Shown piece after piece: positions 1 through 64,000 of a stretch of DNA of 64,000 nt (position 1 is its first letter; every line of letters begins with the position of its first letter). The notes beneath the pieces were generated by a model, which was not told the DNA's origin, did not search any database, and saw only the letters and a program-made list of their open reading frames with translations. The position numbers and the translations under genes were made by a program. The stretch lies in assembly GCF_009068765.1 (NCBI RefSeq), contig NZ_CP035534.1:1302001-1366000 (forward strand), written 5' to 3'. The DNA is from Sulfurimonas hydrogeniphila (GTDB lineage Bacteria; Campylobacterota; Campylobacteria; Campylobacterales; Sulfurimonadaceae).

Positions 1-294
1 TTCTACAGTATTATATATCGCTACCAACACATTGCTATCTATCTTTAACAGATTACTGTTTTGATTTAGATAGAATTTAAATAGATTATGCTCTTTAGAT
101 AGTGTTTCAAATATCTTTAGCAGCTTTTTTAACTCAACCTTTTGAGCAAAAAATGTATCATATCGTAAATTATCGTCTTTAATGTCATTAGCCGATATAA
201 TTTTCCATGCTTTTAATAAATAATAGAGTTCTATCGCCTGTTCTTGTGCTAAGTTTAATGTACCTAGAATATCAAATATATTTTTGTTTTTCAC
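1..294 (-). CDS. Partial protein of unknown function, N-terminal 98 residues, cut by the window edge
   Basis: The minus strand is open from a GTG at 294 to the edge without a stop. AGGAG at 301-305 lies 6 nt upstream of the GTG and decides this start. The product is helical, Leu/Lys/Asn-rich, with no signal peptide or membrane segment; it ends here with LVAIYNTVE. The following gene-order clue is weak: it is the second gene of a pair with the small gene at 304-564, whose stop codon overlaps this gene's ribosome-binding site. The N-terminal helical character would fit an N-6 DNA methylase helical domain, but no catalytic motif is inside the window, so this is only a guess. Confidence 0.6.
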   Translation of the reverse strand, partial: MKNKNIFDILGTLNLAQEQAIELYYLLKAWKIISANDIKDDNLRYDTFFAQKVELKKLLKIFETLSKEHNLFKFYLNQNSNLLKIDSNVLVAIYNTVE

Positions 295-303
295 AACTTA
301 CTC

Positions 304-564
304 CTAATGTCTATTGTAGCTGTTTGTATTATATGCAGTAATAAGAGCATCATTATCAAAAACAATGGTCACTCCACCCTTATCCATAATTTTTAGCAAC
401 TCTTTTCTCATACTATCAATCTCTCGTATCACTTTTTGTGTATTTTTCTTATTTAAAATAAGCTTGTCACCCTTTGCTTTTCCATACTCATAAACTAAAT
501 CTACAAGCTTTTTAGAAATTCCTCTTTGAGACATTCTAGCTAATATATGGTTAGTAGTTGTCAT
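304..564 (-). CDS. Small DUF4258-like protein (86 aa)
   Basis: The frame extends further upstream, but the ATG at 564 is preceded by AAGGAA at the right distance and gives MTTTNHILARMSQRGIS. The pattern H-x3-RMxxRGIS-x3-V near the N-terminus and a C-terminal hydrophobic strand (VTIVFDND, then ALITAYNT) are typical of the small DUF4258 group, which is distantly related to RelE/ParE-type folds (family knowledge). It is followed 9 nt downstream by the partial gene at 1-294, so the two are probably co-transcribed. Whether it is a toxin, a regulator or something else cannot be told from sequence. Low GC and AT-rich flanks are like the rest of this accessory block. Confidence 0.6.
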   Translation of the reverse strand: MTTTNHILARMSQRGISKKLVDLVYEYGKAKGDKLILNKKNTQKVIREIDSMRKELLKIMDKGGVTIVFDNDALITAYNTNSYNRH

Positions 565-1335
565 AATATTTCCTTTTAGTTTGGTATTTACTAAATATGT
601 GAGAAAATTATAACAGTTTTTAAAATACATGTCAAGTAGTTTGAACCAAACTACTTTAATTTGTTGTAAAATTACTATTTTATTCCAAAAAACTGATCTA
701 ATGTATTAATTTTGAAGATATTTTCGAGCTAAAATATATGCCATGATTATTCCTAAGCATGTTTACAATATTTTTGTTCTATTTCTATGAAACTTAAAGC
801 CTGTTTCATTAAGGCAGTTTGTGTTAAGTCAATCTGCTTTTTTATATGAAGCCTAACATATTAACTATTTTCGAGCAGAACCAAAGTTACGGTCAAATCT
901 TATCTATAATATAAAAGCTCTTGCACTAATGAGTAGTACCAACCCTATCAACCTTTTATTAGACCAACTTCTCACACCTGTGATATCTGTTTGAAAAATT
1001 GCGCTTCTTTTGATTACGATGGCCAGATCACTCCGTAGAGAGATGGAAGCTTCCACCGATTCTTTTCTATGGTTAAGTTTTATGTTTTAAAAATAAAGAA
1101 TACAAAATAATAACACATTTTTGTATTGTATTTTGAACAATAGCTTTTTAATATGTATTCTTAATTTGTTCCAGTTTCCTTTTCCCTATAGCAATGCTTT
1201 CAAAATCTCTTAAATAGGGGAAAAATTGTAATTGAAAAAAATTATACATTACTAAGAAAAATACATAAAACTTACACTCAAAAAAACAAAAAAATATGAA
1301 TATAGATGAGACATAATAAAAAAGGAGTCAAGATT
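565..1335. other. AT-rich intergenic stretch with short decayed-looking frames
   Basis: No convincing gene is present. On the minus strand a stop-to-stop open stretch of about 57 codons (roughly 915-1090) reads like protein (contains SVEASISLRSDLAIVIKRS), and another short minus-strand frame ending near 1150 begins MYNFFQLQFFPYL (about 34 aa). The word TATTTTCGAGC occurs twice (near 720 and 868). These look like debris of older insertions. No tRNA or clear terminator was seen. Confidence 0.4.
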
Positions 1336-1860
1336 ATGTATGTAAATATTGTTACACAATGGTGTAAAATCTCTTCGGATGATGTGCAGAAACTATTGAA
1401 ATACTTTGCAAAGCAACCATTAGAGATTCAAATTCAAATTTTAAAATCTCACAGAGAGGTTCTTTTTAGGGGCAAAGATCAGATGAAACAGCAATCTATC
1501 GCAATTGAAGTAGCATCTTATATTGCTTTGATTCTTGCCGTTAAATACCATTATGCACTCGAGAGAAAACTTACAAGTGCCAAATTTGAAGAGTTGTCTA
1601 TCGATGAGTTGAAGAATGTGACCATGTTAAAGATTAAAAAGCATGACGCAAAATATGCCACCAAAACCAAACGCGATAAACTTATACACTACTGGAGTGT
1701 TGTCAAACAACTTAAAAAAGAAAATCGGAGCTTTCGATACATTGCGCTTTATCTGAGAAATGAACATAGCTTCAGTATTTCTCATTCTGAAATTCATAAA
1801 GCGTGGAATAAGATTGAAGATTATGAATATATACAAACAAAGCAATCCTATAAAGAATAA
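1336..1860 (+). CDS. Hypothetical protein with C-terminal helix-turn-helix-like module (174 aa)
   Basis: The frame can start at 1306, but AGGAG at 1323-1327 fits the ATG at 1336 (MYVNIVTQWCKIS). The first ~110 residues are helical and charged. Residues ~115-165 contain a pattern I/L-x-x-W-x-V-x-x-L-K-x-x-x-R-S-x-x-x-I-A-x-Y-L followed by an ISHSEIHKAW segment, which resembles the stand-alone 57-aa protein at 5997 and the end of the serine recombinase at 4400. I infer a DNA-binding module shared by proteins of this island. No named family is recognised. Upstream sequence is a long AT-rich gap, so it is likely transcribed from its own promoter. Confidence 0.6.
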   Translation: MYVNIVTQWCKISSDDVQKLLKYFAKQPLEIQIQILKSHREVLFRGKDQMKQQSIAIEVASYIALILAVKYHYALERKLTSAKFEELSIDELKNVTMLKIKKHDAKYATKTKRDKLIHYWSVVKQLKKENRSFRYIALYLRNEHSFSISHSEIHKAWNKIEDYEYIQTKQSYKE

Positions 1861-2151
1861 CTTAAACGGAGTAAAAAAATAAAAAAAACAATAGCCCAGT
1901 AACAATAAAACCTCAAAGAACATTTTCAAGAGTATAAAACTCTTGGGATTGTTTGATTTTTGAAGCACTTTATTAAAGTCATTATCTAGAATTTGACTCA
2001 AGTGTTTCAATGATCAAACACCTAAAAACTGTTTGGTTGACAATGATAAGGTACTAGGTGCCCCTTGAGGGTATAGGACAATTTATATAATTTCCTATAT
2101 AGTGTTTATCAAGTTCTATAACAACTTATTGTTAAATAGTTGAATTAAACT
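1861..2151. other. Intergenic region downstream of the IS110 transposase
   Basis: Non-coding in any convincing frame. It contains a short GC-richer patch, CCCTTGAGGG, near 2060. One end of the IS110-type element must lie here, but IS110 elements lack obvious terminal inverted repeats and the exact boundary cannot be fixed by eye. Confidence 0.4.
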
Positions 2152-3390
2152 TTAGGATAGTGATGCTTGAAATACCCTTTGTGGGTTATAGGCAACATTG
2201 TTTTTATATATAGCTAAAATGATATGTGCAAGCTTCCTTGCAACAATCACAACAGCTTCCTTTTTGGCTCTACCTTGAGAGACCTTGTCAAGAAAAAGCT
2301 TGTTGAGTTGCTCATTATGCCTAATGGCAGCAATAGCGGCTTGATAGAGAGCTTTTTTAGCAAGCTTTGCACCTCTTTTTGCGATTGCACCGTAGGTGAG
2401 TTTATTACCTGATTGCTCTAGTGTAGGATAAAGACCTAAATAACCAATGAAGTGAGAATTATTTTTGAATCGCGCTAAGTCTCCACACTCACTAATAAGA
2501 GCAAAGATGGTTTTATCACTCACACCTGGTATGGTTCTAAGATTATCAATAATATTCATAATCTCTTGCTCTTCATTACTCTCAAGTTGCGGTGTTTGAT
2601 TAAAAAGCTTTAACATCTCATTCTCAAGCTCTTTAAGCTCCTCTTGTAGAAGCTTAATCACTCGGATATGAGATTTAATAACATAAGCTCTCTCATCTAC
2701 ACCATTGCCTTGATAAACAGAGTGTTTGGCTAACTCTAAAAGCTTTGTAGCTTTTTCTTCATTGAAGTTATTGCCTTTGATACCCCGAAAGGTTTTTAGT
2801 ATTCTCTCTACACTCGCATGATGATAATGCTTTGCAGTTGGATACTTCTCTAAAAGTGCCAAGCCTGTCACATTAAAGGGATCTCTTATCACTTGTTCCA
2901 TCTCTGGGAATACCACAGCTAAGAGTGTAGAGATTTGTCTTTTATGCTTTTTCATCTCTTCAAGTAGATTATTCTTATGTCTATAGAGTGATTTGATACT
3001 CTGATAAGTATCTTCACTTACATAGGCTTTAGAGTATCTGCCTGATTTAATAAGAGCTGCTATCATTAAAGCATCAATGTTGTCATTTTTTACTTTCTTC
3101 ATGCTGTCCATCTCTCTAAATCTATTTGTTTGATAAGGATTGAGTAATAGTACATTAAATCCTTTTTCACTCAGATAAAGATAGAGATTTTCAAAGAAAA
3201 TTCCAGTGGCTTCCATACCAATGGTAAAGGTTGATACTTCATCAATGGAGTTTAAAAGTAAAAGTAGCTCATTAAAGCCATTCTCATCATTGCTGAACTT
3301 AAGTGACTTCTTTATCACTTTATCATCTTGATTAACCACACAGGCAACATGAAAACCTTTTGCTATATCTATACCTACATAATAGTGCAT
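2152..3390 (-). CDS. IS110-family transposase (412 aa)
   Basis: Transposase of the RuvC-like DEDD plus Transposase_20 type, which recombines DNA with the help of a structured non-coding (bridge) RNA in the group studied so far. The ATG at 3390 follows AAAGGATG and starts MHYYVGIDIAKG; a longer upstream frame lacks this signal. Acidic residues are visible at D8 (GIDIAK), E60 (GMEATG), D103 and D106 (KNDNIDA). The C-terminal domain has the IPGV segment, GYLGLYP, and QSGNKLTYGAIAKRG with the expected Ser. Length is normal for the family and there is no disruption, so it looks intact. Flanking non-coding sequence of about 290 nt on each side belongs partly to the element. Confidence 0.92.
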   Translation of the reverse strand: MHYYVGIDIAKGFHVACVVNQDDKVIKKSLKFSNDENGFNELLLLLNSIDEVSTFTIGMEATGIFFENLYLYLSEKGFNVLLLNPYQTNRFREMDSMKKVKNDNIDALMIAALIKSGRYSKAYVSEDTYQSIKSLYRHKNNLLEEMKKHKRQISTLLAVVFPEMEQVIRDPFNVTGLALLEKYPTAKHYHHASVERILKTFRGIKGNNFNEEKATKLLELAKHSVYQGNGVDERAYVIKSHIRVIKLLQEELKELENEMLKLFNQTPQLESNEEQEIMNIIDNLRTIPGVSDKTIFALISECGDLARFKNNSHFIGYLGLYPTLEQSGNKLTYGAIAKRGAKLAKKALYQAAIAAIRHNEQLNKLFLDKVSQGRAKKEAVVIVARKLAHIILAIYKNNVAYNPQRVFQASLS

Positions 3391-3625
3391 CTGTACATCC
3401 TTTCGTATGTTTAACTTTTTTCTTACAGCCTCGTAACGATAGAGGATTGAGATAGAACTCATCCTGGCATCCTATGGGTAAGTTACTCAGGTTAAACGCA
3501 GTATGCTTTCTTAGATAGTTGGCATTACACCTCATAAGGAAAAATGACTGTCATTCAACTCTTTAACTGTAAGTTGTTTTAGTATTTGACAAACATAACA
3601 ACTTTATCAAAAACTAAAAAATAAA
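3391..3625 (-). ncRNA. Candidate IS110 bridge-RNA region (5' non-coding end)
   Basis: A non-coding stretch of about 235 nt lies directly upstream of the IS110 transposase. In the IS110 group the bridge RNA is encoded between the left end and the transposase start (published family knowledge). GC content is somewhat higher than in surrounding non-coding DNA, and several short self-complementary stretches occur, but I cannot fold it or assign target and donor loops. The boundaries are only the gap limits. Confidence 0.3.
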
Positions 3626-3663
3626 TATCAAATCACTACTCCTTTGGATGTAATGATTTGATA
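3626..3663. repeat. Hairpin/operator-like inverted repeat upstream of the 3689 gene
   Basis: The arms TATCAAATCACTAC and GTAATGATTTGATA pair at 13 of 14 positions around a 10-nt loop. The right arm ends about 25 nt before the ATG at 3689, between probable promoter and ribosome-binding site. It could be a repressor operator or mark the end of the IS element. It is not followed by a T-run, so it is not a classical terminator. Confidence 0.45.
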
Positions 3664-3688
3664 AATTTATTATACGAGGAGAATAAAA

Positions 3689-4306
3689 ATGGCAAACTAT
3701 AACTTAGAAGCAGATATATCTGTTCAAGAGATTGCACTTGGTGGTACAGATGATTTTATGTTGTATCAATTCATAATGGATTCAAAAAGCAAATCCTACA
3801 TAAAAGATGTTTTTGTGAAGTTTAAAGGCAAGCTTATTGCCAAAAATTATAGAGACACTCTTGAGCTTTTTTCTATGTTAGATTCATTTATCAAAAAAGG
3901 GCTTGTAAAAGGTGATGAAAATAAGTTTTTTAAGTGTGTTGAAAAAAAAGAAGAAAATCAAGTAAGGAAATCTCTTCAATGTGTATTTAATAAGAAAAGA
4001 TACATTTCAATGGCCGAAGCAAAAACTATGGTCCAATTTTATAATGAATCAAAAATCGGGTATTCATTTCGCACCGTTTTAATAAGCGATAAAGTTTTTT
4101 CATTAACTACAACACTTGAAGTCGAAAAGAAAAATGTTACTTTACCATCAGAAAATGATCTTTTAGGAATGATTAATGGTGAACTTGACAAGTATGGTGT
4201 TAAATATGACAACACTCCATATTTTAGTGAAAAAATTTCTATGTTACTTCACCATATTAAACATAAAGATGAAAATAATGAAAATGCAGATGAAACGGAC
4301 GATTAA
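3689..4306 (+). CDS. Hypothetical protein with acidic tail (205 aa)
   Basis: Starts MANYNLEADISVQEIALGG after a strong GAGGAG signal. No family is recognised. There is no signal peptide or membrane segment. The middle is rich in Lys and aromatic residues (residues ~40-110), the second half contains a beta-rich stretch, and the last 20 residues are acidic (DENNENADETDD). It lies in the same orientation as, and about 90 nt ahead of, the recombinase pair, so it is probably part of the same mobile module. Function cannot be assigned. Confidence 0.6.
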   Translation: MANYNLEADISVQEIALGGTDDFMLYQFIMDSKSKSYIKDVFVKFKGKLIAKNYRDTLELFSMLDSFIKKGLVKGDENKFFKCVEKKEENQVRKSLQCVFNKKRYISMAEAKTMVQFYNESKIGYSFRTVLISDKVFSLTTTLEVEKKNVTLPSENDLLGMINGELDKYGVKYDNTPYFSEKISMLLHHIKHKDENNENADETDD

Positions 4307-4399
4307 TTTGTAGCTATTTATCAAAAAAATGAATGGCTTTATTTGTAACTATTTTGCAAATAAAGTCCCATATCAAGGTTTAATTTGAAAAGGAAGAAA

Positions 4400-5041
4400 A
4401 TGAACATAGCATACACAAGAATTTCAACTGATAAGCAGGATCAAATAAATCAAGAGCATCTTATTTTACAGTATTGCCAAAGACATGCAATTCATCTTGA
4501 TAAAATCATCAAAATTGAAATGTCTACCAGAAAAAGCGAAGAGCTAAGAGGGATAGACAAACTCAAAATGCTATTGAAAGATGGAGATACGCTTATAGTT
4601 TCAGAATTGTCACGATTAGGCCGTAAAATGATTGATGTATTGAATCTAGTGAAATTTTTTGCAAATAAAGGTGTCAAGGTGATTTTTATTAATCAGCCTG
4701 AACTTTCTCTTGTAAATGGAGCAATGAGAGATTTTATGGTAGCAGCCTATGGATATTTTGCAGAAACTGAAAGGGAATTTATATCACTAAGAACAAAAGC
4801 AGGATTGGAAGCAGCGAAAAGTAAAGGGAAAAAACTTGGTAGACCAAAAGGTGCTCAAGGAAAGTCTACTTTGGTAGAACCATATAGAGAATTTATTGAG
4901 GAAATGCTTCAAAATAACTTATCCCTCTCATCTATTCAAAAACTTATCAATAAAAGTATTTCTGATAAAAATGAAAAAATCAAATATACAACTCTTAAAT
5001 ATTATGTTGATACTCATATAGCAAGAGAAGAACAATTATGA
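4400..5041 (+). CDS. Serine recombinase / resolvase-family protein (213 aa)
   Basis: Small serine recombinase. The N-terminal catalytic domain starts MNIAYTRISTDKQ, with Arg7 and nucleophile Ser9, then the conserved SELSRLGR block (residues ~70-77), a GAMRDFMVAAYGYFAETER stretch and the arm KLGRPKG before the DNA-binding end. The C-terminal ~50 residues (SLSSIQKLINK ... IKYTTLKYYV) resemble the module in neighbouring proteins. The ATG at 4400 with AGGAAG just upstream is preferred; a TTG at 4385 is an alternative. Its stop overlaps the start of the next gene in an ATGA, implying translational coupling. The probable role is inversion, resolution or integration of the island. Confidence 0.85.
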   Translation: MNIAYTRISTDKQDQINQEHLILQYCQRHAIHLDKIIKIEMSTRKSEELRGIDKLKMLLKDGDTLIVSELSRLGRKMIDVLNLVKFFANKGVKVIFINQPELSLVNGAMRDFMVAAYGYFAETEREFISLRTKAGLEAAKSKGKKLGRPKGAQGKSTLVEPYREFIEEMLQNNLSLSSIQKLINKSISDKNEKIKYTTLKYYVDTHIAREEQL

Positions 5042-5949
5042 GAGGGAGTGTGTATTATCAAAGCGCGCAACTTGTTAAAATGATTTTTCAAGAAGGTGCA
5101 AAAAAAGCTGATAGAATTAATCCTGCTCATCCCCATTACCAAAAAGTAGCTTCTTATAAAACTATGGAAAGCTATAGAAATATTTGGAATAATTTTTTCA
5201 ACTACCTCAAGGAACATTGGAAAATAAAAGATTTTACAAAAATTGAGTCTACACATGTAGCATCCTACATAGAATACAAAGTTGAGTATTATCCTAGCCG
5301 GCTTTATCTCAATAAAATTATATCTGCAATTGGAAAATTAGAAATAGCCCTTGTTAAGTATGCTATGGAGCATAATTTAAACAGAAGTTATGATTTTAGT
5401 ATTAGAGAGAAAATAAAACAATCAGCTGTTAATCTTGAACTTGTTGCTAATAATTATCATAATAGAGCATATACAAAACCTTTAGAAATCATAGCTTTAT
5501 TACAACCAGAACATAGTATTGCTGCAATGATACAGTACGAAGGAGGAGCAAGGCTTGAAGCGGTTTCACTCATCAAACAAACGCAACTAAGAGGTTTTAA
5601 AAAAGACAATATCACTAAAACAGAAAAAGCAGTGATTTGGACCAAAGAAAAAGGTGGTAAAGAGGGGGAAGTTTTAGTATCCATTGATACTTATCAAAAA
5701 TTAGAACAAATAATCCGTATAAATAAAATTTTTAAAATTAACAAAAACAACTATCTTGAGGATATCAAAAAAACTTGCGTAAACTTAGGAGTTCTTGCCG
5801 ATGGCTCCCATGGTTTTAGATGGAACTTTGCACAAAGAAGATTATTTGAATATGCTCAAGCTGATTATAGTTATGGAGAAAGTCTTCTTAGAGTCAGTAA
5901 AGAGATGAAACACAATCGTGCTTCAATTACCATGCATTATTTAGGATAA
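5038..5949 (+). CDS. Tyrosine recombinase-like integrase (303 aa)
   Basis: An N-terminal helical core-binding domain (residues ~30-110, beginning KTMESYRNIWNNFFNYL) is followed by a catalytic domain with the expected signature: Arg in GGARLEAVSLI, Lys in TKEKGGKEGEV, the H-x-x-R block in GSHGFRWNFAQRR, MKHNR, and the nucleophile Tyr in TMHYLG at the very C-terminus. All five positions can be seen, so it is probably active. It starts inside the stop of the serine recombinase (ATGA overlap). A serine and a tyrosine recombinase made from one transcript is uncommon. The final Tyr sits only three residues from the end, a short tail for this family. Confidence 0.8.
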   Translation: MRGSVYYQSAQLVKMIFQEGAKKADRINPAHPHYQKVASYKTMESYRNIWNNFFNYLKEHWKIKDFTKIESTHVASYIEYKVEYYPSRLYLNKIISAIGKLEIALVKYAMEHNLNRSYDFSIREKIKQSAVNLELVANNYHNRAYTKPLEIIALLQPEHSIAAMIQYEGGARLEAVSLIKQTQLRGFKKDNITKTEKAVIWTKEKGGKEGEVLVSIDTYQKLEQIIRINKIFKINKNNYLEDIKKTCVNLGVLADGSHGFRWNFAQRRLFEYAQADYSYGESLLRVSKEMKHNRASITMHYLG

Positions 5950-5996
5950 ACTTTAAAAAATATGAATATATATGGATAAATTAGGAGGAGAAAATA

Positions 5997-6170
5997 ATGG
6001 CAGCATGGAGTAAATTTGAAAAACATAAAGCAAAAATTGAGCATCTTTTGAAAAATGTAAAAATTTCTATAAAATCAGCCTGGAAGATCATAAATTATGA
6101 TCTTCCAGATGAAGCAAAAATGAGCTATAGTGCTTTTTTTCATTATGTTAAGAATCACATAGATATTTGA
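5997..6170 (+). CDS. Small helix-turn-helix-like protein (57 aa)
   Basis: A strong AGGAGGAG at 5982-5989 precedes the ATG, giving MAAWSKFEKHKAKIEHLL and ending FFHYVKNHIDI. It follows the tyrosine recombinase by 47 nt in the same direction. The pattern I-x-x-L-L-x(6)-S-x-x-x-A-x-x-I, then MSYSAFFHYV, matches the C-termini of the 1336 and 4400 proteins, so I infer a free-standing copy of the same DNA-binding module, possibly a directionality factor or repressor for the recombinases. The strength of its ribosome-binding site supports that this short frame is a real gene. Confidence 0.6.
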   Translation: MAAWSKFEKHKAKIEHLLKNVKISIKSAWKIINYDLPDEAKMSYSAFFHYVKNHIDI

Positions 6171-6191
6171 TTCTTAATAATTTCAAAATGC

Positions 6192-6770
6192 TTATTTAAG
6201 GATCTCAAAATATGGTCGTATCATTTTGATACTTTCATTTTCATCATTCTGTTCAATAGGGAAAAATAGATTATTTTCATAAAACTTAATAAGTCTATCA
6301 TCATTAACTGCATCAAGCAGTATAAATCTACCACCCAAAGCATTATGAGCTTCATCGATAACATCTACACTATCTTCTAAAATATATTCACCAATTTTAA
6401 ACTTTTCATACTTGTCAGATTTACCAAGTTGCCCGATCAAAAAACATGGTATCGTTTTAGCATCATCTTTGTAGCCATCAAGAAGTTTAATAGTTGTTGC
6501 TGAGATATTATAAGTATAAAGCATGCTGATTGCTATTGTAAAATATGCTGCAAGCTCTTTGGTTTCATTATTGATATAGAGGTAGGTTCTTGATCGTAGA
6601 TGTTTTTCAAAAGTGAGAGCTCTATTGTGTAAAAAATCTTCAAGATCTCTGTTTCTTGTGCAACTAAAAGTTCTAAGAAGTTTTTTTACTTGAGAAGTCG
6701 ATTGATGAGAATGTATTATTTCAGAGAGTTGAAACAGGGAGAAAGTATTGTCAAACTGTTCTCTATTCAT
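6192..6770 (-). CDS. GNAT-fold acetyltransferase, probable toxin of a toxin-antitoxin pair (192 aa)
   Basis: Resembles TacT-type toxins that acetylate aminoacyl-tRNA (family knowledge). Visible marks are CTRNRDLEDFLHNRALTFEK with SRTYLYI (residues ~45-75), the strand ELAAYFTIAIS, the acetyl-CoA loop region FLIGQLGKSDKYEKFKIGEYIL (residues ~110-130), and the C-terminal GNAT strand/helix block GRFILLDAVNDDRLIKFYE followed by NLFFPI. Its ATG directly abuts the stop of the 57-aa gene upstream, so the two are translated together. No other acetyltransferase substrate is suggested by context. The assignment as a toxin is inference from the fold features and two-gene layout; it could also be an ordinary GNAT enzyme. 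Confidence 0.7.
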   Translation of the reverse strand: MNREQFDNTFSLFQLSEIIHSHQSTSQVKKLLRTFSCTRNRDLEDFLHNRALTFEKHLRSRTYLYINNETKELAAYFTIAISMLYTYNISATTIKLLDGYKDDAKTIPCFLIGQLGKSDKYEKFKIGEYILEDSVDVIDEAHNALGGRFILLDAVNDDRLIKFYENNLFFPIEQNDENESIKMIRPYFEILK

Positions 6771-6944
6771 TTAAGCGAATAAATCAGTTAATGAGAGTTT
6801 TCTTTTTGCAGTTCTTTTTAATTGAACTCTTTTGTTTTTATCAAAATCTTTTACTTTCTCAAAACTTTTTTTCGAAAATGCATTAATGATAAATTTTTCA
6901 TTTTCTGGTTTTAATACTGTCGGTTCTAAAAATGCTTTTGTCAT
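6771..6944 (-). CDS. Putative antitoxin partner of the GNAT protein (57 aa)
   Basis: Starts MTKAFLEPTVLKPENEKFII after AGGAG and ends LSLTDLFA; its TAA is immediately followed by the ATG of the GNAT gene. It is strongly basic in the middle (KKSFEKVKDFDKNKRVQLKR) with a short hydrophobic C-terminal motif that could dock on a toxin. It does not show a recognisable ribbon-helix-helix (DUF1778) sequence, the usual partner of TacT, so if the pair is a toxin-antitoxin system the antitoxin belongs to a different family. No promoter operator was identified with confidence in the A/T-rich sequence upstream. Confidence 0.6.
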   Translation of the reverse strand: MTKAFLEPTVLKPENEKFIINAFSKKSFEKVKDFDKNKRVQLKRTAKRKLSLTDLFA

Positions 6945-7009
6945 AATCTATTCTCCTCTCTAATTACTGCATATTATAGCATATTTAAGTTTCTAATCTT
7001 ATTTACTAC

Positions 7010-7018
7010 TGCCATTAA
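7010..7018. repeat. Left target-site duplication of the ISAs1-type element
   Basis: TGCCATTAA directly abuts the left inverted repeat and recurs exactly at 8226-8234 on the other side of the element. A 9-bp duplication fits ISAs1-family insertion and shows that the insertion is recent. Confidence 0.9.
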
Positions 7019-8225
7019 CACGGTAATTCAAGTTTAATAACCAGTTAAATAAACTAGAACAAAATTTGCTTACTCCTATAAAAATTAGGAGGAGCAGATG
7101 CAAGTATTATTGGAAGAGTTTAGACAACTACCAGATTATAGAAAAAATAAAGTGCGATACACACATCCAGGAGAGATATTATTTTTATCACTTTTGGCTC
7201 TCCTTTCAGGTGCCGGGAGCTATGAAGATATTGCAACATGGATGAAAGAGAGAAAAAGAGAACTCTCTAAATTTTTGGGTCGTGCTTTTAAAGCTCCGGC
7301 ATATACAACAATAAGAAATACATTTTTGGGAATTGATACACAAGCAGTAGAGAAGATGCAACAAAAATGGATTCATCAACTTTCAAATACTCCAAAAGAT
7401 TCACAAACATTGACAATAGTTGCAACAGATGGGAAAACCATGAGAGGTTCTGCAAATAAAGAGATGAGTGAGAAAGCCAGACATATAGTTTCGCTCTTTC
7501 TAACAGAATCTAAACTTACATTGGCACAAGCCCAGGTACAAGAGAAAACAAACGAGATTCCCGCACTTGTTGAACTATTAGATGCTTTAAACCTCACAAA
7601 TTGTGTGATTACCATGGATGCTATGCATACTCAAAAAAAACATTGAATAAAATAGTAAAGTGTGGACATGATTATATTGCACAGGTAAAATCGAATCAGA
7701 AAGAGCTTTTAAAATGGGTAATATTCAATACCTCTCTTGAAGATGCTAAGCCAATAGATACTTATGCCCATTATGAGCATAACACTCATGGGAGATATGA
7801 AGAGAGGGTTTGTGAAGTCTATGATGACCTCTATCAAATCAAAAAGAGTTGGTTATCTGTAAAAAGGGTTGTAAAGATTACAGCAACAACACTATCGTAT
7901 GGAAAACATACGACAGAGTATCATTACTATATTTCAAGTCTTGATGTAGATGCAAAAACTTTTGCACATATTATCAGGAGCCATTGGAAAATTGAGAACT
8001 CTTTACACTATGTAAAAGATGTCAGTTTCGATGAGGATAGCTCAAGAGTTCGCACAGGTCAAGCACCTTTAATCTCTACAATGTTAAGAAGTCTTGCCAT
8101 AAATATCATGAATATTAACAAAATCTCCAATATTAAAAAAGCCAGAAAGGTTTTTGGATGGAGTCCTCATAAGCTTTTCAGTCTTAGTAGTAGACTTGGG
8201 TGAGTATTAAACTTGAATTACCGTG
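7019..8225 (+). mobile_element. ISAs1-family insertion sequence, 1207 bp
   Basis: Perfect 21-bp terminal inverted repeats lie at 7019-7039 (CACGGTAATTCAAGTTTAAT and one more base) and 8205-8225. The element is flanked by the 9-bp duplication TGCCATTAA at 7010-7018 and 8226-8234. It contains one transposase gene in two frames. The ends and duplication are undamaged, so the element arrived recently. It sits between the GNAT toxin-antitoxin pair and a gene-free stretch. Confidence 0.93.
7098..8203 (+). pseudogene. ISAs1-family transposase, split by a frameshift at an A8 run
   Basis: The first part (7098-7646) runs MQVLLEEFRQLPDYRKNK... with DGKTMRGS and ITMDAMHTQKK; the second frame continues KTLNKIVKCGHDYIAQVK and includes RSHWKIENSLHYVKDVSFDEDSSRVR, the ISAs1 C-terminal signature. 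Catalytic acidic residues are present on both sides (ATDGK, TMDAMH, FDED). The break is at eight consecutive A (7633-7640); an extra A, or a -1 slip there, restores HTQKKTLNK. It is therefore either a recent inactivating mutation or a programmed slippage site. AGGAGGAG precedes the start at 7098. Confidence 0.88.
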
Positions 8226-8670
8226 TGCCATTAATAAAGATTATTTCAAAAAAACCTAAAAATCAGCCCATACAAGTGATATAAGTCGTACAAGTCCTAT
8301 TTTATGGCTTTATAAAGATGATTTGCTTCCCGTATAAGTGTGTACAATAAAGGTTTATATTTTACTGTTTTCGCTCCAAATTCGCTCCAAAAACTTCCTA
8401 AAATTACATATTTTTGAAGAAACAAAAAAATCAAAACCCCTCTAATATGGGCATAATTTCGGAAATTTAGAGAAATGGTGTGTCTTCGTAATAGACTCGT
8501 ATTTTCACTCAATATTCCTTCATATATGGCTAAAAAAATTTCTAAAATCAGTGTTCATATTGTACTCAAAACATACACTGTTTATTATTAGAAAAGAATA
8601 GTTTTAATAATTTATCTCTTACAAAGCTATTTGGGATATAAAATATTATATTTTAAATGAAGGACAATAT
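8226..8670. other. Gene-free right edge of the island
   Basis: The first 9 nt are the target duplication of the ISAs1-type element. Then come partial repeats (ACAAGTGATATAAGTCGTACAAGTCC region near 8272-8298) and TTCGCTCCAAA twice in a row near 8369-8390. A minus-strand frame at 8297-8512 could be a worn-out gene end, but nothing identifies it. The last 100 nt, AT-rich, should hold the selO promoter. No attachment-site partner was found at the left side of the window, which may lie outside it. Confidence 0.4.
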
Positions 8671-10359
8671 ATGCAAGATATAAAAACACTCAATGATCTG
8701 GCACAGTTAGCTGAGTATTCTCTAATGGACAGACTTAATCCTGATCCAAATGCTACAGCAGACGGTGCAGATCATGCACCAAGACAGGTATTCAGCGGGC
8801 ATTATGTTCCTGTAAAACCCACTCCTATAGAAAATCCTGTTTACATTGCGCACAGCAAAACCTTCTTTAAGGAACTTGGACTGCATGATGACTTGGCTGC
8901 ATCTGAGGATTTTATACGCATGTTTTCGGGTGACACTTCCCATCTAAAAGAGCCTTTGCGTCGTACCGGTTGGGCAACAGGGTATGCCCTTTCCATCTAC
9001 GGTACGGAGTATTATGAGCAGTGTCCTTTTAAAACAGGAAACGGGTATGGTGACGGACGCGCAATATCTGTTTTTGAAGGGGTTATAAATGGTAAACGCT
9101 GGGAAATGCAGCTCAAAGGCGGAGGGAGAACCCCTTACTGCCGTGGAGCTGACGGTCGTGCGGTACTGCGTTCAAGTGTTAGAGAATTTTTGGCACAAGA
9201 ACACATGTATGCCCTCGGTGTTCCCACATCACGCTCTTTAAGTTTATATATGTCAAAAACCCAAACAGTAAGACGGCCCTGGTTTATGAACGGTTCCTAT
9301 TCAAGGGATCCGGAAGTCATGATAGAAGAAAATGTTGCCATCACAACACGTGTTGCCCCTTCTTTTCTTCGTGTGGGTCAACTTGAACTTTTCGCCCGAC
9401 GGGCACGTAAAAGTGAACATCCAAAGGCGATGGAGGAACTTGAGATGCTTGTCTTGCACCTGATTGAAAGAGAATACAGTGATGTAATAGATAAAAATTT
9501 ACCTCTGGAAGAAAAAACAGTGCTGCTTGCCCGTGAATTTCGCTCCCGCCTTACTTCACTTGTAGTAAACTGGATTCGTGTCGGATACTGCCAGGGAAAT
9601 TTCAATGGTGACAACTGTGCTGCAGGCGGTTTTACCCTTGATTACGGTCCGTTTGGATTTATAGACATGTTTGATCCAAGCTATCAACCCTGGACGGGTG
9701 GCGGAGCACACTTTTCATTTTTGAATCAACCTCAGGCCGGGGAACAAAATTTCAAAATGTTTTGTAAGGCACTTCAGCCTTTGCTCAAGACAGATGAAAA
9801 GCAGAGTCAACAATTGGATGAAATTATGAACGGTTTTTCCAAAATCATGCAGACTAAAATGATACAGATGTGGACTGCCAAACTGGGTCTAAAAACCTTT
9901 GACGCAGCCTTGTTTAACGAACTGATAACACTGATGATGGAGACTTCGGTCGATTATACCCTCTTTTTTCGTGAACTCTCTGGTATACCTGATAATATTT
10001 CCGCAATTGCGAAAAGCTTTTACGGTGACTCTCTATATGATCAAAAGATTATAAAAAGCTGGACCGAGTGGTTGGAAAAATGGAAAGCAAACATTAACAT
10101 TGATACTCCGGAGTCCCGCAAAAAACTCTCAAAAGAGATGAAACAAACCAATCCGAAATATATTCTCCGTGAATGGTTCCTTGTTCCGGCATACAAAAAG
10201 GCCCAGGAGGGAGATTATTCACTTATAAAAGAGCTGCAGGAAGTGATGAATGATCCCTACAGTGAACAGTCATCGGAGACAGAAGACAAATACTACAGAG
10301 AAAAGCCTGCTGAACTGTTTGATGTCGCAGGAATATCTCATGTAAGCTGTTCTTCCTAA
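8671..10359 (+). CDS. selO: SelO-family protein (pseudokinase-fold AMPylase)
   Basis: SelO enzymes transfer AMP to Ser/Thr/Tyr of target proteins and act in redox stress (family knowledge). Recognisable blocks are [20 protein letters not shown] and [23 protein letters not shown] (residues ~150-195), and [14 protein letters not shown] with the metal-binding Asp (residues ~325-340). The protein ends VSCSS, the bacterial Cys version of the selenocysteine tail found in animal SelO. In the catalytic segment, normally HGVMNTDN, this protein reads CQGNFNGDN: the Asp-Asn remain but His is missing. The length of 562 aa is a little over the usual ~480-520. It is monocistronic, and overlaps the convergent gene at 10356 by 4 nt. 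Confidence 0.93.
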
Positions 10360-10817
10360 AACTGCATCTCCACTTCTTTTTCTTTGAGTTTTTGAATGTA
10401 GAGCAGAGCATTTGTAAAGGCATACTGGTCTACTTCCTCTATGCCTGCTTCTTCACATTCTACCAAGTAATCAAAACCGTCGAGTTCAGTGTTTTGCACT
10501 TTTTTCAAATGTATTACATAGAGTAACAAGTCGGCTAAATCACTTATAGGGATTATCTCTCTGTAGTTTTTGCTGCACGCACTTATATAATCGTCGCATA
10601 TACTTTCATTTGACATTAAAAGTATCCAGAGAATAATTTTATCTACCTTTTTTGGTGCATTCGCCCGAGCTGAAAAATCTTCATAAAGTGCTTTATTTTT
10701 GGCTATCTCATCAAGCTGTTCATGAACCTGTGCTGTTAAAAAACCAACTCTTTCATCTGTCAGTTTTTCATTTTTATAGCCATCTAATACTGATTCTGCA
10801 ATTTGGTATGTGTGCAT
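10356..10817 (-). CDS. Hypothetical protein (153 aa)
   Basis: Starts [20 protein letters not shown] and ends KEKEVEMQF. All-helical, acidic, no signal peptide or membrane segment, no recognised family. AGAGAAAAC precedes the ATG. It converges on selO with a 4-nt overlap, so the two messages may interfere. The codon usage looks like the neighbouring core genes. Confidence 0.65.
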
Positions 10818-10935
10818 TGTTTTCTCTTTTCTCTTTTTTATTTTAAAGTCAAATTATACCATTCAAACAAAATATTTTTCTTGAATTTTTTGGCTATAAT
10901 CGACCAAAAGAAACATTTTAAGAATAGGAGTAACA

Positions 10936-11256
10936 ATGTATCCAAATAAAAAATTAAGAACAGGCTTTTGTATGAAAATTGAGGGTGTTTTGCTGAATCG
11001 TCCGGACTTGCATAATATTGCGGCAGAATTAGGGGTAAATCCAGGTGATGTACTTACAAAAAATCAAATCCTGACGATTTACAATACTTCTGAAACATGC
11101 CAGGAAATTATAAAGGATAACGCATTGGCAACATTTGTAGCAATGGCTCTTGATATTTCGCCACAAAACATCACTGATATCAAAGAGGTTGTAGAAGAAC
11201 CTGTAAAAATTGAATTTGATCTGAGTGATTTTGAAGACGACGAGGATGATGAATAG
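10936..11256 (+). CDS. Hypothetical protein with acidic C-terminus (106 aa)
   Basis: AGGAG lies 7 nt before the ATG. The sequence begins MYPNKKLRTGFCMKIEGVLL and ends with a very acidic stretch (SDFEDDEDDE). A helix-turn-helix-like middle (NIAAELGVNPGDVLTKNQI, residues ~27-46) is suggestive but not diagnostic. It sits alone between two minus-strand genes and ends 3 nt from the end of the hemerythrin gene. Function unknown. Confidence 0.65.
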   Translation: MYPNKKLRTGFCMKIEGVLLNRPDLHNIAAELGVNPGDVLTKNQILTIYNTSETCQEIIKDNALATFVAMALDISPQNITDIKEVVEEPVKIEFDLSDFEDDEDDE

Positions 11257-11259
11257 GTT

Positions 11260-11685
11260 TTACAAACCTTTCATCTTTTTTGCAAGATAATTTGCAGTCG
11301 GGTAGTCCACTGTGTTTACATGTAAGACTATCCATTCGGGTGCTCTGCGGATAAAATCAGTAATTTTTGAAACCTTTTTATAGTTTTTCCAATTTTTAAG
11401 AGCCATATTCAATTCTTCCAAAAACATGTCATGTGCAGTCTTGTGCATGTCATAGGAAGGAAAACTATACTCTTGCATCAGACGTTCTTCGTTTGCAAAG
11501 TGTTCATGAACATGCTTCACATATTCTTCGATTTTTGCTTCAAGTTCTTCGAGTGTCGCTTCCCCCCGATCGTAAGAGATCGCAAGATTATCTATTGCAT
11601 TTAAAATTTTAATCTCATTTTCATGAGTTTTTTGCATCTCCTCCACATCCATATCTTCAACCTGCTCAATATATACCAATGCCAT
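11260..11685 (-). CDS. Bacteriohemerythrin (141 aa)
   Basis: Single-domain, four-helix oxygen-binding protein with a di-iron site. Expected ligands can be seen: His in QKTHENE (residue ~21), HVHEHFANEE (His and Glu, residues ~58-67), HKTAHDMF (residues ~80-87), and the terminal HVNTVD (H-x3-D, residues ~121-126). Length and spacing match free-standing bacteriohemerythrins of microaerobic bacteria, where they are thought to buffer or deliver oxygen or take part in taxis. No signal peptide; cytoplasmic. A TTACATGTAA palindrome lies inside the gene at 11316. It is downstream of nothing obvious in its own direction and likely monocistronic. Confidence 0.92.
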   Translation of the reverse strand: MALVYIEQVEDMDVEEMQKTHENEIKILNAIDNLAISYDRGEATLEELEAKIEEYVKHVHEHFANEERLMQEYSFPSYDMHKTAHDMFLEELNMALKNWKNYKKVSKITDFIRRAPEWIVLHVNTVDYPTANYLAKKMKGL

Positions 11686-11746
11686 AAAAAATCTCTCTTT
11701 TTCTTTTATTATTATTATAGTAAAAAATTAAAAACAGAGCCTTAAT

Positions 11747-12826
11747 TTAAAACAATTTTCCGATTTTTTTAAAACCGTACCAATACAACAGCGTTCCAAG
11801 AAGAATAACTCCGCTAAAATATGGCCACAAATCTATAAACTCCGTTCCTCTGAAAAAGATGCTCTCAGTACCTTCTATATAATAGCGAAGTGGTGAAAAT
11901 AAAGAGAGTGTCTGAAATACCGGGTGCATAGCGTAAACAGGGGTCCATGCACCACTGAGAAAAATCAACGGCATCATAATAATGATAGAAAGCTGTGCCA
12001 CCTGCATCACATTTTTGGACACAGCCGCCACAAAGAGTCCTATGCCGGCACTCGAAACAGAATACAAAAATGTCAGGAGCATAAATGCCCAAAATGAACC
12101 GTTGAGCGGTACATCAAACTGGCCAAAAAGCACAAATCCCAAAGAGAGAACAACGCCTGCCATGACAATGAGTACCTGCGAAAAACTTTTCGCCAAGATA
12201 ATGATTTTGGGATTTATCGGAGTAAGCAGCATAATATCCCAGGTACCGTCCTCTTTTTCTTTGACAAAAACAATGGCCGTCAAAATGACTATCAACAGGG
12301 TTATATTTGAAAGCAATTCTGTCAGTGCCATAAAACTGTGATTGTCAGCATTTTGATTAAAAAGTTTATGTGACTTTAATTCAAGCGGAAAGTTCACAGA
12401 TTGGAAGTCAAATACAATATTTTGCAGATACATAAATGTCGTGAGACTTTGCGATGCTGCAGTAGCATCGAGCAAAAGATTGATTTGTGCTTTTTTCCCG
12501 CTCTTGTAGTTCTTTTCAAAATCAGAGTCAAAAAGTATTCCGACCATAACTTCTTTGTTAAAAATAGCATTGGAGAGTGCTTTTTGAGAAAGAAAGGCAA
12601 CCGGTGGTTTAAACTCCGGTTGATGCAACCGTGCAAGTATTTTTTGGCTTACTCCCCCTCCTGTTTTGTCAACATATCCGACAACAACATTGCGCGGTTT
12701 TATCTGTATGCCGGAACCGGCTATGTAAACATCGAGTGTAAACGAATAAAGTACAACAGCCACTAATCCTATAGAGCGTAAAAAACTCAGCAGTTCTTTG
12801 GAGACAATCATTGCAAATATTCGCAT
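11747..12826 (-). CDS. ABC-2 type permease, YbhR/YbhS-like (359 aa)
   Basis: Inner-membrane subunit of a YbhFSR-type ABC exporter. It has one N-terminal membrane helix (residues ~5-30), a periplasmic domain up to ~165, and five hydrophobic segments after TELLSNITLLIVILTAIVFV, with the ABC-2 hallmark EKEDGTWDIMLLTP and the LSGAWTPVYAMP-like loop near the end. It is the last gene of the eight-gene exporter operon that begins with the TetR gene at 22353. The start overlaps the preceding permease's stop by one base. Its partner is the permease at 12826-13947; together they would form a heterodimeric channel. Confidence 0.88.
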   Translation of the reverse strand: MRIFAMIVSKELLSFLRSIGLVAVVLYSFTLDVYIAGSGIQIKPRNVVVGYVDKTGGGVSQKILARLHQPEFKPPVAFLSQKALSNAIFNKEVMVGILFDSDFEKNYKSGKKAQINLLLDATAASQSLTTFMYLQNIVFDFQSVNFPLELKSHKLFNQNADNHSFMALTELLSNITLLIVILTAIVFVKEKEDGTWDIMLLTPINPKIIILAKSFSQVLIVMAGVVLSLGFVLFGQFDVPLNGSFWAFMLLTFLYSVSSAGIGLFVAAVSKNVMQVAQLSIIIMMPLIFLSGAWTPVYAMHPVFQTLSLFSPLRYYIEGTESIFFRGTEFIDLWPYFSGVILLGTLLYWYGFKKIGKLF

Positions 12827-13947
12827 TATCTCATCTCCTTTTTCAACAATAAGGTGCCGACAGTAAAAAGTCCCACAACAAACCCGACAAGTATCAGCAG
12901 ATACATGATAATTTTTTCAGACGCCAAACCCTGTCCTATCAAAAATGTATCATAAAGAATATGCGTATAATACATCACCGGAAACATATGCGCTTCAATA
13001 TATGACTCGCCACTCATGGAAGATATCGGCATAAGCATACCAGAGTATAAAAATCCGGGAATTATGGTGATAATAATTGTCAAAACAACGGCAACAATTT
13101 GTCTGCTTGTAATGATAGAAATAAGCATACCGATAGAGAGACTGATAAGAATATAAAGTTCACTGCTGAGCCAGTAGAGCATAAAACTTCCCCGAAAAGG
13201 AACATCAAACAGATAAACTGCAAGCAAAAAAAGTATAAAAATATTCACAGAATGCAGTAAAAAAGCAGGAAAAAGTTTTGCAAGAAGGAACTCTCCTTTA
13301 CTCAAAGGCGAAGCATAAAAATTAAAAATGGTCCCTCGCTCTTTCTCTTTTACTATAAGAAGTGCTGCCAAAATTGCAGGAGCCACCAAAAGCACAAGCC
13401 CTATGAGTCCTGGAACTATGGCATCTTCATCCCGCATTGCCTGATTGAAAAGCGTACGCTGATTTAACACTATAAGCCCTTTTGCAGACAAACCGCTTCT
13501 TTGTGCCACTTCGCTTGCCCCATCAAGCACACTCCCCTTGATATACCCCTCAATAGTAGTAGCCCTTGTCGGAAAAGAGGCATCCACAAAAACACCAATC
13601 TCACTCTTTTGTCCGTGTAAAAGTTGTTTTTCAAAAGAAGAGGGAATGATTAAAACTGCATCGGTTTTAGCCTGTTTTATAGAGCGCAGTGCCTCTTTTT
13701 CACTTACATGTAACACCTTTGCATTAAAGTATTTGCTATGTTCAAATTTTGAAATCAGCATTTGTGAAAATTTGCTCTGGTCATTATCAATAATCAAAAT
13801 TCTTGCATGCGTTACATCCATACGGATTCCATAGCCAAAAAGCAGTACAATCATACTCGGCAACAAATATACCATCACAATCAGACGCGTTCTGTAAAGC
13901 TCCATAAATTCTTTCAATATATAGGCTTTAATGGTTATTAGTTTCAT
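12826..13947 (-). CDS. ABC-2 type permease, YbhS/YbhR-like (373 aa)
   Basis: Same fold as its downstream neighbour: N-terminal helix (residues ~20-42), periplasmic domain, then VPGLIGLVLLVAPAILAALLIV with KEKERGTIFNFYASPL and further membrane helices, ending GTLLLKKEMR. It belongs between the double ATPase (overlap of 4 nt, ATGA type) and the second permease, so it is translationally coupled. The substrate is unknown; relatives export hydrophobic toxic compounds. A TTACATGTAA palindrome is embedded at 13704. Confidence 0.88.
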   Translation of the reverse strand: MKLITIKAYILKEFMELYRTRLIVMVYLLPSMIVLLFGYGIRMDVTHARILIIDNDQSKFSQMLISKFEHSKYFNAKVLHVSEKEALRSIKQAKTDAVLIIPSSFEKQLLHGQKSEIGVFVDASFPTRATTIEGYIKGSVLDGASEVAQRSGLSAKGLIVLNQRTLFNQAMRDEDAIVPGLIGLVLLVAPAILAALLIVKEKERGTIFNFYASPLSKGEFLLAKLFPAFLLHSVNIFILFLLAVYLFDVPFRGSFMLYWLSSELYILISLSIGMLISIITSRQIVAVVLTIIITIIPGFLYSGMLMPISSMSGESYIEAHMFPVMYYTHILYDTFLIGQGLASEKIIMYLLILVGFVVGLFTVGTLLLKKEMR

Positions 13948-15566
13948 TCTCTATCCTTATAATATGTCAAGAAAATATCTTCAAAATTCTTTGCATCGGG
14001 ATGTGTTTTATAAAAATTTTCTATGGTATCGTCTGCAATCTTTTTTCCCTGTTTGAGGAGTACCACTCGATCACAGTACTCCGCCTCGCTCATATAGTGT
14101 GTGGTTATCAAAATAGATATATGCCACTGTTCTTTAAGCTTTTTAAGTATCTCCCAAAATTGTGCTCTTGCAATGGTATCCACGCCGCTTGTAGGCTCAT
14201 CCAAAAACAGCACAAGCGGTTCGTGCAAAAGTGCCGCAGCTATGGAAAAACGCTGATTGACACCCAGAGGAAGCGCAGTTGGCAATTCATCCATATACTC
14301 TTTAAAACCGAGTTCATTGGCATACTGCTCTATTCTTTTCAAGGCAGTCTTGAGAGGAATCTGATGCATATTGGCAAAATAAATCAGATTTTCTCTTACA
14401 GTCATGTCATTGTAGAGTGCAAAATGCTGACTTACATAGCCGATTTTGGACTTGAGCGTTTGACGATCATCTCCGCTGCGGATGACTTTTTCAAGCAGGG
14501 TAAGTGTGCCCTCGTCTATCGGATACAGACCCAAAAGCATTTTGATTAATGTGGTTTTTCCTGCGCCGTTTGCACCTAGAAGACCCAGAATTTCACCCCG
14601 TTTGAGTTCTATGTCTACATGGTCATTTGCCGTAAAACTGCCAAATCTTTTTGTAATGCCATATGCTTGCATCACAACAGGCGGTATTGCAATTTCTTTG
14701 TCTCGTTTTGTTATGACGACCTTAGGCAGGAGCTTTTTCTTTTGCAGCGCGTTCACAAAAAAGAGTCCCTCCAGAGTAGGTTCTGCCTGCTTTACATGTA
14801 AAGGCTGCAGCGAATATGTTCGCTTGTTAAAACCAAGGCACTCTTCTTTACATGTAACCTCTTCATACACATACGGACGAATAGAGTCTATAAGCTCTTC
14901 ATTTGTTCCGCTGGCAATGATTTCTCCTTCGTCAAAAAGAAAAATTTTGTCCATTTTGGAGGCTTCTTGCATATAAGCGGTGCTCACTAAAATTACTGTT
15001 CCTTCTTCTTTGCGTATGCTGTCCAAAATCTCCCACAGTTCCAAACGGCTCAAAGGATCCACTCCGGTTGTCGGTTCATCCAGAATAAGAAGTTTCGGAC
15101 GGTGCAGCAGTGTGCAGATAAGTGAGAGTTTTTGCATCATCCCGCCACTGAGTTTACCGGCTTCTCTCTCAACAAAAGCACTCAGTCCTGCCATATGCAG
15201 CAGTTTTTCTCTATATGCAAGAAATTGTTCATCTTTTGCAACATTGCGAATATCGGCAAAAAACTCCAAATGCTCCCCTACTGTCAGAGTATCATAAAGA
15301 ACAAGCCCTATTCCCTGTGGCATCAATCCGATAAAAGGTTTTACTTTTTCTGCCTCTTTGGGTGAATGGTACGCGATACCATCATAAACAATCTCACCCT
15401 CAAAACGGATAACACCGGCTACAGCATGCATAAGGGAGCTTTTTCCTGCACCGTCCGCTCCTATAAAACCGATAATCTCTCCACTCTCTGCTGTGAGCGA
15501 GGCATTGTCTATGCCTGTTCTTTTTTTGTAAGAGACCCGGATATTTTTTACTTCAAGAAGAGACAT
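13944..15566 (-). CDS. Double-domain ABC transporter ATPase, YbhF-like (540 aa)
   Basis: Two nucleotide-binding domains in one chain. Domain 1: Walker A GADGAGKSSLMH (residues ~36-47), signature LSGGMMQK, Walker B LLILDEPTTGVD. Domain 2: Walker A GANGAGKTTLIK (residues ~336-347), a degenerate signature LGVNQR, Walker B VLFLDEPTSGVD. The weak second signature is usual for YbhF relatives. It powers the two permeases encoded downstream and works with the adaptor at 15573-16730. Two TTACATGTAA palindromes lie in the linker between the domains (14792 and 14848). Confidence 0.92.
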   Translation of the reverse strand: MSLLEVKNIRVSYKKRTGIDNASLTAESGEIIGFIGADGAGKSSLMHAVAGVIRFEGEIVYDGIAYHSPKEAEKVKPFIGLMPQGIGLVLYDTLTVGEHLEFFADIRNVAKDEQFLAYREKLLHMAGLSAFVEREAGKLSGGMMQKLSLICTLLHRPKLLILDEPTTGVDPLSRLELWEILDSIRKEEGTVILVSTAYMQEASKMDKIFLFDEGEIIASGTNEELIDSIRPYVYEEVTCKEECLGFNKRTYSLQPLHVKQAEPTLEGLFFVNALQKKKLLPKVVITKRDKEIAIPPVVMQAYGITKRFGSFTANDHVDIELKRGEILGLLGANGAGKTTLIKMLLGLYPIDEGTLTLLEKVIRSGDDRQTLKSKIGYVSQHFALYNDMTVRENLIYFANMHQIPLKTALKRIEQYANELGFKEYMDELPTALPLGVNQRFSIAAALLHEPLVLFLDEPTSGVDTIARAQFWEILKKLKEQWHISILITTHYMSEAEYCDRVVLLKQGKKIADDTIENFYKTHPDAKNFEDIFLTYYKDRE

Positions 15567-15572
15567 CTTGTT

Positions 15573-16730
15573 TTAGAGTACCGGAATGTCATTGAGTGAA
15601 TTTGGCAGACCTTTGCCATCAAGTGACACAACTCCCACAGCCGGTATACCGAGTTTTAACAAAGGGTCAATTGCCAGTGGTTTGAGGTGTACGGCAAACA
15701 CTCTTTGAATTCTGTCTGAACGCACACTGACCTCTTTGGGCGTAAATTCCGCTTTTTGGGCAATACGCACTACTTTTGCCTGTATCGGATGATTTGGATA
15801 GGCATCAAGAAATATTACCGCTTTGTCACCCAGTTTTATTTTTCCGTTTTGCAGTGTGTCGACAAATATTTTCAGATACAACGAGTGAGGATCCAAAAGT
15901 GTGGCTACCGGCATACCAGGAGCTATTACCTCTCCCTCGTTGGCGATTTTTTCTACCGTAATTCCATCAACAGGTGAAACAAGTGTCATCTCCTGAATCA
16001 TCGCTTCTATCTGTGCTTTGGATGCTTTGAGGGCTTCAATACCATCTTGCAGGGCCTGAATATTTGCGGCAATGGCAAAAAGTTTTTTCTGTGATGCCTG
16101 CGCATCCAAAAGTGCAATACGAGCCAGAGTTACTGCTGATTTTATTTTTTTCAGCTGTTGCTGCAGTGCGGAAAGCTTTTTGTTTTCTGTATCCCTTTTG
16201 AGTTGTGCAAGTTCCAGTTTGTGCTTGTCAATACTTTTGTTTTTATACAATCGTTGAGAGCGTTTGAAATCTCTTTTTGCCTGGACAACGACATCTTTTT
16301 GTATCAAAATATTTTTTTCAAATGCCTGTTGCGAGGCTTGGGCTGAGACAAGCTGTGCTTTTGCTTTTTTCTCCAAAAGCGGAATTGTTGTCTGTGCAAT
16401 TTTTTCTTCAATTTTTTGTGCTGCGAGTTGCTGTTTCTTTGCCTGAATCTGTGCATCAAGCCCTGCTTTTTGTGCTGCAAGTTCTTTGCTCTTCAAGACA
16501 CCCACAACCATTCCTTTGCTCACAGGTACACCGTCATCAACAGATATTTTTTCCAGCCTTCCTGCATATTTTGCATTGAGATTTACCAGATCACCGTCCA
16601 TGCGGCCTGTCCCTTCAACCAAATTTGCAGGAAGTGTTTTTGGATGCAGTTTTTTATAGATCATTCCGCCTGCTGTAATCAATAAAACAGCTATAACAAC
16701 ACCCAACCAATATTTTTTCAGAACCTGCAT
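15573..16730 (-). CDS. HlyD-family periplasmic adaptor, YbhG/YhiI-like (385 aa)
   Basis: One N-terminal membrane anchor (residues ~9-26, WLGVVIAVLLITAGGMIY), a lipoyl-like half (NLNAKYAGRLEKISVDDGVPV), a long alpha-helical hairpin rich in Ala/Gln/Lys (residues ~85-245), the second lipoyl half (LVSPVDGITVEKIANEGEVI) and a beta-barrel end. Bridges the inner-membrane ABC transporter and an outer-membrane TolC-type channel. Located between the RND pump and the ABC genes in the same operon, 6 nt upstream of the ATPase gene. Confidence 0.9.
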   Translation of the reverse strand: MQVLKKYWLGVVIAVLLITAGGMIYKKLHPKTLPANLVEGTGRMDGDLVNLNAKYAGRLEKISVDDGVPVSKGMVVGVLKSKELAAQKAGLDAQIQAKKQQLAAQKIEEKIAQTTIPLLEKKAKAQLVSAQASQQAFEKNILIQKDVVVQAKRDFKRSQRLYKNKSIDKHKLELAQLKRDTENKKLSALQQQLKKIKSAVTLARIALLDAQASQKKLFAIAANIQALQDGIEALKASKAQIEAMIQEMTLVSPVDGITVEKIANEGEVIAPGMPVATLLDPHSLYLKIFVDTLQNGKIKLGDKAVIFLDAYPNHPIQAKVVRIAQKAEFTPKEVSVRSDRIQRVFAVHLKPLAIDPLLKLGIPAVGVVSLDGKGLPNSLNDIPVL

Positions 16731-16740
16731 AATCTACTCC

Positions 16741-19700
16741 TTATTCAGTATCACTCTGTATTTTTTTCTCATACCACTTTCGAAGCCACGCATCAATAGG
16801 ATTTATCATTTTATAAATTACAGGCACAACAAGCAATGTTAGCACCATTGAACTTAAAAGACCGCCTATGATGGCTATTGCCATCGGTGCTTTTGTTTCA
16901 CTTCCCAAAGAGTTGCTCAGTGCCAAAGGAAGCATCGCAAAAATCATCGCAATTGTTGTCATCAAAATCGGGCGCAGTCTTTTTTCTCCCGCTTCAAGCA
17001 GTGCTGCATTGGCATCTTTTCCCCGCGCTACTGCTTCATTGGCAAAATCAACAAGCAGTACGGCATTTTTACCGACCATCCCCATAAGCAGCATAAATCC
17101 TATCATCACAAAAAGACTGAAATGCAAATGTGTCAGATACAAAGCCAGCATAACCCCGATAATACTCAGTGGCAATGCCATCATAATGATAACAGGCTGA
17201 ATAAGCGACTCATACAAAATTGCCAGGATGATAAACATTAAAATTACAGACAAACCAAGAGCCACGCCAAAGGCTTTGGCTGTTTTTTCCATCTCTTCGG
17301 CAAAGCCTGTAAATTTATAGTTTACACCCGGTGGCAGCAATGTGTCTATTTTTGCACGTGTATACTTGACAGCGCCGCCCAGATCAAGCCCAAACAGATC
17401 AGAATAGATAGTCACCTGTCTTTGTCTGTTATAGTGATATATTGAAGCCAGAGACCTTGCCTTGTCAAATGTGACAAGACCGTCAAGAAAAACCAACTTT
17501 CCGTTTTTGGCTCTGAGTTGGATTTTTTTGAGATCATCTATGCTTACACGGTCCTTGTCAGGCAGTCGCAGGGTAATTTTGTACTGTTTTCCGTTTTGCT
17601 CAAAATAGGAAATTTCCAAATCACTTGAAAAGGCAATGGAGACAGCCTTTGCTATCTGTGCTGCACTAATCCCCATTCTGTTGGCATTTTCACGTACTAT
17701 ATTGATGTCAATCTGCGGTTTACCTTCATCAAGATTACTGTCAATATCAACAAAGCCTTTTTTCTTCGCCAGATACTCCATCAGGTTTTTTCTCGCCACA
17801 TCAAGGTCAGCAAAAGAATCCGATGTCAGTACAATTTGATACGGTACACTCACCCCGGCACCTTTGATGTTTGGAATTGCCGCTGCTGTAATAAACATCT
17901 CTTTTGAAAAGGGTTTGAGCTTTTGTCGAAATTCCTGAATAATCTCTTCTTGATTCTTTTTTCTGCTGCCTTTAGGCGTAAGTTTGACATAAATGAGCGC
18001 TTTGTTTTTCTCGTGTACACTGTTATAGCCTACACTCAAGGTTGTAAAAACAACATTTTTGTCAGCTCTGATTAAATTTTCAATCACTTTGGACTCCCGT
18101 ATCATTTCATCCAAACTGATGCCCGCATCGGCTCTGAGTTTTACTTCAAACTCTGCTTTATCCTCTTTTGGCAGAAAATCCATACCGATTTTCGGAAAGA
18201 GAGAAAGCGAGGCAACAAACACCCCAAGAACAAAAATAAGTGTAAAAAATTTAAAACGAAGCACAAAACTCAGTGTTGCTGCATATAATTTGTCTATACG
18301 CTGAAAAATCGGTTCTGTAATATTGTAAAACCTGCTCTCTCCTTTATGCAATACTCTTGCACTCAGACTCGGCATAAAACTCATCGCAACCGTATAGGAA
18401 ATAATTACCGCAAACCCTACCGTCATCGCAAAACTTTCAAAGAATTTTCCGACAATTCCGCTCATATGTGCAACCGGAAGAAAAACAGCAAGCAACATTG
18501 CCGAAATCGCAAGAATAGCAAATGCCATCTCTTTCACACCATAGAGTGCCGCTTCAAACCTGCCCATGCCTGCTTCCATCTTTTTGTAGATATTCTCCAA
18601 CACAACAATGGCATCATCTATGATAATTCCGATAGCAAGCGTTAAACCGATGAGTGTCATTTTATTCAGGTTATACCCCATCAGATTCATTAAAGCAATC
18701 GTACCCAGGATAGAGATTGGAATAGAGAGTGCCGAAACCAGCGTAATAGTAAAGTTTCTCAAAAAACCGAAGATGATAATTACTGCCAAAACTGCACCGT
18801 AAATAAGGTCAAATTTCACATCTTCAAGTGAGTGAATGATGAAAGGCGTTGTATCCTGGAGCAGTTCTACACCATATTTTTCGCCAGCCATTGTTTTTAA
18901 CTGCGGCACGGCTTCTTTGACGCGTTTTACTATATCTATCGTATTTGTTCCTGAAATTTTTTGCACTTCAAGCATAACACCCGGTATACCGTTGTATGAC
19001 GAGTAGCTTTTTGCATCGCTCAAAGAGTCTGTTACCGTTGCCAGATCTTTGAGCCTTAAATCATCTTTTATTATAATGTCTTGAAGTTGCTTCACACTCA
19101 GAGCATCCGCTTTTGTTTTTAAGATAATCTCTTTTGTTTTGGTGATAAGCTTTCCGCCACCGATTTTGACATTTTCTTCGGCAATAATATCATTCAGCTC
19201 TTTGATTGTAATGCCAAACTTGTTGAGTTTATAAATATCTGGGAAAATTTTTATCTCTCTGTCTTTGTAACCGATGATATTTATAGCACCGACACCGTTG
19301 ATCTTTTGAATAGCCGGTTTTACTTTCTCATCGGCAAATACCATCAGGTTTTGCAAGGTATCTTTTTTTGCTGTTAAAAAAACATTGATAACAGGAGCCC
19401 CGCCGATATCGAGTTTACTGACAAGTGGCGTTTGTGCATCTTTTGGCAAGATAACAGCTGAGACTTTGTCTCGTACATCATTGGTCGCTTCATCAATATT
19501 GCGTTCCAGGAAGAATTTCACCATAACAACAGATGCGCCGTCACTGCTTGTGGATGTGATGCTGTCCACTCCGCCTATACGGGAGATGGCTTCTTCTATT
19601 TTTTCTGTGACCTGTGATTCTATCGTATCTGCTTCAACACCCGGATAGATTGTTTTGACTGTCACTATAGGAAAATCAACATTCGGATAGAGTGCCGAGG

Positions 19701-19791
19701 GCATGCTTTTAAAACTCATATAGCCAAAAATCACCAATGTAATGACATACATCAGTGTTGCAATTGGTCTGTTAATCGCTAATTTGTACAT
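16741..19791 (-). CDS. RND multidrug efflux pump, HAE1-type (1016 aa)
   Basis: Full-length proton-driven pump of the AcrB class in the inner membrane. N-terminal helix (LAINRPIATLMYVITLVIFGYM), large periplasmic porter domain, helices 2-6 with the proton-relay pair in IGIIIDDAIVVLENIY, second porter half, helices 8-12 with GMVGKNAVLLVDFANE and MTTIAMIFAMLPLAL. Both halves are complete. It follows the small adaptor by 2 nt and precedes the second adaptor by about 10 nt, so the operon encodes an RND and an ABC exporter that may share the TolC-like channel. Confidence 0.95.
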   Translation of the reverse strand: MYKLAINRPIATLMYVITLVIFGYMSFKSMPSALYPNVDFPIVTVKTIYPGVEADTIESQVTEKIEEAISRIGGVDSITSTSSDGASVVMVKFFLERNIDEATNDVRDKVSAVILPKDAQTPLVSKLDIGGAPVINVFLTAKKDTLQNLMVFADEKVKPAIQKINGVGAINIIGYKDREIKIFPDIYKLNKFGITIKELNDIIAEENVKIGGGKLITKTKEIILKTKADALSVKQLQDIIIKDDLRLKDLATVTDSLSDAKSYSSYNGIPGVMLEVQKISGTNTIDIVKRVKEAVPQLKTMAGEKYGVELLQDTTPFIIHSLEDVKFDLIYGAVLAVIIIFGFLRNFTITLVSALSIPISILGTIALMNLMGYNLNKMTLIGLTLAIGIIIDDAIVVLENIYKKMEAGMGRFEAALYGVKEMAFAILAISAMLLAVFLPVAHMSGIVGKFFESFAMTVGFAVIISYTVAMSFMPSLSARVLHKGESRFYNITEPIFQRIDKLYAATLSFVLRFKFFTLIFVLGVFVASLSLFPKIGMDFLPKEDKAEFEVKLRADAGISLDEMIRESKVIENLIRADKNVVFTTLSVGYNSVHEKNKALIYVKLTPKGSRKKNQEEIIQEFRQKLKPFSKEMFITAAAIPNIKGAGVSVPYQIVLTSDSFADLDVARKNLMEYLAKKKGFVDIDSNLDEGKPQIDINIVRENANRMGISAAQIAKAVSIAFSSDLEISYFEQNGKQYKITLRLPDKDRVSIDDLKKIQLRAKNGKLVFLDGLVTFDKARSLASIYHYNRQRQVTIYSDLFGLDLGGAVKYTRAKIDTLLPPGVNYKFTGFAEEMEKTAKAFGVALGLSVILMFIILAILYESLIQPVIIMMALPLSIIGVMLALYLTHLHFSLFVMIGFMLLMGMVGKNAVLLVDFANEAVARGKDANAALLEAGEKRLRPILMTTIAMIFAMLPLALSNSLGSETKAPMAIAIIGGLLSSMVLTLLVVPVIYKMINPIDAWLRKWYEKKIQSDTE

Positions 19792-19793
19792 CG

Positions 19794-20501
19794 TTATTTT
19801 CCGTCAACCAGTATCATACCGTCACCAAAAAGCCCGACTGTAAAATCTTTTGCCTCTACTTCCGCTTTTATCTTTCTGTTGTCAAAATTTGCATACGGAT
19901 AGACCTTTGAAATAACACCCTTGTATTTTTTGTTATCCCCATCGACTTTATACTCAAAGGTTTGTCCGACTTTCACAATATCGTGATATTTTTGATCAAA
20001 TTCCAATATCAGCTTTCTTACATGAATACTTTGTATTTTAAAAACAGTTTTAAGCATCAAACCGCTTACAGCATCGCCTACTTCTATGCTTTTGTCATAA
20101 ATGATACCTGCAAAGGGTGCTTTTAAAATAGTTTTTTCATACAAAGCCTGCTGATAGGCAACCGATGCTTTGGCATTTTCATAATTACTGAGTATTTTGT
20201 CATATTTGCTTGCATCTATAAGCTTTTTGATTTTTTCCTGTCTTTTGAGTTCTCTTGAAGCAAACTTAAAAACTATTTGTGTTTTTTCAAGCATTGCTTT
20301 TATATCTTTGTTTCCCAGTTTTGCCAGTATTTGGTTTTGGCTCACTATAGAGCCGATATCGACATTGACTTTTTCTACAATTCCGCTCGCAGTGAAAGCC
20401 AGATTGGCACTTTTTTGTGCTGCCACATCAAATGTTGCATAAATCTTTTGCGCATAAGAGAGACTCACCAGGGTGATTAAAGCTATAAATATTTTTTTCA
20501 T
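19794..20501 (-). CDS. Small RND-type periplasmic adaptor (235 aa)
   Basis: Signal peptide MKKIFIALITLVSLSYA, lipoyl-like motif (FTASGIVEKVNVDIGSIV), short helical hairpin (residues ~75-120), ILKAPFAGIIYDKSIEVGDAV, and a beta-barrel. At 235 aa it is shorter than typical ~350-aa adaptors and lacks much of the membrane-proximal domain, like the 248-aa adaptor at 43744. It overlaps the TolC-like gene by 4 nt and is followed immediately by the RND pump it should serve. Confidence 0.88.
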   Translation of the reverse strand: MKKIFIALITLVSLSYAQKIYATFDVAAQKSANLAFTASGIVEKVNVDIGSIVSQNQILAKLGNKDIKAMLEKTQIVFKFASRELKRQEKIKKLIDASKYDKILSNYENAKASVAYQQALYEKTILKAPFAGIIYDKSIEVGDAVSGLMLKTVFKIQSIHVRKLILEFDQKYHDIVKVGQTFEYKVDGDNKKYKGVISKVYPYANFDNRKIKAEVEAKDFTVGLFGDGMILVDGK

Positions 20502-21736
20502 TTGACAAACTCCTCTAAATTTTTATTGTTGTAATAGTAATAAATGCCATAGGCTATTTCCAAATCATTGCGTGCTTTTTCATACCTTGCTTTTGCCTCT
20601 GTTTTTGCCGAGAGCGCATCAAGATAGACGACATTGTCCACAATGCCTGCATTGTACTTTTCTGTGATAGTCTTTAAAGCACTTTTTGCCGCTTTGAGTG
20701 CACTTTTTGAACTTTTAATGTTGAGTTTGGCTGTATGAATTCTCTCCTGTGCCAACTCTTGCTGCATCTGTTGTTCTTTTGATTTGTAAATAATCTGTTG
20801 ATTCAGTGCATCAGCCTGCAGTTTGAGTGCCTCTTTTTGCTCTTTGAGTGTTCCAAAATCAAAAAGTCTCAAGCCGACTGTAGCCATCAGCTCATTTTGT
20901 TTGTCAAGGTAGGCAATGGGAACTCCCCCAAAAGTCGGCTTATTTTGATACCCATAAAACGAATAAGTATCTTCTATACGCAGAGTAGGATAATAATAGC
21001 TCTCAACCGTTTCGCCTAAATTTTGCAATGCTGCTTTTTTGTACCTGAGTGATTGGATACTGTCAAGGAGTCCTTCATTTTGTGCTGCTCTTTTGTCAAA
21101 CTGCGAATTTTCCAAAGTGTTTATTTTTTTTCCGACTTTGAGTTCAAGTGCTTTATGCAGCGCTGTAATTTGAAATTTTGTAGATTCTATTGCATACAAA
21201 GTGCTGTCGTATGCAGATTGGAGTCTGTCCACATCATCACTTGTAGCAAGATCAGCTTCATAAAAATGTCGCACTCTTTCAAGTTGTGCTTTGACTGCTT
21301 TGGAAGCTTCTATCGTCGCACCCAAAGAGGCCTGCAGACTTTTGAGATTATAATAATCCTCTGTTATGGCAAGAAGTGTCAATTTTTTTGTCTCTTTATA
21401 ACTGAAAGAAGCAGATTTTCTTTCATTCTCTTTTTGTTTTTTTGTATTTGATTTCTTTCCGCCGTCATATATGTCAAACCCGATTTTCGTCCTTGCTCCG
21501 TATGTTGTTCCAGGGAAAAAAGGACTCGGTTTATCATCTCTTTTGTAAAAAGCGCTCACATCTACCGTAGGGAAGTAATTGCTTGCGGCACTTTGTACCT
21601 CTTTTGCTTTTGCATGTACTGCTATTTTGGAGGCATTGACAAGATTGTTATTCTCTTTTGCAAATTCCATAAGTGTTTTCAGGTCATCTCCAAACAAAAG
21701 AGCAGGGACAACAGTGAGTAAAAGTAGTTTTTTCAT
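20498..21736 (-). CDS. TolC-family outer-membrane efflux protein (about 412 aa)
   Basis: Signal peptide MKKLLLLTVVPALLFG followed by the periplasmic coiled-coil and beta-strand repeats of the TolC family; long Ala/Lys-rich helices at residues ~50-95, 130-195, 290-380. GGAG lies 8 nt before the ATG at 21736; an ATG 6 nt further upstream is too close to it. The gene starts 2 nt after the TetR stop and its product is the exit duct for the RND pump, and possibly for the ABC exporter encoded later in the operon. Confidence 0.9.
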   Translation of the reverse strand: MKKLLLLTVVPALLFGDDLKTLMEFAKENNNLVNASKIAVHAKAKEVQSAASNYFPTVDVSAFYKRDDKPSPFFPGTTYGARTKIGFDIYDGGKKSNTKKQKENERKSASFSYKETKKLTLLAITEDYYNLKSLQASLGATIEASKAVKAQLERVRHFYEADLATSDDVDRLQSAYDSTLYAIESTKFQITALHKALELKVGKKINTLENSQFDKRAAQNEGLLDSIQSLRYKKAALQNLGETVESYYYPTLRIEDTYSFYGYQNKPTFGGVPIAYLDKQNELMATVGLRLFDFGTLKEQKEALKLQADALNQQIIYKSKEQQMQQELAQERIHTAKLNIKSSKSALKAAKSALKTITEKYNAGIVDNVVYLDALSAKTEAKARYEKARNDLEIAYGIYYYYNNKNLEEFVK

Positions 21737-21738
21737 AA

Positions 21739-22353
21739 TCATTTCTCCATTAAATCAAATAAAATATCTATTTGCGTATCTATTTTTTGTTTTAAATCTT
21801 CTATGGCACTTGTGGTGACACTCATAATAAAAGTCCCCTGAGCAAAAGCAAAAATACCCATAACCAACTCTTTTGCTTCACTCTTTAACTCGTTTTTTTC
21901 TATGCCCTCTTCTATGATATTTTCCATCCATTTTTCATAATTTTCCATCCATTTTTCATAAAGCGTATAGCATTCTGTTTGAAAAGCCACCATCTCTTCA
22001 TTTGTACTGCTCAGAGCAATGGCAGTAAACTGCTTGTATATTTCACGCAGTTCCTGATCTTCATCGGCATAAAAAAAGCTAAAGAAACTTTTGACTTTTT
22101 CCCGTGTGCTTACATGTAGTGAGAGTTGTTTCTCTTTTCTCTCGTTATGCTCCTGCATCAAAATCTCAACCAGTTCAAAGACTATCTCATCTTTGTTCTT
22201 GAAATATTCATACACAGTGCCTTTGCCTATGTTGGCAGCTTTTGCAATCTGAGAAATTGTTATATTGTTAATTCCGTCTTTAAGAATTAACGCTTTTGTT
22301 CCAAGAGCAATATCTTTTTTTTTCTGTTCTTTGTCAACTATAATTGCCAACAC
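21739..22353 (-). CDS. TetR-family transcriptional repressor (about 204 aa)
   Basis: N-terminal helix-turn-helix ITISQIAKAANIGKGTVYEYFKNKDEI (residues ~32-58) with the TVYxYFxxK signature, then a helical ligand-binding domain. GGAGGG precedes a GTG at 22353; a TTG at 22350 is also possible. First gene of the exporter operon, and therefore probably autoregulated through the palindrome at 22372-22390. A 21-bp exact tandem duplication (21920-21961) repeats YEKWMEN in the ligand domain, in frame. The likely inducers are substrates of the pumps. Confidence 0.92.
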   Translation of the reverse strand: MLAIIVDKEQKKKDIALGTKALILKDGINNITISQIAKAANIGKGTVYEYFKNKDEIVFELVEILMQEHNERKEKQLSLHVSTREKVKSFFSFFYADEDQELREIYKQFTAIALSSTNEEMVAFQTECYTLYEKWMENYEKWMENIIEEGIEKNELKSEAKELVMGIFAFAQGTFIMSVTTSAIEDLKQKIDTQIDILFDLMEK

Positions 22354-22371
22354 AACCCTCCGAAAATATTT

Positions 22372-22390
22372 TTGACCGACTGTCGTTCAA
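22372..22390. promoter_or_regulatory. TetR-type operator palindrome over the exporter promoter
   Basis: TTGACCGACTGTCGTTCAA is a 19-bp palindrome with one mismatched pair. On the minus strand it starts 2 nt after a TATAAT (-10, 22393-22398), so it covers the transcription start of the TetR-TolC-RND-ABC operon. This geometry is that of repression by the TetR product. Confidence 0.75.
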
Positions 22391-22392
22391 TT

Positions 22393-22398
22393 ATTATA
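22393..22398 (-). promoter_or_regulatory. -10 box of the TetR/exporter operon
   Basis: TATAAT on the minus strand, about 40 nt upstream of the TetR start codon. A -35 box is not obvious, which is usual in Campylobacterota promoters. Confidence 0.6.
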
Positions 22399-22450
22399 GT
22401 AGTATTATTGTTAATTTTTTCTTAATGGCAATGGAGGTACCCTGAATATA

Positions 22451-23989
22451 TCAGACTTCGTAGAGTGTAACCCGGTTTTTTCCGTTTTTCTTGGATTTGT
22501 ACAGTGCTTCATCTGCCACTTTTATCATTTTTTCCAAAGAATCCGCCATCCCGTATGCTATGCCAAAAGAAACTGTATATCTGATTTTCATATTGTTGTA
22601 TGTAATGATGTTGTTTTCAAAATCTTTTCTTATTTTTTCAAAAAGTTTTTCTGCATCCTCTTTGGAAATATCATCAAGAACAACGCAAAACTCTTCTCCT
22701 CCAAACCGTGCAAACAGATCATATCTTCGCAGATTTTTTTCTAAAATCTTTTTAACTTCTATGATAGCCAAGTCACCTGCATCGTGACCATAAGTATCAT
22801 TAACACTCTTAAAATCGTCAATATCCATCATCACTACAGCCAGTTTGGTATGTTTTCGCAGCGCTTTGGAAAAAATTGCCCTGGCAACTTCAAAAAAATA
22901 TCTTCTGTTATAAGCACCGGTCATATAATCCACTATAGTCTGCATTTTGAGTTTCTGATTGATAATTTTTGATTTTTGATACAAAAAAATCAAATAAAGG
23001 CTCAAAAGCATTAAAAGAAAAATAGGAAAGGTATATAAAAAAGATTTAAACCAAAGAGTGTGTGCCTGCACTCTATAAACAAAGTGCAGATGTACATACG
23101 GGAGTCTTTTGACAAAAATATATTGAGAGTCTTTGTATTGCAGAGATTCTAAAGTTTCATTCATATTTTGTATGGAGAGATCCAGAAAATCATCTATCTT
23201 GTATATCTTGCTTCGGTTGAAATCCTGTATCAGATTATGGCTTGCCACTATCTGGTTCTTGTTGTTATAAATCACACTTTGATTATTAAAATAATCCAGA
23301 CGTGAAAGCAGATTGTCAAAATTGTTCAATGTTATATCCACATCAAGTGTCCCCAAAAAATGATTTTTGTAATACAAAGGCTTGCCGACAGTCACCATAA
23401 GCCCTTTGCCTATGGCATCCATATACAAAGGTGTCAAAAAGAGTTTTTTTTGAGGATTGGCCTGGGGAGTTGCATCATGATAGAAAGGTTTTTTCTCAAC
23501 TACAGGGGTAAACTGAAAATCTGCAGAACAAACATAAGGGTAAAGAACCGTAAAATGATTTTTGGAATAGTAATAAATCCAGGCAAAATTTTTATTTTGT
23601 TCAGCAACCAGTTGAAAAAACGGAGTGAGTTGCAGTGCCGCCTCCATCTCCTGGAGCAGTCTTTTGTCCGAAAGTGCTTTTTTGCCAAAACCCAATAAGT
23701 TTACTTCTTTGTTTTCATCCAGTGCATAGGTGCCGTTTTCATTAACATACTTTACATGTAAAGCCTCATTTGGCTTGAGATTTTCTTTATTTTTAAAAAT
23801 CTGCTCTGCGGCTACATGTAAATACTCTACCGCATTGATACTCATACGCATTTCATGTTCAATACTCAATGCCATCTCATTTGCATTTCTAAAAATATTT
23901 TTCATCTGCATTCTGTTAAACTGCAAAAAAAACAGCATATTTAATAAAACAATAATAAATACAGTAATTATAAGTTTTTTATTATCCAT
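22451..23989 (-). CDS. Membrane diguanylate cyclase with Cache-like sensor (512 aa)
   Basis: Synthesises c-di-GMP. Helix 1 (KLIITVFIIVLLNMLFFLQF), periplasmic sensor of ~270 residues of Cache type, helix 2 (FLYTFPIFLLMLLSLYLIFLY), then a GGDEF domain with DIDDFKSVNDTYGHDAGD, the active site FGGEEF and an upstream RRYD that fits the product-inhibition I-site. The ATG at 23989 is chosen because upstream frame positions overlap the ATPase gene. Being last in the MacB-like exporter unit, it may be co-transcribed with it, linking export to c-di-GMP. TTACATGTAA occurs at 23752. Confidence 0.9.
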   Translation of the reverse strand: MDNKKLIITVFIIVLLNMLFFLQFNRMQMKNIFRNANEMALSIEHEMRMSINAVEYLHVAAEQIFKNKENLKPNEALHVKYVNENGTYALDENKEVNLLGFGKKALSDKRLLQEMEAALQLTPFFQLVAEQNKNFAWIYYYSKNHFTVLYPYVCSADFQFTPVVEKKPFYHDATPQANPQKKLFLTPLYMDAIGKGLMVTVGKPLYYKNHFLGTLDVDITLNNFDNLLSRLDYFNNQSVIYNNKNQIVASHNLIQDFNRSKIYKIDDFLDLSIQNMNETLESLQYKDSQYIFVKRLPYVHLHFVYRVQAHTLWFKSFLYTFPIFLLMLLSLYLIFLYQKSKIINQKLKMQTIVDYMTGAYNRRYFFEVARAIFSKALRKHTKLAVVMMDIDDFKSVNDTYGHDAGDLAIIEVKKILEKNLRRYDLFARFGGEEFCVVLDDISKEDAEKLFEKIRKDFENNIITYNNMKIRYTVSFGIAYGMADSLEKMIKVADEALYKSKKNGKNRVTLYEV

Positions 23990-24035
23990 ACCTATCCATT
24001 TCGTTTGAATAAGTATATCTAATCTCACAAAAATA

Positions 24036-24749
24036 TCAAAGTATCGTATTTTCCTGGAAACTTTTTGAAGAGACAACTTTTTTGTTTTCTATTTTCAAGA
24101 TTCTGTCACACAGCGGCAGCATCGCTTCATCGTGTGTCACCATGATTACCGCCACATTCTGTTCTATAGCTATCTTTTTGAGCATTTTTACAACATCAAC
24201 AGAACGCTTGGAATCAAGTGCTGCTGTCGGTTCATCTGCCAATATAATCTGGGGTTTGTTTGCCAGAGCCCGTGCTATGGCTGCTCTTTGGTTCTGTCCG
24301 CCTGAGAGTTCTGAAGGCATAGAATAGGCCTTGTCCGCAATTTCAAAGTACTCCAAAAGTTCCATTGCTGTTTTTTTGCTCTCTTCTTCTGAAACACCGT
24401 TTACCTGAGGGACCAAAGTAATATTTTCCAAAATATTCAAAAAAGGAATCAGATAATGCGCCTGAAAAATAAAACCGATTTTTTCCCGTCTTATTTTTCG
24501 CGTCTCATTAGTCAGCCATTTGTTCTCATATACCTTTTCATCTCCCAGCCAAATGACGCCGCCTGTCGGCTCTTCCACACAGCCTATCATCATAAGCAGT
24601 GTTGTTTTTCCGGCACCGCTCGGGGCAACAAGTGCTACAAGCTCTCCTTTGTCTACACTGAAAGATGCACCGTCCAAGACCTCAACAAGAGAATCTCCCT
24701 TGCCGAAATTCTTCACCAGATTTTCTACTCTAATTGCCTGTTTACTCAT
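24036..24749 (-). CDS. ABC exporter ATPase, MacB/LolD type (237 aa)
   Basis: Walker A APSGAGKTTLL (residues ~43-53), signature LSGGQNQRAAIARAL, Walker B IILADEPTAALD, H-loop VTHDE. The LolD/MacB family works with FtsX-type permeases. It begins one base after the stop of the permease gene at 24751. With the adaptor and TolC protein upstream it makes a tripartite ABC exporter whose ATPase and permease are separate chains. Confidence 0.92.
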   Translation of the reverse strand: MSKQAIRVENLVKNFGKGDSLVEVLDGASFSVDKGELVALVAPSGAGKTTLLMMIGCVEEPTGGVIWLGDEKVYENKWLTNETRKIRREKIGFIFQAHYLIPFLNILENITLVPQVNGVSEEESKKTAMELLEYFEIADKAYSMPSELSGGQNQRAAIARALANKPQIILADEPTAALDSKRSVDVVKMLKKIAIEQNVAVIMVTHDEAMLPLCDRILKIENKKVVSSKSFQENTIL

Positions 24750-24750
24750 A

Positions 24751-25896
24751 TCAACCGCCTATTGCCTGTGCAGGATCTGCTGCAATTACTTTTTTTACCC
24801 CTATTAAGGAAGCCAGTATGGATGCAATAACAACAACGATAAAAAGTGCTACAGCATCCTGCGTTTCCAATACCACTCTTTTTGGAAATTTTGTATAAAT
24901 AAGATGTGCAAAAATGTTACCAGTAATAAATGCCAATACTCCCATAATGAGTGTCTCTTGTACAATCATTTTGATAATCATACTGTTTGGTATACCGATA
25001 AGCTTCATTATAGCTATCTCTTTCATTTTTTCCAGCGTCATCGTATAGATAATCAGCGCAATAATAATCGTCGACACAATTACCAAGATAACCGTAAACA
25101 TTCCTATCTGTTTCGACGCCCTTTCAATAAGGTTTTGTGTCAGTATTGTCTTCTCTTGGGCAGCCGTATATACTGCTTTATGTTTCCATTTTCTTATCTG
25201 CTGTGCAATAACATCAACATCATAACCATTTTTTTTCGTTGCTATCACAGCATTGACCATGTGTGAATTCACACCGGAAACACCTCTTGCTCTGTCATTT
25301 CGTATACGGGCATTGGAATATAAAAACTGTAACTGCTGTGCATCTTTGAGACTGATATACACCAAAGGATCGCCGCCTGAGGAGACGGTTCCGTGTGTTA
25401 CACCGACCACATGGTAAATATCCCGTCCTAAGCGAATAGTGTCGCCCAGTTTAAAACCTGTTTTGTCAGTGACAACCATTTCATAATGATTTCTGCGAAG
25501 TCCTCGTCCGCTTATTAAACGCTTTGGATTAACAGGGTCAATGTCACCAAAAGGATCAAATCCCACTGCAAAGACACGGACAGCGCCGTTTTTTGACGGA
25601 AGCTGCAAATTTTGAAATGTCATTCCTTCTACTTTGTCTATTCCTTCAATAACCTTTACTGTATCTTTGAAGTCTTCATGTATCCGTGAGGATTCGGCAA
25701 AAGGACCAAGGGTATTTTCCTGTACTATCCAGAAGTCAACACCCACATCATCCAAAAGAACCTGCGCATCGATAATCATTCCTCTGTAAACACCCATCAT
25801 AACAAAAACGATACCAAGCAGCATACCTACGCCTATCGCAGTAACGATAAACTTTCCAAAAGTATGGGCTATCTCTTTTTGTGCTAGATTTATCAT
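24751..25896 (-). CDS. FtsX-like ABC permease (381 aa)
   Basis: Four membrane segments in MacB order: one at the N-terminus (FIVTAIGVGMLLGIVFVMMGVYRG), a periplasmic MacB_PCD-like domain (residues ~40-250), then three C-terminal helices with MKEIAIMKLIGIPNSMI, the FtsX motif. The start overlaps the adaptor stop by 4 nt. It couples ATP hydrolysis in the cytoplasm to movement of the periplasmic adaptor. Substrate unknown. Confidence 0.9.
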   Translation of the reverse strand: MINLAQKEIAHTFGKFIVTAIGVGMLLGIVFVMMGVYRGMIIDAQVLLDDVGVDFWIVQENTLGPFAESSRIHEDFKDTVKVIEGIDKVEGMTFQNLQLPSKNGAVRVFAVGFDPFGDIDPVNPKRLISGRGLRRNHYEMVVTDKTGFKLGDTIRLGRDIYHVVGVTHGTVSSGGDPLVYISLKDAQQLQFLYSNARIRNDRARGVSGVNSHMVNAVIATKKNGYDVDVIAQQIRKWKHKAVYTAAQEKTILTQNLIERASKQIGMFTVILVIVSTIIIALIIYTMTLEKMKEIAIMKLIGIPNSMIIKMIVQETLIMGVLAFITGNIFAHLIYTKFPKRVVLETQDAVALFIVVVIASILASLIGVKKVIAADPAQAIGG

Positions 25897-27035
25897 TTGT
25901 AAATTCTCATACCTTCACTGAACGATTTTTTGGTTTTATCCGGGACCAAGAGTCCAAGAGTCGTATCCAGATTTTTCACAGCTGCTTCTTTGTCTGTTAT
26001 AGCCGTTATATTTACATGTAAGAAGTGTGCATGTCCCTCTTTCTCTATCCAGACACCGGCCTTTTTATCTTTATAGACAATCAAGTAAGCAGGTATTTTA
26101 ATCACATTTTTCAGTGTTTGTGTTGTAATGAGTACCTCTGCCTGTTCATTGATATAAAAGGGAGTCGGCACAGCATAAAAACTGACATCAACTTCTCGCT
26201 CTTGTGTCACAGCATCACTCTGTGCGACAATGCGGCTTACATACCCTTCAAGCTTCTTATTGCTTTGAGAACGCAATGTCACAACGGCACGCTGTCCTGT
26301 TCTGACATCTCCGCTTATCTTTTCATCTATATATGCTTTAATCCATACAGTTTTCGGGTCAACTATTTTCAGTATAGGCTGTGTCGGCAGAACATTTTGT
26401 GCAACCTCAGCCTCTTTGGCAATGACATAGCCGTCAACCGGCGCATAAATTTTATAACGTGAGAGCTTTACATGTAAGGACTCTACAGCCTTTTGCAAAC
26501 GAACCACTTCTGTTTTTGAAGAATCTATATGCGCCTGTGTTGCCTGTATATTTGCCTCAATGCTGTCCAGGTCCGCCTTGGCTTTGTCATACTCCGCCTG
26601 AGAGACAAAAGCCTTTTCTTTTAGCTTTTTATACCGTTCATAGGTCAGTTTTGCCAAAATTTTCTGTGCAGCCAGGGATTTGAGCTCTTTTTGTGTTGCT
26701 TTGAGTTCAGACTTTGCTTTGTATACCGACATTTTTGCCTCTTCAATCAACTGGGGCAGATCTACACTGTCTATAACGGCAAGCAGATCACCCTTTGCAA
26801 CCCATTTTCCCTCATCTGTATTTATCTGCACAATTTTCCCGCCTGTCTGTGCGGTGATGGCATAAATATTTTTTGCTCCTACTTCTCCTATCCCAAAGAC
26901 CTCTTTGTTTAAATCACCCCGAGTCGGATGCACGGTTTCAAATGTATGTTTTGGAATAAAAACTTTGTTATAAAATACAATTGCGGCTACCACACCCAAA
27001 ACAGTAAAAATTATATATTTCATTTTTGTACTCAT
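25893..27035 (-). CDS. HlyD/MacA-like periplasmic adaptor (380 aa)
   Basis: N-terminal anchor (YIIFTVLGVVAAIVFYNKVFI), lipoyl half QTGGKIVQINTDEGKWVAKGD, coiled-coil hairpin (residues ~80-185), second lipoyl half IYAPVDGYVIAKEAEVAQNV, beta-barrel and C-terminal domain. It overlaps the TolC stop and the permease start by 4 nt each, so the unit is tightly coupled. Two TTACATGTAA palindromes are inside the gene (26012, 26468). Confidence 0.9.
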   Translation of the reverse strand: MSTKMKYIIFTVLGVVAAIVFYNKVFIPKHTFETVHPTRGDLNKEVFGIGEVGAKNIYAITAQTGGKIVQINTDEGKWVAKGDLLAVIDSVDLPQLIEEAKMSVYKAKSELKATQKELKSLAAQKILAKLTYERYKKLKEKAFVSQAEYDKAKADLDSIEANIQATQAHIDSSKTEVVRLQKAVESLHVKLSRYKIYAPVDGYVIAKEAEVAQNVLPTQPILKIVDPKTVWIKAYIDEKISGDVRTGQRAVVTLRSQSNKKLEGYVSRIVAQSDAVTQEREVDVSFYAVPTPFYINEQAEVLITTQTLKNVIKIPAYLIVYKDKKAGVWIEKEGHAHFLHVNITAITDKEAAVKNLDTTLGLLVPDKTKKSFSEGMRIYK

Positions 27036-28285
27036 TTTATTTTTCCTTGTAAATAATCGATTCTGTCTATACTCAGCGTTTTTGAGTAATAGGCCTCAAG
27101 CAGTCCGAGTTCTGCCTCTAATACCAGAGAACTCGCATCCAAAACTTCTATATAGGTAGAGAGTCCCTCTTTGTATCTTCCGTCAAGCACTCTTTTTGTC
27201 TTTTTTGCCGAATCCAGCTGTGCTTTTTTTGCTGTTATGGTCTCATCATATCTGTGTATATCCAAAACAAGATTGCTTATTTCTTCTTTTAAAGCGAGTA
27301 TTTTTGAAGCTTTTTGCTCTTTGGCGACCTGCAGTCCTATTTTCGCATTTTGTGTCTGTGCTGTCAGTTTTCCTCCGGCATACAAAGGAATGTTCAGCAC
27401 AACACCGACAAGCTGTGTATTATACAGATTTAAAGAGCTGACACGATTATACGAAGCGACGGCATCAAGCGAACCATAATGGGAGGCTCTTGCAGATTTA
27501 TGCAACAAAGCATTTTTCTCTATGGTTTCATCATAGATCTTCAATTCGGTATTTCTCTCAAGTATCTCTTGTACAGTATTTTGAGTACTGTCAAACTCTT
27601 TTTTTAAAACATCAGCTTCCAAATCGACATTCTCCTCTATTGTCTCTCCCATGTAAAGAGACAAAGAATTTTTTGCTTTTGCATAAAGAGATTTTGCAAT
27701 GGCCAGATTGTCTTTTGCCGCATATACCGCTGACAAAAAACGGCTTGTATCTGCTTCGGTCTTGAGTCCCTGCTGCAAAAGTGCTTTTGCCTGGGCATAA
27801 TAGGCCTCTTTTACATGTAAGTCCGCTTCTCGTACAGCAATCGCTTCTTTTTGGACAACCATCAATTCATACAAAGATTTTACTTTTGAAGCAAGCAATG
27901 CCTGAAAATCTTTCAAAGAAAGTTTCGAGATATCTTCATCAAGTCTGCTTGCATCTATCTGCAAACTTGTTTTGGAAAAATCCCAAATTTTCTGTTTGAC
28001 ATTTACTCCTATATTCCATCCTGTATCATTAATTGTATTAAACTGTCCGTTGACAGGGAAAATATAGGTCTGTGTCGGGTTGTATTGCGCAGACAGATTC
28101 ACCTGGGGCAGGTATTCTGCACGTGCAGATGTATACCCTGTATGCGACTGTTTTATTTTCAACGCAAAAGATTTTGCATCAGGATGGTTTTGCAGTGTTT
28201 TGTCTATACTTTCTTGTAAAGTAAGTGTTTTTCCCTGCAAAGAGAGTACCAGGAACAATAAATTTATATATGCTAACTTTTTCAT
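27032..28285 (-). CDS. TolC-family outer-membrane efflux protein (417 aa)
   Basis: Signal peptide MKKLAYINLLFLVLSLQG, then TLQESIDKTLQNHPDAKSFAL, typical of the OEP family, two OEP repeats with long helices, and a C-terminal LQGKIK. The ATG at 28285 has no ribosome-binding site; a TATACT box ends 6 nt upstream of it, so the message may be leaderless. First gene of the MacB-like exporter operon (TolC, adaptor, permease, ATPase, diguanylate cyclase). Confidence 0.88.
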   Translation of the reverse strand: MKKLAYINLLFLVLSLQGKTLTLQESIDKTLQNHPDAKSFALKIKQSHTGYTSARAEYLPQVNLSAQYNPTQTYIFPVNGQFNTINDTGWNIGVNVKQKIWDFSKTSLQIDASRLDEDISKLSLKDFQALLASKVKSLYELMVVQKEAIAVREADLHVKEAYYAQAKALLQQGLKTEADTSRFLSAVYAAKDNLAIAKSLYAKAKNSLSLYMGETIEENVDLEADVLKKEFDSTQNTVQEILERNTELKIYDETIEKNALLHKSARASHYGSLDAVASYNRVSSLNLYNTQLVGVVLNIPLYAGGKLTAQTQNAKIGLQVAKEQKASKILALKEEISNLVLDIHRYDETITAKKAQLDSAKKTKRVLDGRYKEGLSTYIEVLDASSLVLEAELGLLEAYYSKTLSIDRIDYLQGKIK

Positions 28286-28291
28286 ACACAA

Positions 28292-28324
28292 AGTATAGCT
28301 TTTTCGTGTTAGCACAATGTTAAG
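28292..28324 (-). promoter_or_regulatory. Promoter with two-heptamer activator motif (copy A)
   Basis: On the minus strand CTTAACATTGTGCTAACAC (28306-28324) is followed after 8 nt by TATACT (28292-28297). The same arrangement occurs at 33616 and 35648. The heptamers TTAACAT and CTAACAC are 11 bp apart, the period expected for a direct-repeat site of an OmpR/PhoB-type response regulator placed over the -35 region. Confidence 0.6.
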
Positions 28325-28333
28325 AGCGCTTTT

Positions 28334-29632
28334 TTATTGAATGATTTTATACTTCCTGTTAAAAAAGTGGCCTCTGACATATCGTCCGTAGATCAGTTCA
28401 AAGAGACCGGAAATAATGATAAAGCCCATAAAAATAACAACTGCTCTCGGGTTTGATGTGTATGTATGAAAAAGCAGAGTGCAAAGCGCCAAAAAACTCA
28501 GTACAGATGATGTCAGCAAAACAAAACGGTTTGCCTTGATCTCTTGAGAGAGCTTAAATGCACTGATATTGACAAGCAAAAATATCAACAAAAACCCTGC
28601 ACTGCCTATAATGGCAATTTCTGTCAGATCAATGCTGTTTGCCAAAACCAGACTCAAAAGAGTGGTATATAAAACACCTTTAAACGGGACACCCGATTTT
28701 TTGCCCTCATCCATTAAAGCTCTTGGCAGCTTGCCGTCTTTTGCTATGATGTATCCGAGTCTTGCATTGCCGTAAATTGTAGCATTGATGGCAGAAAATG
28801 TCGACAACAGCGCCGCAAATGCCACAAGGGTAAAGCCCATCTGCCCCAAAGAGGGTTTAGCCGCTTCTGCCAGGGCATAATCTTTTGCCTGCATCAAAAT
28901 ATTTTCCGGAACATTCCCTACTGTGATGACCGCAATCAAAATATACAAGGCTATCACGATAATGACAGACGCATAAAAGGCCCGAGGCAGATTCTTATCC
29001 GGATTTTTGATATCCTGGGCAGAATTTGCTATAAGCTCGAACCCCTCATACGCAACGAAAATGATCATACCTGCTGTCACGATGGAAAGAGCAGAACCCC
29101 AATGCACAGGAGACATACGCTCTGTATCTACATAAAAAGAACCTGCCGCAATTACTAAAACCAGCAAGGCAACTTTAATAACAACAATAACAGTTTCGCT
29201 TTTACCGACAAACGAAGCACTGACCAGGTTGATAACTGCCGGAATGATGATAGAAATAACAATAAGCCCGTGATGGAGCCATTGCGACTTATGTGTAAAA
29301 AACGTTTCGCCGTAAGAGGCAAAAGCTGTGGCATATAAAGATATTGTCACCAAATAACTCAGCCACAGCATCAAATTGACACTCCCCGAGAGGATATTGT
29401 CGCCAAAGGCTTTGTCTATGAAAGTAACCGTTCCGCCCTCACTTTGATATGTTACAGAAAGTTTCGCATACGAATATGCCGTCAATATTGCTACAACACC
29501 GGCTATGGCAAAGGCAACTGCCGTTGCCCCGTGTGCCAAAGAGACCGCTTCTCCCAAAACAGCAAATATACCGCCGCCTACCATACCGCCTATACCGATT
29601 GAAATCGCGCCTAAAAGTCCTATACTTCTCAT
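28334..29632 (-). CDS. APC-superfamily amino-acid permease (432 aa)
   Basis: Twelve-helix secondary transporter. The N-terminus has the unwound helix motif GAISIGIGGMVGGGIFAVLG, followed by regularly spaced hydrophobic segments and the FVAYEGFELIANSAQDIKNPDKNLPRA block of helix 6 and its loop. It probably imports amino acids or polyamines by proton symport; the substrate cannot be deduced. It starts 1 nt before the stop of the DUF255 gene upstream, so the two may be co-transcribed without an evident functional link. Confidence 0.88.
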   Translation of the reverse strand: MRSIGLLGAISIGIGGMVGGGIFAVLGEAVSLAHGATAVAFAIAGVVAILTAYSYAKLSVTYQSEGGTVTFIDKAFGDNILSGSVNLMLWLSYLVTISLYATAFASYGETFFTHKSQWLHHGLIVISIIIPAVINLVSASFVGKSETVIVVIKVALLVLVIAAGSFYVDTERMSPVHWGSALSIVTAGMIIFVAYEGFELIANSAQDIKNPDKNLPRAFYASVIIVIALYILIAVITVGNVPENILMQAKDYALAEAAKPSLGQMGFTLVAFAALLSTFSAINATIYGNARLGYIIAKDGKLPRALMDEGKKSGVPFKGVLYTTLLSLVLANSIDLTEIAIIGSAGFLLIFLLVNISAFKLSQEIKANRFVLLTSSVLSFLALCTLLFHTYTSNPRAVVIFMGFIIISGLFELIYGRYVRGHFFNRKYKIIQ

Positions 29633-31603
29633 TTATCTCCTTATGAAATCTCTGTCTATTGTTTTTATTATCCTGCTGATATTTTTATCTTTTACAAAAC
29701 ATCTTCTCAAGGTACATGCCAAAAAATCTTTATACTCTTTTGCTTCACGCAGCAGATAAGGATATTGTACCGTTTGCAGTATTTTAGCATTTTTGAGCAA
29801 ATTTCCTTTTGTACTTTTCACGACGACAACACCCAGCTTCTGCATTAAATGCGCCTGTGCCAGTGCCGGTGCATTTGACTCTTCTCTTATAAGCTCTTCT
29901 TTGAGTTTTTCCATACTGCTTTGAAACAGTTTTTCATATTGAAAAGAGGCTTTGAGCGATGCCAGTCTGATTATGTTTTGCAGCATCTTTGAGAGCGGTG
30001 ATGTATAATATTTGTCATTTATCCCGGCCTTTACATGTAAAGCGTCATTTGAGAGATACCATATACCGTTTTTGTAAAACCTGTACTTTGCCTGTGCTGC
30101 CAAATACTCGGCAAAATCAAGTTTGGCAGTATCGTAATCAACTTCATACCCGCTGATAAGCGCTCCAATCAAAAAACTGTAATCTTCCAGCAAAGCTTTT
30201 TGTCTGGGCACAGCTCCCTCTATGGTCTGATGATACAACTCCCCTCGCACAAACATCAGATTTTGCAAAGCTTTTAAATTTTTTTCTGCTGTGTCTGCGT
30301 ATCTTTTGTCAAGAGCAGAGGCTTTGTACAGTGCTTCTATCATCATAGCGTTCCAGGCCGTGTTTATTTTTGTATCTATAAAAGGGTATTTTTTCTTTGC
30401 TCTTACATGGTACAGTATCTCCTTAAAGGATGCAAAACCGGGAGGCCTTTTGTCTGTATCAAAATTTATATGTACGCGGTTGTTGAAGTTTCCCTCTGTG
30501 CTAAATCCCAGAGCATCCTGTATTGCATTGGCATAAGGATTATTTTTGAGCGCCCTGTCTATTTCATCTGGGCTGAATGTGAAGTATGCCCCCTCTTTGC
30601 CCTGGCTCTCTGCACTGCTTGCACTCCAGTAAAGATTATGATGCAAAAAACGTTTTTGTACCATCGCTATCGTCTCTTGCACCACGCTTGCATAAAGCTT
30701 TTTATGACTTTTTTCATAAGCTCGGCCATACAGACCAATAAGCTCCGCCTGCGTATAGAGCATCTTCTCAAAATGAGGAATCTCCCAGTTTGCATCCACA
30801 CTGTATCTGAAAAATCCGCCGCCTATATGGTCATACAAACCACGAAGTGCCATAGTGTCAAGCATTGCAAAAGAGTATTTTTTCAATGTTTTGTCTGCCG
30901 TTATATCCGCTATATCCATCATCAAAGCAAGTTTGGAGGCCTCGGGAAACTTTCTTCCTGTTCCAAAACCGGTATAAATATCATCAAAAGATTTTTTGAG
31001 AGAATTTTTCAGTGCAGTCAGGGAAACATTTTTGTCTTCTGTGTCTGAGAATTTTACTCTGCTTGCCACTGCCTTTTGAATCCTGTCTGTTTCTTGTCGG
31101 AGCGCTTTTTTGTCGGTATATAATTTTGAGAACTTTCGTATTAAATCCGAAAATCCTTCAGAATAAAACTCTTTTTTTGGAGGAATATATCCTGTTATAT
31201 AAAAAACTTCTCTTTGCGGTGTCATAAAAACACTCAGAGGCCAACCGCCGGTCCGTTTATGCACATGCCGAAAAATATTTTGGTACAAAGCATCAACCTG
31301 CGGCATCTCTTCACGATCAACTTTTACAGATATGAAATATTTGTTCAAAAGCTGTGCGATTTTTTTATTTTCAAAGGATTCTCTCGCCATCACATGACAC
31401 CAGTGACAGGTGGAATAGCCAATAGAGAGAAATATAGGTTTGTCTTCTTTTTGTGCCTGCAAAAATGTTTTTTTCTTCCAGGCATGCCAGTGCACCGGAT
31501 TGTTCTCATGCTGTTTTAAATAGGGTGATGTTTCGTATTGTAAATCATTTTTTGCGCATAACAGTGAAGCAACACTCAGAAACAAAAGAAATAATATTTT
31601 CAT
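29633..31603 (-). CDS. DUF255 thioredoxin-fold protein, YyaL/SPATA20-like (656 aa)
   Basis: Signal peptide MKILFLLFLSVASLLCAKN, unusual because most relatives are cytoplasmic. The N-terminal DUF255 domain has DKPIFLSIGYSTCHWCHVMARESFE (Cys-His-Trp-Cys-His near residue 63) and VKVDREEMPQVDALY, followed by GGWPLSVFMTP. The rest is an (alpha/alpha)-barrel like N-acylglucosamine 2-epimerases. Length is typical. The role is unknown; a redox or sugar-related function is proposed for relatives. A TTACATGTAA palindrome lies at 30031. Confidence 0.9.
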   Translation of the reverse strand: MKILFLLFLSVASLLCAKNDLQYETSPYLKQHENNPVHWHAWKKKTFLQAQKEDKPIFLSIGYSTCHWCHVMARESFENKKIAQLLNKYFISVKVDREEMPQVDALYQNIFRHVHKRTGGWPLSVFMTPQREVFYITGYIPPKKEFYSEGFSDLIRKFSKLYTDKKALRQETDRIQKAVASRVKFSDTEDKNVSLTALKNSLKKSFDDIYTGFGTGRKFPEASKLALMMDIADITADKTLKKYSFAMLDTMALRGLYDHIGGGFFRYSVDANWEIPHFEKMLYTQAELIGLYGRAYEKSHKKLYASVVQETIAMVQKRFLHHNLYWSASSAESQGKEGAYFTFSPDEIDRALKNNPYANAIQDALGFSTEGNFNNRVHINFDTDKRPPGFASFKEILYHVRAKKKYPFIDTKINTAWNAMMIEALYKASALDKRYADTAEKNLKALQNLMFVRGELYHQTIEGAVPRQKALLEDYSFLIGALISGYEVDYDTAKLDFAEYLAAQAKYRFYKNGIWYLSNDALHVKAGINDKYYTSPLSKMLQNIIRLASLKASFQYEKLFQSSMEKLKEELIREESNAPALAQAHLMQKLGVVVVKSTKGNLLKNAKILQTVQYPYLLREAKEYKDFLACTLRRCFVKDKNISRIIKTIDRDFIRR

Positions 31604-31873
31604 ATTTTATTGTACAATAATGTTGGAAATAAAATGCTTTTAGCGTGACTTGTGAGAAAAACTAAATTTTTTTCTGTAAACTGAGTTTTTAAAGACATAC
31701 AGCCCGCACTGAAGTACGGGTTCCGAAAAGTCTATTCATCGGAATCGGTACTTTAGTGCCGACTGTGCGTCTTTGCTAAATTTGAAATTATTTACAGATA
31801 TATAATTATATAAACTAAGATAATTTTAATTATAAGCAACTATAATTATAAAAATACTCAAAAAGGTTTTATC
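31604..31873. other. Intergenic region with REP-like palindrome and probable nifU promoter
   Basis: Between divergent genes. It holds a palindromic repeat (see 31698-31768) and then a very AT-rich stretch with TAATTATAA-type words near 31800-31855 just ahead of the NifU-like gene; similar words occur near 62015. No small gene was found. Confidence 0.5.
31698..31768. repeat. REP-like palindromic repeat, copy 1
   Basis: Two facing arms, GCACTGAAGTACGGGTTCCG and CGGAATCGGTACTTTAGTGC, form an imperfect hairpin. The same core (ACTGAAGTACCGGTTCC and its complement) occurs three times at 48558-48674, so this is a dispersed intergenic repeat family. Confidence 0.65.
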
Positions 31874-32227
31874 ATGCAGTTTTTAGATGAAGATATTTAT
31901 AATGCAGTACAAAACTACCTGCCAAAAGTAAGCGAATATGTCAATTCACACGGTGGCGGTATAGAACTTCTCGGCACAAAAGACGGTGTTGTCTACATCA
32001 AACTGACAGGAGCCTGCGGAGGCTGTTCTATGAGTCTGATGACAACAAAAATGGTCGTACAAAAAAAGTTGCGTGAACTGATTCATCCCGAACTGCAGGT
32101 TGTCAATGTAGACGGAACTCCTGAAAACGAAATGCCAAAAGATGCCTACACCGGTCCAAAAAAAGAAGAGCCAACAGTTGAAAAACACGGCTTTTTGGAT
32201 AATGTAAAACATATGGTAGGTCTCTAA
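31874..32227 (+). CDS. NifU C-terminal-domain Fe-S carrier protein (117 aa)
   Basis: NFU-type scaffold that hands iron-sulfur clusters to target proteins. The diagnostic LTGACGGCSMS (C-x-x-C, residues ~47-53) is present, preceded by the helix YNAVQNYLPKVSEYVNSHGGGIELL. The C-terminal extension after residue 85 is charged and variable. AAAAAGG precedes the ATG. It is followed 1 nt later by the flavin reductase gene. Confidence 0.9.
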   Translation: MQFLDEDIYNAVQNYLPKVSEYVNSHGGGIELLGTKDGVVYIKLTGACGGCSMSLMTTKMVVQKKLRELIHPELQVVNVDGTPENEMPKDAYTGPKKEEPTVEKHGFLDNVKHMVGL

Positions 32228-32228
32228 G

Positions 32229-32825
32229 ATGGTGGTGGATTATGCAGACAAAGCACTTACACAACGCTATCAGCTTATGGCGCAGACCATCATCCCAAGG
32301 CCAATTGCCTGGATTTGTACGCAAGATGCAAAAGGCACTCTTAACATTGCTCCTTTTAGCTATTTCATGGGGCTCAGCTCTGAACCTCCTACAATGATAG
32401 TCAGTATAGGGCATAAAAATGACGGCAGCCAAAAAGACACGCTTAAAAATCTGCGTGAACACAAAAAATGCACAATATGCATGGTAGATGAGGCACATTT
32501 ACAACAGATGCATTTTAGCTCCAAAGAACTTGATAACACGCAAAGCGAAGCAGAAATTTTTGGCATTGAGACAAAAAGCATAATCAAAGACTTCCCTCCA
32601 ATAGTGACTGGCATACCGAGTGCCTTTTTTTGTGAACTCTACCAGGAGATAGATCTCAAAGGCTCAAAAACCATCCCGCTTGTCGTAGAGATAAAGTCCC
32701 AGTATATTGATGATAAAATCATTACAGACAAAGAGAAACTCACGCTTGATTATGAACCGCTCGCCCGTGTCGGCAAAAGCTACGCCCTGCTCTGCAAAAG
32801 AATCAATCCTCCAAAAATACCATAA
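32229..32825 (+). CDS. Flavin reductase-family protein (198 aa)
   Basis: FMN-binding split-barrel fold. Visible features are AQTIIPRPIAWICTQDAKGTLNIAPFSYFMGLSSEPPTMIVSIGHK (residues ~16-60) and KDTLKNLREHKKCTICMVDEAH, matching the flavin_reduct domain. Related proteins reduce flavin or bind FMN in electron transfer. It is the middle gene of nifU-like, flavin reductase, TauE, with almost no gaps between the three. Confidence 0.85.
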   Translation: MVVDYADKALTQRYQLMAQTIIPRPIAWICTQDAKGTLNIAPFSYFMGLSSEPPTMIVSIGHKNDGSQKDTLKNLREHKKCTICMVDEAHLQQMHFSSKELDNTQSEAEIFGIETKSIIKDFPPIVTGIPSAFFCELYQEIDLKGSKTIPLVVEIKSQYIDDKIITDKEKLTLDYEPLARVGKSYALLCKRINPPKIP

Positions 32826-33569
32826 ATGCATGACTATATTCTCTTTGGTTCTATCACCCTTATACTCTCTACAGTCTTTTCTATGGGAGGAGCGGGTTCG
32901 GGTATAGCGCTTATTCCGATTTTACATTTTTTAGGACTTGATTTTACTGTGGCTAAAGCGGTCGGACTTTTTGCAGGAGCATCTACCACTGTGACAGCAA
33001 GCATTATGAATATCAAACGCAAAGCTGTTGAGTATACCTTTGTCTTGCCTATTGCTGTGACAATGCTCCTTTTTGCACCTCTTGGCGCATATTCCAGCAG
33101 TTTTATCAATGAAAACATAGTCAAATTTTTCTTTATGCTCTTGCTTTTTTACTCTGCAAGCATGATGATGTTTGGCAAGAAAAAAGCTCTTTTTTCCGCC
33201 CACTCAAAACTCATACTTTTGCTTGTCGGTGCTGTGATTGGGTTTATTGCCGGACTTTTAGGTGTAGGCGGAGGCAATATCCTCATTCCGCTTTTAACTC
33301 TTCTTGGATTTGCTCCCAAAAAAGTAGCCGTTGCGGTAAGTTTTGTAGTGCCTTTTTCGGCACTCGGTTCCTTTTTTACCTATGCCAGTTATGTACCTTT
33401 GGACTGGATTCTTTTGACGGTGGTTGCTCTGTGTGCCGTCATCGGTGGCTACATTGGAAACTATCTTATGCACTTTAAACTCGAGCAGTCTCACATTAAA
33501 AAAATTATGGCAGGACTTTTGTATCTCCTGGCATTTAAAATGCTTTGGTATTTTACAGTAATCCTATAA
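32826..33569 (+). CDS. TauE/SafE-family membrane exporter or permease (247 aa)
   Basis: About eight hydrophobic segments in two inverted halves, each beginning with a Gly-rich motif: MGGAGSGIALIPIL (residues ~20-34) and GLLGVGGGNILIPLL (residues ~140-154). The family exports sulfite, organosulfur or other anions; sulfite would fit a sulfur oxidiser, but that is inference. The start is directly adjacent to the stop of the previous gene. Confidence 0.88.
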   Translation: MHDYILFGSITLILSTVFSMGGAGSGIALIPILHFLGLDFTVAKAVGLFAGASTTVTASIMNIKRKAVEYTFVLPIAVTMLLFAPLGAYSSSFINENIVKFFFMLLLFYSASMMMFGKKKALFSAHSKLILLLVGAVIGFIAGLLGVGGGNILIPLLTLLGFAPKKVAVAVSFVVPFSALGSFFTYASYVPLDWILLTVVALCAVIGGYIGNYLMHFKLEQSHIKKIMAGLLYLLAFKMLWYFTVIL

Positions 33570-33615
33570 ATAATGACAATAAACATCTCTGCTTTCACTT
33601 TTGTCAGCCCTCTTC

Positions 33616-33648
33616 CTTAACATTCCCCTAACACAAACGTTTTATACT
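33616..33648 (+). promoter_or_regulatory. Promoter with two-heptamer activator motif (copy B)
   Basis: CTTAACATTCCCCTAACAC (33616-33634), 8 nt, TATACT (33643-33648). It is identical in layout to copy A at 28292 and lies 33 nt ahead of the cytochrome c start codon. Confidence 0.65.
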
Positions 33649-33680
33649 AACAGTAAAATTTTACATACGGAGTTTATATT

Positions 33681-34073
33681 ATGAAAAGATTACTTATACC
33701 GACACTGTTCCTAACAGGAAGTCTTTTTGCACAAAGTGCGCAGGAGATTATTCAAGACAATGGCTGTCTCTCTTGTCACGCAGTTGCAAGCAAAAAAGCG
33801 GCTCCCGCATTTGCAGGAATAGGAATGCGAAACAAACGTTTTGAAGGCGAAAATGCGAAAGAAGTGATTATGGCAAGTATCAAAAACGGCTCTCAAGGGA
33901 AATATCCAAGATTTTCTGATACTGCTATGCCCTCGTTTGCAAATCTGACACAAGAGCAGTTAAGTACCGTAGCTGATTACATCTTGGCACAATCTTCTCA
34001 AGCAAAAGGGATGATGGGCAAAGGTGGCGGTATGGGTCGTGGACAAGGGATGGGAATGGGAGGGGGTATGTAA
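33681..34073 (+). CDS. Small c-type cytochrome with Gly/Met-rich tail (130 aa)
   Basis: Signal peptide MKRLLIPTLFLTGSLFAQSA, one heme site CLSCH (residues ~30-34), and a distal Met in DTAMPSFANL, so a class I monoheme periplasmic cytochrome. The last 25 residues (MMGKGGGMGRGQGMGMGGGM) are Gly/Met-rich, a composition seen in copper-binding tails. First gene of a four-gene unit with FmdE, LTXXQ and heme-binding proteins; the next gene begins inside its stop (TAATG). Confidence 0.88.
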   Translation: MKRLLIPTLFLTGSLFAQSAQEIIQDNGCLSCHAVASKKAAPAFAGIGMRNKRFEGENAKEVIMASIKNGSQGKYPRFSDTAMPSFANLTQEQLSTVADYILAQSSQAKGMMGKGGGMGRGQGMGMGGGM

Positions 34074-34669
34074 TGCAATATCCTCAATTTTTTGATACTA
34101 TTGACAAAATAGTTTTGTATGATGACTTGAGCCGGTTTTTAGGTGTAAATGACGGCATACTTGATTTTTCCTACGCCGACATTGTCAAAAGTGCAGGACA
34201 TAGTTGTGCAACTGTTGCAGGGGCTTATCTCATGGCACTTGAGGGCTTAAAATCACTCTATGGCGCTGAGTTGCCACAAAGAGGCTACATAAAAGTAGAA
34301 CTTGCAAAAGAGCCGACTGTTGAAAATACCGGTGCTGTCGGATGCGTACTTTCAAACATTACAGGAGCAACCACAGACTATGGTTTTGGTGGCATTCCAA
34401 CAGGAAAATACAATCGAAGAAACACACTTTTTTATAGTGTAGCGATGGATGCTGATGTCTGTTTTACCCGACTAGACACAAATGAAAAAGTATATGTAAC
34501 CTACACACCTCAAAAAGTTGTCAATCCTATGGCAATACTCAAAAGTGCTATAATGCCTAATGCAAAAGAAGAAGATATAAAAAGCTTTCCTCAGCGTTTT
34601 CAAGAGATGGTGAAAACTGTTTTTGAACATAAAGACGAAGTGATTACAATTACAAAAAAGGATATCTAA
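34073..34669 (+). CDS. FmdE-domain protein (198 aa)
   Basis: FmdE domain (formylmethanofuran dehydrogenase subunit E-like). The signature AGHSCATVAGAYLMALEGLKSLYG (residues ~41-64) with His-x-Cys suggests metal binding. There is no zinc-ribbon tail, no signal peptide and no methanogenesis gene nearby, so it must have another role. It overlaps the cytochrome gene and the LTXXQ gene by one base each. Why a cytoplasmic-looking FmdE protein sits in a periplasmic redox/metal unit is unexplained. Confidence 0.8.
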   Translation: MQYPQFFDTIDKIVLYDDLSRFLGVNDGILDFSYADIVKSAGHSCATVAGAYLMALEGLKSLYGAELPQRGYIKVELAKEPTVENTGAVGCVLSNITGATTDYGFGGIPTGKYNRRNTLFYSVAMDADVCFTRLDTNEKVYVTYTPQKVVNPMAILKSAIMPNAKEEDIKSFPQRFQEMVKTVFEHKDEVITITKKDI

Positions 34670-35118
34670 TGTTTACAAAATCAAAATATATACTCAGCGC
34701 TGCACTTTTAGGCTTACTTGTCAGTTTTGCACCTGCTTCTCAACTTGAAGCAGCTCCTGTGAAAAAAGCCAGCAAACCGTTCTTGGTTCAAAACCCTGGT
34801 TTACCGCATTTAACAATGTTAGTCAAAAAAATGTGGAATTCAGAAAAGCTTGCCTTAACCAAAAAACAAAAAAAAGAACTTTTACAGGTACGCAAAGAAA
34901 CCTTGCGCAGTGTTATGAATCTTAAACAGAAGATTATGCCATTAGAGCAAACAATTGTCCAACTTTCACAACAAGGGGCTTCACCGCAAAAAATGAAAAA
35001 ACTTGTTGATGAAGTAGCCAGATACAAAGCTCAGGCAACAATGACACATCTTAAGTGCATCTATGAGACAAAAAAGATTTTAACCCCCAAACAGTTAAAA
35101 ACTCTTTTGCAGAAATAA
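34669..35118 (+). CDS. LTXXQ (Spy/CpxP/ZraP-like) periplasmic protein (149 aa)
   Basis: Signal peptide (LSAALLGLLVSFAPASQLEA, cleavage about residue 29) and an all-helical mature part with two LTxxQ-type motifs, LALTKKQ and KILTPKQ. Such proteins act as envelope chaperones or metal-stress sensors. One Cys in the last third (HLKCIYE). Coupled to the FmdE gene by TAATG. It suggests that this operon responds to envelope or metal stress. Confidence 0.75.
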   Translation: MFTKSKYILSAALLGLLVSFAPASQLEAAPVKKASKPFLVQNPGLPHLTMLVKKMWNSEKLALTKKQKKELLQVRKETLRSVMNLKQKIMPLEQTIVQLSQQGASPQKMKKLVDEVARYKAQATMTHLKCIYETKKILTPKQLKTLLQK

Positions 35119-35134
35119 TATAAAGATATTACAA

Positions 35135-35587
35135 ATGAAAAAAATCTTATTAATCGGATTTGGATTATTTATTGCAATACAATTTATACCATACGGAAGA
35201 GATCACACAAATCCGCCTGTAGTTGCTCAAGTGCAATGGGACACTCAAGAGACACAGGCTCTTTTTCAAAGAGCCTGTGCAGATTGTCATTCCAATGAAA
35301 CAAAATGGCCTTGGTACAGTAATATAGCACCGCTTTCATGGAGTATCTATCACCATGTTGATGAAGGTCGTGAACATTTCAATGTTTCCATGTGGGGTGT
35401 TCAGAAAAAGAACAAAGGTGATGAAGCAGCCGAAGAAGTTGAAGAGGGAGAAATGCCTTTAGCATCTTATCTAATAGCACATCCAGAGGCAAGACTTACA
35501 AAAGAGGAAAAACAAGCACTTATTGCAGGACTTAAAAATACTTTTGGAAACGAAAAGTATGAAACGCATAAAAATGATAAAGACTAA
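35135..35587 (+). CDS. Heme-binding domain protein (DUF-type Haem_bd, 150 aa)
   Basis: N-terminal membrane anchor or signal MKKILLIGFGLFIAIQFIPYG, then the typical TQALFQRACADCHSNETKWPWYSNIAPLSWSIYHHVDEGREHFNVS stretch with one CxxCH heme site (residues ~48-52) and the WPWYSNIAP signature. Family members are cytochrome-like periplasmic proteins. A charged Glu-rich loop (EEVEEGEMP) follows. Last gene of the four-gene unit starting at 33681. Confidence 0.88.
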   Translation: MKKILLIGFGLFIAIQFIPYGRDHTNPPVVAQVQWDTQETQALFQRACADCHSNETKWPWYSNIAPLSWSIYHHVDEGREHFNVSMWGVQKKNKGDEAAEEVEEGEMPLASYLIAHPEARLTKEEKQALIAGLKNTFGNEKYETHKNDKD

Positions 35588-35647
35588 TCTTAATAGTATA
35601 AATTTATTATACGAGTACATATTTACTAATCAAAAATAGTTTCTTTA

Positions 35648-35679
35648 TTAACGTTTTGCTAACACAAATGTGATAGAGT
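35648..35679 (+). promoter_or_regulatory. Promoter with two-heptamer activator motif (copy C)
   Basis: TTAACGTTTTGCTAACAC (35648-35665), then 8 nt and TAGAGT (35674-35679). Same architecture as copies A and B with one change in the first heptamer and a weaker -10. It should drive the small gene at 35744. Confidence 0.5.
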
Positions 35680-35687
35680 TGTATTTA

Positions 35688-35721
35688 TAGATAGCAAGGA
35701 ATAGTTTTTGCTTGCTATCTA
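35688..35721 (+). repeat. 11-bp perfect hairpin in the 5' leader of the 35744 gene
   Basis: TAGATAGCAAG and CTTGCTATCTA face each other across a 12-nt loop. It lies just downstream of the predicted transcription start and 22 nt before the ATG, so it would form in the mRNA leader. It may stabilise the message or bind a regulator. Confidence 0.5.
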
Positions 35722-35743
35722 AATCTAAGCTAAGGGATAGACT

Positions 35744-36064
35744 ATGCAAGTAAGTTCAAATGGTTCAATGCAACAAATGCAGATGCAAATGAGAAAAATG
35801 GACGGTACAGGTGGTGGTCAGGGAAATGGCGGTATGAAAGATATCATGCAATCATTGTCTCAAGAAGACAGAACTGCTCTCAAAGATAAAATGAGTTCAA
35901 TGGATCAGACACAAAGAGCTGATCTAATTGCACAGATGAAACAAGTAGATGCTTCAACTATGGATTCTCAGCAATATACACAAAGCTTGATGGATATTTT
36001 AAATCAAGATACTACGCAACAAAAAACAAATACAGCAAATTCAACTTTTTCTGTATATGCTTAA
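35744..36064 (+). CDS. Hypothetical Met/Gln-rich protein (106 aa)
   Basis: MQVSSNGSMQQMQMQMRKMDG at the N-terminus is rich in Met/Gln/Gly, followed by a charged helical segment (SLSQEDRTALKDKMSSMDQTQRADLIAQMKQVDAS) with two similar helix turns. No signal peptide, no known family. AAGGGAT precedes the ATG. Driven by the copy C promoter, so it probably belongs to the same regulon as the cytochrome/FmdE and MacB-like units. Confidence 0.65.
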   Translation: MQVSSNGSMQQMQMQMRKMDGTGGGQGNGGMKDIMQSLSQEDRTALKDKMSSMDQTQRADLIAQMKQVDASTMDSQQYTQSLMDILNQDTTQQKTNTANSTFSVYA

Positions 36065-36199
36065 GTTTCTCCAGGATTTTTATGTAATAGCACTTGTTTG
36101 AGTGTTATTACATTTTATACCCATTTCTTTGAATTTTTGACAGAATTATACCGGATATATGTTCATGTGATTCTTGATAATTATACAGTGGAAAGATTT

Positions 36200-36229
36200 A
36201 CGAAAGAAACTGAAAGTAGTTTCTTTCGT
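36200..36229 (-). terminator. Hairpin between convergent genes, possible terminator
   Basis: ACGAAAGAAACT and AGTTTCTTTCGT form a 12-bp perfect stem with a 6-nt loop, 12 nt beyond the stop of the Lys-rich gene. A strong T-run is absent on the minus strand, so termination is probable but not certain. Confidence 0.5.
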
Positions 36230-36241
36230 TAGATAAGAAAA

Positions 36242-36442
36242 CTATTTTTTCTTTTTTTGAGCTTTTTTCTTTGCTTTGGATTTAGCTTTCTTTTTATCAG
36301 CTTTTTTCTTGCTCTTTTTCTTTGTATCTTTTTTCACAGCTTTCTTTTTTTCGGCTTTTTTCTTTGCCTTTTTCTTTTCAGCTTTTTTTTCAGCTTTTTT
36401 TGCCAACTTTTTCTCTAACTCTTTTTTTGTATCTTTTGCCAT
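36242..36442 (-). CDS. Very Lys-rich histone-like protein (66 aa)
   Basis: AAGGG precedes the ATG at 36442. The product MAKDTKKELEKKLAKKAEKK... is almost entirely Lys, Ala, Glu and Asp, ending AQKKKK, and resembles bacterial histone H1-like or nucleoid-binding tails (AlgP/HC1 type composition). Repeats of the KKKA/KKAEKK type dominate. Function would be non-specific binding of DNA or RNA; this is inferred from composition alone. Confidence 0.65.
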   Translation of the reverse strand: MAKDTKKELEKKLAKKAEKKAEKKKAKKKAEKKKAVKKDTKKKSKKKADKKKAKSKAKKKAQKKKK

Positions 36443-36561
36443 TGTTTGACCCTTTATGCAGTTTTTCATTACTATTAGTAATAAATTATAGCTATTATAT
36501 ATGATTTCAGACTACATGTCAATAAAATATAGAGTTAAGCTATAAAAGACTATACTTCCAC

Positions 36562-36846
36562 ATGACATTTATAGAATTTAAAAAACTACTTTTAGATGCG
36601 GAGATCAGCCTTCCAAAATTTTCAAAGCTTATAAAAGTCAGTGAAAAAAATATACAGGCATATAAAAAAAAAGGTGAAGTGCCTAATGCAATAGCAGTAG
36701 TAGCGCAATGTTTTGCAACAATGCATCAGAACCGTATAGACTACAAAGAAATTATCACGGCTCTTGAGCTTAAAGCAAAAACAAAAAAAGGTGCAGGGTT
36801 TGCAAAAACAAAAAAATCAGATTTATCTACTCACTCTTCGGACTAA
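36562..36846 (+). CDS. Small helix-turn-helix-like protein (94 aa)
   Basis: Starts MTFIEFKKLLLDAEISLPKF; residues ~5-35 with SKLIKVSEKNIQAYKKKGEVP fit an XRE/CII-like helix-turn-helix, followed by helices and a Lys-rich tail. Its end overlaps the convergent substrate-binding gene by 20 nt. No ribosome-binding site is obvious. A regulator of its own region is possible but not shown. Confidence 0.55.
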   Translation: MTFIEFKKLLLDAEISLPKFSKLIKVSEKNIQAYKKKGEVPNAIAVVAQCFATMHQNRIDYKEIITALELKAKTKKGAGFAKTKKSDLSTHSSD

Positions 36847-37813
36847 AATAAAAACCATTCTGTGGTAATTGACCACCAATAGTTTTAGGATTGTTGTTTT
36901 TCAAAATTTCAAAGAAAAATTCCAAGTCTTTTTGTGCATCTTTTGCATTAACATCATTCAATTGAACATAGTCCAGACTGTCTGCTACAGCTTCAGGCAC
37001 CAGCATTGGAATATATTTATGAACCAACTCTCCAGCTTCTTTTGGATGTGTTTTATACCATTGAAGCGCTTTTGCATACTCCTCATTGAAACGTTTGATG
37101 AGATATGGATCTTTTTTGCCAATAACCGCCATGCCGGCCTGTGGAATTTTGGCTTCAATATGAAAAACTTTTCCCCACTCTTTTTGTAAATCTGCACTTC
37201 TGTAAAGGTCAGGCGCTATAAGTTTCAACGGAAAAGAGTTTGTTTTTCTCAGTGCCATAGAGATGGCAGGTTCAGCCAAGAGTGCATGATCGACTCTGCG
37301 CATTATAAGCATCTGCATAGCATCTATCGGTGAGTTTACATAGCGAAGTGTAAAGTCTTTTTTCGGATCAAGCCCCTCTCTTTTTACAATCTCTTCAAAG
37401 ACAATGTCAGGCATATCGGCACGAAAAGGCATTGCTATTTCACACCCTTTGAAATCTGCAAGAGTCTTTTTGGTTTTATCTCTTGTTATCATTCCCAAAA
37501 TACCCCACACAGAGACATTGAGCAGTTTTATATCTACACCTTTGTTATAAAGATTTGCTGCTACATTGGTAGGAATTGCTATAAAGTCAGCACTGCCGCG
37601 AAGTGTGAGAGCACGCAGTTCATCGGGCGATTTCCACATAATAAATTTGACATTTGTTGCCACATCGTTTAATGCACCTGTTTCAATCATCCTTAAAAGC
37701 GGGTGGCTTACAGATGCCATAGGACCGCTTAAAACCAAAGTATCTACTTTTTTTATCCCGTTTGCCTGTAGAAAAAGTACGAGAGAAACTGTCAGTAATA
37801 TTTTTTTAATCAT
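36827..37813 (-). CDS. ABC transporter substrate-binding protein, NMT1/SsuA-type (328 aa)
   Basis: Signal peptide MIKKILLTVSLVLFLQANG, then a type II periplasmic binding fold: VDTLVLSGPMASVSHPLLRM, ALTLRGSADFIAIPTNVAANLY, LADFKGCEIAMPFRADMPDIVFEEIVKREGLDPKKDFTLRYV. The family delivers sulfonates, nitrate, thiamine precursors and similar ligands. It is divergent from the permease/ATPase genes at 37956-39472, with which it should work, across a 142-nt shared regulatory region. Confidence 0.85.
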   Translation of the reverse strand: MIKKILLTVSLVLFLQANGIKKVDTLVLSGPMASVSHPLLRMIETGALNDVATNVKFIMWKSPDELRALTLRGSADFIAIPTNVAANLYNKGVDIKLLNVSVWGILGMITRDKTKKTLADFKGCEIAMPFRADMPDIVFEEIVKREGLDPKKDFTLRYVNSPIDAMQMLIMRRVDHALLAEPAISMALRKTNSFPLKLIAPDLYRSADLQKEWGKVFHIEAKIPQAGMAVIGKKDPYLIKRFNEEYAKALQWYKTHPKEAGELVHKYIPMLVPEAVADSLDYVQLNDVNAKDAQKDLEFFFEILKNNNPKTIGGQLPQNGFYFSPKSE

Positions 37814-37876
37814 AATAAAATCTCCTTAACTGGTTTATAGATTTTATCAAAAAAGACTTTAACCACAACTGAATTT

Positions 37877-37895
37877 GATAATTACTTTCATTATA
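37877..37895. promoter_or_regulatory. Possible Fur box 1 in the divergent transporter promoter
   Basis: GATAATTACTTTCATTATA matches the 19-bp Fur consensus at 14 positions. It lies 64 nt from one start and 61 nt from the other start of the divergent pair. In AT-rich DNA this degree of match is suggestive only. Confidence 0.35.
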
Positions 37896-37925
37896 CTTAC
37901 TTTAAGCTTAATTATCATACACTTT

Positions 37926-37944
37926 AATATTAATTATCATTTAA
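37926..37944. promoter_or_regulatory. Possible Fur box 2 near the permease start
   Basis: AATATTAATTATCATTTAA matches the inverted Fur consensus at about 13 of 19 positions, and AATTATCAT occurs twice (near 37909 and 37932). It overlaps the sequence just upstream of the ribosome-binding site. Confidence 0.3.
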
Positions 37945-37955
37945 AGGAGTCTTGT

Positions 37956-38738
37956 TTGAAATTCTTACTTAAAATACTGAAAGATTTTCCGGCTTACTTA
38001 TGGAGCGGATGGGGAGCTGTTGCTTCCATTCTGCTCTTTATAGCTTTGTGGGATGTTGGCAATCAGGTATATGGCAACTTAGTGTTGCCATCACCTCTTG
38101 AAACATTTAAGACACTTTATACCATGTTGCATGACAAAGAGGTATGGGAGCAGATTGACATTACCCTCTACCGCGCTTCTGTTGGCTTTGGGCTCTCTTT
38201 GTTGTTTGGCTCTGTCTTGGGACTCATCGCCGGCTTCTTTGCAACGGCGTCTATGATGAGTCGTCCGGTTGTCACCATCCTTGTAGGCATGCCTCCAATT
38301 GCCTGGATAGTTTTGGCGATGATTTGGTTTGGAATGGGAGATGAAACAGTTATTTTTACCATCATAGTTGCTTCTTTTCCCATTATATTTGTAGGTGCCC
38401 TGCAAGGTACAAGAACACTTGACGGTACTTTAAAAGAGATGGCTGAGAGTTTTCATCTGCCATGGCACATGAAGTTTACAGATGTCTATTTTCCTCATAT
38501 TTTTTCCTACATTTTTCCTGCCTGGGTAAGCGGACTTGGTATGGCCTGGAAGATTGTCATCATGGCGGAACTTTTAGCTACAAGCGATGGGCTTGGTGCT
38601 TCCTTGGCAGTGGCCAGAAGCCAGTTGGACACTCCAACGGCATTGGCGCTTGTAACCATAATGATAGGTTCGCTGATGTTTATAGAGTATATCATTTTAG
38701 AACCGATAAAAAGAGAGGTAGAGTTATGGAGAAGCTAG
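37956..38738 (+). CDS. ABC transporter permease, SsuC/TauC-type (260 aa)
   Basis: A TTG at 37956 is chosen: AAAGGAG lies 7 nt upstream, and the length of 260 aa agrees with the family, while longer frames add non-coding-looking Ile/Leu sequence. Six membrane segments are visible, with the EAA-type cytoplasmic loop (MAESFHLPWHMKFTDVYFPHIFSYIFPA, residues ~186-213). The ATPase gene starts 13 nt before its stop. Confidence 0.85.
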   Translation: MKFLLKILKDFPAYLWSGWGAVASILLFIALWDVGNQVYGNLVLPSPLETFKTLYTMLHDKEVWEQIDITLYRASVGFGLSLLFGSVLGLIAGFFATASMMSRPVVTILVGMPPIAWIVLAMIWFGMGDETVIFTIIVASFPIIFVGALQGTRTLDGTLKEMAESFHLPWHMKFTDVYFPHIFSYIFPAWVSGLGMAWKIVIMAELLATSDGLGASLAVARSQLDTPTALALVTIMIGSLMFIEYIILEPIKREVELWRS

Positions 38739-39472
38739 AAGTAAAACACTTAACACATCATTTCGGGTTTACAGAGATTTTAAGAGATATAAATTTTACA
38801 CTCAATAAAGGGGAGATACTCTCAATAGTAGGGCCAAGCGGAGGTGGAAAAACTACACTTCTGCATTTATGCTCCGGACTTTTGGATGTGCAAGAGGGAG
38901 AAGTGACAAACACCTTTAAAAGTTCCTCTTTTGCCTTTCAGGAAGGAAGACTGCTTCCTTGGAAAAATGTACTTGACAATATTGCCATTGGACTCCTTGC
39001 CCGTGGTGAGAAAAAAAGTACCGCAATAGAAAAATCCAGGGCAATTGCACTGAAATTTGGACTCGAAGAAGAAGATTTTGAAAAATTTCCAAAAGATTTA
39101 AGCGGCGGAATGAAACAACGCGTCAGTTTTGCCCGTGCTTTGGTTGTCAAACCCTCTCTTCTGTTTTTGGATGAGCCCTTTTCAGCATTGGATATAGGTC
39201 TGAAAAAAGAGTTGCAAACACATCTTATAGAAATAAGTCAAAAAGAAAATATCTCTATACTTTTTATAACGCATGATATGATGGAAGCTATTCGTCTGAG
39301 TGATGAGATACTTTTACTCAAAGCCGATCCTGGACATATAGTCAAAAAATTCAGCTTTGACCTTCCTCAAGATAAAAGAGATGATGCCTTTGTGTATGAG
39401 CAGAGTGTAAAAATACTGCAAGACAAAGATATCATAGAAACATTTGAACTAAATTCTTTGGAGTTAAAATAA
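38726..39472 (+). CDS. ABC transporter ATPase, SsuB/TauB-type (248 aa)
   Basis: Start MEKLEVKHLTHHFGFTEIL at 38726 follows AGAGAGG. Walker A GPSGGGKTTLLH (residues ~36-47), Q-loop FAFQEGRLLPW, signature LSGGMKQR, Walker B LLFLDEPFSALD, H-loop ITHD. Energises the permease upstream. Overlaps NnrS by one base, so one operon of permease, ATPase and NnrS. Confidence 0.92.
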   Translation: MEKLEVKHLTHHFGFTEILRDINFTLNKGEILSIVGPSGGGKTTLLHLCSGLLDVQEGEVTNTFKSSSFAFQEGRLLPWKNVLDNIAIGLLARGEKKSTAIEKSRAIALKFGLEEEDFEKFPKDLSGGMKQRVSFARALVVKPSLLFLDEPFSALDIGLKKELQTHLIEISQKENISILFITHDMMEAIRLSDEILLLKADPGHIVKKFSFDLPQDKRDDAFVYEQSVKILQDKDIIETFELNSLELK

Positions 39473-40713
39473 TGAACAATCAAGAAGAAAAACTTCATGC
39501 GACGAACCACTATCTGTACTATCCTGATGAAAAAAACATACCGCCATATTTAGCATACGGCTTTCGCCCTGTCTTTTTACTTTTGGCTCCCTATTTTATA
39601 CTTTCGATGATATTGTGGGGGTTGGTTTGGAGCGGGTATTTGAGTATCCCGTTTATGGACAATATTCTTGTTTGGCATGTCTACGAGATGCTTTTTGGAG
39701 TACTTACTGCCGGAATCATGGCGTTTTTAACAACCGGTTTGCCGGAACTTTTCCCCGGAATGGTACCTTTTGTCGGCAAACGGCTCAAATATATTATGCT
39801 TTTATGGATAGCTGGTCGCGTGAGCTTTTGGTTTATAGATGTTACAGGTGTCTATCTTGCTGCATTTTTAAATCTTGCCATGCTTGCCTGGCTTATCTGG
39901 TTTGCAAAAGATGTTGTTTTAGATAAGCTCCAACGACATGCCTCTTTGGGCTACATTTTACTTGTTATTTTTGGTCTTGAGAGTTGGTTTTTTCTAACAA
40001 TGGCAGAATTAGTGCAAAGTGACCCGATGAAAATTTTAAAGCTTTCCCTTGGTGCGATTGTTGTACTTGTTTTACTTGCAATGCGTCGTGTAAACATGGA
40101 AGCAGTCAATGAACTGATGGAAGACAAAGCAATTGATGATATTTATATATCACGACCGCCACTTACAAACTTGGCTATATTTTGTGTCACGCTCTTTAGT
40201 ATTGTTGAATTTTTATACCCTGCAAACTCTGCACTTGGATGGATAGGATTGGCTGCCGGTGCTGCTGTTTTGGCGATTACGAGTGATTATCATCTCAAAG
40301 AGAAGTTTATACTCAATCAGCCTTATGTTATTTATCTGTTTTTGATTTTTCTTATGCTTGCTTTAGGATATGCTTTTATGGGATGGAGTATTTTGTTTAA
40401 TGACGGAGTCGGTATCTCGAGTTTTAGGCATTTTATAACAGCCGGTGGGCTTGGACTTGCCTATTTAATGGTCATGATAACCATAGGATGGATTCACACG
40501 GGAAGGCATTTGACTTCAAACATTTATACCCATTTAATGGTATTTTTCATCATTATTGCTACATTGATGCGTTCACTTATACCTTTTTACGAAGCAGACG
40601 CAATGCAACTCTATTTATGGTCTGCTCTTCTTTGGAGTGTTCCGTTTATGCTTTATATCAAAGTATTTTTCGGTTTTTTGCTCAATCCAAGAGCCGATGG
40701 AATCAAAGGCTAA
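39472..40713 (+). CDS. nnrS: NnrS-family heme/copper membrane protein (413 aa)
   Basis: Twelve hydrophobic segments; LAYGFRPVFLLLAPYFIL near the start and NILVWHVYEMLFGVLTAGIMAFLTTGLPEL (residues ~62-91) with HxYE are diagnostic for NnrS. The family helps cells survive nitric oxide made during denitrification and contains heme and copper. It is translationally coupled to the ABC ATPase (TAATG), implying that the transporter serves the same physiology, perhaps supply of a metal or cofactor. That link is inference. Confidence 0.88.
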   Translation: MNNQEEKLHATNHYLYYPDEKNIPPYLAYGFRPVFLLLAPYFILSMILWGLVWSGYLSIPFMDNILVWHVYEMLFGVLTAGIMAFLTTGLPELFPGMVPFVGKRLKYIMLLWIAGRVSFWFIDVTGVYLAAFLNLAMLAWLIWFAKDVVLDKLQRHASLGYILLVIFGLESWFFLTMAELVQSDPMKILKLSLGAIVVLVLLAMRRVNMEAVNELMEDKAIDDIYISRPPLTNLAIFCVTLFSIVEFLYPANSALGWIGLAAGAAVLAITSDYHLKEKFILNQPYVIYLFLIFLMLALGYAFMGWSILFNDGVGISSFRHFITAGGLGLAYLMVMITIGWIHTGRHLTSNIYTHLMVFFIIIATLMRSLIPFYEADAMQLYLWSALLWSVPFMLYIKVFFGFLLNPRADGIKG

Positions 40714-40880
40714 AAGGATTTGACGGTTTTATGTCAAGTCCGTAACCTATGTCATCGGCGGAGTTAAATTCAGCAGTTTTTTGTATTGTTCTTTTTATTT
40801 TTTTTCTTACTTTTTATCTGTTTTTATGTTTAAGGCTTTTTTATGTATCAAAGAATCTGCTGTTTTTTTTCTTGCCGACT

Positions 40881-41054
40881 CTACAAGTCGTGAAGTTGGT
40901 AGAGTCCCTCATAATCAGACAAACGAATAGCCTCCATTTCATCTTCGTAGAGTTCAATATATTCCAAATCAATACCACGAATACCACAAGGCTTAAAACA
41001 AACATCACTGTGATCTGCCCCGATATTTCGTAGTTTTCTTCTTCTTCCAACCAT
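40881..41054 (-). CDS. Short DUF134 (UPF0251)-family protein (57 aa)
   Basis: ATG at 41054 with AAGG upstream; the stop is TAG at 40881. The protein starts MVGRRRKLRNIG and contains CFKPCGIRGIDLEY and DEMEAIRLSDYEGLYQ, matching the N-terminal half of DUF134 proteins (FKPxGIP ... DExEAlRLaDxEGLYQ). Full-length members continue with a helix-turn-helix; this one stops after LHDL, so it is truncated or a natural short form. It follows the NifX-like gene by 9 nt, a common neighbour of DUF134. The alternative frame here (41077-40841) is a shadow. Confidence 0.7.
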   Translation of the reverse strand: MVGRRRKLRNIGADHSDVCFKPCGIRGIDLEYIELYEDEMEAIRLSDYEGLYQLHDL

Positions 41055-41063
41055 TCTTCTGCC

Positions 41064-41438
41064 TTAGATAACACCACTTAAAAAGTTTTTAACAACTTCA
41101 TCAGCAGTTGTACCATGTTTTTGTCTAATTTTTTTTACTTTTAAACCTATAGATTCTAAAGCTTCTTTCATATTTTCACCAACAGCCTGTACTAAAATAA
41201 TGTCACAATCTTTTAAAGCCTCTACATCTTTTCTATGAGAATTTGTATGCTCCTCATGTTCCATTTCTGAATGCTTATGTTCTTCATTGTGTCTGTGCGC
41301 ATGATGTCCACCATCGTGATGCTTATTTGGCACCAAATCAACCATTTTGTCATCATCATATATTGCAAAATAAGCACTTTGCCCTGTTCTTTTTACTATG
41401 GTTTGTTTGTCTTCATCTACTGCTAAAACTATTTTCAT
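41064..41438 (-). CDS. NifX/NifB-type (dinitrogenase FeMo-cofactor) domain protein with His-rich loop (124 aa)
   Basis: ATG at 41438 with AAGGA upstream. MKIVLAVDEDKQTIVKRTGQSAYFAIYDDDK is the N-terminal strand block of PF02579; CDIILVQAVGENMKEALESIGLKVKKI and the end VKNFLSG complete the fold. An inserted loop (residues ~38-70) is extremely rich in His and Glu (HHDGGHHAHRHNEEHKHSEMEH) and likely binds metal. No nitrogenase genes are near; many such stand-alone proteins accompany DUF134. Confidence 0.85.
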   Translation of the reverse strand: MKIVLAVDEDKQTIVKRTGQSAYFAIYDDDKMVDLVPNKHHDGGHHAHRHNEEHKHSEMEHEEHTNSHRKDVEALKDCDIILVQAVGENMKEALESIGLKVKKIRQKHGTTADEVVKNFLSGVI

Positions 41439-41500
41439 CAATATTCCTTATAATTATTATAATATTACATTGGAATTATATAGAACATATGTGCATAATG

Positions 41501-42199
41501 TCAAATCTCATTAGCAATCCACTTACTTAATGTTTCAATATCATCATTGCTTATCTTTTCACCAAATGCCGGCATTATCGCATTTCTGTAACCTTTCCAC
41601 TTTTTAGCAGAACCGTTTTTAATGCTTTGTGCTATCTGCGTAATATTTTCCTTGTATCTTTTAGCAATTTTATTAAAAGATGGTCCCACTAAATCTTTGT
41701 TTATTTTATGACAAGACAGACAGTTATGTTTTAAAGCAATTCTTTTTCCTTTTGGCATTGCATTCAACCTGTTTTGCAAATCTTGTGCTGCTGTCAAATT
41801 TTTTATTGTAAAATGTTCAAACATATATTCAGCAATCGCTTCAAGTTCATCTTGCGTAACTTTACCTTTTTGCGAAGGCATTACTCCATAAGTTCTTAAG
41901 CTCTCTTTATCACAAAAAGATTTTGAAGCACTTGGATTCACAACATAGTCTTTTACAAATTCTACAGCTTTTGGAATCTTGTCACTCTCACTGCTTGCTT
42001 TTATAAAATCTTTTATATGAAATGCAACCGCCATCATCGGCGGTGCTTTTTCATCCTGAAAAGTTTTTGGAGGCAGGTCAGTATTGTGACACTTGCTACA
42101 TTTTTGCTCTAAAAGTTGTTTACCGTTAAGATTTGAATGAGATTTTGGTTCACATGCAGTAAAAAACAGTATACTAATTAAAATTATATATCTATACAT
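41501..42199 (-). CDS. Diheme c-type cytochrome lipoprotein (232 aa)
   Basis: Lipoprotein signal ILISILFFTACEPK with lipobox Cys at ~16, so anchored in the periplasm. Two CxxCH sites: CSKCH (residues ~35-39) and CLSCH (residues ~158-162) with a Met ligand region in AIMPAFGEKISNDD. The first domain is atypical (PPKTFQDEKAPPMMAVAFH). Electron carrier between periplasmic partners. Stands alone ahead of the NifX/DUF134 pair on the same strand. Confidence 0.88.
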   Translation of the reverse strand: MYRYIILISILFFTACEPKSHSNLNGKQLLEQKCSKCHNTDLPPKTFQDEKAPPMMAVAFHIKDFIKASSESDKIPKAVEFVKDYVVNPSASKSFCDKESLRTYGVMPSQKGKVTQDELEAIAEYMFEHFTIKNLTAAQDLQNRLNAMPKGKRIALKHNCLSCHKINKDLVGPSFNKIAKRYKENITQIAQSIKNGSAKKWKGYRNAIMPAFGEKISNDDIETLSKWIANEI

Positions 42200-42377
42200 T
42201 AATTATCCTTATGATTTTCATAAGTATTATATATCATTTTTGTAAATATTAAAAGCGTCTTCTGTTGCAGAACAGACCATATTTCAATAAATGTGATATA
42301 AATGTGATATATGAAAATGAAATATATGTTATAATTTAAACTTAAAATTATTATAACTATGAAAAGGATGTTGGAAA

Positions 42378-43742
42378 ATGAATAGACTGATAAGTATTTT
42401 TGCGTTTTCTCTGCTGTTACATGTATCAGCGTCAGCGACCGAGGCATTGACACTGGATCAAGCACTACAGCTTTTGAAAGCAAAAAATCTGGAAATTAAG
42501 GCAGCCAAATTTGATGAACGCTCTGCAGAAGAGGATATTGATGCAGTGTCAGGAAAAAACTGGGGAACACTGACATTTATACAAGATGTGGCACGTTCAA
42601 ATGATGCGGGAAATGTCTTTGGATTTAAACTGACTTCGCGTGAGGCAACTTTTGGGGATTTTGGTGCTCAAGAATTTATGACGAATTTAAACAATGGCGT
42701 AAATCCATATATTACACCTCCACAAAATCTAAACTATCCGGGTTACCGAAACTTTTTTCAGAGCAAACTCAAATATGAAGTGCCTCTTTTTACAGGATTT
42801 ATGCTCAGTTCTTACACTGACATTATGCAAAAAGTCAAAGAACTGAAATCTTTGGACAAACACAAGATAGAAAAACAGAAAAAATATGAACTTAAAAAAA
42901 GCTTTTATGATATGGCACTGCTTGATTCTTCTATAAAAAATCTCAATAAAATTCTGGACAATATCCATATATTGGAAGAGACAACAAAAGAGATGATAGC
43001 GGTAGGCTATGCTAAAAAAGTAGATTTGCTTGAAGTACAGGCAAAAAAGGGAAATGTTGAAAGACTCTTGGTACAGATGCAGTCCAACAAAAAACTGTTA
43101 TACCACTACATCAGTTTTTTACTCAATCAAAAAATTGAACATATTCAGACACCTGCAACAGAAGTGCGCATGCCACATATAAGTGATGAAGAGATTTTAG
43201 TGCGCAATATTGACCTGCAAAAAGCGGCAACAGGACTCAAAATCACAAAAGATATGCTTAAGGTCTCTCAGGCAGCCTACTATCCGACGCTTGGAGCTTT
43301 TGGAGAAGTCTCCACTGCGGACAATAGCTTTTTAGGAAATGCCGACAAACACAAAGCCTATACCATAGGTGCACGCCTGAGCTGGAACCTTTTTGACGGC
43401 GGAATCGATGCGGCAAAAATCGAAAAATCAAAAATCGAAAAACTTAAAATGCAGTCACAGCTGGAACTTGCAAAACAGGGAATTCTTTTAAAAATTGCAA
43501 AAATCCGGACACAGATAGAAGGGGTTGATGTCGAAATTGCCTCACTGAAAAAAGAACTGGAACTTGCAAATGCCATTTATGAAAATTATGAAGGCAGATA
43601 TAAAGAAAAACTTGTTTCCATGAGTGATGTTATCATAAAACAGTCTGCACAGATTGAAAAGATACTGCAACTGCAGATAGCAAAGAACAAAAGAACAGAA
43701 AAAATACTTGCACTTGAAAAATTAGCAAACGGAGAAGACTAA
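42378..43742 (+). CDS. TolC-family outer-membrane efflux protein (454 aa)
   Basis: Signal peptide LISIFAFSLLLHVSASATEA, then LTLDQALQLLKAKNLEIKAAKFD and two OEP repeats with long helices up to the C-terminus ILALEKLANGED. First gene of the third exporter operon, followed after 1 nt by its adaptor. AAAAGGATG precedes the ATG. The 178-nt region upstream is AT-rich with no distinctive operator. Confidence 0.9.
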   Translation: MNRLISIFAFSLLLHVSASATEALTLDQALQLLKAKNLEIKAAKFDERSAEEDIDAVSGKNWGTLTFIQDVARSNDAGNVFGFKLTSREATFGDFGAQEFMTNLNNGVNPYITPPQNLNYPGYRNFFQSKLKYEVPLFTGFMLSSYTDIMQKVKELKSLDKHKIEKQKKYELKKSFYDMALLDSSIKNLNKILDNIHILEETTKEMIAVGYAKKVDLLEVQAKKGNVERLLVQMQSNKKLLYHYISFLLNQKIEHIQTPATEVRMPHISDEEILVRNIDLQKAATGLKITKDMLKVSQAAYYPTLGAFGEVSTADNSFLGNADKHKAYTIGARLSWNLFDGGIDAAKIEKSKIEKLKMQSQLELAKQGILLKIAKIRTQIEGVDVEIASLKKELELANAIYENYEGRYKEKLVSMSDVIIKQSAQIEKILQLQIAKNKRTEKILALEKLANGED

Positions 43743-43743
43743 C

Positions 43744-44490
43744 ATGAAAAAACTACTACTATTACTGGCACTGGGCGTTTCACTTTTAGCGGAGAGTTTA
43801 ACACTTTCGGGAAGTGTGATTTCGGATAATCAGAAGATGATCACAAGCCGATTTATGGGTTTTGTTACCAATGTAAACACAAGCGAAGGGGAAAAGGTAA
43901 AAAAAGGCCAAATTCTTTACAGTATAGATTCACGTGAAATTGACTCGGCAAAACGTCAGGCAGAGCTTTCACTGCAAATGTATCAGAACCAGTACACGAA
44001 TGTCAAACTGAACCTGGAACGCTACAAGAGACTGCTGAAAAAAGATATGGTCTCAAAATATGAAGTGGAAAATATGGAACTTGCGGCAAAAAATCTGCAG
44101 GATATGATAAACATAGCCAAAGCAAGACTCCAGGAAGTGGAAAATCAATACAAATACTTACATGTAAAGGCTCCAAACGACGGTGTTGTTGTTGCCAAAA
44201 ACATCAAAGTCGGAGAGATGGCAATGCCCGGTATGCCTGCAATTGTGCTTTCGGATTTGAGTGATTTAAAAATTTCGGCAGAGATTGCGGAAAGTAATTT
44301 AAATCTCATTCATCACGGGAAAAAAGTAAAAGTGGTGATTCCTTCTGTCGGTGTCAAAACAATCGGAACGATTACGGCGATCATTCCAAATTCCAATCCG
44401 ATGACGCACACATTTAAAATCAAAGTATCATTCAAGACACTGAACAAATCAGTCTACCCTGGTATGTATGCCACTGTAACCATTGACTAA
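43744..44490 (+). CDS. RND periplasmic adaptor, short type (248 aa)
   Basis: Signal peptide MKKLLLLLALGVSLLAESL, lipoyl-type FMGFVTNVNTSEGEKVKKGQIL, a helical hairpin (residues ~70-135), VKAPNDGVVVAKNIKVGEM and a beta-barrel with VVIPSVGVKTIGTITAI. Adaptor for the split RND pump downstream. A TTACATGTAA palindrome is at 44158. Confidence 0.9.
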   Translation: MKKLLLLLALGVSLLAESLTLSGSVISDNQKMITSRFMGFVTNVNTSEGEKVKKGQILYSIDSREIDSAKRQAELSLQMYQNQYTNVKLNLERYKRLLKKDMVSKYEVENMELAAKNLQDMINIAKARLQEVENQYKYLHVKAPNDGVVVAKNIKVGEMAMPGMPAIVLSDLSDLKISAEIAESNLNLIHHGKKVKVVIPSVGVKTIGTITAIIPNSNPMTHTFKIKVSFKTLNKSVYPGMYATVTID

Positions 44491-44502
44491 AAGGGGAAAA
44501 AT

Positions 44503-46092
44503 ATGAATCATCATAAGCCATATACACCTAAAGATGTCGCAGGAAAACTGGCAAAAACATTTTTAAGAAATCCTTTGACCTCTGTTTTGGGAATTTCACT
44601 GCTTGTTATCGGTTACCTCGCCTTAATGATTATGCCTCGTGAAGAAAATCCGCAAATGGTTGTCAGTGGATCTACCGTCATAGTAGCTCTGCCGGGTGCC
44701 AATGCCAAAGAGGTAGAAAAAATCATAGTCAAACCCTTAGAACGAAAGCTCAAAGAGATTAAAGGTGTAGAACACATTTACGGCACGGCTATGGACAATG
44801 TCGGGATTGTCAATGCAGCCTTTTATATCGGAGAGAAGAAAGAAGATTCAAACCTCAAAATCTACGACAAAATCATGCAAAATGCCGACATGTTTCCAAA
44901 AGGGGCCATGAAACCGATTATCAAGCCTTTGGATATTGACATTGACATTCCCATTGTAAGTGTTGCCTTTTATTCCCATGACAAAAACATGTCTCAAACA
45001 GAACTCTATGACAAAGTCAAGCAAATCCAGCACCATATAAACGGTTTGAACAATGTTGCCGTTACAGCACTCAAAGGCGGTCACAAACACCAGTTCAACA
45101 TAGAAGTGGATTTGAACAAACTCTCAGGCTATAACCTTTCTATGGGACAAATCACACAGGCTGTACAGGCAGTTTCCTATAATGTACCTGCGATTAAAAA
45201 CAAAACAAAAGAGAATGAAATTGTAATGGTTGGCGTAAAAAATGCCATAGAAGATGCAAAAGATGTCGGAGACATCATTGTTGCACAGTATATGGGTTCT
45301 CCAATTTATTTGAGACAGGTTGCAAAAGTGACAAACTCTTATGATATTCAAAACTTCAAATCGGCACTTATCAGCAAACGAGAAAAAAACGGAAAATTTA
45401 TGCCTTTTGAAAACCAGGTGACACTTACAGTCTCAAAACTGCAGGGAACGAATGCCGTCATTATTGCAGATGAAGTCAAAAAAGAACTGCAAAACTACAA
45501 AAGCGAACTGGACAAAAAAGGCATCAGTTATGTCATTACCAGAAATGACGGAGAACGTGCAAATGATGCAGTAAACGAACTTGTAATGCACCTGGTTTTA
45601 TCTATTGTAATTATCGCGATTCTTCTTATATTTGTACTTGGCTGGAGAGAATCACTCATCGTAACCTTTACGGTTCCTGCAATTTTGGCAATTACTCTGT
45701 TTGTAGCCTATTTGAGCGGTCAGACCATTAACCGTATTACTCTTTTTGCATTTTTGCTTTCTTTGGGGCTTTTGGTTGATGCTGCTATTATTGTTATTGA
45801 AAATATTCACAGACACTACCATTCTGTCGAATCTGCCCATGAAAGCAATGATGAAATTATGATCAAGGCAACAGATGAAATCGGTGCACCGACAAATATC
45901 GCCACACTTGCCATCATTATGACAATGGTGCCTATGGCATTTGTCGGCGGTATGATGGGACAGTTCATGAAACCTATTCCTGAGAATGTTCCCGTAGCAC
46001 TCATTGCTTCGCTCTTTGTAGCTTATATATTTACACCTTACCTTGCCGTGAGAATTTTAAAACGACCAAAACATGACAAAGGAGCGCATTAA
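44503..46092 (+). CDS. RND efflux pump, N-terminal half (529 aa)
   Basis: Covers the first pseudo-repeat of an RND pump: membrane helix 1 (TSVLGISLLVIGYLALMIMPREENPQ), the first porter half (VALPGANAKEVEKIIVKPLERKLKEIKGVEHIYG) and helices 2-6. The helix-4 region reads GLLVDAAIIVIENIH with one Asp where AcrB has two. It ends right after helix 6 with AVRILKRPKHDKGAH. The stop overlaps the ATG of the C-terminal half by one base (TAATG), so the two halves are made together and should assemble. Confidence 0.88.
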   Translation: MNHHKPYTPKDVAGKLAKTFLRNPLTSVLGISLLVIGYLALMIMPREENPQMVVSGSTVIVALPGANAKEVEKIIVKPLERKLKEIKGVEHIYGTAMDNVGIVNAAFYIGEKKEDSNLKIYDKIMQNADMFPKGAMKPIIKPLDIDIDIPIVSVAFYSHDKNMSQTELYDKVKQIQHHINGLNNVAVTALKGGHKHQFNIEVDLNKLSGYNLSMGQITQAVQAVSYNVPAIKNKTKENEIVMVGVKNAIEDAKDVGDIIVAQYMGSPIYLRQVAKVTNSYDIQNFKSALISKREKNGKFMPFENQVTLTVSKLQGTNAVIIADEVKKELQNYKSELDKKGISYVITRNDGERANDAVNELVMHLVLSIVIIAILLIFVLGWRESLIVTFTVPAILAITLFVAYLSGQTINRITLFAFLLSLGLLVDAAIIVIENIHRHYHSVESAHESNDEIMIKATDEIGAPTNIATLAIIMTMVPMAFVGGMMGQFMKPIPENVPVALIASLFVAYIFTPYLAVRILKRPKHDKGAH

Positions 46093-47807
46093 TGTTTAAG
46101 AAATTTGAAAAACTTGTACTACAAGGCATACAAAGTTCTGCGCAGAGAAAATTGATACTTATCGGTACATTAATAGCATTTATCATCTCTATTTTAATGA
46201 TAGCACCGACTGAAATTGTCAAAGCAAAGATGTTGCCGGGAAAAAACAATGATACTTTTACCATCTATGTGAAACTGCCAACAGGCAGTTCGATACAACA
46301 GACCCAGCAAGTGACACAATGTGTCAGCAGTTATATTACTCAAGAAAAAGAAGTGCGTGATACCGAAGTATTTTTAGGCATGGGTGCACCTCTTGATTTT
46401 GCCGGACTTATTAAAGGCAGTCAGTTTAAAAACTCTGAAAATGTTGCAGAAATTGTCGTAAATATCACAAAAAAACATGACAGAGAAGAGCCTTCTTATT
46501 TGATGGTACAGCGTCTGCGTCCTGTTATTCAAGATGCTTGTGAAAAGCTCTATCCAAATACACATATCTCTTTTGTAGAACCGCCTGCCGGTCCTCCGAC
46601 ACTCTCGGCTATTGTTGCTGAAATATACGGTGACAATGCACAGGGCATAAGAAAGCTGGCAAAACGTGTTGAAAAAGTTTTTCAAAATACACAGGGGCTT
46701 GTTGACATTGACATTATGGAAGATGATATATACGATAGTTTTGAAATAATTGTCCATACAACAAAAATCGCAAAATCAGGTCTCACTGTCAAGCAACTCA
46801 ACAATATTTTATACCTTGCTTTTGAAGGGATGGATATATCTGTAAAAAATTCAGACAAATACAGCGATCAGATTCCTCTCTTTTTACGCCTGTCGGACTC
46901 TTCAAGAAGATTTAGCAAAAAAGATTTGGATTCTGTAAAAGCAAAACTGGCTTCACTCAAACTCATGAACAACAAAGGCATGATGGTACCTGTCACGGAA
47001 CTTGTTACCGTAATTCCTAAAAAATCAAATCCGATGATCATGAGTAAGGATTTGCACCAGATGACCAATGTTTTAGCCGAAACCGATATGGTTTCTCAGG
47101 TTTATCCTCTGCTTGATGCAAGAAATACAATTATCAACAGTTTTGGTGATGAATACAAAGTCGAAAAAACAGGTCTTTTTGATTTGCAACTCACAGACAA
47201 AGCAACAGGAAAAGTCTATAAACTCATTTGGGACGGTGAAATGAAAGTCACAATGGATACGTTTAGAGACCTGGGCGGTGCTTTTATTGCGGCTCTTATC
47301 CTTATCTTTTTACTGATGGTTATCTATTATAAAAGTTATACACTCAGCGGTATCATTCTTTTAGGTTCTTTTCTTTCTATCATCGGTGTCATATTCGGTC
47401 ACTGGATTATGGATATTTTCACGGCAGACACCTTCTTTTTAACGGCAACATCCCTTATCGGATTTATTGCTTTAATCGGAATCAGTTCGCGTAACTCTTT
47501 ACTGCTTATAGACTTTACAAAATCACTCATGAGTGAAAAGGGAATGCACAAGGCCGAAGCAATCGCCTATGCAAGTGCTACACGGGCAAAACCTATTTTC
47601 CTGACAGCCATCGCCATTATGCTCGCTTCTACACTGCTTGCAAAAGATGCCGTCTTTGGAGGACTCGGTGTTGCTCTTATATTTGGTACGGTAGCGGCAG
47701 TGGTGGCTTCACTTATCGTTGTCCCTGTTCTGCTTTACATGTCAGACTTGGAAAGCCATTTCCATTTCCATGAGAAAAAAGCCGTTTCAGTTGAAGATCC
47801 TGTCTAG
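46092..47807 (+). CDS. RND efflux pump, C-terminal half (571 aa)
   Basis: Second pseudo-repeat: helix 7 (KLILIGTLIAFIISILMIAPTEIVKAKMLPG), second porter half with VEPPAGPPTLSAIVAEIYG, and helices 8-12 with GIILLGSFLSIIGVIFGHW, ISSRNSLLLIDFTK and TRAKPIFLTAIAIMLAS. It has its own ATG at the one-base overlap with the N-terminal half. Together they give a 1100-residue pump divided at the exact symmetry boundary. Not a frameshifted single gene: the two frames meet at a proper stop/start junction between complete domains. Confidence 0.88.
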   Translation: MFKKFEKLVLQGIQSSAQRKLILIGTLIAFIISILMIAPTEIVKAKMLPGKNNDTFTIYVKLPTGSSIQQTQQVTQCVSSYITQEKEVRDTEVFLGMGAPLDFAGLIKGSQFKNSENVAEIVVNITKKHDREEPSYLMVQRLRPVIQDACEKLYPNTHISFVEPPAGPPTLSAIVAEIYGDNAQGIRKLAKRVEKVFQNTQGLVDIDIMEDDIYDSFEIIVHTTKIAKSGLTVKQLNNILYLAFEGMDISVKNSDKYSDQIPLFLRLSDSSRRFSKKDLDSVKAKLASLKLMNNKGMMVPVTELVTVIPKKSNPMIMSKDLHQMTNVLAETDMVSQVYPLLDARNTIINSFGDEYKVEKTGLFDLQLTDKATGKVYKLIWDGEMKVTMDTFRDLGGAFIAALILIFLLMVIYYKSYTLSGIILLGSFLSIIGVIFGHWIMDIFTADTFFLTATSLIGFIALIGISSRNSLLLIDFTKSLMSEKGMHKAEAIAYASATRAKPIFLTAIAIMLASTLLAKDAVFGGLGVALIFGTVAAVVASLIVVPVLLYMSDLESHFHFHEKKAVSVEDPV

Positions 47808-48433
47808 TTAGACAGGATTATCAGCCTTTTTTCTATAAAAAGGTTTGAAAATCCAAACTTTTCTTCTATCCACTCAAAGGTCTTTTTTGTATAAAAAAAG
47901 ACATGGGTCGGATCATTTTTATAATACCATGAAGAAAATTCTACACGCTCATCATAGATGTCTGTCATCAGATACAATTTTGCATTTTCTTTTAACATAG
48001 ATTTTAAAAGTGTAAACTCTTTTGCGGGACGGTAAAAATGCTCTATCACCTCACACGAAGCAATATAATCGTATTTGTTTTCCAAAAGCTCTTTGTTTGG
48101 ATGAAAATACGGATCATAAGAACGAATATCATAACCTTTTTCCTGCATGACCTTTGTAATGATTTGTGAGGTTCCTGCCCCAAAATCAAGTCCTTTCTCC
48201 TCTTTTGAAAAGTCTTTTTCAATATTTGCGGTAATGGGAGAAACAAACTTTCGATACCCTGCATCTTCGGCATTATCATCATGGAGTTCATAGCGCTCTT
48301 TTTCACTTTGTGCATCCGGCAAGTCTGTTTCATCAACAAATATTCCATGACAGACCTTACATGCAAAGTACCTTTGATTCTCTTCGTATAGCAAACCTGC
48401 ACTGTTTTGGCATAAGGGACATATTTTCTTCAT
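47804..48433 (-). CDS. Class I SAM-dependent methyltransferase with zinc ribbon (209 aa)
   Basis: N-terminal zinc-binding C-P-L-C ... C-K-V-C (residues ~5-30), then a Rossmann methyltransferase with motif I GLDFGAGTS (residues ~80-88), YDPYFHPN and CEVIEHFYRP, typical of the Methyltransf_23 group that often acts on small molecules or sugars. The end overlaps the RND gene by 4 nt (convergent). The substrate is unknown. Confidence 0.82.
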   Translation of the reverse strand: MKKICPLCQNSAGLLYEENQRYFACKVCHGIFVDETDLPDAQSEKERYELHDDNAEDAGYRKFVSPITANIEKDFSKEEKGLDFGAGTSQIITKVMQEKGYDIRSYDPYFHPNKELLENKYDYIASCEVIEHFYRPAKEFTLLKSMLKENAKLYLMTDIYDERVEFSSWYYKNDPTHVFFYTKKTFEWIEEKFGFSNLFIEKRLIILSN

Positions 48434-48715
48434 GCCTAATCTTAGTCTATTAGGCTTTAATAAGTAATAAATAGATAAAATCTCATTACTAAAGTTTTCG
48501 GAGCCTAGGTTTTAGCCTTTCAAGACATATAGCCCAGACTAAAGTCTCAATAACATTCGGAACCGGTACTTCAGTGCCGGCTGTTGCAATAGTCTTGCCA
48601 CTCTCAGCCGGCACTGAAGTACCGGTTCCAAAAAAATGCTTAACTTAATGGTAGTGAGACTAAAGTACCGGTTCCCAAAGGGATACTGAACTTAAATGAC
48701 ATTAAAAGGAACTTT
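48434..48715. other. Intergenic region with REP-like repeats before pgsA
   Basis: It holds the dispersed palindromes described at 48531-48674. No gene is seen. The pgsA promoter must lie within or beyond the repeat cluster. Confidence 0.5.
48531..48674. repeat. REP-like palindrome cluster, copies 2-4
   Basis: A perfect 25-bp inverted repeat (48558-48582 and 48605-48629, core GGTACTTCAGTGCCGG) with a 22-nt spacer, and a third copy TAAAGTACCGGTTCC ending at 48674. A further degenerate piece is at ~48531-48548. The arms match the element at 31698-31768. Confidence 0.75.
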
Positions 48716-49270
48716 TTGCTTAATTTGCCGAATTTATTAGCATCTTTGCGTATTCTCATTGCGCCTGTGATGTTTTGGATTATACTCAATCCCCAAATTT
48801 TTACCGACAACGGGTTTGATATAACATGGAACTACTATTTTGCCTCACTTTTGTTTGTTTTGGCATCTGTGACTGATTTTTTTGACGGCTATATCGCAAG
48901 AGAATGGAATCAAATGACAATGCTCGGCGCCATCCTTGACCCGCTTGCCGATAAAATGCTCACACTTGCGGCATTTTTGGGGCTTATGGTTATGGGAGAT
49001 GCTTCTCCCTGGGCAATTTACATCATTATAGTTCGTGAGCTTTTCATCACAGGACTTCGTACCGTTGCGGTCAGTGAAGGTATCAGCGTAAAAGCATCCT
49101 GGTCTGGAAAAGTAAAAACAGTAGCACAGATGATAGCCATAGGGTTTTTACTGATGCACTGGCCATATGGAGCGGCACTTCTTTGGTTTGCCGTATTTTT
49201 AACTGTTTATTCGGGCCTAGAATATCTTTGGGGATTTAAACAAGCGATTGTAAAGGAGCACAAAGCATGA
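48716..49270 (+). CDS. pgsA: CDP-diacylglycerol--glycerol-3-phosphate 3-phosphatidyltransferase
   Basis: Makes phosphatidylglycerophosphate, the first committed step to phosphatidylglycerol. The CDP-alcohol phosphotransferase motif is complete: DFFDGYIAREWNQMTMLGAILDPLADKML (residues ~62-90). Four membrane helices. The start is a TTG (MLNLPNLLASLRIL) with AAAAGGA 5 nt upstream. The stop overlaps the rseP start (ATGA), giving a pgsA-rseP pair. Confidence 0.93.
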   Translation: MLNLPNLLASLRILIAPVMFWIILNPQIFTDNGFDITWNYYFASLLFVLASVTDFFDGYIAREWNQMTMLGAILDPLADKMLTLAAFLGLMVMGDASPWAIYIIIVRELFITGLRTVAVSEGISVKASWSGKVKTVAQMIAIGFLLMHWPYGAALLWFAVFLTVYSGLEYLWGFKQAIVKEHKA

Positions 49271-50319
49271 GTTGGATTGTTTCACTTTTAGTCCTCTCCG
49301 GACTTATATTTTTCCATGAGCTTGGGCATTTCACCGTAGCACGCCTGATGGGTGTCTATGTAGAAGTATTTAGCATAGGTTTTGGAAAACGTCTTTTTAC
49401 TTTTCGGGCTTTTAATACAGAGTGGAGTATTTCAGCCATTCCTCTTGGCGGCTATGTCAAGATGAAAGGTCAGGATGATGCGGACCCGAGTAAAAAAAGT
49501 TACGATGCAGACAGTTACAATACAAAAACGCCTCTGCAAAAGATTTTAATTCTTTTAGCCGGTCCTGCAGCAAATTTTGTGCTTGCATTTATACTCTATT
49601 TCATTATAGCACTTGGCAATCCTCAGGTTTTAGCCCCTGTTGTGGGAACGGTTATCAAAGACTCCCCTGCCTATGTTGCGGGTCTTGAGTCCAATGATAC
49701 CATTATGAGTATAAACGGCAAAAAAATCACAAGCTGGAAAGAGATGGCACAAATGATTGCAGAGGCAAAAGGCTCTGTTGCACTGCAGGTGGACAGAAAC
49801 GGCTATCTGAAGCTCATAACACTCAAACCAAAACTGCAAACCGCCAAAAACATGTACGGAGAAGATGTCAAACGCAAAATGATAGGCATATCCGCTGCGG
49901 GTGTCATGCATGAACAAAAACTGGACTTCGCAGACAAATTAAAATATGCCACCGATCAGACTGTTTTTGCCTCTACTTTGATTTTTACCGGTTTGAAAAA
50001 ACTCGTGATGGGGGATGTCCCGGCTTCGGAAATGGGCGGAGTTATCTCCATTGTAAAACTCACATCCGATGCAACGGCAGTAGGCTGGATGAGTGTTTTG
50101 TTTTTTGCGGCATTGATTTCTGTAAACCTCGGGGTACTGAACCTGCTCCCTATTCCGGCACTTGACGGCGGACATATCATGTTTAATTTATATGAACTCC
50201 TCTTTAGACGAGAACCGAGCGAAAAAATAGTCATTAACCTGACAATAGCCGGCTGGGTCATACTCTTCGGGCTTATGGGACTTGGAATTTTTAACGATAT
50301 TAACAGATTAGTTGGCTGA
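49267..50319 (+). CDS. rseP: RseP-type site-2 zinc metalloprotease (350 aa)
   Basis: Intramembrane protease with HExxH in LIFFHELGHFTVARLMGV (His18/Glu19 region), a periplasmic PDZ domain (VVGTVIKDSPAYVAGLESNDTIMSINGK, residues ~125-155) and the second metal motif NLLPIPALDGGH (residues ~295-306). Cleaves membrane-anchored regulators in envelope stress. The last codons (from 50310) come from the integrated element: the 17-bp attL core ends in the codon for Leu of DINRLVG, so the C-terminus is rebuilt by the element. Confidence 0.92.
   Translation: MSWIVSLLVLSGLIFFHELGHFTVARLMGVYVEVFSIGFGKRLFTFRAFNTEWSISAIPLGGYVKMKGQDDADPSKKSYDADSYNTKTPLQKILILLAGPAANFVLAFILYFIIALGNPQVLAPVVGTVIKDSPAYVAGLESNDTIMSINGKKITSWKEMAQMIAEAKGSVALQVDRNGYLKLITLKPKLQTAKNMYGEDVKRKMIGISAAGVMHEQKLDFADKLKYATDQTVFASTLIFTGLKKLVMGDVPASEMGGVISIVKLTSDATAVGWMSVLFFAALISVNLGVLNLLPIPALDGGHIMFNLYELLFRREPSEKIVINLTIAGWVILFGLMGLGIFNDINRLVG
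50293..50309 (+). repeat. attL core of the integrated element
   Basis: AACGATATTAACAGATT occurs here inside the last codons of rseP and again at 61295-61311 in front of yggS. These are the only two copies noticed, and they bracket a block of integrase and phage-type genes. The bases beyond the core still allow translation of RLVG and a stop on both sides. Confidence 0.88.
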
Positions 50320-50423
50320 TAAAATTACAGCTAACTACAACTGCCCACAAATACCCCAAAATTAGGGCTTCTAAAGAACTTCTTAAACTACAAGACGCTA
50401 CAATGAAATATAAATAATTACAG

Positions 50424-50466
50424 AAATCCCTACTTTTTAGGCTAAAAATGGCAAAAAGTAGGGATT
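50424..50466. repeat. Left-end inverted repeat of the element
   Basis: AAATCCCTACTTTTT (50424-50438) faces AAAAAGTAGGGATT (50453-50466). The near-identical structure is found at the other end of the element (61204-61247). It lies about 115 nt inside attL and 20 nt before the integrase start, where arm-type integrase sites or a terminator would be expected. Confidence 0.7.
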
Positions 50467-50485
50467 GTGTTCAAAGGTCGTATTT

Positions 50486-51760
50486 ATGGGTTCAAAAGCA
50501 CTAAAACCACAAAAGATTAGAATCAACAACAATACGGCTTCTGGTATGTATATTCTTTTGTATGATGATGAAATTAGATTTACAAAAGACAATGAAACAA
50601 AACCGCCAAATAGAATTTATCAAATACAAATTGCAGTTGAAGCAATGTACAATCATAAAAGATGTAGAGGTAAAAAAAACTTTACTATCCATAAAGGTAC
50701 AAGTATCATCAAAGCAGTTGCAGATATGCAAAAATACAAAGTCGAAATGCAAACAACGTTGCGGGAAAAAGGAACACTCAAACAAGAAAGAAAAAATTTC
50801 AAGCAGATCAACAGCAAGGACAGAAAACTATCATCTGTTTATGAAGCATGGATAAATGGAAAAAAGATTAATCAAAGTCCGACCACTGTTCGCCTTTATG
50901 ATGGCTGCTATAATACACATCTTACAAAGCTCAAAAATAAAATCATTGATGATATTACCGAAGATGATATCCAAAACATTATAAATACTATGCTTAACAA
51001 TGGCAAATCTCCATCAACTATAAATATGGTAAAAATGGTTATGAAGCCACTTTTAGATATTAATGATGTGCAGCTTAATTGGAAGAAAATAATATTGCCA
51101 AAAAATGATAAAAAAAGAACTTTTAAAGGAACTGATGAAGATGCAAAAAAAATAACAAAAGCACTTTTAGAATATAAACATCCTATTATGAGAGGTATAT
51201 TCGCTTTTTTGCTTAGTGGCAGGAGGATAGGAGAAACATTACAACTTGAATACAAGCATATTGATTTTAATTCTGATACTTTTACGTTACCCAAGGAAAT
51301 AACCAAAACAAAGACATCATCCACTTATGTTTTAACTCCCCTGCTTCTTAATGCCATAAAATCCCAAAAAACGACCACAGGAAAAATATTTGCACTCAAA
51401 AGGGATGCTGTAAACTATCATTTCCATAAAGTTATGCAAAGCATTAATGTTCACAATATGGTTATGCATGACATACGCTCAATGGTAGCAGTTGTTGCAC
51501 TTAGAAACGGAGCTGACATATACGCAGTAAGTAAAATGCTCTCACATAAGCTTTTATCTACTACTGAAAAATCATACATTGGAAACGGCACGGAAAGAGC
51601 TATAGAAGCCCAAAATACTTTTTTAGCAGTTGCAGGCAACACTGGCAATGTAATAGATGTCGAAGTGAGTGATACTGACACCGAATATGAAGCACTAAAA
51701 AAAATATATCCAAATGCAACAGATGAAAAAATATATGAGATTATGGAGATGATGAAATGA
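50486..51760 (+). CDS. Tyrosine-type site-specific integrase (424 aa)
   Basis: ATG at 50486 with AAAGG upstream is preferred over a TTG at 50465. N-terminal arm-binding part rich in Lys, SAM-like core-binding domain (SKDRKLSSVYEAWINGKKINQSP onward, residues ~115-205), catalytic domain with Arg in LLSGRRIGETLQLEYKHID, Lys in ITKTKTSSTYVLTP, HDIRSMVAVVALRNG (H-x-x-R), MLSHK and the nucleophile Tyr in TEKSYIGNG. Lies next to attL, the usual arrangement. Acidic C-terminal extension after residue 370. Catalyses insertion into and excision from rseP. Confidence 0.92.
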   Translation: MGSKALKPQKIRINNNTASGMYILLYDDEIRFTKDNETKPPNRIYQIQIAVEAMYNHKRCRGKKNFTIHKGTSIIKAVADMQKYKVEMQTTLREKGTLKQERKNFKQINSKDRKLSSVYEAWINGKKINQSPTTVRLYDGCYNTHLTKLKNKIIDDITEDDIQNIINTMLNNGKSPSTINMVKMVMKPLLDINDVQLNWKKIILPKNDKKRTFKGTDEDAKKITKALLEYKHPIMRGIFAFLLSGRRIGETLQLEYKHIDFNSDTFTLPKEITKTKTSSTYVLTPLLLNAIKSQKTTTGKIFALKRDAVNYHFHKVMQSINVHNMVMHDIRSMVAVVALRNGADIYAVSKMLSHKLLSTTEKSYIGNGTERAIEAQNTFLAVAGNTGNVIDVEVSDTDTEYEALKKIYPNATDEKIYEIMEMMK

Positions 51761-51804
51761 AAAATATTCAAGATGTTATAGATGATATTTTAAGGGGCAT
51801 GTAA
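51757..51804 (+). CDS. Micro-ORF linking integrase and the 51804 gene (15 aa)
   Basis: MKNIQDVIDDILRGM starts in the integrase stop (ATGA) and ends in the ATG of the next gene (TAATG). The chain of overlaps would let ribosomes continue from integrase to the 350-aa gene. AAGG inside it serves as the ribosome-binding site for that gene. It may be only a coupling device. Confidence 0.4.
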   Translation: MKNIQDVIDDILRGM

Positions 51805-52856
51805 TGGCAAGACCAAGTAAAAAAACTTTAGAACTAAGAAAAAAAATATTAGATACTGAAATATTTAAAAGAGATAATAGCATTTATGAAACACTTAATG
51901 ATATCGCTCAAGATAGTAACAAATACTCAATTGCATATTATTTTTCCTTAAAATGTTTTTCAAGAAATCCAGATAGGGGAAGAGGAAATATTGTAGCTGA
52001 CATAATAGAAGAAAAAATGAAAAGTGACCTTAGAAAAGAACAGGCATATATTTTATTAAGAAATCTTAATGAAGATATTGCAGAATATTACTTAACTGTT
52101 CTTAAAGATGAAAAACTTTTTTATCAAGACAAAGAGATGATAAACAACAAATATTTTATTGAAAATGAATTAGAGGTTGCTATTATAAAAAATGCTCTAA
52201 GCAAAGACAGAACAAAATATTTTTTTAATGAACTTATTAGCTTAACATTAAATGATATGACAGATAATGAGTTTATTGATTTCCCATTAACAAAAATTGA
52301 AAAAAACGAGATTATAAATTCATTAAATGAACATGGATGGAGAGCTGATAAAACAATAATTCATTTATCTGTATTGCCTAATGAAATTGAAAGTATTTTA
52401 AATGATAATAAGAATAAAAATGTATTTGCAGAACTTGACTTAACAAAATCAAAAGAGGAAATTTTAGAATATGTTTCAAAACTAAAAGATGATTTTGATG
52501 ATGACCCATCACAATTTCCAAATGCCTATGAATTTTTAGGAGAAAAACAAGAGGTATTTAGTTGCGATTTGAAACAATGCGACATATATAAAGATACACG
52601 AAGTTTAAAACCTATTAATGGAAGATTATCTGATGTGCTTTTTATTTATGACTGTAAAAAAGTCAATGAGATTTTAGGAGCTGATGTATTTACAAATGAA
52701 TATATTACAGATGAAATAAATAGATACTGGCAAGAAATAAAAAATATTTCCACTGATGGGTTTCATTCTTTAGATGAATATTATGCACTTGCAAAAGAGT
52801 ACATAAACAATCAGAAATACAAAGATTATTTAACAGGAATAAAACATCCACTATAA
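51804..52856 (+). CDS. Hypothetical protein, possible cargo gene (350 aa)
   Basis: Begins MARPSKKTLELRKKILDTEIF; strongly charged and helical, Asn/Lys/Glu/Asp-rich, no signal peptide or membrane segment, no known motif. There is a Cys pair in FSCDLKQCDIY (residues ~249-259). It is directly downstream of the integrase in the same transcript, the position where many satellites and islands carry accessory or defence genes. No function can be assigned; base composition is more AT-rich than the chromosomal genes. Confidence 0.65.
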   Translation: MARPSKKTLELRKKILDTEIFKRDNSIYETLNDIAQDSNKYSIAYYFSLKCFSRNPDRGRGNIVADIIEEKMKSDLRKEQAYILLRNLNEDIAEYYLTVLKDEKLFYQDKEMINNKYFIENELEVAIIKNALSKDRTKYFFNELISLTLNDMTDNEFIDFPLTKIEKNEIINSLNEHGWRADKTIIHLSVLPNEIESILNDNKNKNVFAELDLTKSKEEILEYVSKLKDDFDDDPSQFPNAYEFLGEKQEVFSCDLKQCDIYKDTRSLKPINGRLSDVLFIYDCKKVNEILGADVFTNEYITDEINRYWQEIKNISTDGFHSLDEYYALAKEYINNQKYKDYLTGIKHPL

Positions 52857-52961
52857 AACTAACTTACAATAAATGGGGTTATTGAAATCCCGTTAAATAC
52901 CTCTTTTTAAATCTTTTTTTTAGTATCAAAATACCCCTATCAAAACATAGGAGTACATCAA

Positions 52962-53171
52962 ATGACAACAAACTACACGGACTTAATCCCAAATAAAGTT
53001 TTATTTAACCTAAGAGAAATTGACGACTTGGGTATTATTAAGATGGATATGGCAAAAAAGCTTATTTCCAAAGGAATACTTGAAACTGTACGAGTAGGAA
53101 CAAAGATACATGTATCGAGAGCCGTACTTATAAAGTACCTCGAAGATAACACCGTAGCAGTAGCAAGTTAG
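52962..53171 (+). CDS. Excisionase-like winged-helix protein (69 aa)
   Basis: Small protein with MDMAKKLISKGILETVRVGTKIHVSRAVLIKYLE (residues ~28-61), the AlpA/Xis-type pattern for a DNA-binding excisionase. Preceded by AGGAG. Opens the replication gene cluster. Likely controls excision or gene expression of the element. Confidence 0.65.
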   Translation: MTTNYTDLIPNKVLFNLREIDDLGIIKMDMAKKLISKGILETVRVGTKIHVSRAVLIKYLEDNTVAVAS

Positions 53172-53180
53172 GTTACTGTC

Positions 53181-53741
53181 ATGTCAAGCATCAAACATTA
53201 TGTATATGCAGCCATAAAAGATAATCCCTCACGCTATGCCGTTGATGGTGGCGACTTACACCTGATAAATGACTACTTTATATCGCAAGGGTGGCAACCT
53301 TTGATGATTGAGCAGCATAAGGCTATTGCAGGAGTGATACGACAGCGAAACGAGTTCTTAAAAGACGATACTAATCGTGCTTATGATTTACGAAAAAGAA
53401 AAACGGCTTATGTACATGTAGGGCAGACAAGTATCTTTGATTTTTTAGATGCTGACACAAAAGAACAGCTGCCTAAAATCATAAAATATTGGAGTGCTGA
53501 TGCTTCACGCTTTGAGTATTCAAATAGTAGAATTAAAAAAAGCATAAGAGGCGTTGATGATGAGCATATAACCGCTGCAAAAGTGATGTTGCCTCTCCTT
53601 GTAGCAAACCCACAACTCAAACAAAAACGAGTAAAAAAAGCGAATATTGGAGACACACACAAAGTACCAACCGACCGAGCTTTAAACAATGTTTATGATG
53701 GAGTATTGGAGACAAATTATGATGAGGTAAAGCAAGGGTAG
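53181..53741 (+). CDS. Hypothetical protein in replication cluster (186 aa)
   Basis: MSSIKHYVYAAIKDNPSRYAV at the start; basic, mixed alpha/beta, with a Lys/Arg-rich second half (LKQKRVKKANIG). No recognised domain. It lies 9 nt after the excisionase-like gene and 24 nt before the primase-like gene, so it is probably needed for or regulated with replication of the element. Confidence 0.6.
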   Translation: MSSIKHYVYAAIKDNPSRYAVDGGDLHLINDYFISQGWQPLMIEQHKAIAGVIRQRNEFLKDDTNRAYDLRKRKTAYVHVGQTSIFDFLDADTKEQLPKIIKYWSADASRFEYSNSRIKKSIRGVDDEHITAAKVMLPLLVANPQLKQKRVKKANIGDTHKVPTDRALNNVYDGVLETNYDEVKQG

Positions 53742-53765
53742 CACCCCTTGCCTATAAATGCATAA

Positions 53766-55364
53766 ATGAATTGTAGCACAAATTCTATACTTTTATCAAC
53801 CACAATCGCTGCCAATAAAAAATCAGTATATGGTTTTGAAGTGACAGAACTTGCTTCACTTGATGAGCTGATTCGTGTCATGAACACAAAAGCGGTATCA
53901 AGTGGACTTTATCTCAACGGACACAGGCATCAAAACTTCTTAAAAGCGTGTGGCAATGTTTACTTTATTGATATTGATGTAGCACCAGTAGCCAATGAAG
54001 TTCCTTACTATAAAACAATCGAACAAAAGTTAAAAGATAAAAATGTATCTTTTGTAAGCGTACCAAGCCAAAGTGCAAATGCGTACCCTTATAAAAGGCA
54101 CATAGCAATTATTCTTAATGGATGCTTACCAACAAGCACAAAAGCTTTTAAACTTGCTTCACTTTTCATACTTGATTATTTATGCATTGACATTTCAAAA
54201 ATAGATGAAGCGGTGGCAAATGATGTTACACGACAATTAGCACCGGCAAATATAAATCATAACTTTACAAATATTGATGAGATGTCAAACTATTATGAAA
54301 GTGAGCCTTTATCACTTCCAAGTGAATACAAAGCCAAATACACCACTCAAAATGAACATAGCAGCGATATTTCAACAAACAGTATGATAACTTTTGCAGA
54401 TGGCACGACCGTATCAATTTATGATGCAAAAAAACTTGTAAGTGCCGGTAGCAATAAATCTTGCTATTGTGTCAATCCAACACATGACGATACAAATCCA
54501 AGTGCAACTTTTTATCACAATGTGGACGGAACTGTAAAACTGTTTTGCGGAAAATGTGGCAATATTAAAATCTCAACTCATTTTATTCCAACTACTCCAA
54601 CAGTTGCACATCAAAATTACAACTATTCGATTGTCATCAAAAAAGATGATACAAGCCCTACAAATGATTTACTCGCAAAAATAGGCAAATATACATACGA
54701 AACACAACAAAGCTTAATTTGGCACTTCAAAGTTAATTCTATGAGTGATATCTATATGCTACTTCTTGCAAAATGCTATTTAGTTGATAATTGTTTTGAA
54801 GTATCGACAGTAATGCCAAGTAAAGTAGCACAAATACTTTTAAATGTTGATGTGTTGAAGCCTTTGACCGTAAACCAAACATTACCGACTGTTTTTATAA
54901 AAGCAACTTCAAAATTGACACCGCTCCAAGTCCGGTATATGCAAATGAAGCAATACATACAGCGAAGCGGTTACTTATTTGTTGAAGCATCAATATTTGC
55001 TACATTTCAAAACATTATCAATCCAAACCGTGATTTTATCACTACATGTAATCTGGGTTTGGCATATTTTGAACACATACTAAAAGTACAGCAGGAGCAA
55101 CAGGGCTTGATGCAAAAGGACAAACTATTTCCTATGAAATTACAAGGCAAGGCAAAAGTGAAAGCAAATCAAAAGCGTACAGAAAAATCAACCAAAACAA
55201 AACACTCAAATATGACAAGTAAACAAAAGCAGGTTATGAAGCTTTTAAAAAATCCAAACTATCTTAAAAGTAATGGCAAACCAAACATCACACTTATAGC
55301 AAATAAATTAAATATGCATCGTAGCACTGTTCATGAATATATAAAAAAGGTGAGTAACAAATGA
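53766..55364 (+). CDS. Primase/polymerase-like replication protein with zinc finger and HTH (532 aa)
   Basis: The N-terminal ~190 residues contain VYFIDIDVAPV (metal-binding DxD), YPYKRHIAIIL and NDVTRQLAPA, the pattern of archaeo-eukaryotic-type primases found on plasmids and phages. Residues ~225-270 hold a Cys-rich zinc-binding segment with CYCVNPTHDDTNPSATFYH and FCGKCG, CHC2-like. The last ~45 residues (MTSKQKQVMKLLKNPNYLK ... MHRSTVHEYIKK) form a helix-turn-helix. The domain set argues for initiation of DNA synthesis on the element. Its stop overlaps the 57-aa gene at 55361. Confidence 0.7.
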   Translation: MNCSTNSILLSTTIAANKKSVYGFEVTELASLDELIRVMNTKAVSSGLYLNGHRHQNFLKACGNVYFIDIDVAPVANEVPYYKTIEQKLKDKNVSFVSVPSQSANAYPYKRHIAIILNGCLPTSTKAFKLASLFILDYLCIDISKIDEAVANDVTRQLAPANINHNFTNIDEMSNYYESEPLSLPSEYKAKYTTQNEHSSDISTNSMITFADGTTVSIYDAKKLVSAGSNKSCYCVNPTHDDTNPSATFYHNVDGTVKLFCGKCGNIKISTHFIPTTPTVAHQNYNYSIVIKKDDTSPTNDLLAKIGKYTYETQQSLIWHFKVNSMSDIYMLLLAKCYLVDNCFEVSTVMPSKVAQILLNVDVLKPLTVNQTLPTVFIKATSKLTPLQVRYMQMKQYIQRSGYLFVEASIFATFQNIINPNRDFITTCNLGLAYFEHILKVQQEQQGLMQKDKLFPMKLQGKAKVKANQKRTEKSTKTKHSNMTSKQKQVMKLLKNPNYLKSNGKPNITLIANKLNMHRSTVHEYIKKVSNK

Positions 55365-55534
55365 TGAATAATATACATTTATATAGCAGATACATATCCG
55401 ACACTTTTAACACCTTACAAAGTGCGAATTTTAGGGCTTTAAAATCAGTAAGCAAATACATATCCGACACTAATCCGACACTTTTTAAATTTAAAAATAT
55501 CAAAAAAACTAATAAAAAGGAGTATTTGAAATGA
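55361..55534 (+). CDS. Small protein overlapping iteron-like repeats (57 aa)
   Basis: Begins in the primase stop (ATGA) and ends in the ATG of the helicase gene (ATGA): a translational link between them. The encoded peptide contains SRYISDT and SKYISDT because the DNA carries the repeat ATACATATCCGACACT twice plus a half copy (see 55385 entry). It may be a coupling frame only; no homologue is known to me. Confidence 0.5.
   Translation: MMNNIHLYSRYISDTFNTLQSANFRALKSVSKYISDTNPTLFKFKNIKKTNKKEYLK
55385..55488 (+). repeat. Iteron-like direct repeats between primase and helicase genes
   Basis: ATACATATCCGACACT occurs near 55389 and near 55459, and AATCCGACACTTTTT immediately follows the second. 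The copies are 70 bp apart. Direct repeats close to replication genes may be binding sites for the initiator. Confidence 0.5.
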
Positions 55535-57354
55535 TAACTTTACGACCATACCAAAAAGATATCATCCAACAGGCGACCAAAGCAAAAGGCAGTGTTTTAG
55601 TTGAAGCACCCACAGGATCAGGTAAAAGTGTAATGGCTTCAAAGATAGTTGAAAATGAAACTTTAACAGGTGGCAGTGTTTTGATAGTTGCCCCAAAAAT
55701 AACACTGCTTGAACAACTTGCAGATACATTTCAAGACCTCAACCCTCAAATAATTCACGGTAGAAAAGATTACGACCGTAAACATAATGTATTTGTATCG
55801 ACACTGCAAACAGCTCATAAAAAAGATTTAGGTTTTGTACCAAGTATGATTGTCATTGATGAAGTGCATTTTGGATTTAGCGGAAAGATGATTGAACAAC
55901 TTCTGCAAGATTTTAAAGGTAAACTTGTAGGACTTAGTGCAACACCTTATGACAAAAGAGGCAAACCGTTGCAAGGTTTCGAACTACACATTAACAAGTA
56001 TGATTTAAACTATATGATAAGCAACGGCTATTTAGTTCCGCTTATAAGTTACCAACCCATAAAAGTTAATCTCAAAGATATACGAACAACGGCAGGAGAT
56101 TATAATCAAAGCGATTTGGAAGAAAAATTTAATACTATTGAAAGTGTTATGCAGGTGGTGGATAGTACAAAAAAGATGATACAAAGACGTAATCAAGGTT
56201 TGGTGTTCGGTATCACAATTAAGCATAGTGAAGCCCTTGCAGATGCATACAATGATGCAGGAGTTCCAACAAAGGCGATACACTCAAATCTTAGTGCTGA
56301 TGAACAACAACAGATAATGAGCGAGTTTAAAAGTAAAAAGCTAAAACTACTCACTAACCCGGATATGCTCACAACAGGCTTTGACTATCCACCGTGCGAT
56401 GTCGTTGTTCTTGCACGAGCTACCAAAAGCCAAAACTTATATAAGCAGATGGTAGGACGGGTATTACGACTTGCGCCAAATAAAGATAATTCTGTCTTGC
56501 TTGATTGTGCAGGTGTCATAACTGATTTAGGATTACCGACTGCACCCATAAAGCCAAATAAAGAAAAAGTAACTGATGCAATAAAAAGTACATGTAATGA
56601 GTGCGGAAGCAGTCGAGTATATCGAACACTGAAAAATAATCAGGCTTTTAAGGTATGCGCTGCATGTGGATTTGATGAAATTGTCGAGAGTGAACAAGGG
56701 TATGAGTGTTGCGAGTGTGGATTAATACACGGCAATGATGCAAATTTCTTTGTCAAAGATGAAAAGTTATTTTTGAAGTGTAGCAGTTGTAAAGCATCAA
56801 CGGTTATAAGTGAAGCAACCACACATGATGAACTCAAAGCAATATTTGATAAAAACATTGTTGAAGCGATTAAGAGCAGAATAACCGCACAGTATGTTAC
56901 ATGGCTGATTGATAATCATAATGCAATGTTTCCATTTAATAATGCCGTTATACAACAGATAAAAGCACTCCATAGTTATATTGAAGATAATCCACATGTG
57001 CTTTACAACTTCAACAGCAGCATGATTAAAAGTGACGGGTGGAGCATTGTAGAATACAAACAAAAGCCTGCAATAAATATTGAAACATTGAAACAAAAGT
57101 TTTTTAGCATCAAGGGTACCGGCATCATTGAAGCGATAAAAAATTTAAATATTGTGCTTGAAGCCGAACATAAAAATGTCATCAATGATGATGTACTGCA
57201 AACAGTTGTGCATCAAATCAACAGCTCACGGATAAACGGCATTGAAGCAATGACTATCCAACGACTTAAAAATATTTATAGCAATAAAAAAGATTGTAAC
57301 AGCATAAAAAACTTTGTGCCATACATTGAGCGCAAACGAGGAGCGTCTCCTTAA
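55531..57354 (+). CDS. SF2 DEAD/DEAH helicase (607 aa)
   Basis: Motif I VEAPTGSGKSVMA (residues ~24-36), DEVH motif II in SMIVIDEVHFG, motif III GLSATP, and the C-terminal VGRVLRLAPNKDNSVLLDCAG (motif VI), as in UvrB/type III restriction-type helicases encoded by phages. Residues ~365-430 hold three C-x2-C pairs (CNECG, CAACG, CCECG, CSSCK), so a zinc-ribbon insert. It probably unwinds the element during replication. It overlaps the 57-aa gene and reads into a phage-type cluster. Confidence 0.85.
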   Translation: MITLRPYQKDIIQQATKAKGSVLVEAPTGSGKSVMASKIVENETLTGGSVLIVAPKITLLEQLADTFQDLNPQIIHGRKDYDRKHNVFVSTLQTAHKKDLGFVPSMIVIDEVHFGFSGKMIEQLLQDFKGKLVGLSATPYDKRGKPLQGFELHINKYDLNYMISNGYLVPLISYQPIKVNLKDIRTTAGDYNQSDLEEKFNTIESVMQVVDSTKKMIQRRNQGLVFGITIKHSEALADAYNDAGVPTKAIHSNLSADEQQQIMSEFKSKKLKLLTNPDMLTTGFDYPPCDVVVLARATKSQNLYKQMVGRVLRLAPNKDNSVLLDCAGVITDLGLPTAPIKPNKEKVTDAIKSTCNECGSSRVYRTLKNNQAFKVCAACGFDEIVESEQGYECCECGLIHGNDANFFVKDEKLFLKCSSCKASTVISEATTHDELKAIFDKNIVEAIKSRITAQYVTWLIDNHNAMFPFNNAVIQQIKALHSYIEDNPHVLYNFNSSMIKSDGWSIVEYKQKPAINIETLKQKFFSIKGTGIIEAIKNLNIVLEAEHKNVINDDVLQTVVHQINSSRINGIEAMTIQRLKNIYSNKKDCNSIKNFVPYIERKRGASP

Positions 57355-57412
57355 TATCAAAAATAAATATTCACAAAAAATACATTACAAAAAAGAAAAA
57401 GGACTAAAAACA

Positions 57413-57787
57413 ATGCAAAATACAGCAGTAAAAACAAAAAGAAAATATGAGAAAAAATTAACAAATGCTATTAAAAAAGTAGGCGGTATTTCTCTTAAAA
57501 AAGAGGGTGTAAATATTGACTTTATCTCATTAGCAGAACCAAAAGGGTTATATGCAGTCGATAACTATGATATTGATTTTGTGAAGATAGAAGCAATAGT
57601 GCAAGAAGTATCAACAGGCGAGGTTATGGCATTTAATAAAGAGTTTGGAGTAATGCGGTTAGAGTTTGATTTTATGGGAAGTAGAGAGGCGTGTTATAAG
57701 TTTCTACTTGATGAAAAAGAGAATGATGCCGAAGCAATAGCACGACTTCATTTAACTATAAACGAAGGGGCAAGTGATGAAAAATAA
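57413..57787 (+). CDS. Hypothetical protein (124 aa)
   Basis: The frame extends to 57314 but that part overlaps the helicase; the ATG at 57413 follows AAAGGA and begins MQNTAVKTKRKYEKKLTNAIK. Mixed alpha/beta with an acidic end (NEGASDEK). No known family. It overlaps the next gene's start by about 11 nt. Part of the element's early gene cluster. Confidence 0.55.
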   Translation: MQNTAVKTKRKYEKKLTNAIKKVGGISLKKEGVNIDFISLAEPKGLYAVDNYDIDFVKIEAIVQEVSTGEVMAFNKEFGVMRLEFDFMGSREACYKFLLDEKENDAEAIARLHLTINEGASDEK

Positions 57788-58073
57788 TGAACTTACAATA
57801 GCCGAACTTTTAGAGAGTGCTTCTCCTGAAATGTTAGAGATTATTAAAAAAAGAGTGATGGGAGAAGATATAAAAAAACAGGCAGGTAAAAAGTACGAAG
57901 CATATTTAAGTTGTGCTCAAAATAATTACACTTCACGGGTAAATGCTCAAAACCTACTGGCATTAGAAAGCGGACTGCTGCAAAATTTACAACGTGTACA
58001 GGAAGCACTCGATCAAGAGTGGAGCATAGAAGACCAAAGAACGGCAAGAGAGGTTTTGGAAGATGGAAAATGA
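57777..58073 (+). CDS. Hypothetical helical protein (98 aa)
   Basis: MKNNELTIAELLESASPEMLEI; predicted all-helical with Glu/Gln-rich stretches and no domain recognised. The start could also be the GTG at 57774. It overlaps its upstream neighbour and its end overlaps the 57-aa gene at 58063 by 11 nt, the compact style of phage-like clusters. Confidence 0.55.
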   Translation: MKNNELTIAELLESASPEMLEIIKKRVMGEDIKKQAGKKYEAYLSCAQNNYTSRVNAQNLLALESGLLQNLQRVQEALDQEWSIEDQRTAREVLEDGK

Positions 58074-58236
58074 AATAAAAATAACACATATACATCAAGG
58101 CAAAGATGACGAGAGCAGCTTTATAGAGTTTATCAAGTTAGATAACGGAAAAACTTTATTATTGCAATGGAACTCTTTTATAAAGCGGTTTGGCGTTGAG
58201 GTCATAGAAGCCTTTAAAACCTCAAGACCACAATAA
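58063..58236 (+). CDS. Hypothetical small protein (57 aa)
   Basis: MENEIKITHIHQGKDDESSF, beta-rich start followed by a helix; ends KTSRPQ. Starts within the preceding gene (11-nt overlap). The length and overlap fit a real compact gene, but no family is recognised. Confidence 0.5.
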   Translation: MENEIKITHIHQGKDDESSFIEFIKLDNGKTLLLQWNSFIKRFGVEVIEAFKTSRPQ

Positions 58237-58321
58237 CAAGTATTTGTACTTCCAAGCCGAAACAATGGCTTAGAGGTGCATTTATGTTAAAATAACCACT
58301 ACATCAATAAAAGGCGTGTAA

Positions 58322-58516
58322 GTGGAATTTTGGGAACAAAAGAACAGATTAAAAAGTAAACCTACACTAAAGAATAAAACCATCTTGACGCTTGAACAGA
58401 TTTGTAAAAAATATAATCTATCAATGGGAATGGCTATTGAAAGCATTTTTGATAATAAAATAGATTATTTATCGGAACATGAAGAAGTTAAGGATATGGG
58501 CTACATGAGCTTATGA
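58322..58516 (+). CDS. Hypothetical protein (64 aa, GTG start)
   Basis: Starts with GTG after the weak GGCGTG leader; MEFWEQKNRLKSKPTLKNKT. A helix-turn-helix-like TLEQICKKYNLSMGMAIESIF (residues ~24-44) suggests DNA binding. It is the last gene before the 146-bp repeat array, which starts at its stop. Low confidence because the ribosome-binding site is poor. Confidence 0.4.
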   Translation: MEFWEQKNRLKSKPTLKNKTILTLEQICKKYNLSMGMAIESIFDNKIDYLSEHEEVKDMGYMSL

Positions 58517-58855
58517 TCCAAAGAATGTGCCAGGAAAGAAGAAACTATGCAGCGTTGGCAACTCGTCTAACTTTGTGTGTTCTCAAGCAGAAACTTAGCA
58601 CAGTTGCTTACTCATCTAACTTTGTACGAATTTGGCAGAAACTTACCGGCAAGTAAACATGGTCCAAAGAATGTGCCAGGAAAGAAGAAACTATGCAGCG
58701 TTGGCAACTCGTCTAACTTTGTGTGTTCTCAAGCAGAAACTTAGCACAGTTGCTTACTCATCTAACTTTGTACGAATTTGGCAGAAACTTACCGGCAAGT
58801 AAACATGGTCCAAAGAATGTGCCAGGAAAGAAGAAACTATGCAGCGTTGGCAACT
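58517..58855 (+). repeat. 146-bp tandem repeat array (2.3 copies)
   Basis: Copies start at 58517, 58663 and 58809 (partial, 47 bp). Each unit contains a 47-codon frame (from an ATG just ahead of or in the unit, ATG[AG]TCCAAAGAATGTG) ended by TAA, then AC and the next ATG. Inside the unit TCTAACTTTGT and GCAGAAACTTA recur at ~47-49-bp spacing, so the unit itself is a degenerate triplication. The copies are identical. The third copy ends in an unrelated sequence. Confidence 0.85.
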
Positions 58856-58929
58856 TATAATAAAAAAGGTACTCCTTAGAGGTTTATCACTTGCGGGTAG
58901 TGTGAACCTCATCATTTTACTATTTTACT

Positions 58930-59045
58930 TTTTTTTTCAAAGTGTAAAGGAATTTGGTTATTTTAATATTTCTTTAAAGTGTAAGCGAACAGGTGTAAAG
59001 GAATTGCGGTACATGTAAAGGATAGTGTAAAGAATAAAGCCCTAC
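58930..59045 (+). repeat. Iteron-like repeats GTGTAAAGGAAT
   Basis: Five copies with variation: GTGTAAAGGAATT at ~58942, GTGTAAGCGAAC at ~58979, GTGTAAAGGAATT at ~58993, ATGTAAAGGATAG at ~59012, GTGTAAAGAATAA at ~59026. They lie in the gene-free stretch after the tandem array. Closely spaced direct repeats in an AT-rich region are typical of plasmid or phage origins. Confidence 0.55.
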
Positions 59046-59174
59046 ACGCCTTTTTTACTTCAAAAGCGATAATGATACATCAAAAGAGAGTTAAGAGGTT
59101 TTAGCGTGATTTTTGTGATGATTTTAATGTAATCTGTAAGAAGCCTAAGAGGTGGTTAGTCTCTTAGGTTGTAG

Positions 59175-59258
59175 TTATTGCTTTATAGCAAAAAGTAAAT
59201 ACACTATTGCTATAAGCAAATAGCCTACGGTATGAAGATTGAAAAAATCGGGTATCAT
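59175..59258 (-). CDS. 27-aa membrane peptide, possible type I toxin
   Basis: ATG at 59258, with AAGG 8 nt upstream. The peptide starts MIPDFFNLHTVG and contains YLLIAIVYLLFAI before ending KQ: one short transmembrane helix of the size of known small toxic membrane peptides. The ribosome-binding site and start codon lie in one arm of a long inverted repeat whose other arm (59355-59380) sits in the mRNA leader, so translation would be masked unless the leader is opened. See the RNA candidate at 59313. Confidence 0.55.
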   Translation of the reverse strand: MIPDFFNLHTVGYLLIAIVYLLFAIKQ

Positions 59259-59380
59259 TTTTAAACCTTACAACAATCTAACCCCATAACCCAACCATCT
59301 AAAAAATAGACCAAAAAAAAAGCCCTACCACTCAATAAAGAGCGATAAGGCTTAATTGTTGCAAAGTTTGATACCCGATT
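59246..59380 (-). promoter_or_regulatory. Long leader hairpin masking the start of the 27-aa peptide
   Basis: Arm 1 (59355-59380) and arm 2 (59246-59277) pair over TGATACCCGATT and then ATTGTTG-x-AA-x-GTT, with a 5-6-nt bulge. Arm 2 contains AAGG and the ATG. Between the arms lies the terminator at 59313-59353. The shape is that of an autoinhibited leader. Confidence 0.65.
59313..59353 (-). terminator. Intrinsic terminator inside the leader of the 27-aa peptide
   Basis: On the minus strand AAGCCTTATCGCTC pairs (allowing G-U) with GAGTGGTAGGGCTT across a 6-nt loop and is followed by nine T. It would end most transcripts before the peptide gene. Confidence 0.7.
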
Positions 59381-59414
59381 AAAAACTTCACACACAAAGC
59401 AACCACGCTTTGAT
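59313..59414 (-). ncRNA. Candidate ~100-nt structured RNA, possible antitoxin RNA
   Basis: A promoter TTGACA (59446-59451), 19 nt, TATAAT (59421-59426) on the minus strand predicts a start near 59414. The RNA would carry a perfect CAAAGC/GCTTTG hairpin, then arm 1, which is complementary to the start region of the peptide mRNA, and stop at the terminator ending near 59313. It could act in cis (attenuator) or in trans (antisense to the peptide mRNA). Confidence 0.5.
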
Positions 59415-59420
59415 GCAAGA

Positions 59421-59451
59421 ATTATAACACAGTTTATTTAATATGTGTCAA
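59421..59451 (-). promoter_or_regulatory. Promoter of the structured RNA
   Basis: TTGACA at 59446-59451 and TATAAT at 59421-59426 on the minus strand, spacer 19 nt, both consensus hexamers. Confidence 0.6.
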
Positions 59452-59542
59452 TGCCTATAAACGAAATAAGTCAATACACCATCCTAAGGGTATAAACACC
59501 ATAGTAAAACGCCCTCTAAGGGGTTATTTTAAGAACATAAGC

Positions 59543-59758
59543 CTACTCTTTACAAACATTAGCACGGATGATTTCTTTTAATTCCTTACAGTCTTTGTTC
59601 TCTATGTAGAGATTTAGCCATGATTCTACCCATAAAGGCACATTAGAACTTCCACCCCAATTATTAACTGCTGATGTAGATAGCTCAAATTTTACAGCAA
59701 ATTCTTTTTTTGAAAACCCAGCTTTTTTGAGAAGTTCGTTTAATTCCATTTTATCCAT
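59543..59758 (-). CDS. Small helix-turn-helix repressor (71 aa)
   Basis: AAGGTG precedes the ATG at 59758. MDKMELNELLKKAGFSKKEFAVKFELSTSAVNNWGGSSNVPLWVESWL: a phage-repressor or Cro-like helix-turn-helix at residues ~10-35 (FSKKEFAVKFELSTSAVNNW). Divergent from the small-gene cluster at 59907-60945, with operator-like TTAGTAAC words in between. Likely the immunity or control repressor of the element. Confidence 0.75.
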   Translation of the reverse strand: MDKMELNELLKKAGFSKKEFAVKFELSTSAVNNWGGSSNVPLWVESWLNLYIENKDCKELKEIIRANVCKE

Positions 59759-59768
59759 TTTTACACCT

Positions 59769-59895
59769 TGTTACTAAAATATGTAACAAATTGTATCATA
59801 AATTACATTATTTAGTAACTATCTATTGACTTACTTACTAATATTAGTATATAATACTTGTATAAAAGATAAAAACTTACTTTAATTAGTAACTA
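59769..59895. promoter_or_regulatory. Divergent promoter and operator region of the repressor
   Basis: Plus strand: TTGACT (59826-59831), 18 nt, TATAAT (59850-59855). The palindrome TACTAATATTAGTA (59836-59849) fills the spacer, and TTAGTAACTA or TTACTAAAATATGTAAC words occur on both sides (near 59769, 59809, 59883). Repressor binding there would shut the rightward promoter. Confidence 0.7.
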
Positions 59896-59906
59896 AAGGC
59901 TAAAAA

Positions 59907-60065
59907 ATGAAAACTTACCAAACACTAAACGACATCAAAGACGAAGTCACAAAAGATGAGCTTTTAGAGATTATCGGATTATCTCTTGATGCTGGTGTAT
60001 CTATTGAAGAAGCAATAGTGGAGTTTATAGAGGCAAATTATGAAGATTTACAGGAGGTAGCATAA
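59907..60065 (+). CDS. Small acidic hypothetical protein (52 aa)
   Basis: MKTYQTLNDIKDEVTKDELL, acidic and helical; ends LQEVA. First gene to the right of the divergent promoter, stop overlaps the next start (TAATG). AAAGG lies upstream of the ATG. Function unknown; early small gene of the element. Confidence 0.55.
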   Translation: MKTYQTLNDIKDEVTKDELLEIIGLSLDAGVSIEEAIVEFIEANYEDLQEVA

Positions 60066-60334
60066 TGCAAGTATCAAGATACAAAACAGCGGAACTTATC
60101 AAAGCTACAAACGGAAAAATCTTTGCGTGTGAGTTCATCAAAAAAGATGGCTCATTTAGAAAGATGGTGGCACGTCTGGGAGTTGCCAAAAATCTTAAAG
60201 GAGGTAAAAACGGAGTGAGTAATAAAAACAGCTTAGTGACTGTTTGGGATATGCTGGCAGGTGGTTATCGTATGATTAACCTATCTACACTTACAGCGTT
60301 AAAAGTTGCAGGTGTTAAATACGAGGTGGTATAA
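60065..60334 (+). CDS. SH3-like beta-barrel (DUF2693) protein (89 aa)
   Basis: MQVSRYKTAELIKATNGKIFACEFIKKDGSFRKMVARLGVAKNLKGG, then VTVWDMLAGGYRMINLSTLTALKVAGVKYEVV: the pattern of the DUF2693 SH3 beta-barrel fold seen in many phages and integrative elements (family knowledge). Probably binds nucleic acid or protein. AGGAGG precedes it. Part of a chain of overlapping small genes. Confidence 0.75.
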   Translation: MQVSRYKTAELIKATNGKIFACEFIKKDGSFRKMVARLGVAKNLKGGKNGVSNKNSLVTVWDMLAGGYRMINLSTLTALKVAGVKYEVV

Positions 60335-60335
60335 G

Positions 60336-60506
60336 ATGATAACAATCACAGTCACTGACAAAACAGCCGAAGCGATAAATATCCTTAATGATAGATATTA
60401 TTTCGGACTGTTTGAGCATTTAACCGCAAATAGTGAAGAAGAATATCTTTTCAGAGATGCAATCGAGAAGATAGCAAAATCAATTCAAGAGGAGAAAAGA
60501 AAATGA
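60336..60506 (+). CDS. Hypothetical small protein (56 aa)
   Basis: ATG at 60336 follows GAGGTGG and starts MITITVTDKTAEAINILNDR; helical, acidic. Overlaps the next small gene (ATGA). No family recognised. Confidence 0.55.
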   Translation: MITITVTDKTAEAINILNDRYYFGLFEHLTANSEEEYLFRDAIEKIAKSIQEEKRK

Positions 60507-60613
60507 AAGTAAAAGTGTTCCTGCCGTATGGCTACAAGATATTACATGTAACAGGTGCTGATGGTATTCAGTCAATAGCAAAAAAATATTTAAGATGGGA
60601 GTATGTGTCATGA
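60503..60613 (+). CDS. Hypothetical micro-protein (36 aa)
   Basis: GAGGAG precedes the ATG; MKVKVFLPYGYKILHVTGAD, beta-strand-like start, ending WEYVS. Overlaps both neighbours by ATGA motifs, which supports that it is translated. It contains the only TTACATGTAA in the element (60542). Confidence 0.5.
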   Translation: MKVKVFLPYGYKILHVTGADGIQSIAKKYLRWEYVS

Positions 60614-60945
60614 GTACAGAAAATAAAAAATTAATGTTATACGGTTTCAAAGATTTAGATTTGCAAGTAAAAAAGCTTGAAATGGTGGAATTGTCTCTAA
60701 GAGAAGATATTGAAACATACATGTATATGTTAGAAGATAAAAAAGAAAACAGCAGTGCGGAAGACGTTAGATTTATAATGCTTGATTTATTGACAGCTAT
60801 ACGAAGAAACGCAACGGCACTTGATGGTTTTATAGATGATATGAAGAAAGCAAGTGTTAGAAAACTAAAAGAAGACAATCCGCGAGCCGGAGAAATAGAA
60901 ATCTATTTTAATGAAGATTTTAAAAAACAGTTTGCCAAATGGTAA
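60610..60945 (+). CDS. Hypothetical helical protein (111 aa)
   Basis: ATG at 60610 overlaps the previous stop. MSTENKKLMLYGFKDLDLQVKKLE, then coiled-coil-like helices with high Glu/Lys content and a helical C-terminal half that ends QFAKW. Last gene of the rightward cluster before the element's right end. Function unknown. Confidence 0.6.
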   Translation: MSTENKKLMLYGFKDLDLQVKKLEMVELSLREDIETYMYMLEDKKENSSAEDVRFIMLDLLTAIRRNATALDGFIDDMKKASVRKLKEDNPRAGEIEIYFNEDFKKQFAKW

Positions 60946-61294
60946 TAGTTTTCGGTCGAAAAATTGGCGACCCAATATGAAAGTGGCAAAGGAAGAATAG
61001 ATAAAAGACGGCAAGATTACGGCAAGGCGGAGGGTATATAAAAATTCTACATGTAATAGCCTTTTGGTTCATCGGACACTTGGTCACGATTTTATCGGCG
61101 TTATGTTTCAGAATTTAAAAAAGGTTTCACTAAATATAGTAGTAAATTTATTGTAAAGAAGTAAATAGTATAATTCTGTAAAAATATATTATTGTATTTA
61201 AAAAAATCCCTACTTATTTTAGTATTTCTATCATAAAGTAGGGATTTAAAAACAACTATAAGCACTATAATTAGGGCTTTAATTGAATTTTAAC
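60946..61294. other. Right-end non-coding region of the element
   Basis: No gene. It contains TATAAT at 61169-61174, which may be an outward promoter, the inverted repeat at 61204-61247, and the word ATTAGGGCTT near 61272 that also occurs near 50365 at the left end. Confidence 0.5.
61204..61247. repeat. Right-end inverted repeat of the element
   Basis: AAATCCCTACTT (61204-61215) and AAGTAGGGATTT (61236-61247) with a 20-nt spacer. Same arms as at 50424-50466. A symmetrical pair of such repeats near both att sites is an element-specific feature. Confidence 0.7.
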
Positions 61295-61311
61295 AACGAT
61301 ATTAACAGATT
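61295..61311 (+). repeat. attR core of the integrated element
   Basis: AACGATATTAACAGATT, identical to 50293-50309. Followed by GGTAGGATAAG, which restores the original rseP ending (DINRLVG, TAA) and provides AGGA, the ribosome-binding site for yggS at 61326. Confidence 0.88.
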
Positions 61312-61325
61312 GGTAGGATAAGAAA

Positions 61326-62000
61326 ATGGACGAAATTGAATACAAATTATATATAGATGATGTTATCAGACGGGTTGAGACGGCACGTCTAAAGGTAAGT
61401 GAACACCATATAGTAAAAATTGTTGCTGTGAGCAAATACTCAACGGCTGATGAGATAAAAAGACTGTACCATATCGGTCAGCGTGCTTTTGGGGAGAATA
61501 AGGTACAGGATTTAAAAGCAAAAGCAAAAGAGCTTGAAGAGTTGCCGCTTGAATGGCATTTTATAGGCAATCTGCAAAAAAACAAAATCAACAACCTTTT
61601 AGATATTAATCCAAGTCTTTTTCAGGCACTTGATTCATTGGAACTTGCCCATGAACTGCAAAAAAGACTTCTGGCAAAAGAGATGACGCTTGAGTGCCTT
61701 TTGCAGATCAATTCGGCAAAAGAAGAGAGCAAGCACGGTGTTATGCCTGAGGATGCCATAGAAACCTACAAGCAGATTATGCAGGAGTGTCCGAACATAC
61801 ACCTTAAAGGTGTTATGAGCATAGGCGCACACAGTGATGATGAGCAGCTTGTAAGAAAAAGTTTTGAGACGACCCATGCAATCTATGAGCAGCTTCCAAA
61901 TGCAACAATCTGTTCTATGGGAATGAGCCAGGATTTTGAGCTCGCTATTGAGTGCGGGTCAAATATGGTTCGCCTTGGCTCCATTATGTTTCCCAAGTAA
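61326..62000 (+). CDS. yggS: YggS-family pyridoxal phosphate homeostasis protein (224 aa)
   Basis: PLP-binding TIM-barrel protein. KIVAVSKYSTADEIKRLYHIGQRAFGENKVQDL (residues ~29-61) has the Lys of VAVSK that forms the aldimine, and EWHFIGNLQKNKIN is the phosphate-site segment. Ends with MGMSQDFELAIECGSNMVRLGSIMF, the family C-terminus. Before the element integrated it followed rseP directly. Confidence 0.93.
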   Translation: MDEIEYKLYIDDVIRRVETARLKVSEHHIVKIVAVSKYSTADEIKRLYHIGQRAFGENKVQDLKAKAKELEELPLEWHFIGNLQKNKINNLLDINPSLFQALDSLELAHELQKRLLAKEMTLECLLQINSAKEESKHGVMPEDAIETYKQIMQECPNIHLKGVMSIGAHSDDEQLVRKSFETTHAIYEQLPNATICSMGMSQDFELAIECGSNMVRLGSIMFPK

Positions 62001-62070
62001 GTTTTTTATCTAATCTAATTATAATTATTATAAGATATACTTTTAGCAAAATTATAATTAGGATTAGTTG

Positions 62071-62466
62071 ATGACAAAAACAAATTTTATGGATAAGTAT
62101 CCCGTCTTTTCATTACATGTAAAGAAAAATGAAACAAGTTTCAAAAATGCAGATGAAATTATTGCATATTTTCAAGAACACATACAAGAACATCCTGTAG
62201 CTACTTTTATAGCGATTTTCGATCACTATCAACACACATCCTCATTACAGGACGCTACTATTGCCCCTGAAATAAAAGATGCAAAAAACATTGTATTTTG
62301 TTTTGGCAAACAGCTGCCAAATGCTAAAATACTTGCAGTGCGTCCCAGAAGCATAGGTGTTTGTGAATTGGATGACAGTTTTGAGATCAGTTTTTTAGAA
62401 GTTCCAAATGAACAACTCCAAAACGTTGTTTATGAATGGGTACAGGCACTAAAAACTCAAGCCTAG
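62071..62466 (+). CDS. Conserved hypothetical protein (131 aa)
   Basis: AGGATTAG precedes the ATG at 62071. MTKTNFMDKYPVFSLHVKKNE; alpha/beta, ending QALKTQA. No diagnostic motif; it seems to be a Campylobacterota-type family (impression, not verified). Overlaps the convergent DTW gene by 4 nt. Carries a TTACATGTAA at 62113. Confidence 0.65.
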   Translation: MTKTNFMDKYPVFSLHVKKNETSFKNADEIIAYFQEHIQEHPVATFIAIFDHYQHTSSLQDATIAPEIKDAKNIVFCFGKQLPNAKILAVRPRSIGVCELDDSFEISFLEVPNEQLQNVVYEWVQALKTQA

Positions 62467-63104
62467 TTTACTCTTCTCTTAAAGCGTACCGCGTGAGAGC
62501 GTGGATTTTGTATCAGCTCTTTTTGGTACGCTATCATTGCATGAAACGGTTTTAAAAAACCGGCTAACTGTTCTTCTTTAATCTGCTCTATTTTCCACTC
62601 CTGCAACAACTCCAAAACAACCAAAGTCGATTCTATTGTAGAGAGATAATTTTCATCCGGCTGTATTTTTATTTGATATTGTGACGTTTTTGTCGTTGTA
62701 AAGCTCATGTGTTTGAGTTTTTGCAGGTTTTTACTTTGTGTAAACATCTTTTTTGTACAGCTCCACGTAGAGTCTATCAAAAAAATCGCCAGAGGCTTTT
62801 GGCTTCTTTTTGGATTTGCAGTTGTCAGGTTCACAGCATCTTCTGAGGGAAAAAGTATATAACTCTCATGTGTGGCAATAATCTCATTAATTCTAGTGTT
62901 ACATGTAAAGTCTATGCCGACAAAAAGTTCGGAATTGTCAAGACTCTGATGCGTGAAGTGCCCTGTATTGTTTTTGACCTTTTTAAACTCTTTGGGGTGC
63001 ATCAAAATGACAAATTTTGTTTGTGTCTGTATATGCTCAAAATGCCCGCACATGCAGGAACTTTTGGGTCTATAACACTTATAACATTTTTCTCTGTCGC
63101 CCAT
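62463..63104 (-). CDS. DTW-domain protein, tRNA acp3U synthase-like (213 aa)
   Basis: ATG at 63104 with AGAGG upstream. N-terminal zinc-binding CYKCYRPKSSCMC, a HPKEFKKVKNNTG segment, and the DSTWSC motif (residues ~125-130) after LAIFLID. Members such as TapT add the aminocarboxypropyl group to uridine in tRNA. C-terminal basic tail RFKRRVN. The stop overlaps its convergent neighbour. Confidence 0.85.
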   Translation of the reverse strand: MGDREKCYKCYRPKSSCMCGHFEHIQTQTKFVILMHPKEFKKVKNNTGHFTHQSLDNSELFVGIDFTCNTRINEIIATHESYILFPSEDAVNLTTANPKRSQKPLAIFLIDSTWSCTKKMFTQSKNLQKLKHMSFTTTKTSQYQIKIQPDENYLSTIESTLVVLELLQEWKIEQIKEEQLAGFLKPFHAMIAYQKELIQNPRSHAVRFKRRVN

Positions 63105-63106
63105 AA

Positions 63107-63367
63107 GTACCTCTCTATAGATAACCCCAAATTCAGCAAAGAACAAATAGTTCTAGTGCTAGGCAGATTTCTGCAGGACTAACTGGTTAATCCAAAGGAA
63201 TCTAACGACGCAACAGGGCTATTTGCTCTTTGCCCGAAGGGAAGTTTAAAAAGAGAGCTACTGCTTCGTTAAAAATCCTTGAAGCTACTAGTAGCTCCTA
63301 CGAATCTTTGCCTTACATTAGCCCTCTTTTTAAGCTTCTGAAACTGGGGTTATCTATAGAGAAGTAC
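63107..63367. repeat. Intergenic element with 30-bp inverted ends (about 260 bp)
   Basis: The ends 63107-63136 and 63338-63367 pair at about 26 of 30 positions (core TCTATAGATAACCCC). The interior has further palindromes (GCTACTAGTAGC near 63285, GCCCGAAGGG near 63232). The left end overlaps the start region of the DTW gene. It looks like a MITE or a large structured RNA; no gene is inside. Confidence 0.6.
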
Positions 63368-63409
63368 TTTAATAAGTTTTCATTAATGCAATTATACTAA
63401 AATTACAGA

Positions 63410-64000
63410 ATGATTGAACCAGAGAATAAAAAACATTATGATGTCATCGTTGTCGGAAGCGGTGCAGCCGGAATCATTGCAGCAATAGTTGCGGCACGTG
63501 AAGGCAAAAAAGTCCTCCTTTTGGAAAAACTCTCAAAAATAGCTTCCAAACTAAAAGCCACAGGCGGTGGCAGATGCAATCTTACAAACACCCTTTCAAA
63601 TGAAGATTTCATGGCACGTTTTGGAAGAGAGGGGCGTTTTATGCAAGATGCACTCAAAGCCTTTGACAACAAAGCTCTCGTCACTTTTATGGATGAAATC
63701 GGCGTAGAGACCCATGCCCCTGACGGATTTAGAATTTTTCCCACATCACACTCTTCTGCCACCATCATTGCCGGGCTCCAAGAAGAGCTGCTCAGACTCG
63801 GTGTCAGCGTTACATGTAACCAAAGAGCCACAAGGCTTTTAGCAACCGGCAATCACATAGACGGGGTTAAAACACAAACAGATATCTTTTATGCACCCAA
63901 TGTCATCATCGCAACCGGTGGGCTTGGTTACCCTGTGCTTGGTGCTGAGGGTGACGGCTACAATCTTGCCAGTGAAATCGGTCATAAAGTAACCGACCTC
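63410..64000 (+). CDS. BaiN/HI0933-type flavoprotein, N-terminal part (197+ aa)
   Basis: Runs off the right edge in an open frame. Starts MIEPENKKHYDVIVVGSGAAGI; the Rossmann motif GSGAAGIIAAIVAARE binds FAD, then ATGGGRCNLTNT and GFRIFPTSHSSATII, and VIIATGGLGYPVLG, all as in the HI0933/BaiN family of NAD(P)/FAD-dependent oxidoreductases. The ribosome-binding site is weak. A TTACATGTAA is embedded at 63810. Confidence 0.9.
   Translation, partial: MIEPENKKHYDVIVVGSGAAGIIAAIVAAREGKKVLLLEKLSKIASKLKATGGGRCNLTNTLSNEDFMARFGREGRFMQDALKAFDNKALVTFMDEIGVETHAPDGFRIFPTSHSSATIIAGLQEELLRLGVSVTCNQRATRLLATGNHIDGVKTQTDIFYAPNVIIATGGLGYPVLGAEGDGYNLASEIGHKVTDL

Follow-up and report, generated by a model that had tools for sequence, protein, structure and literature searches.

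What a hydrophobic peptide of 27 amino acids does behind a promoter, a structured RNA and a terminator is the question raised by a short, self-contained transcription unit of Sulfurimonas hydrogeniphila, which occupies positions 59451-59132 on the minus strand of the window (the whole stretch of 64,000 nucleotides that was analysed). We consider it likely that this module is a toxin-antitoxin-like system with a single promoter, in which RNA-RNA pairing of the type I kind is combined with a layout like that of the type III system ToxIN.

An earlier, sequence-only reading of this DNA had described a consensus promoter followed by a hairpin, an arm complementary to the start of the peptide, a terminator with nine T residues and the peptide itself, and every one of these parts was found in this order on the minus strand. 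The promoter (59421-59451) has TTGACA at 59446-59451 and TATAAT at 59421-59426, the latter within an extended -10 sequence (TGTGT-TATAAT; TGTGTTATAAT), but its spacer of 19 nt is off the consensus. Transcription is predicted to start at about 59414. The RNA begins with a 5' hairpin, H1 (59395-59412); when 16 homologs were compared with RNAalifold, several of the 7 pairs of this stem showed compensatory changes. The antisense arm, defined by folds and by the pairing test described below, spans 59355-59394 with a core at 59355-59380; the core, read 59380-59355, is complementary to TGATACCCGATT (12/12) and, with G-U pairs, to ATTGTTGTAAGGTT in the start region. In the minimum-free-energy fold of the short RNA it belongs to a hairpin, H2 (59361-59391), with the antisense sequence in the loop and on the 3' side. 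The intrinsic terminator H3 (59313-59353) consists of a 14-bp stem (59320-59353), which co-varies in homologs, and the T9 tract (59313-59321). A G-rich, C-poor linker (59277-59299; GATGGTTGGGTTATGGGGTTAGA) leads to the translation start region that pairs with the arm (59246-59277), with the Shine-Dalgarno (SD) sequence AAGG at 59266-59269 and the AUG at 59256-59258, and to the peptide ORF (59175-59258; MIPDFFNLHTVGYLLIAIVYLLFAIKQ). The unit is closed by T2 (59144-59168), a second terminator-like hairpin with a weak T tail, recognised from its sequence and absent from the earlier list of parts; a hairpin 3' of the peptide was also seen in most other module copies that were read. The same part order recurs in 60 annotated modules, that is, beyond chance.

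The module is the only copy in its genome and sits within an integrative element of 11.0 kb (50293-61327) in the 3' end of rseP (named from its translation). A direct-repeat search delimited the element by imperfect att repeats at 50293-50325 and 61295-61327 with the common sequence AACGATATTAACAGATT. Its genes include a tyrosine integrase (50465-51760; phrog_1), a phage-type helicase (phrog_16), a WYL_2 protein and a small phage-type transcription regulator. The element looks satellite-like, no structural phage genes being recognised among the ten proteins scanned. A tandem 146-bp repeat (58513-58855; 2.3 copies, 98-99% identical) ends the plus-strand genes and adjoins the module; among the ORFs of the window, no convincing minus-strand gene lies between T2 and these repeats.

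Homologs were collected by searching the DNA of 200 genomes from the family, by a peptide search, by a pattern scan and with two covariance models, R1 and R2, and those from the DNA and peptide searches keep the same order of parts. R1 and R2 matched in 36 and 62, respectively, of the 135 genomes of the genus (E <= 0.01), and R2 in 18 of 299 genomes of the order (E <= 0.001). Model matches alone are no proof; a script then demanded a terminator, pairing of the arm with downstream sequence and a plausible peptide. The 60 intact modules comprise 53 distinct ones annotated in this way (16 of class A, 34 of class B and 3 of class D) and seven of class E read by hand, the class counts being approximate because at least one class B entry (L165) has a misassigned ORF. 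Sulfurimonas accounts for many of the modules; additional genera of the order contribute others, and one lies on a phage contig. The peptides follow DxHTVGYLxIAxxYLxFAxK in class A and MLLRxxILLLILGYLTKLF in class B/C; class D (MDFLxxFIAVIAVLVTLFREEIRxxL) occurs in one other family of the order, where its members (L144, L150 and L158) have the same layout and G-rich linker, and class E (MFFKLAVLLLIFLIFAIKLY and similar) in two further families. One class A copy on a viral contig stands beside a tape-measure-like gene. Among the matches of the viral scan L076 is the only real module, and the linker-motif matches L241-L243 were rejected as chance. Rfam gave no match for the module RNAs or within the window; no peptide class matched Pfam or NCBIfam, and matches to PHROG were insignificant.

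The arm and the start region change together. Alignment of the arms with MAFFT was unreliable, so each arm was paired instead with every start region of its class. In class A the pairing of an arm with its own start region reached -35.5 kcal/mol, compared with -22.4 kcal/mol for those of other members, and in class B the values were -33.0 and -22.9 kcal/mol; in neither class did any of 20,000 permutations reach the observed mean. Class D points in the same direction with three members only and no power. L066 and L074, which lie on one contig and encode near-identical peptides, each pair more strongly with their own start regions (-28.1 and -26.6 kcal/mol) than across (-21.2 and -23.5 kcal/mol). 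Even the silent wobble base of a His codon co-varies with the arm (GC in 7 cases, AU in 6, GU in 2, mismatch in 1).

Folding of the minus-strand region agreed with the masking that the sequence-only reading had proposed. The predicted fold of the full transcript is far more stable than shuffled sequence (-103.1 kcal/mol versus -62.6 +/- 5.2; z -7.75, reached by 0 of 200 shuffles), and the short RNA gave a z of -5.63. Pairing with the arm is predicted to cover some 40 nt of the start region, divided into two blocks; the linker stays unpaired. The claim that AAGG and AUG are both paired with the arm in the same RNA stands for AAGG and for the U and G of the start codon, but its A is unpaired in the predicted fold. 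Without the arm, the predicted unpaired fraction of the start region rises modestly in the class A average, from 0.31 to 0.41, and more in the copy of the window, from 0.30 to 0.59. Antisense RNAs typically fold hairpins, and a hairpin inside the arm was present in all 53 short RNAs of the script-annotated modules; H1 and H3 both show compensatory changes among homologs. A TATAAT-like box and an upstream TG are conserved in class A, the -35 sequence is not, and 52 of the 53 modules have a -10 box matching at 6/6 or 5/6 positions upstream of the RNA. An internal promoter for an arm-free toxin mRNA was considered and rejected, a 5/6 match to the -10 box occurring in only 8 of 53 modules. Across the 53 modules no promoter is conserved between H3 and the ORF, so that only processing or refolding would yield an mRNA free of the arm, as has been described for other toxin mRNAs (PMC11228461).

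The peptide itself is conserved in homologous elements, where its absence would have spoken against the sequence-only reading. Its codons, as judged mostly outside the paired region, are under purifying selection (pN/pS of 0.35 in class A and 0.28 in class B), and SD-like sequences and start codons are kept across homologs. The module peptides are hydrophobic ORFs of 18-31 amino acids with a putative membrane role. The peptide is nevertheless patchy and dispensable within the genus (13 of 135 genomes), and its losses are asymmetric. Eight class A loci (L218-L225) keep the promoter, H1, arm and H3 after deletion of the peptide; their breakpoints after H3 differ, and in two of them remnants of the peptide ends are left. 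Among 16 class A peptides of full length, 14 lie immediately behind an arm, a palindromic insertion of about 280 bp separates one from its arm, and a contig end cuts the last. None of the 15 testable ones lacks an arm, although strongly diverged orphans would be missed, as most assemblies are draft MAGs and every search set out from known members. Recurrent RNA without peptide, and never peptide without RNA, is the pattern expected of an antitoxin and its toxin. At what is apparently the same site beside the 3' end of tpiA, two genomes carry intact modules (L063, L066) and a third the RNA alone (L218); these natural alleles make the function of the module directly testable.

This asymmetry also bears on the strongest competing explanation, a purely cis-acting attenuator that limits a useful, non-toxic small membrane protein and yields the short RNA as a mere by-product. 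Since the arm always shares a transcript with its target, cis folding alone would repress. A by-product, however, would not explain why eight loci keep the RNA gene from promoter to terminator after the peptide has been deleted, nor does attenuation fit well with so patchy and dispensable a peptide, and neither ligand-binding nor leader-peptide features were seen. We regard this explanation as unlikely. The earlier reading had named an attenuator beside a type I-like toxin; attenuation alone is the less likely of the two, since the unit contains no gene beyond the peptide and the short RNA is kept where the peptide has been lost, whereas the type I toxin-like reading agrees with a hydrophobic peptide under selection, a co-varying arm, a predicted masked fold and the retention of the RNA after peptide loss.

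For the toxin-antitoxin-like module we propose the following course of events. Most transcripts would end at H3 and give a structured antisense RNA of roughly 100 nt containing H1, H2 and H3, while a minority would continue past H3 and contain both the arm and the peptide cistron. In the read-through RNA the arm would fold onto the SD/AUG region, so that the primary mRNA would be inert, and the free short RNA could pair with the peptide start region in trans. Given the arm already present in cis on the mRNA, this trans role is not strictly needed. The terminator H3 would keep the antitoxin RNA permanently more abundant than the toxin mRNA. The peptide, which is probably a membrane-active toxin, would be freed only when little short RNA is present and the arm has been displaced or taken away, as processing might do.

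With the type I systems ibsC/SibC, hok/Sok, tisB/IstR-1, zorO/OrzO and timP/TimR the module shares a hydrophobic peptide of similar size (some 18-31 amino acids) and an RNA complementary to the toxin mRNA, here over about 40 nt around the SD and AUG and co-varying with them; the inert primary mRNA with a masked SD is a further, predicted likeness. Published type I antitoxins are encoded on the opposite strand under their own promoter (PMC12390103), whereas the putative antitoxin RNA of the module lies upstream on the same strand, shares the promoter and is also contained within the toxin mRNA. In layout the module resembles type III systems (ToxIN, AbiQ, CptIN, TenpIN) and AbiF: ToxIN consists of a promoter, an antitoxin RNA, a leaky terminator that few transcripts read through, and a toxin (PMC4147584), AbiF of a single promoter, an RNA, a leaky terminator and a toxin gene (PMC12373285), and in the module the order of promoter, RNA, terminator and presumed toxin is conserved, with the terminator, at the sequence level. 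The RNAs of those systems, however, bind the toxin protein, which is an RNase in ToxIN and its relatives, whereas the module RNA is predicted to pair with mRNA. Type III RNAs have tandem repeats, of which the module RNA has none, and its toxin would be a membrane peptide, the 27-aa ORF being without a family match.

Within the same phylum, the AapA mRNA of Helicobacter pylori contains an upstream anti-SD sequence that masks the SD (PMC6733600). The module resembles AapA/IsoA in its small, predicted membrane peptide and in an SD masked from upstream in its own mRNA, and no Rfam or protein-family match links its RNA or peptide to that system, AapA having been compared by eye only. IsoA is a separate antisense gene, we know of no terminator between the anti-SD and the toxin of AapA, and by eye we take the module peptide to be unlike the AapA sequences. 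The nearest antisense precedent within one operon is P1 c4-icd-ant, which, like its P7 counterpart and the CI RNA of P4, places an antisense RNA in the operon of a small growth inhibitor that it silences (PMC8198154). The module RNA differs in being ended by a predicted terminator, and the peptide is the last in its unit. The c4 RNA arises by processing of a transcript and not by termination, and translation of icd is coupled to that of ant. The earlier statement that no described system is arranged in this way holds for the limited literature searched, where absence is no proof, but it had missed the layout parallels of ToxIN, AbiF and P1 c4-icd. What appears to be new is chemistry of the type I kind, as suggested by the predicted RNA-mRNA pairing, in a type III-like layout and in a conserved family.

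The P1 precedent, a single operon in which downstream genes, among them a growth inhibitor, are silenced by an antisense RNA (PMC8198154), also suggests an immunity switch like that of c4 or CI RNA, in which the short RNA of a resident copy silences the peptide of incoming elements that share its pairing type. An integrative element carries the module of the window, a phage contig carries another, and solitary RNAs would confer protection. Several copies, however, occupy ordinary chromosomal sites, such as that beside tpiA (named by eye from its translation), and no anti-repressor gene follows the peptide, which leaves such a switch improbable, although it is compatible with the toxin-antitoxin reading and does not exclude it. 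That the module is a palindrome in the DNA or the remnant of a repeat, with an ORF that arose by chance and arms without regulatory role, as the inverted repeats around hairpins in mobile repeats and the surrounding 11-kb element might suggest, is largely refuted and hardly credible in view of purifying selection on the codons, the conserved SD, start codon and promoter, and the co-variation of arm and start region.

We propose tentatively, at somewhat less than even chances, that the modules form a distinct, order-wide class of toxin-antitoxin systems whose antitoxin arises, through premature termination, as the 5' end of the toxin mRNA itself, with the conserved G-rich linker as an additional signal. 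If so, a toxin would be kept silent by an aborted version of its own message, its output would report terminator read-through and could respond to altered termination such as phage antitermination, and the divide between type I and type III would be one of chemistry, not of layout. Such modules escape searches that, as in PMC12390103, look to the opposite strand for antisense genes, and others may therefore still be hidden. Sulfurimonas, where the family is frequent, is a major bacterial group of the deep sea and of redoxclines; in the limited set of papers searched, no type I-like system was described for it.

No block of the class A alignments is better conserved than the linker, which contains 46-57% G and 1-4% C; a G-rich, C-poor linker is conserved among modules with unrelated terminators and peptides. 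The exact linker motif of class C/E occurred six times in 397 genomes of the taxonomic class, each time where the model had found a module, and its reversed control not once in the same genomes. Two roles were considered for the linker and rejected. Its pairing with T2 is strong by composition and does not co-vary (own -18.3 versus other -17.8; 494 of 5,000 permutations). A function as a second Shine-Dalgarno sequence or as a binding site for 16S rRNA is not supported either: shuffled sequences bind the anti-SD tail better, and the best matches elsewhere on the 16S rRNA vary by class.

Two further arrangements were seen among the homologs. One locus (L204; G216:C48, approximately 300-600) carries an element of about 280 bp with long terminal inverted repeats (AAGTAAGAGAACACAAATAACTTCATAG), inserted between the linker and the start region of a class A module. 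Another (L012/L162; G077:C10, 26646-27388) is a local array of three tandem modules that differ in their arms, peptides and linker types.
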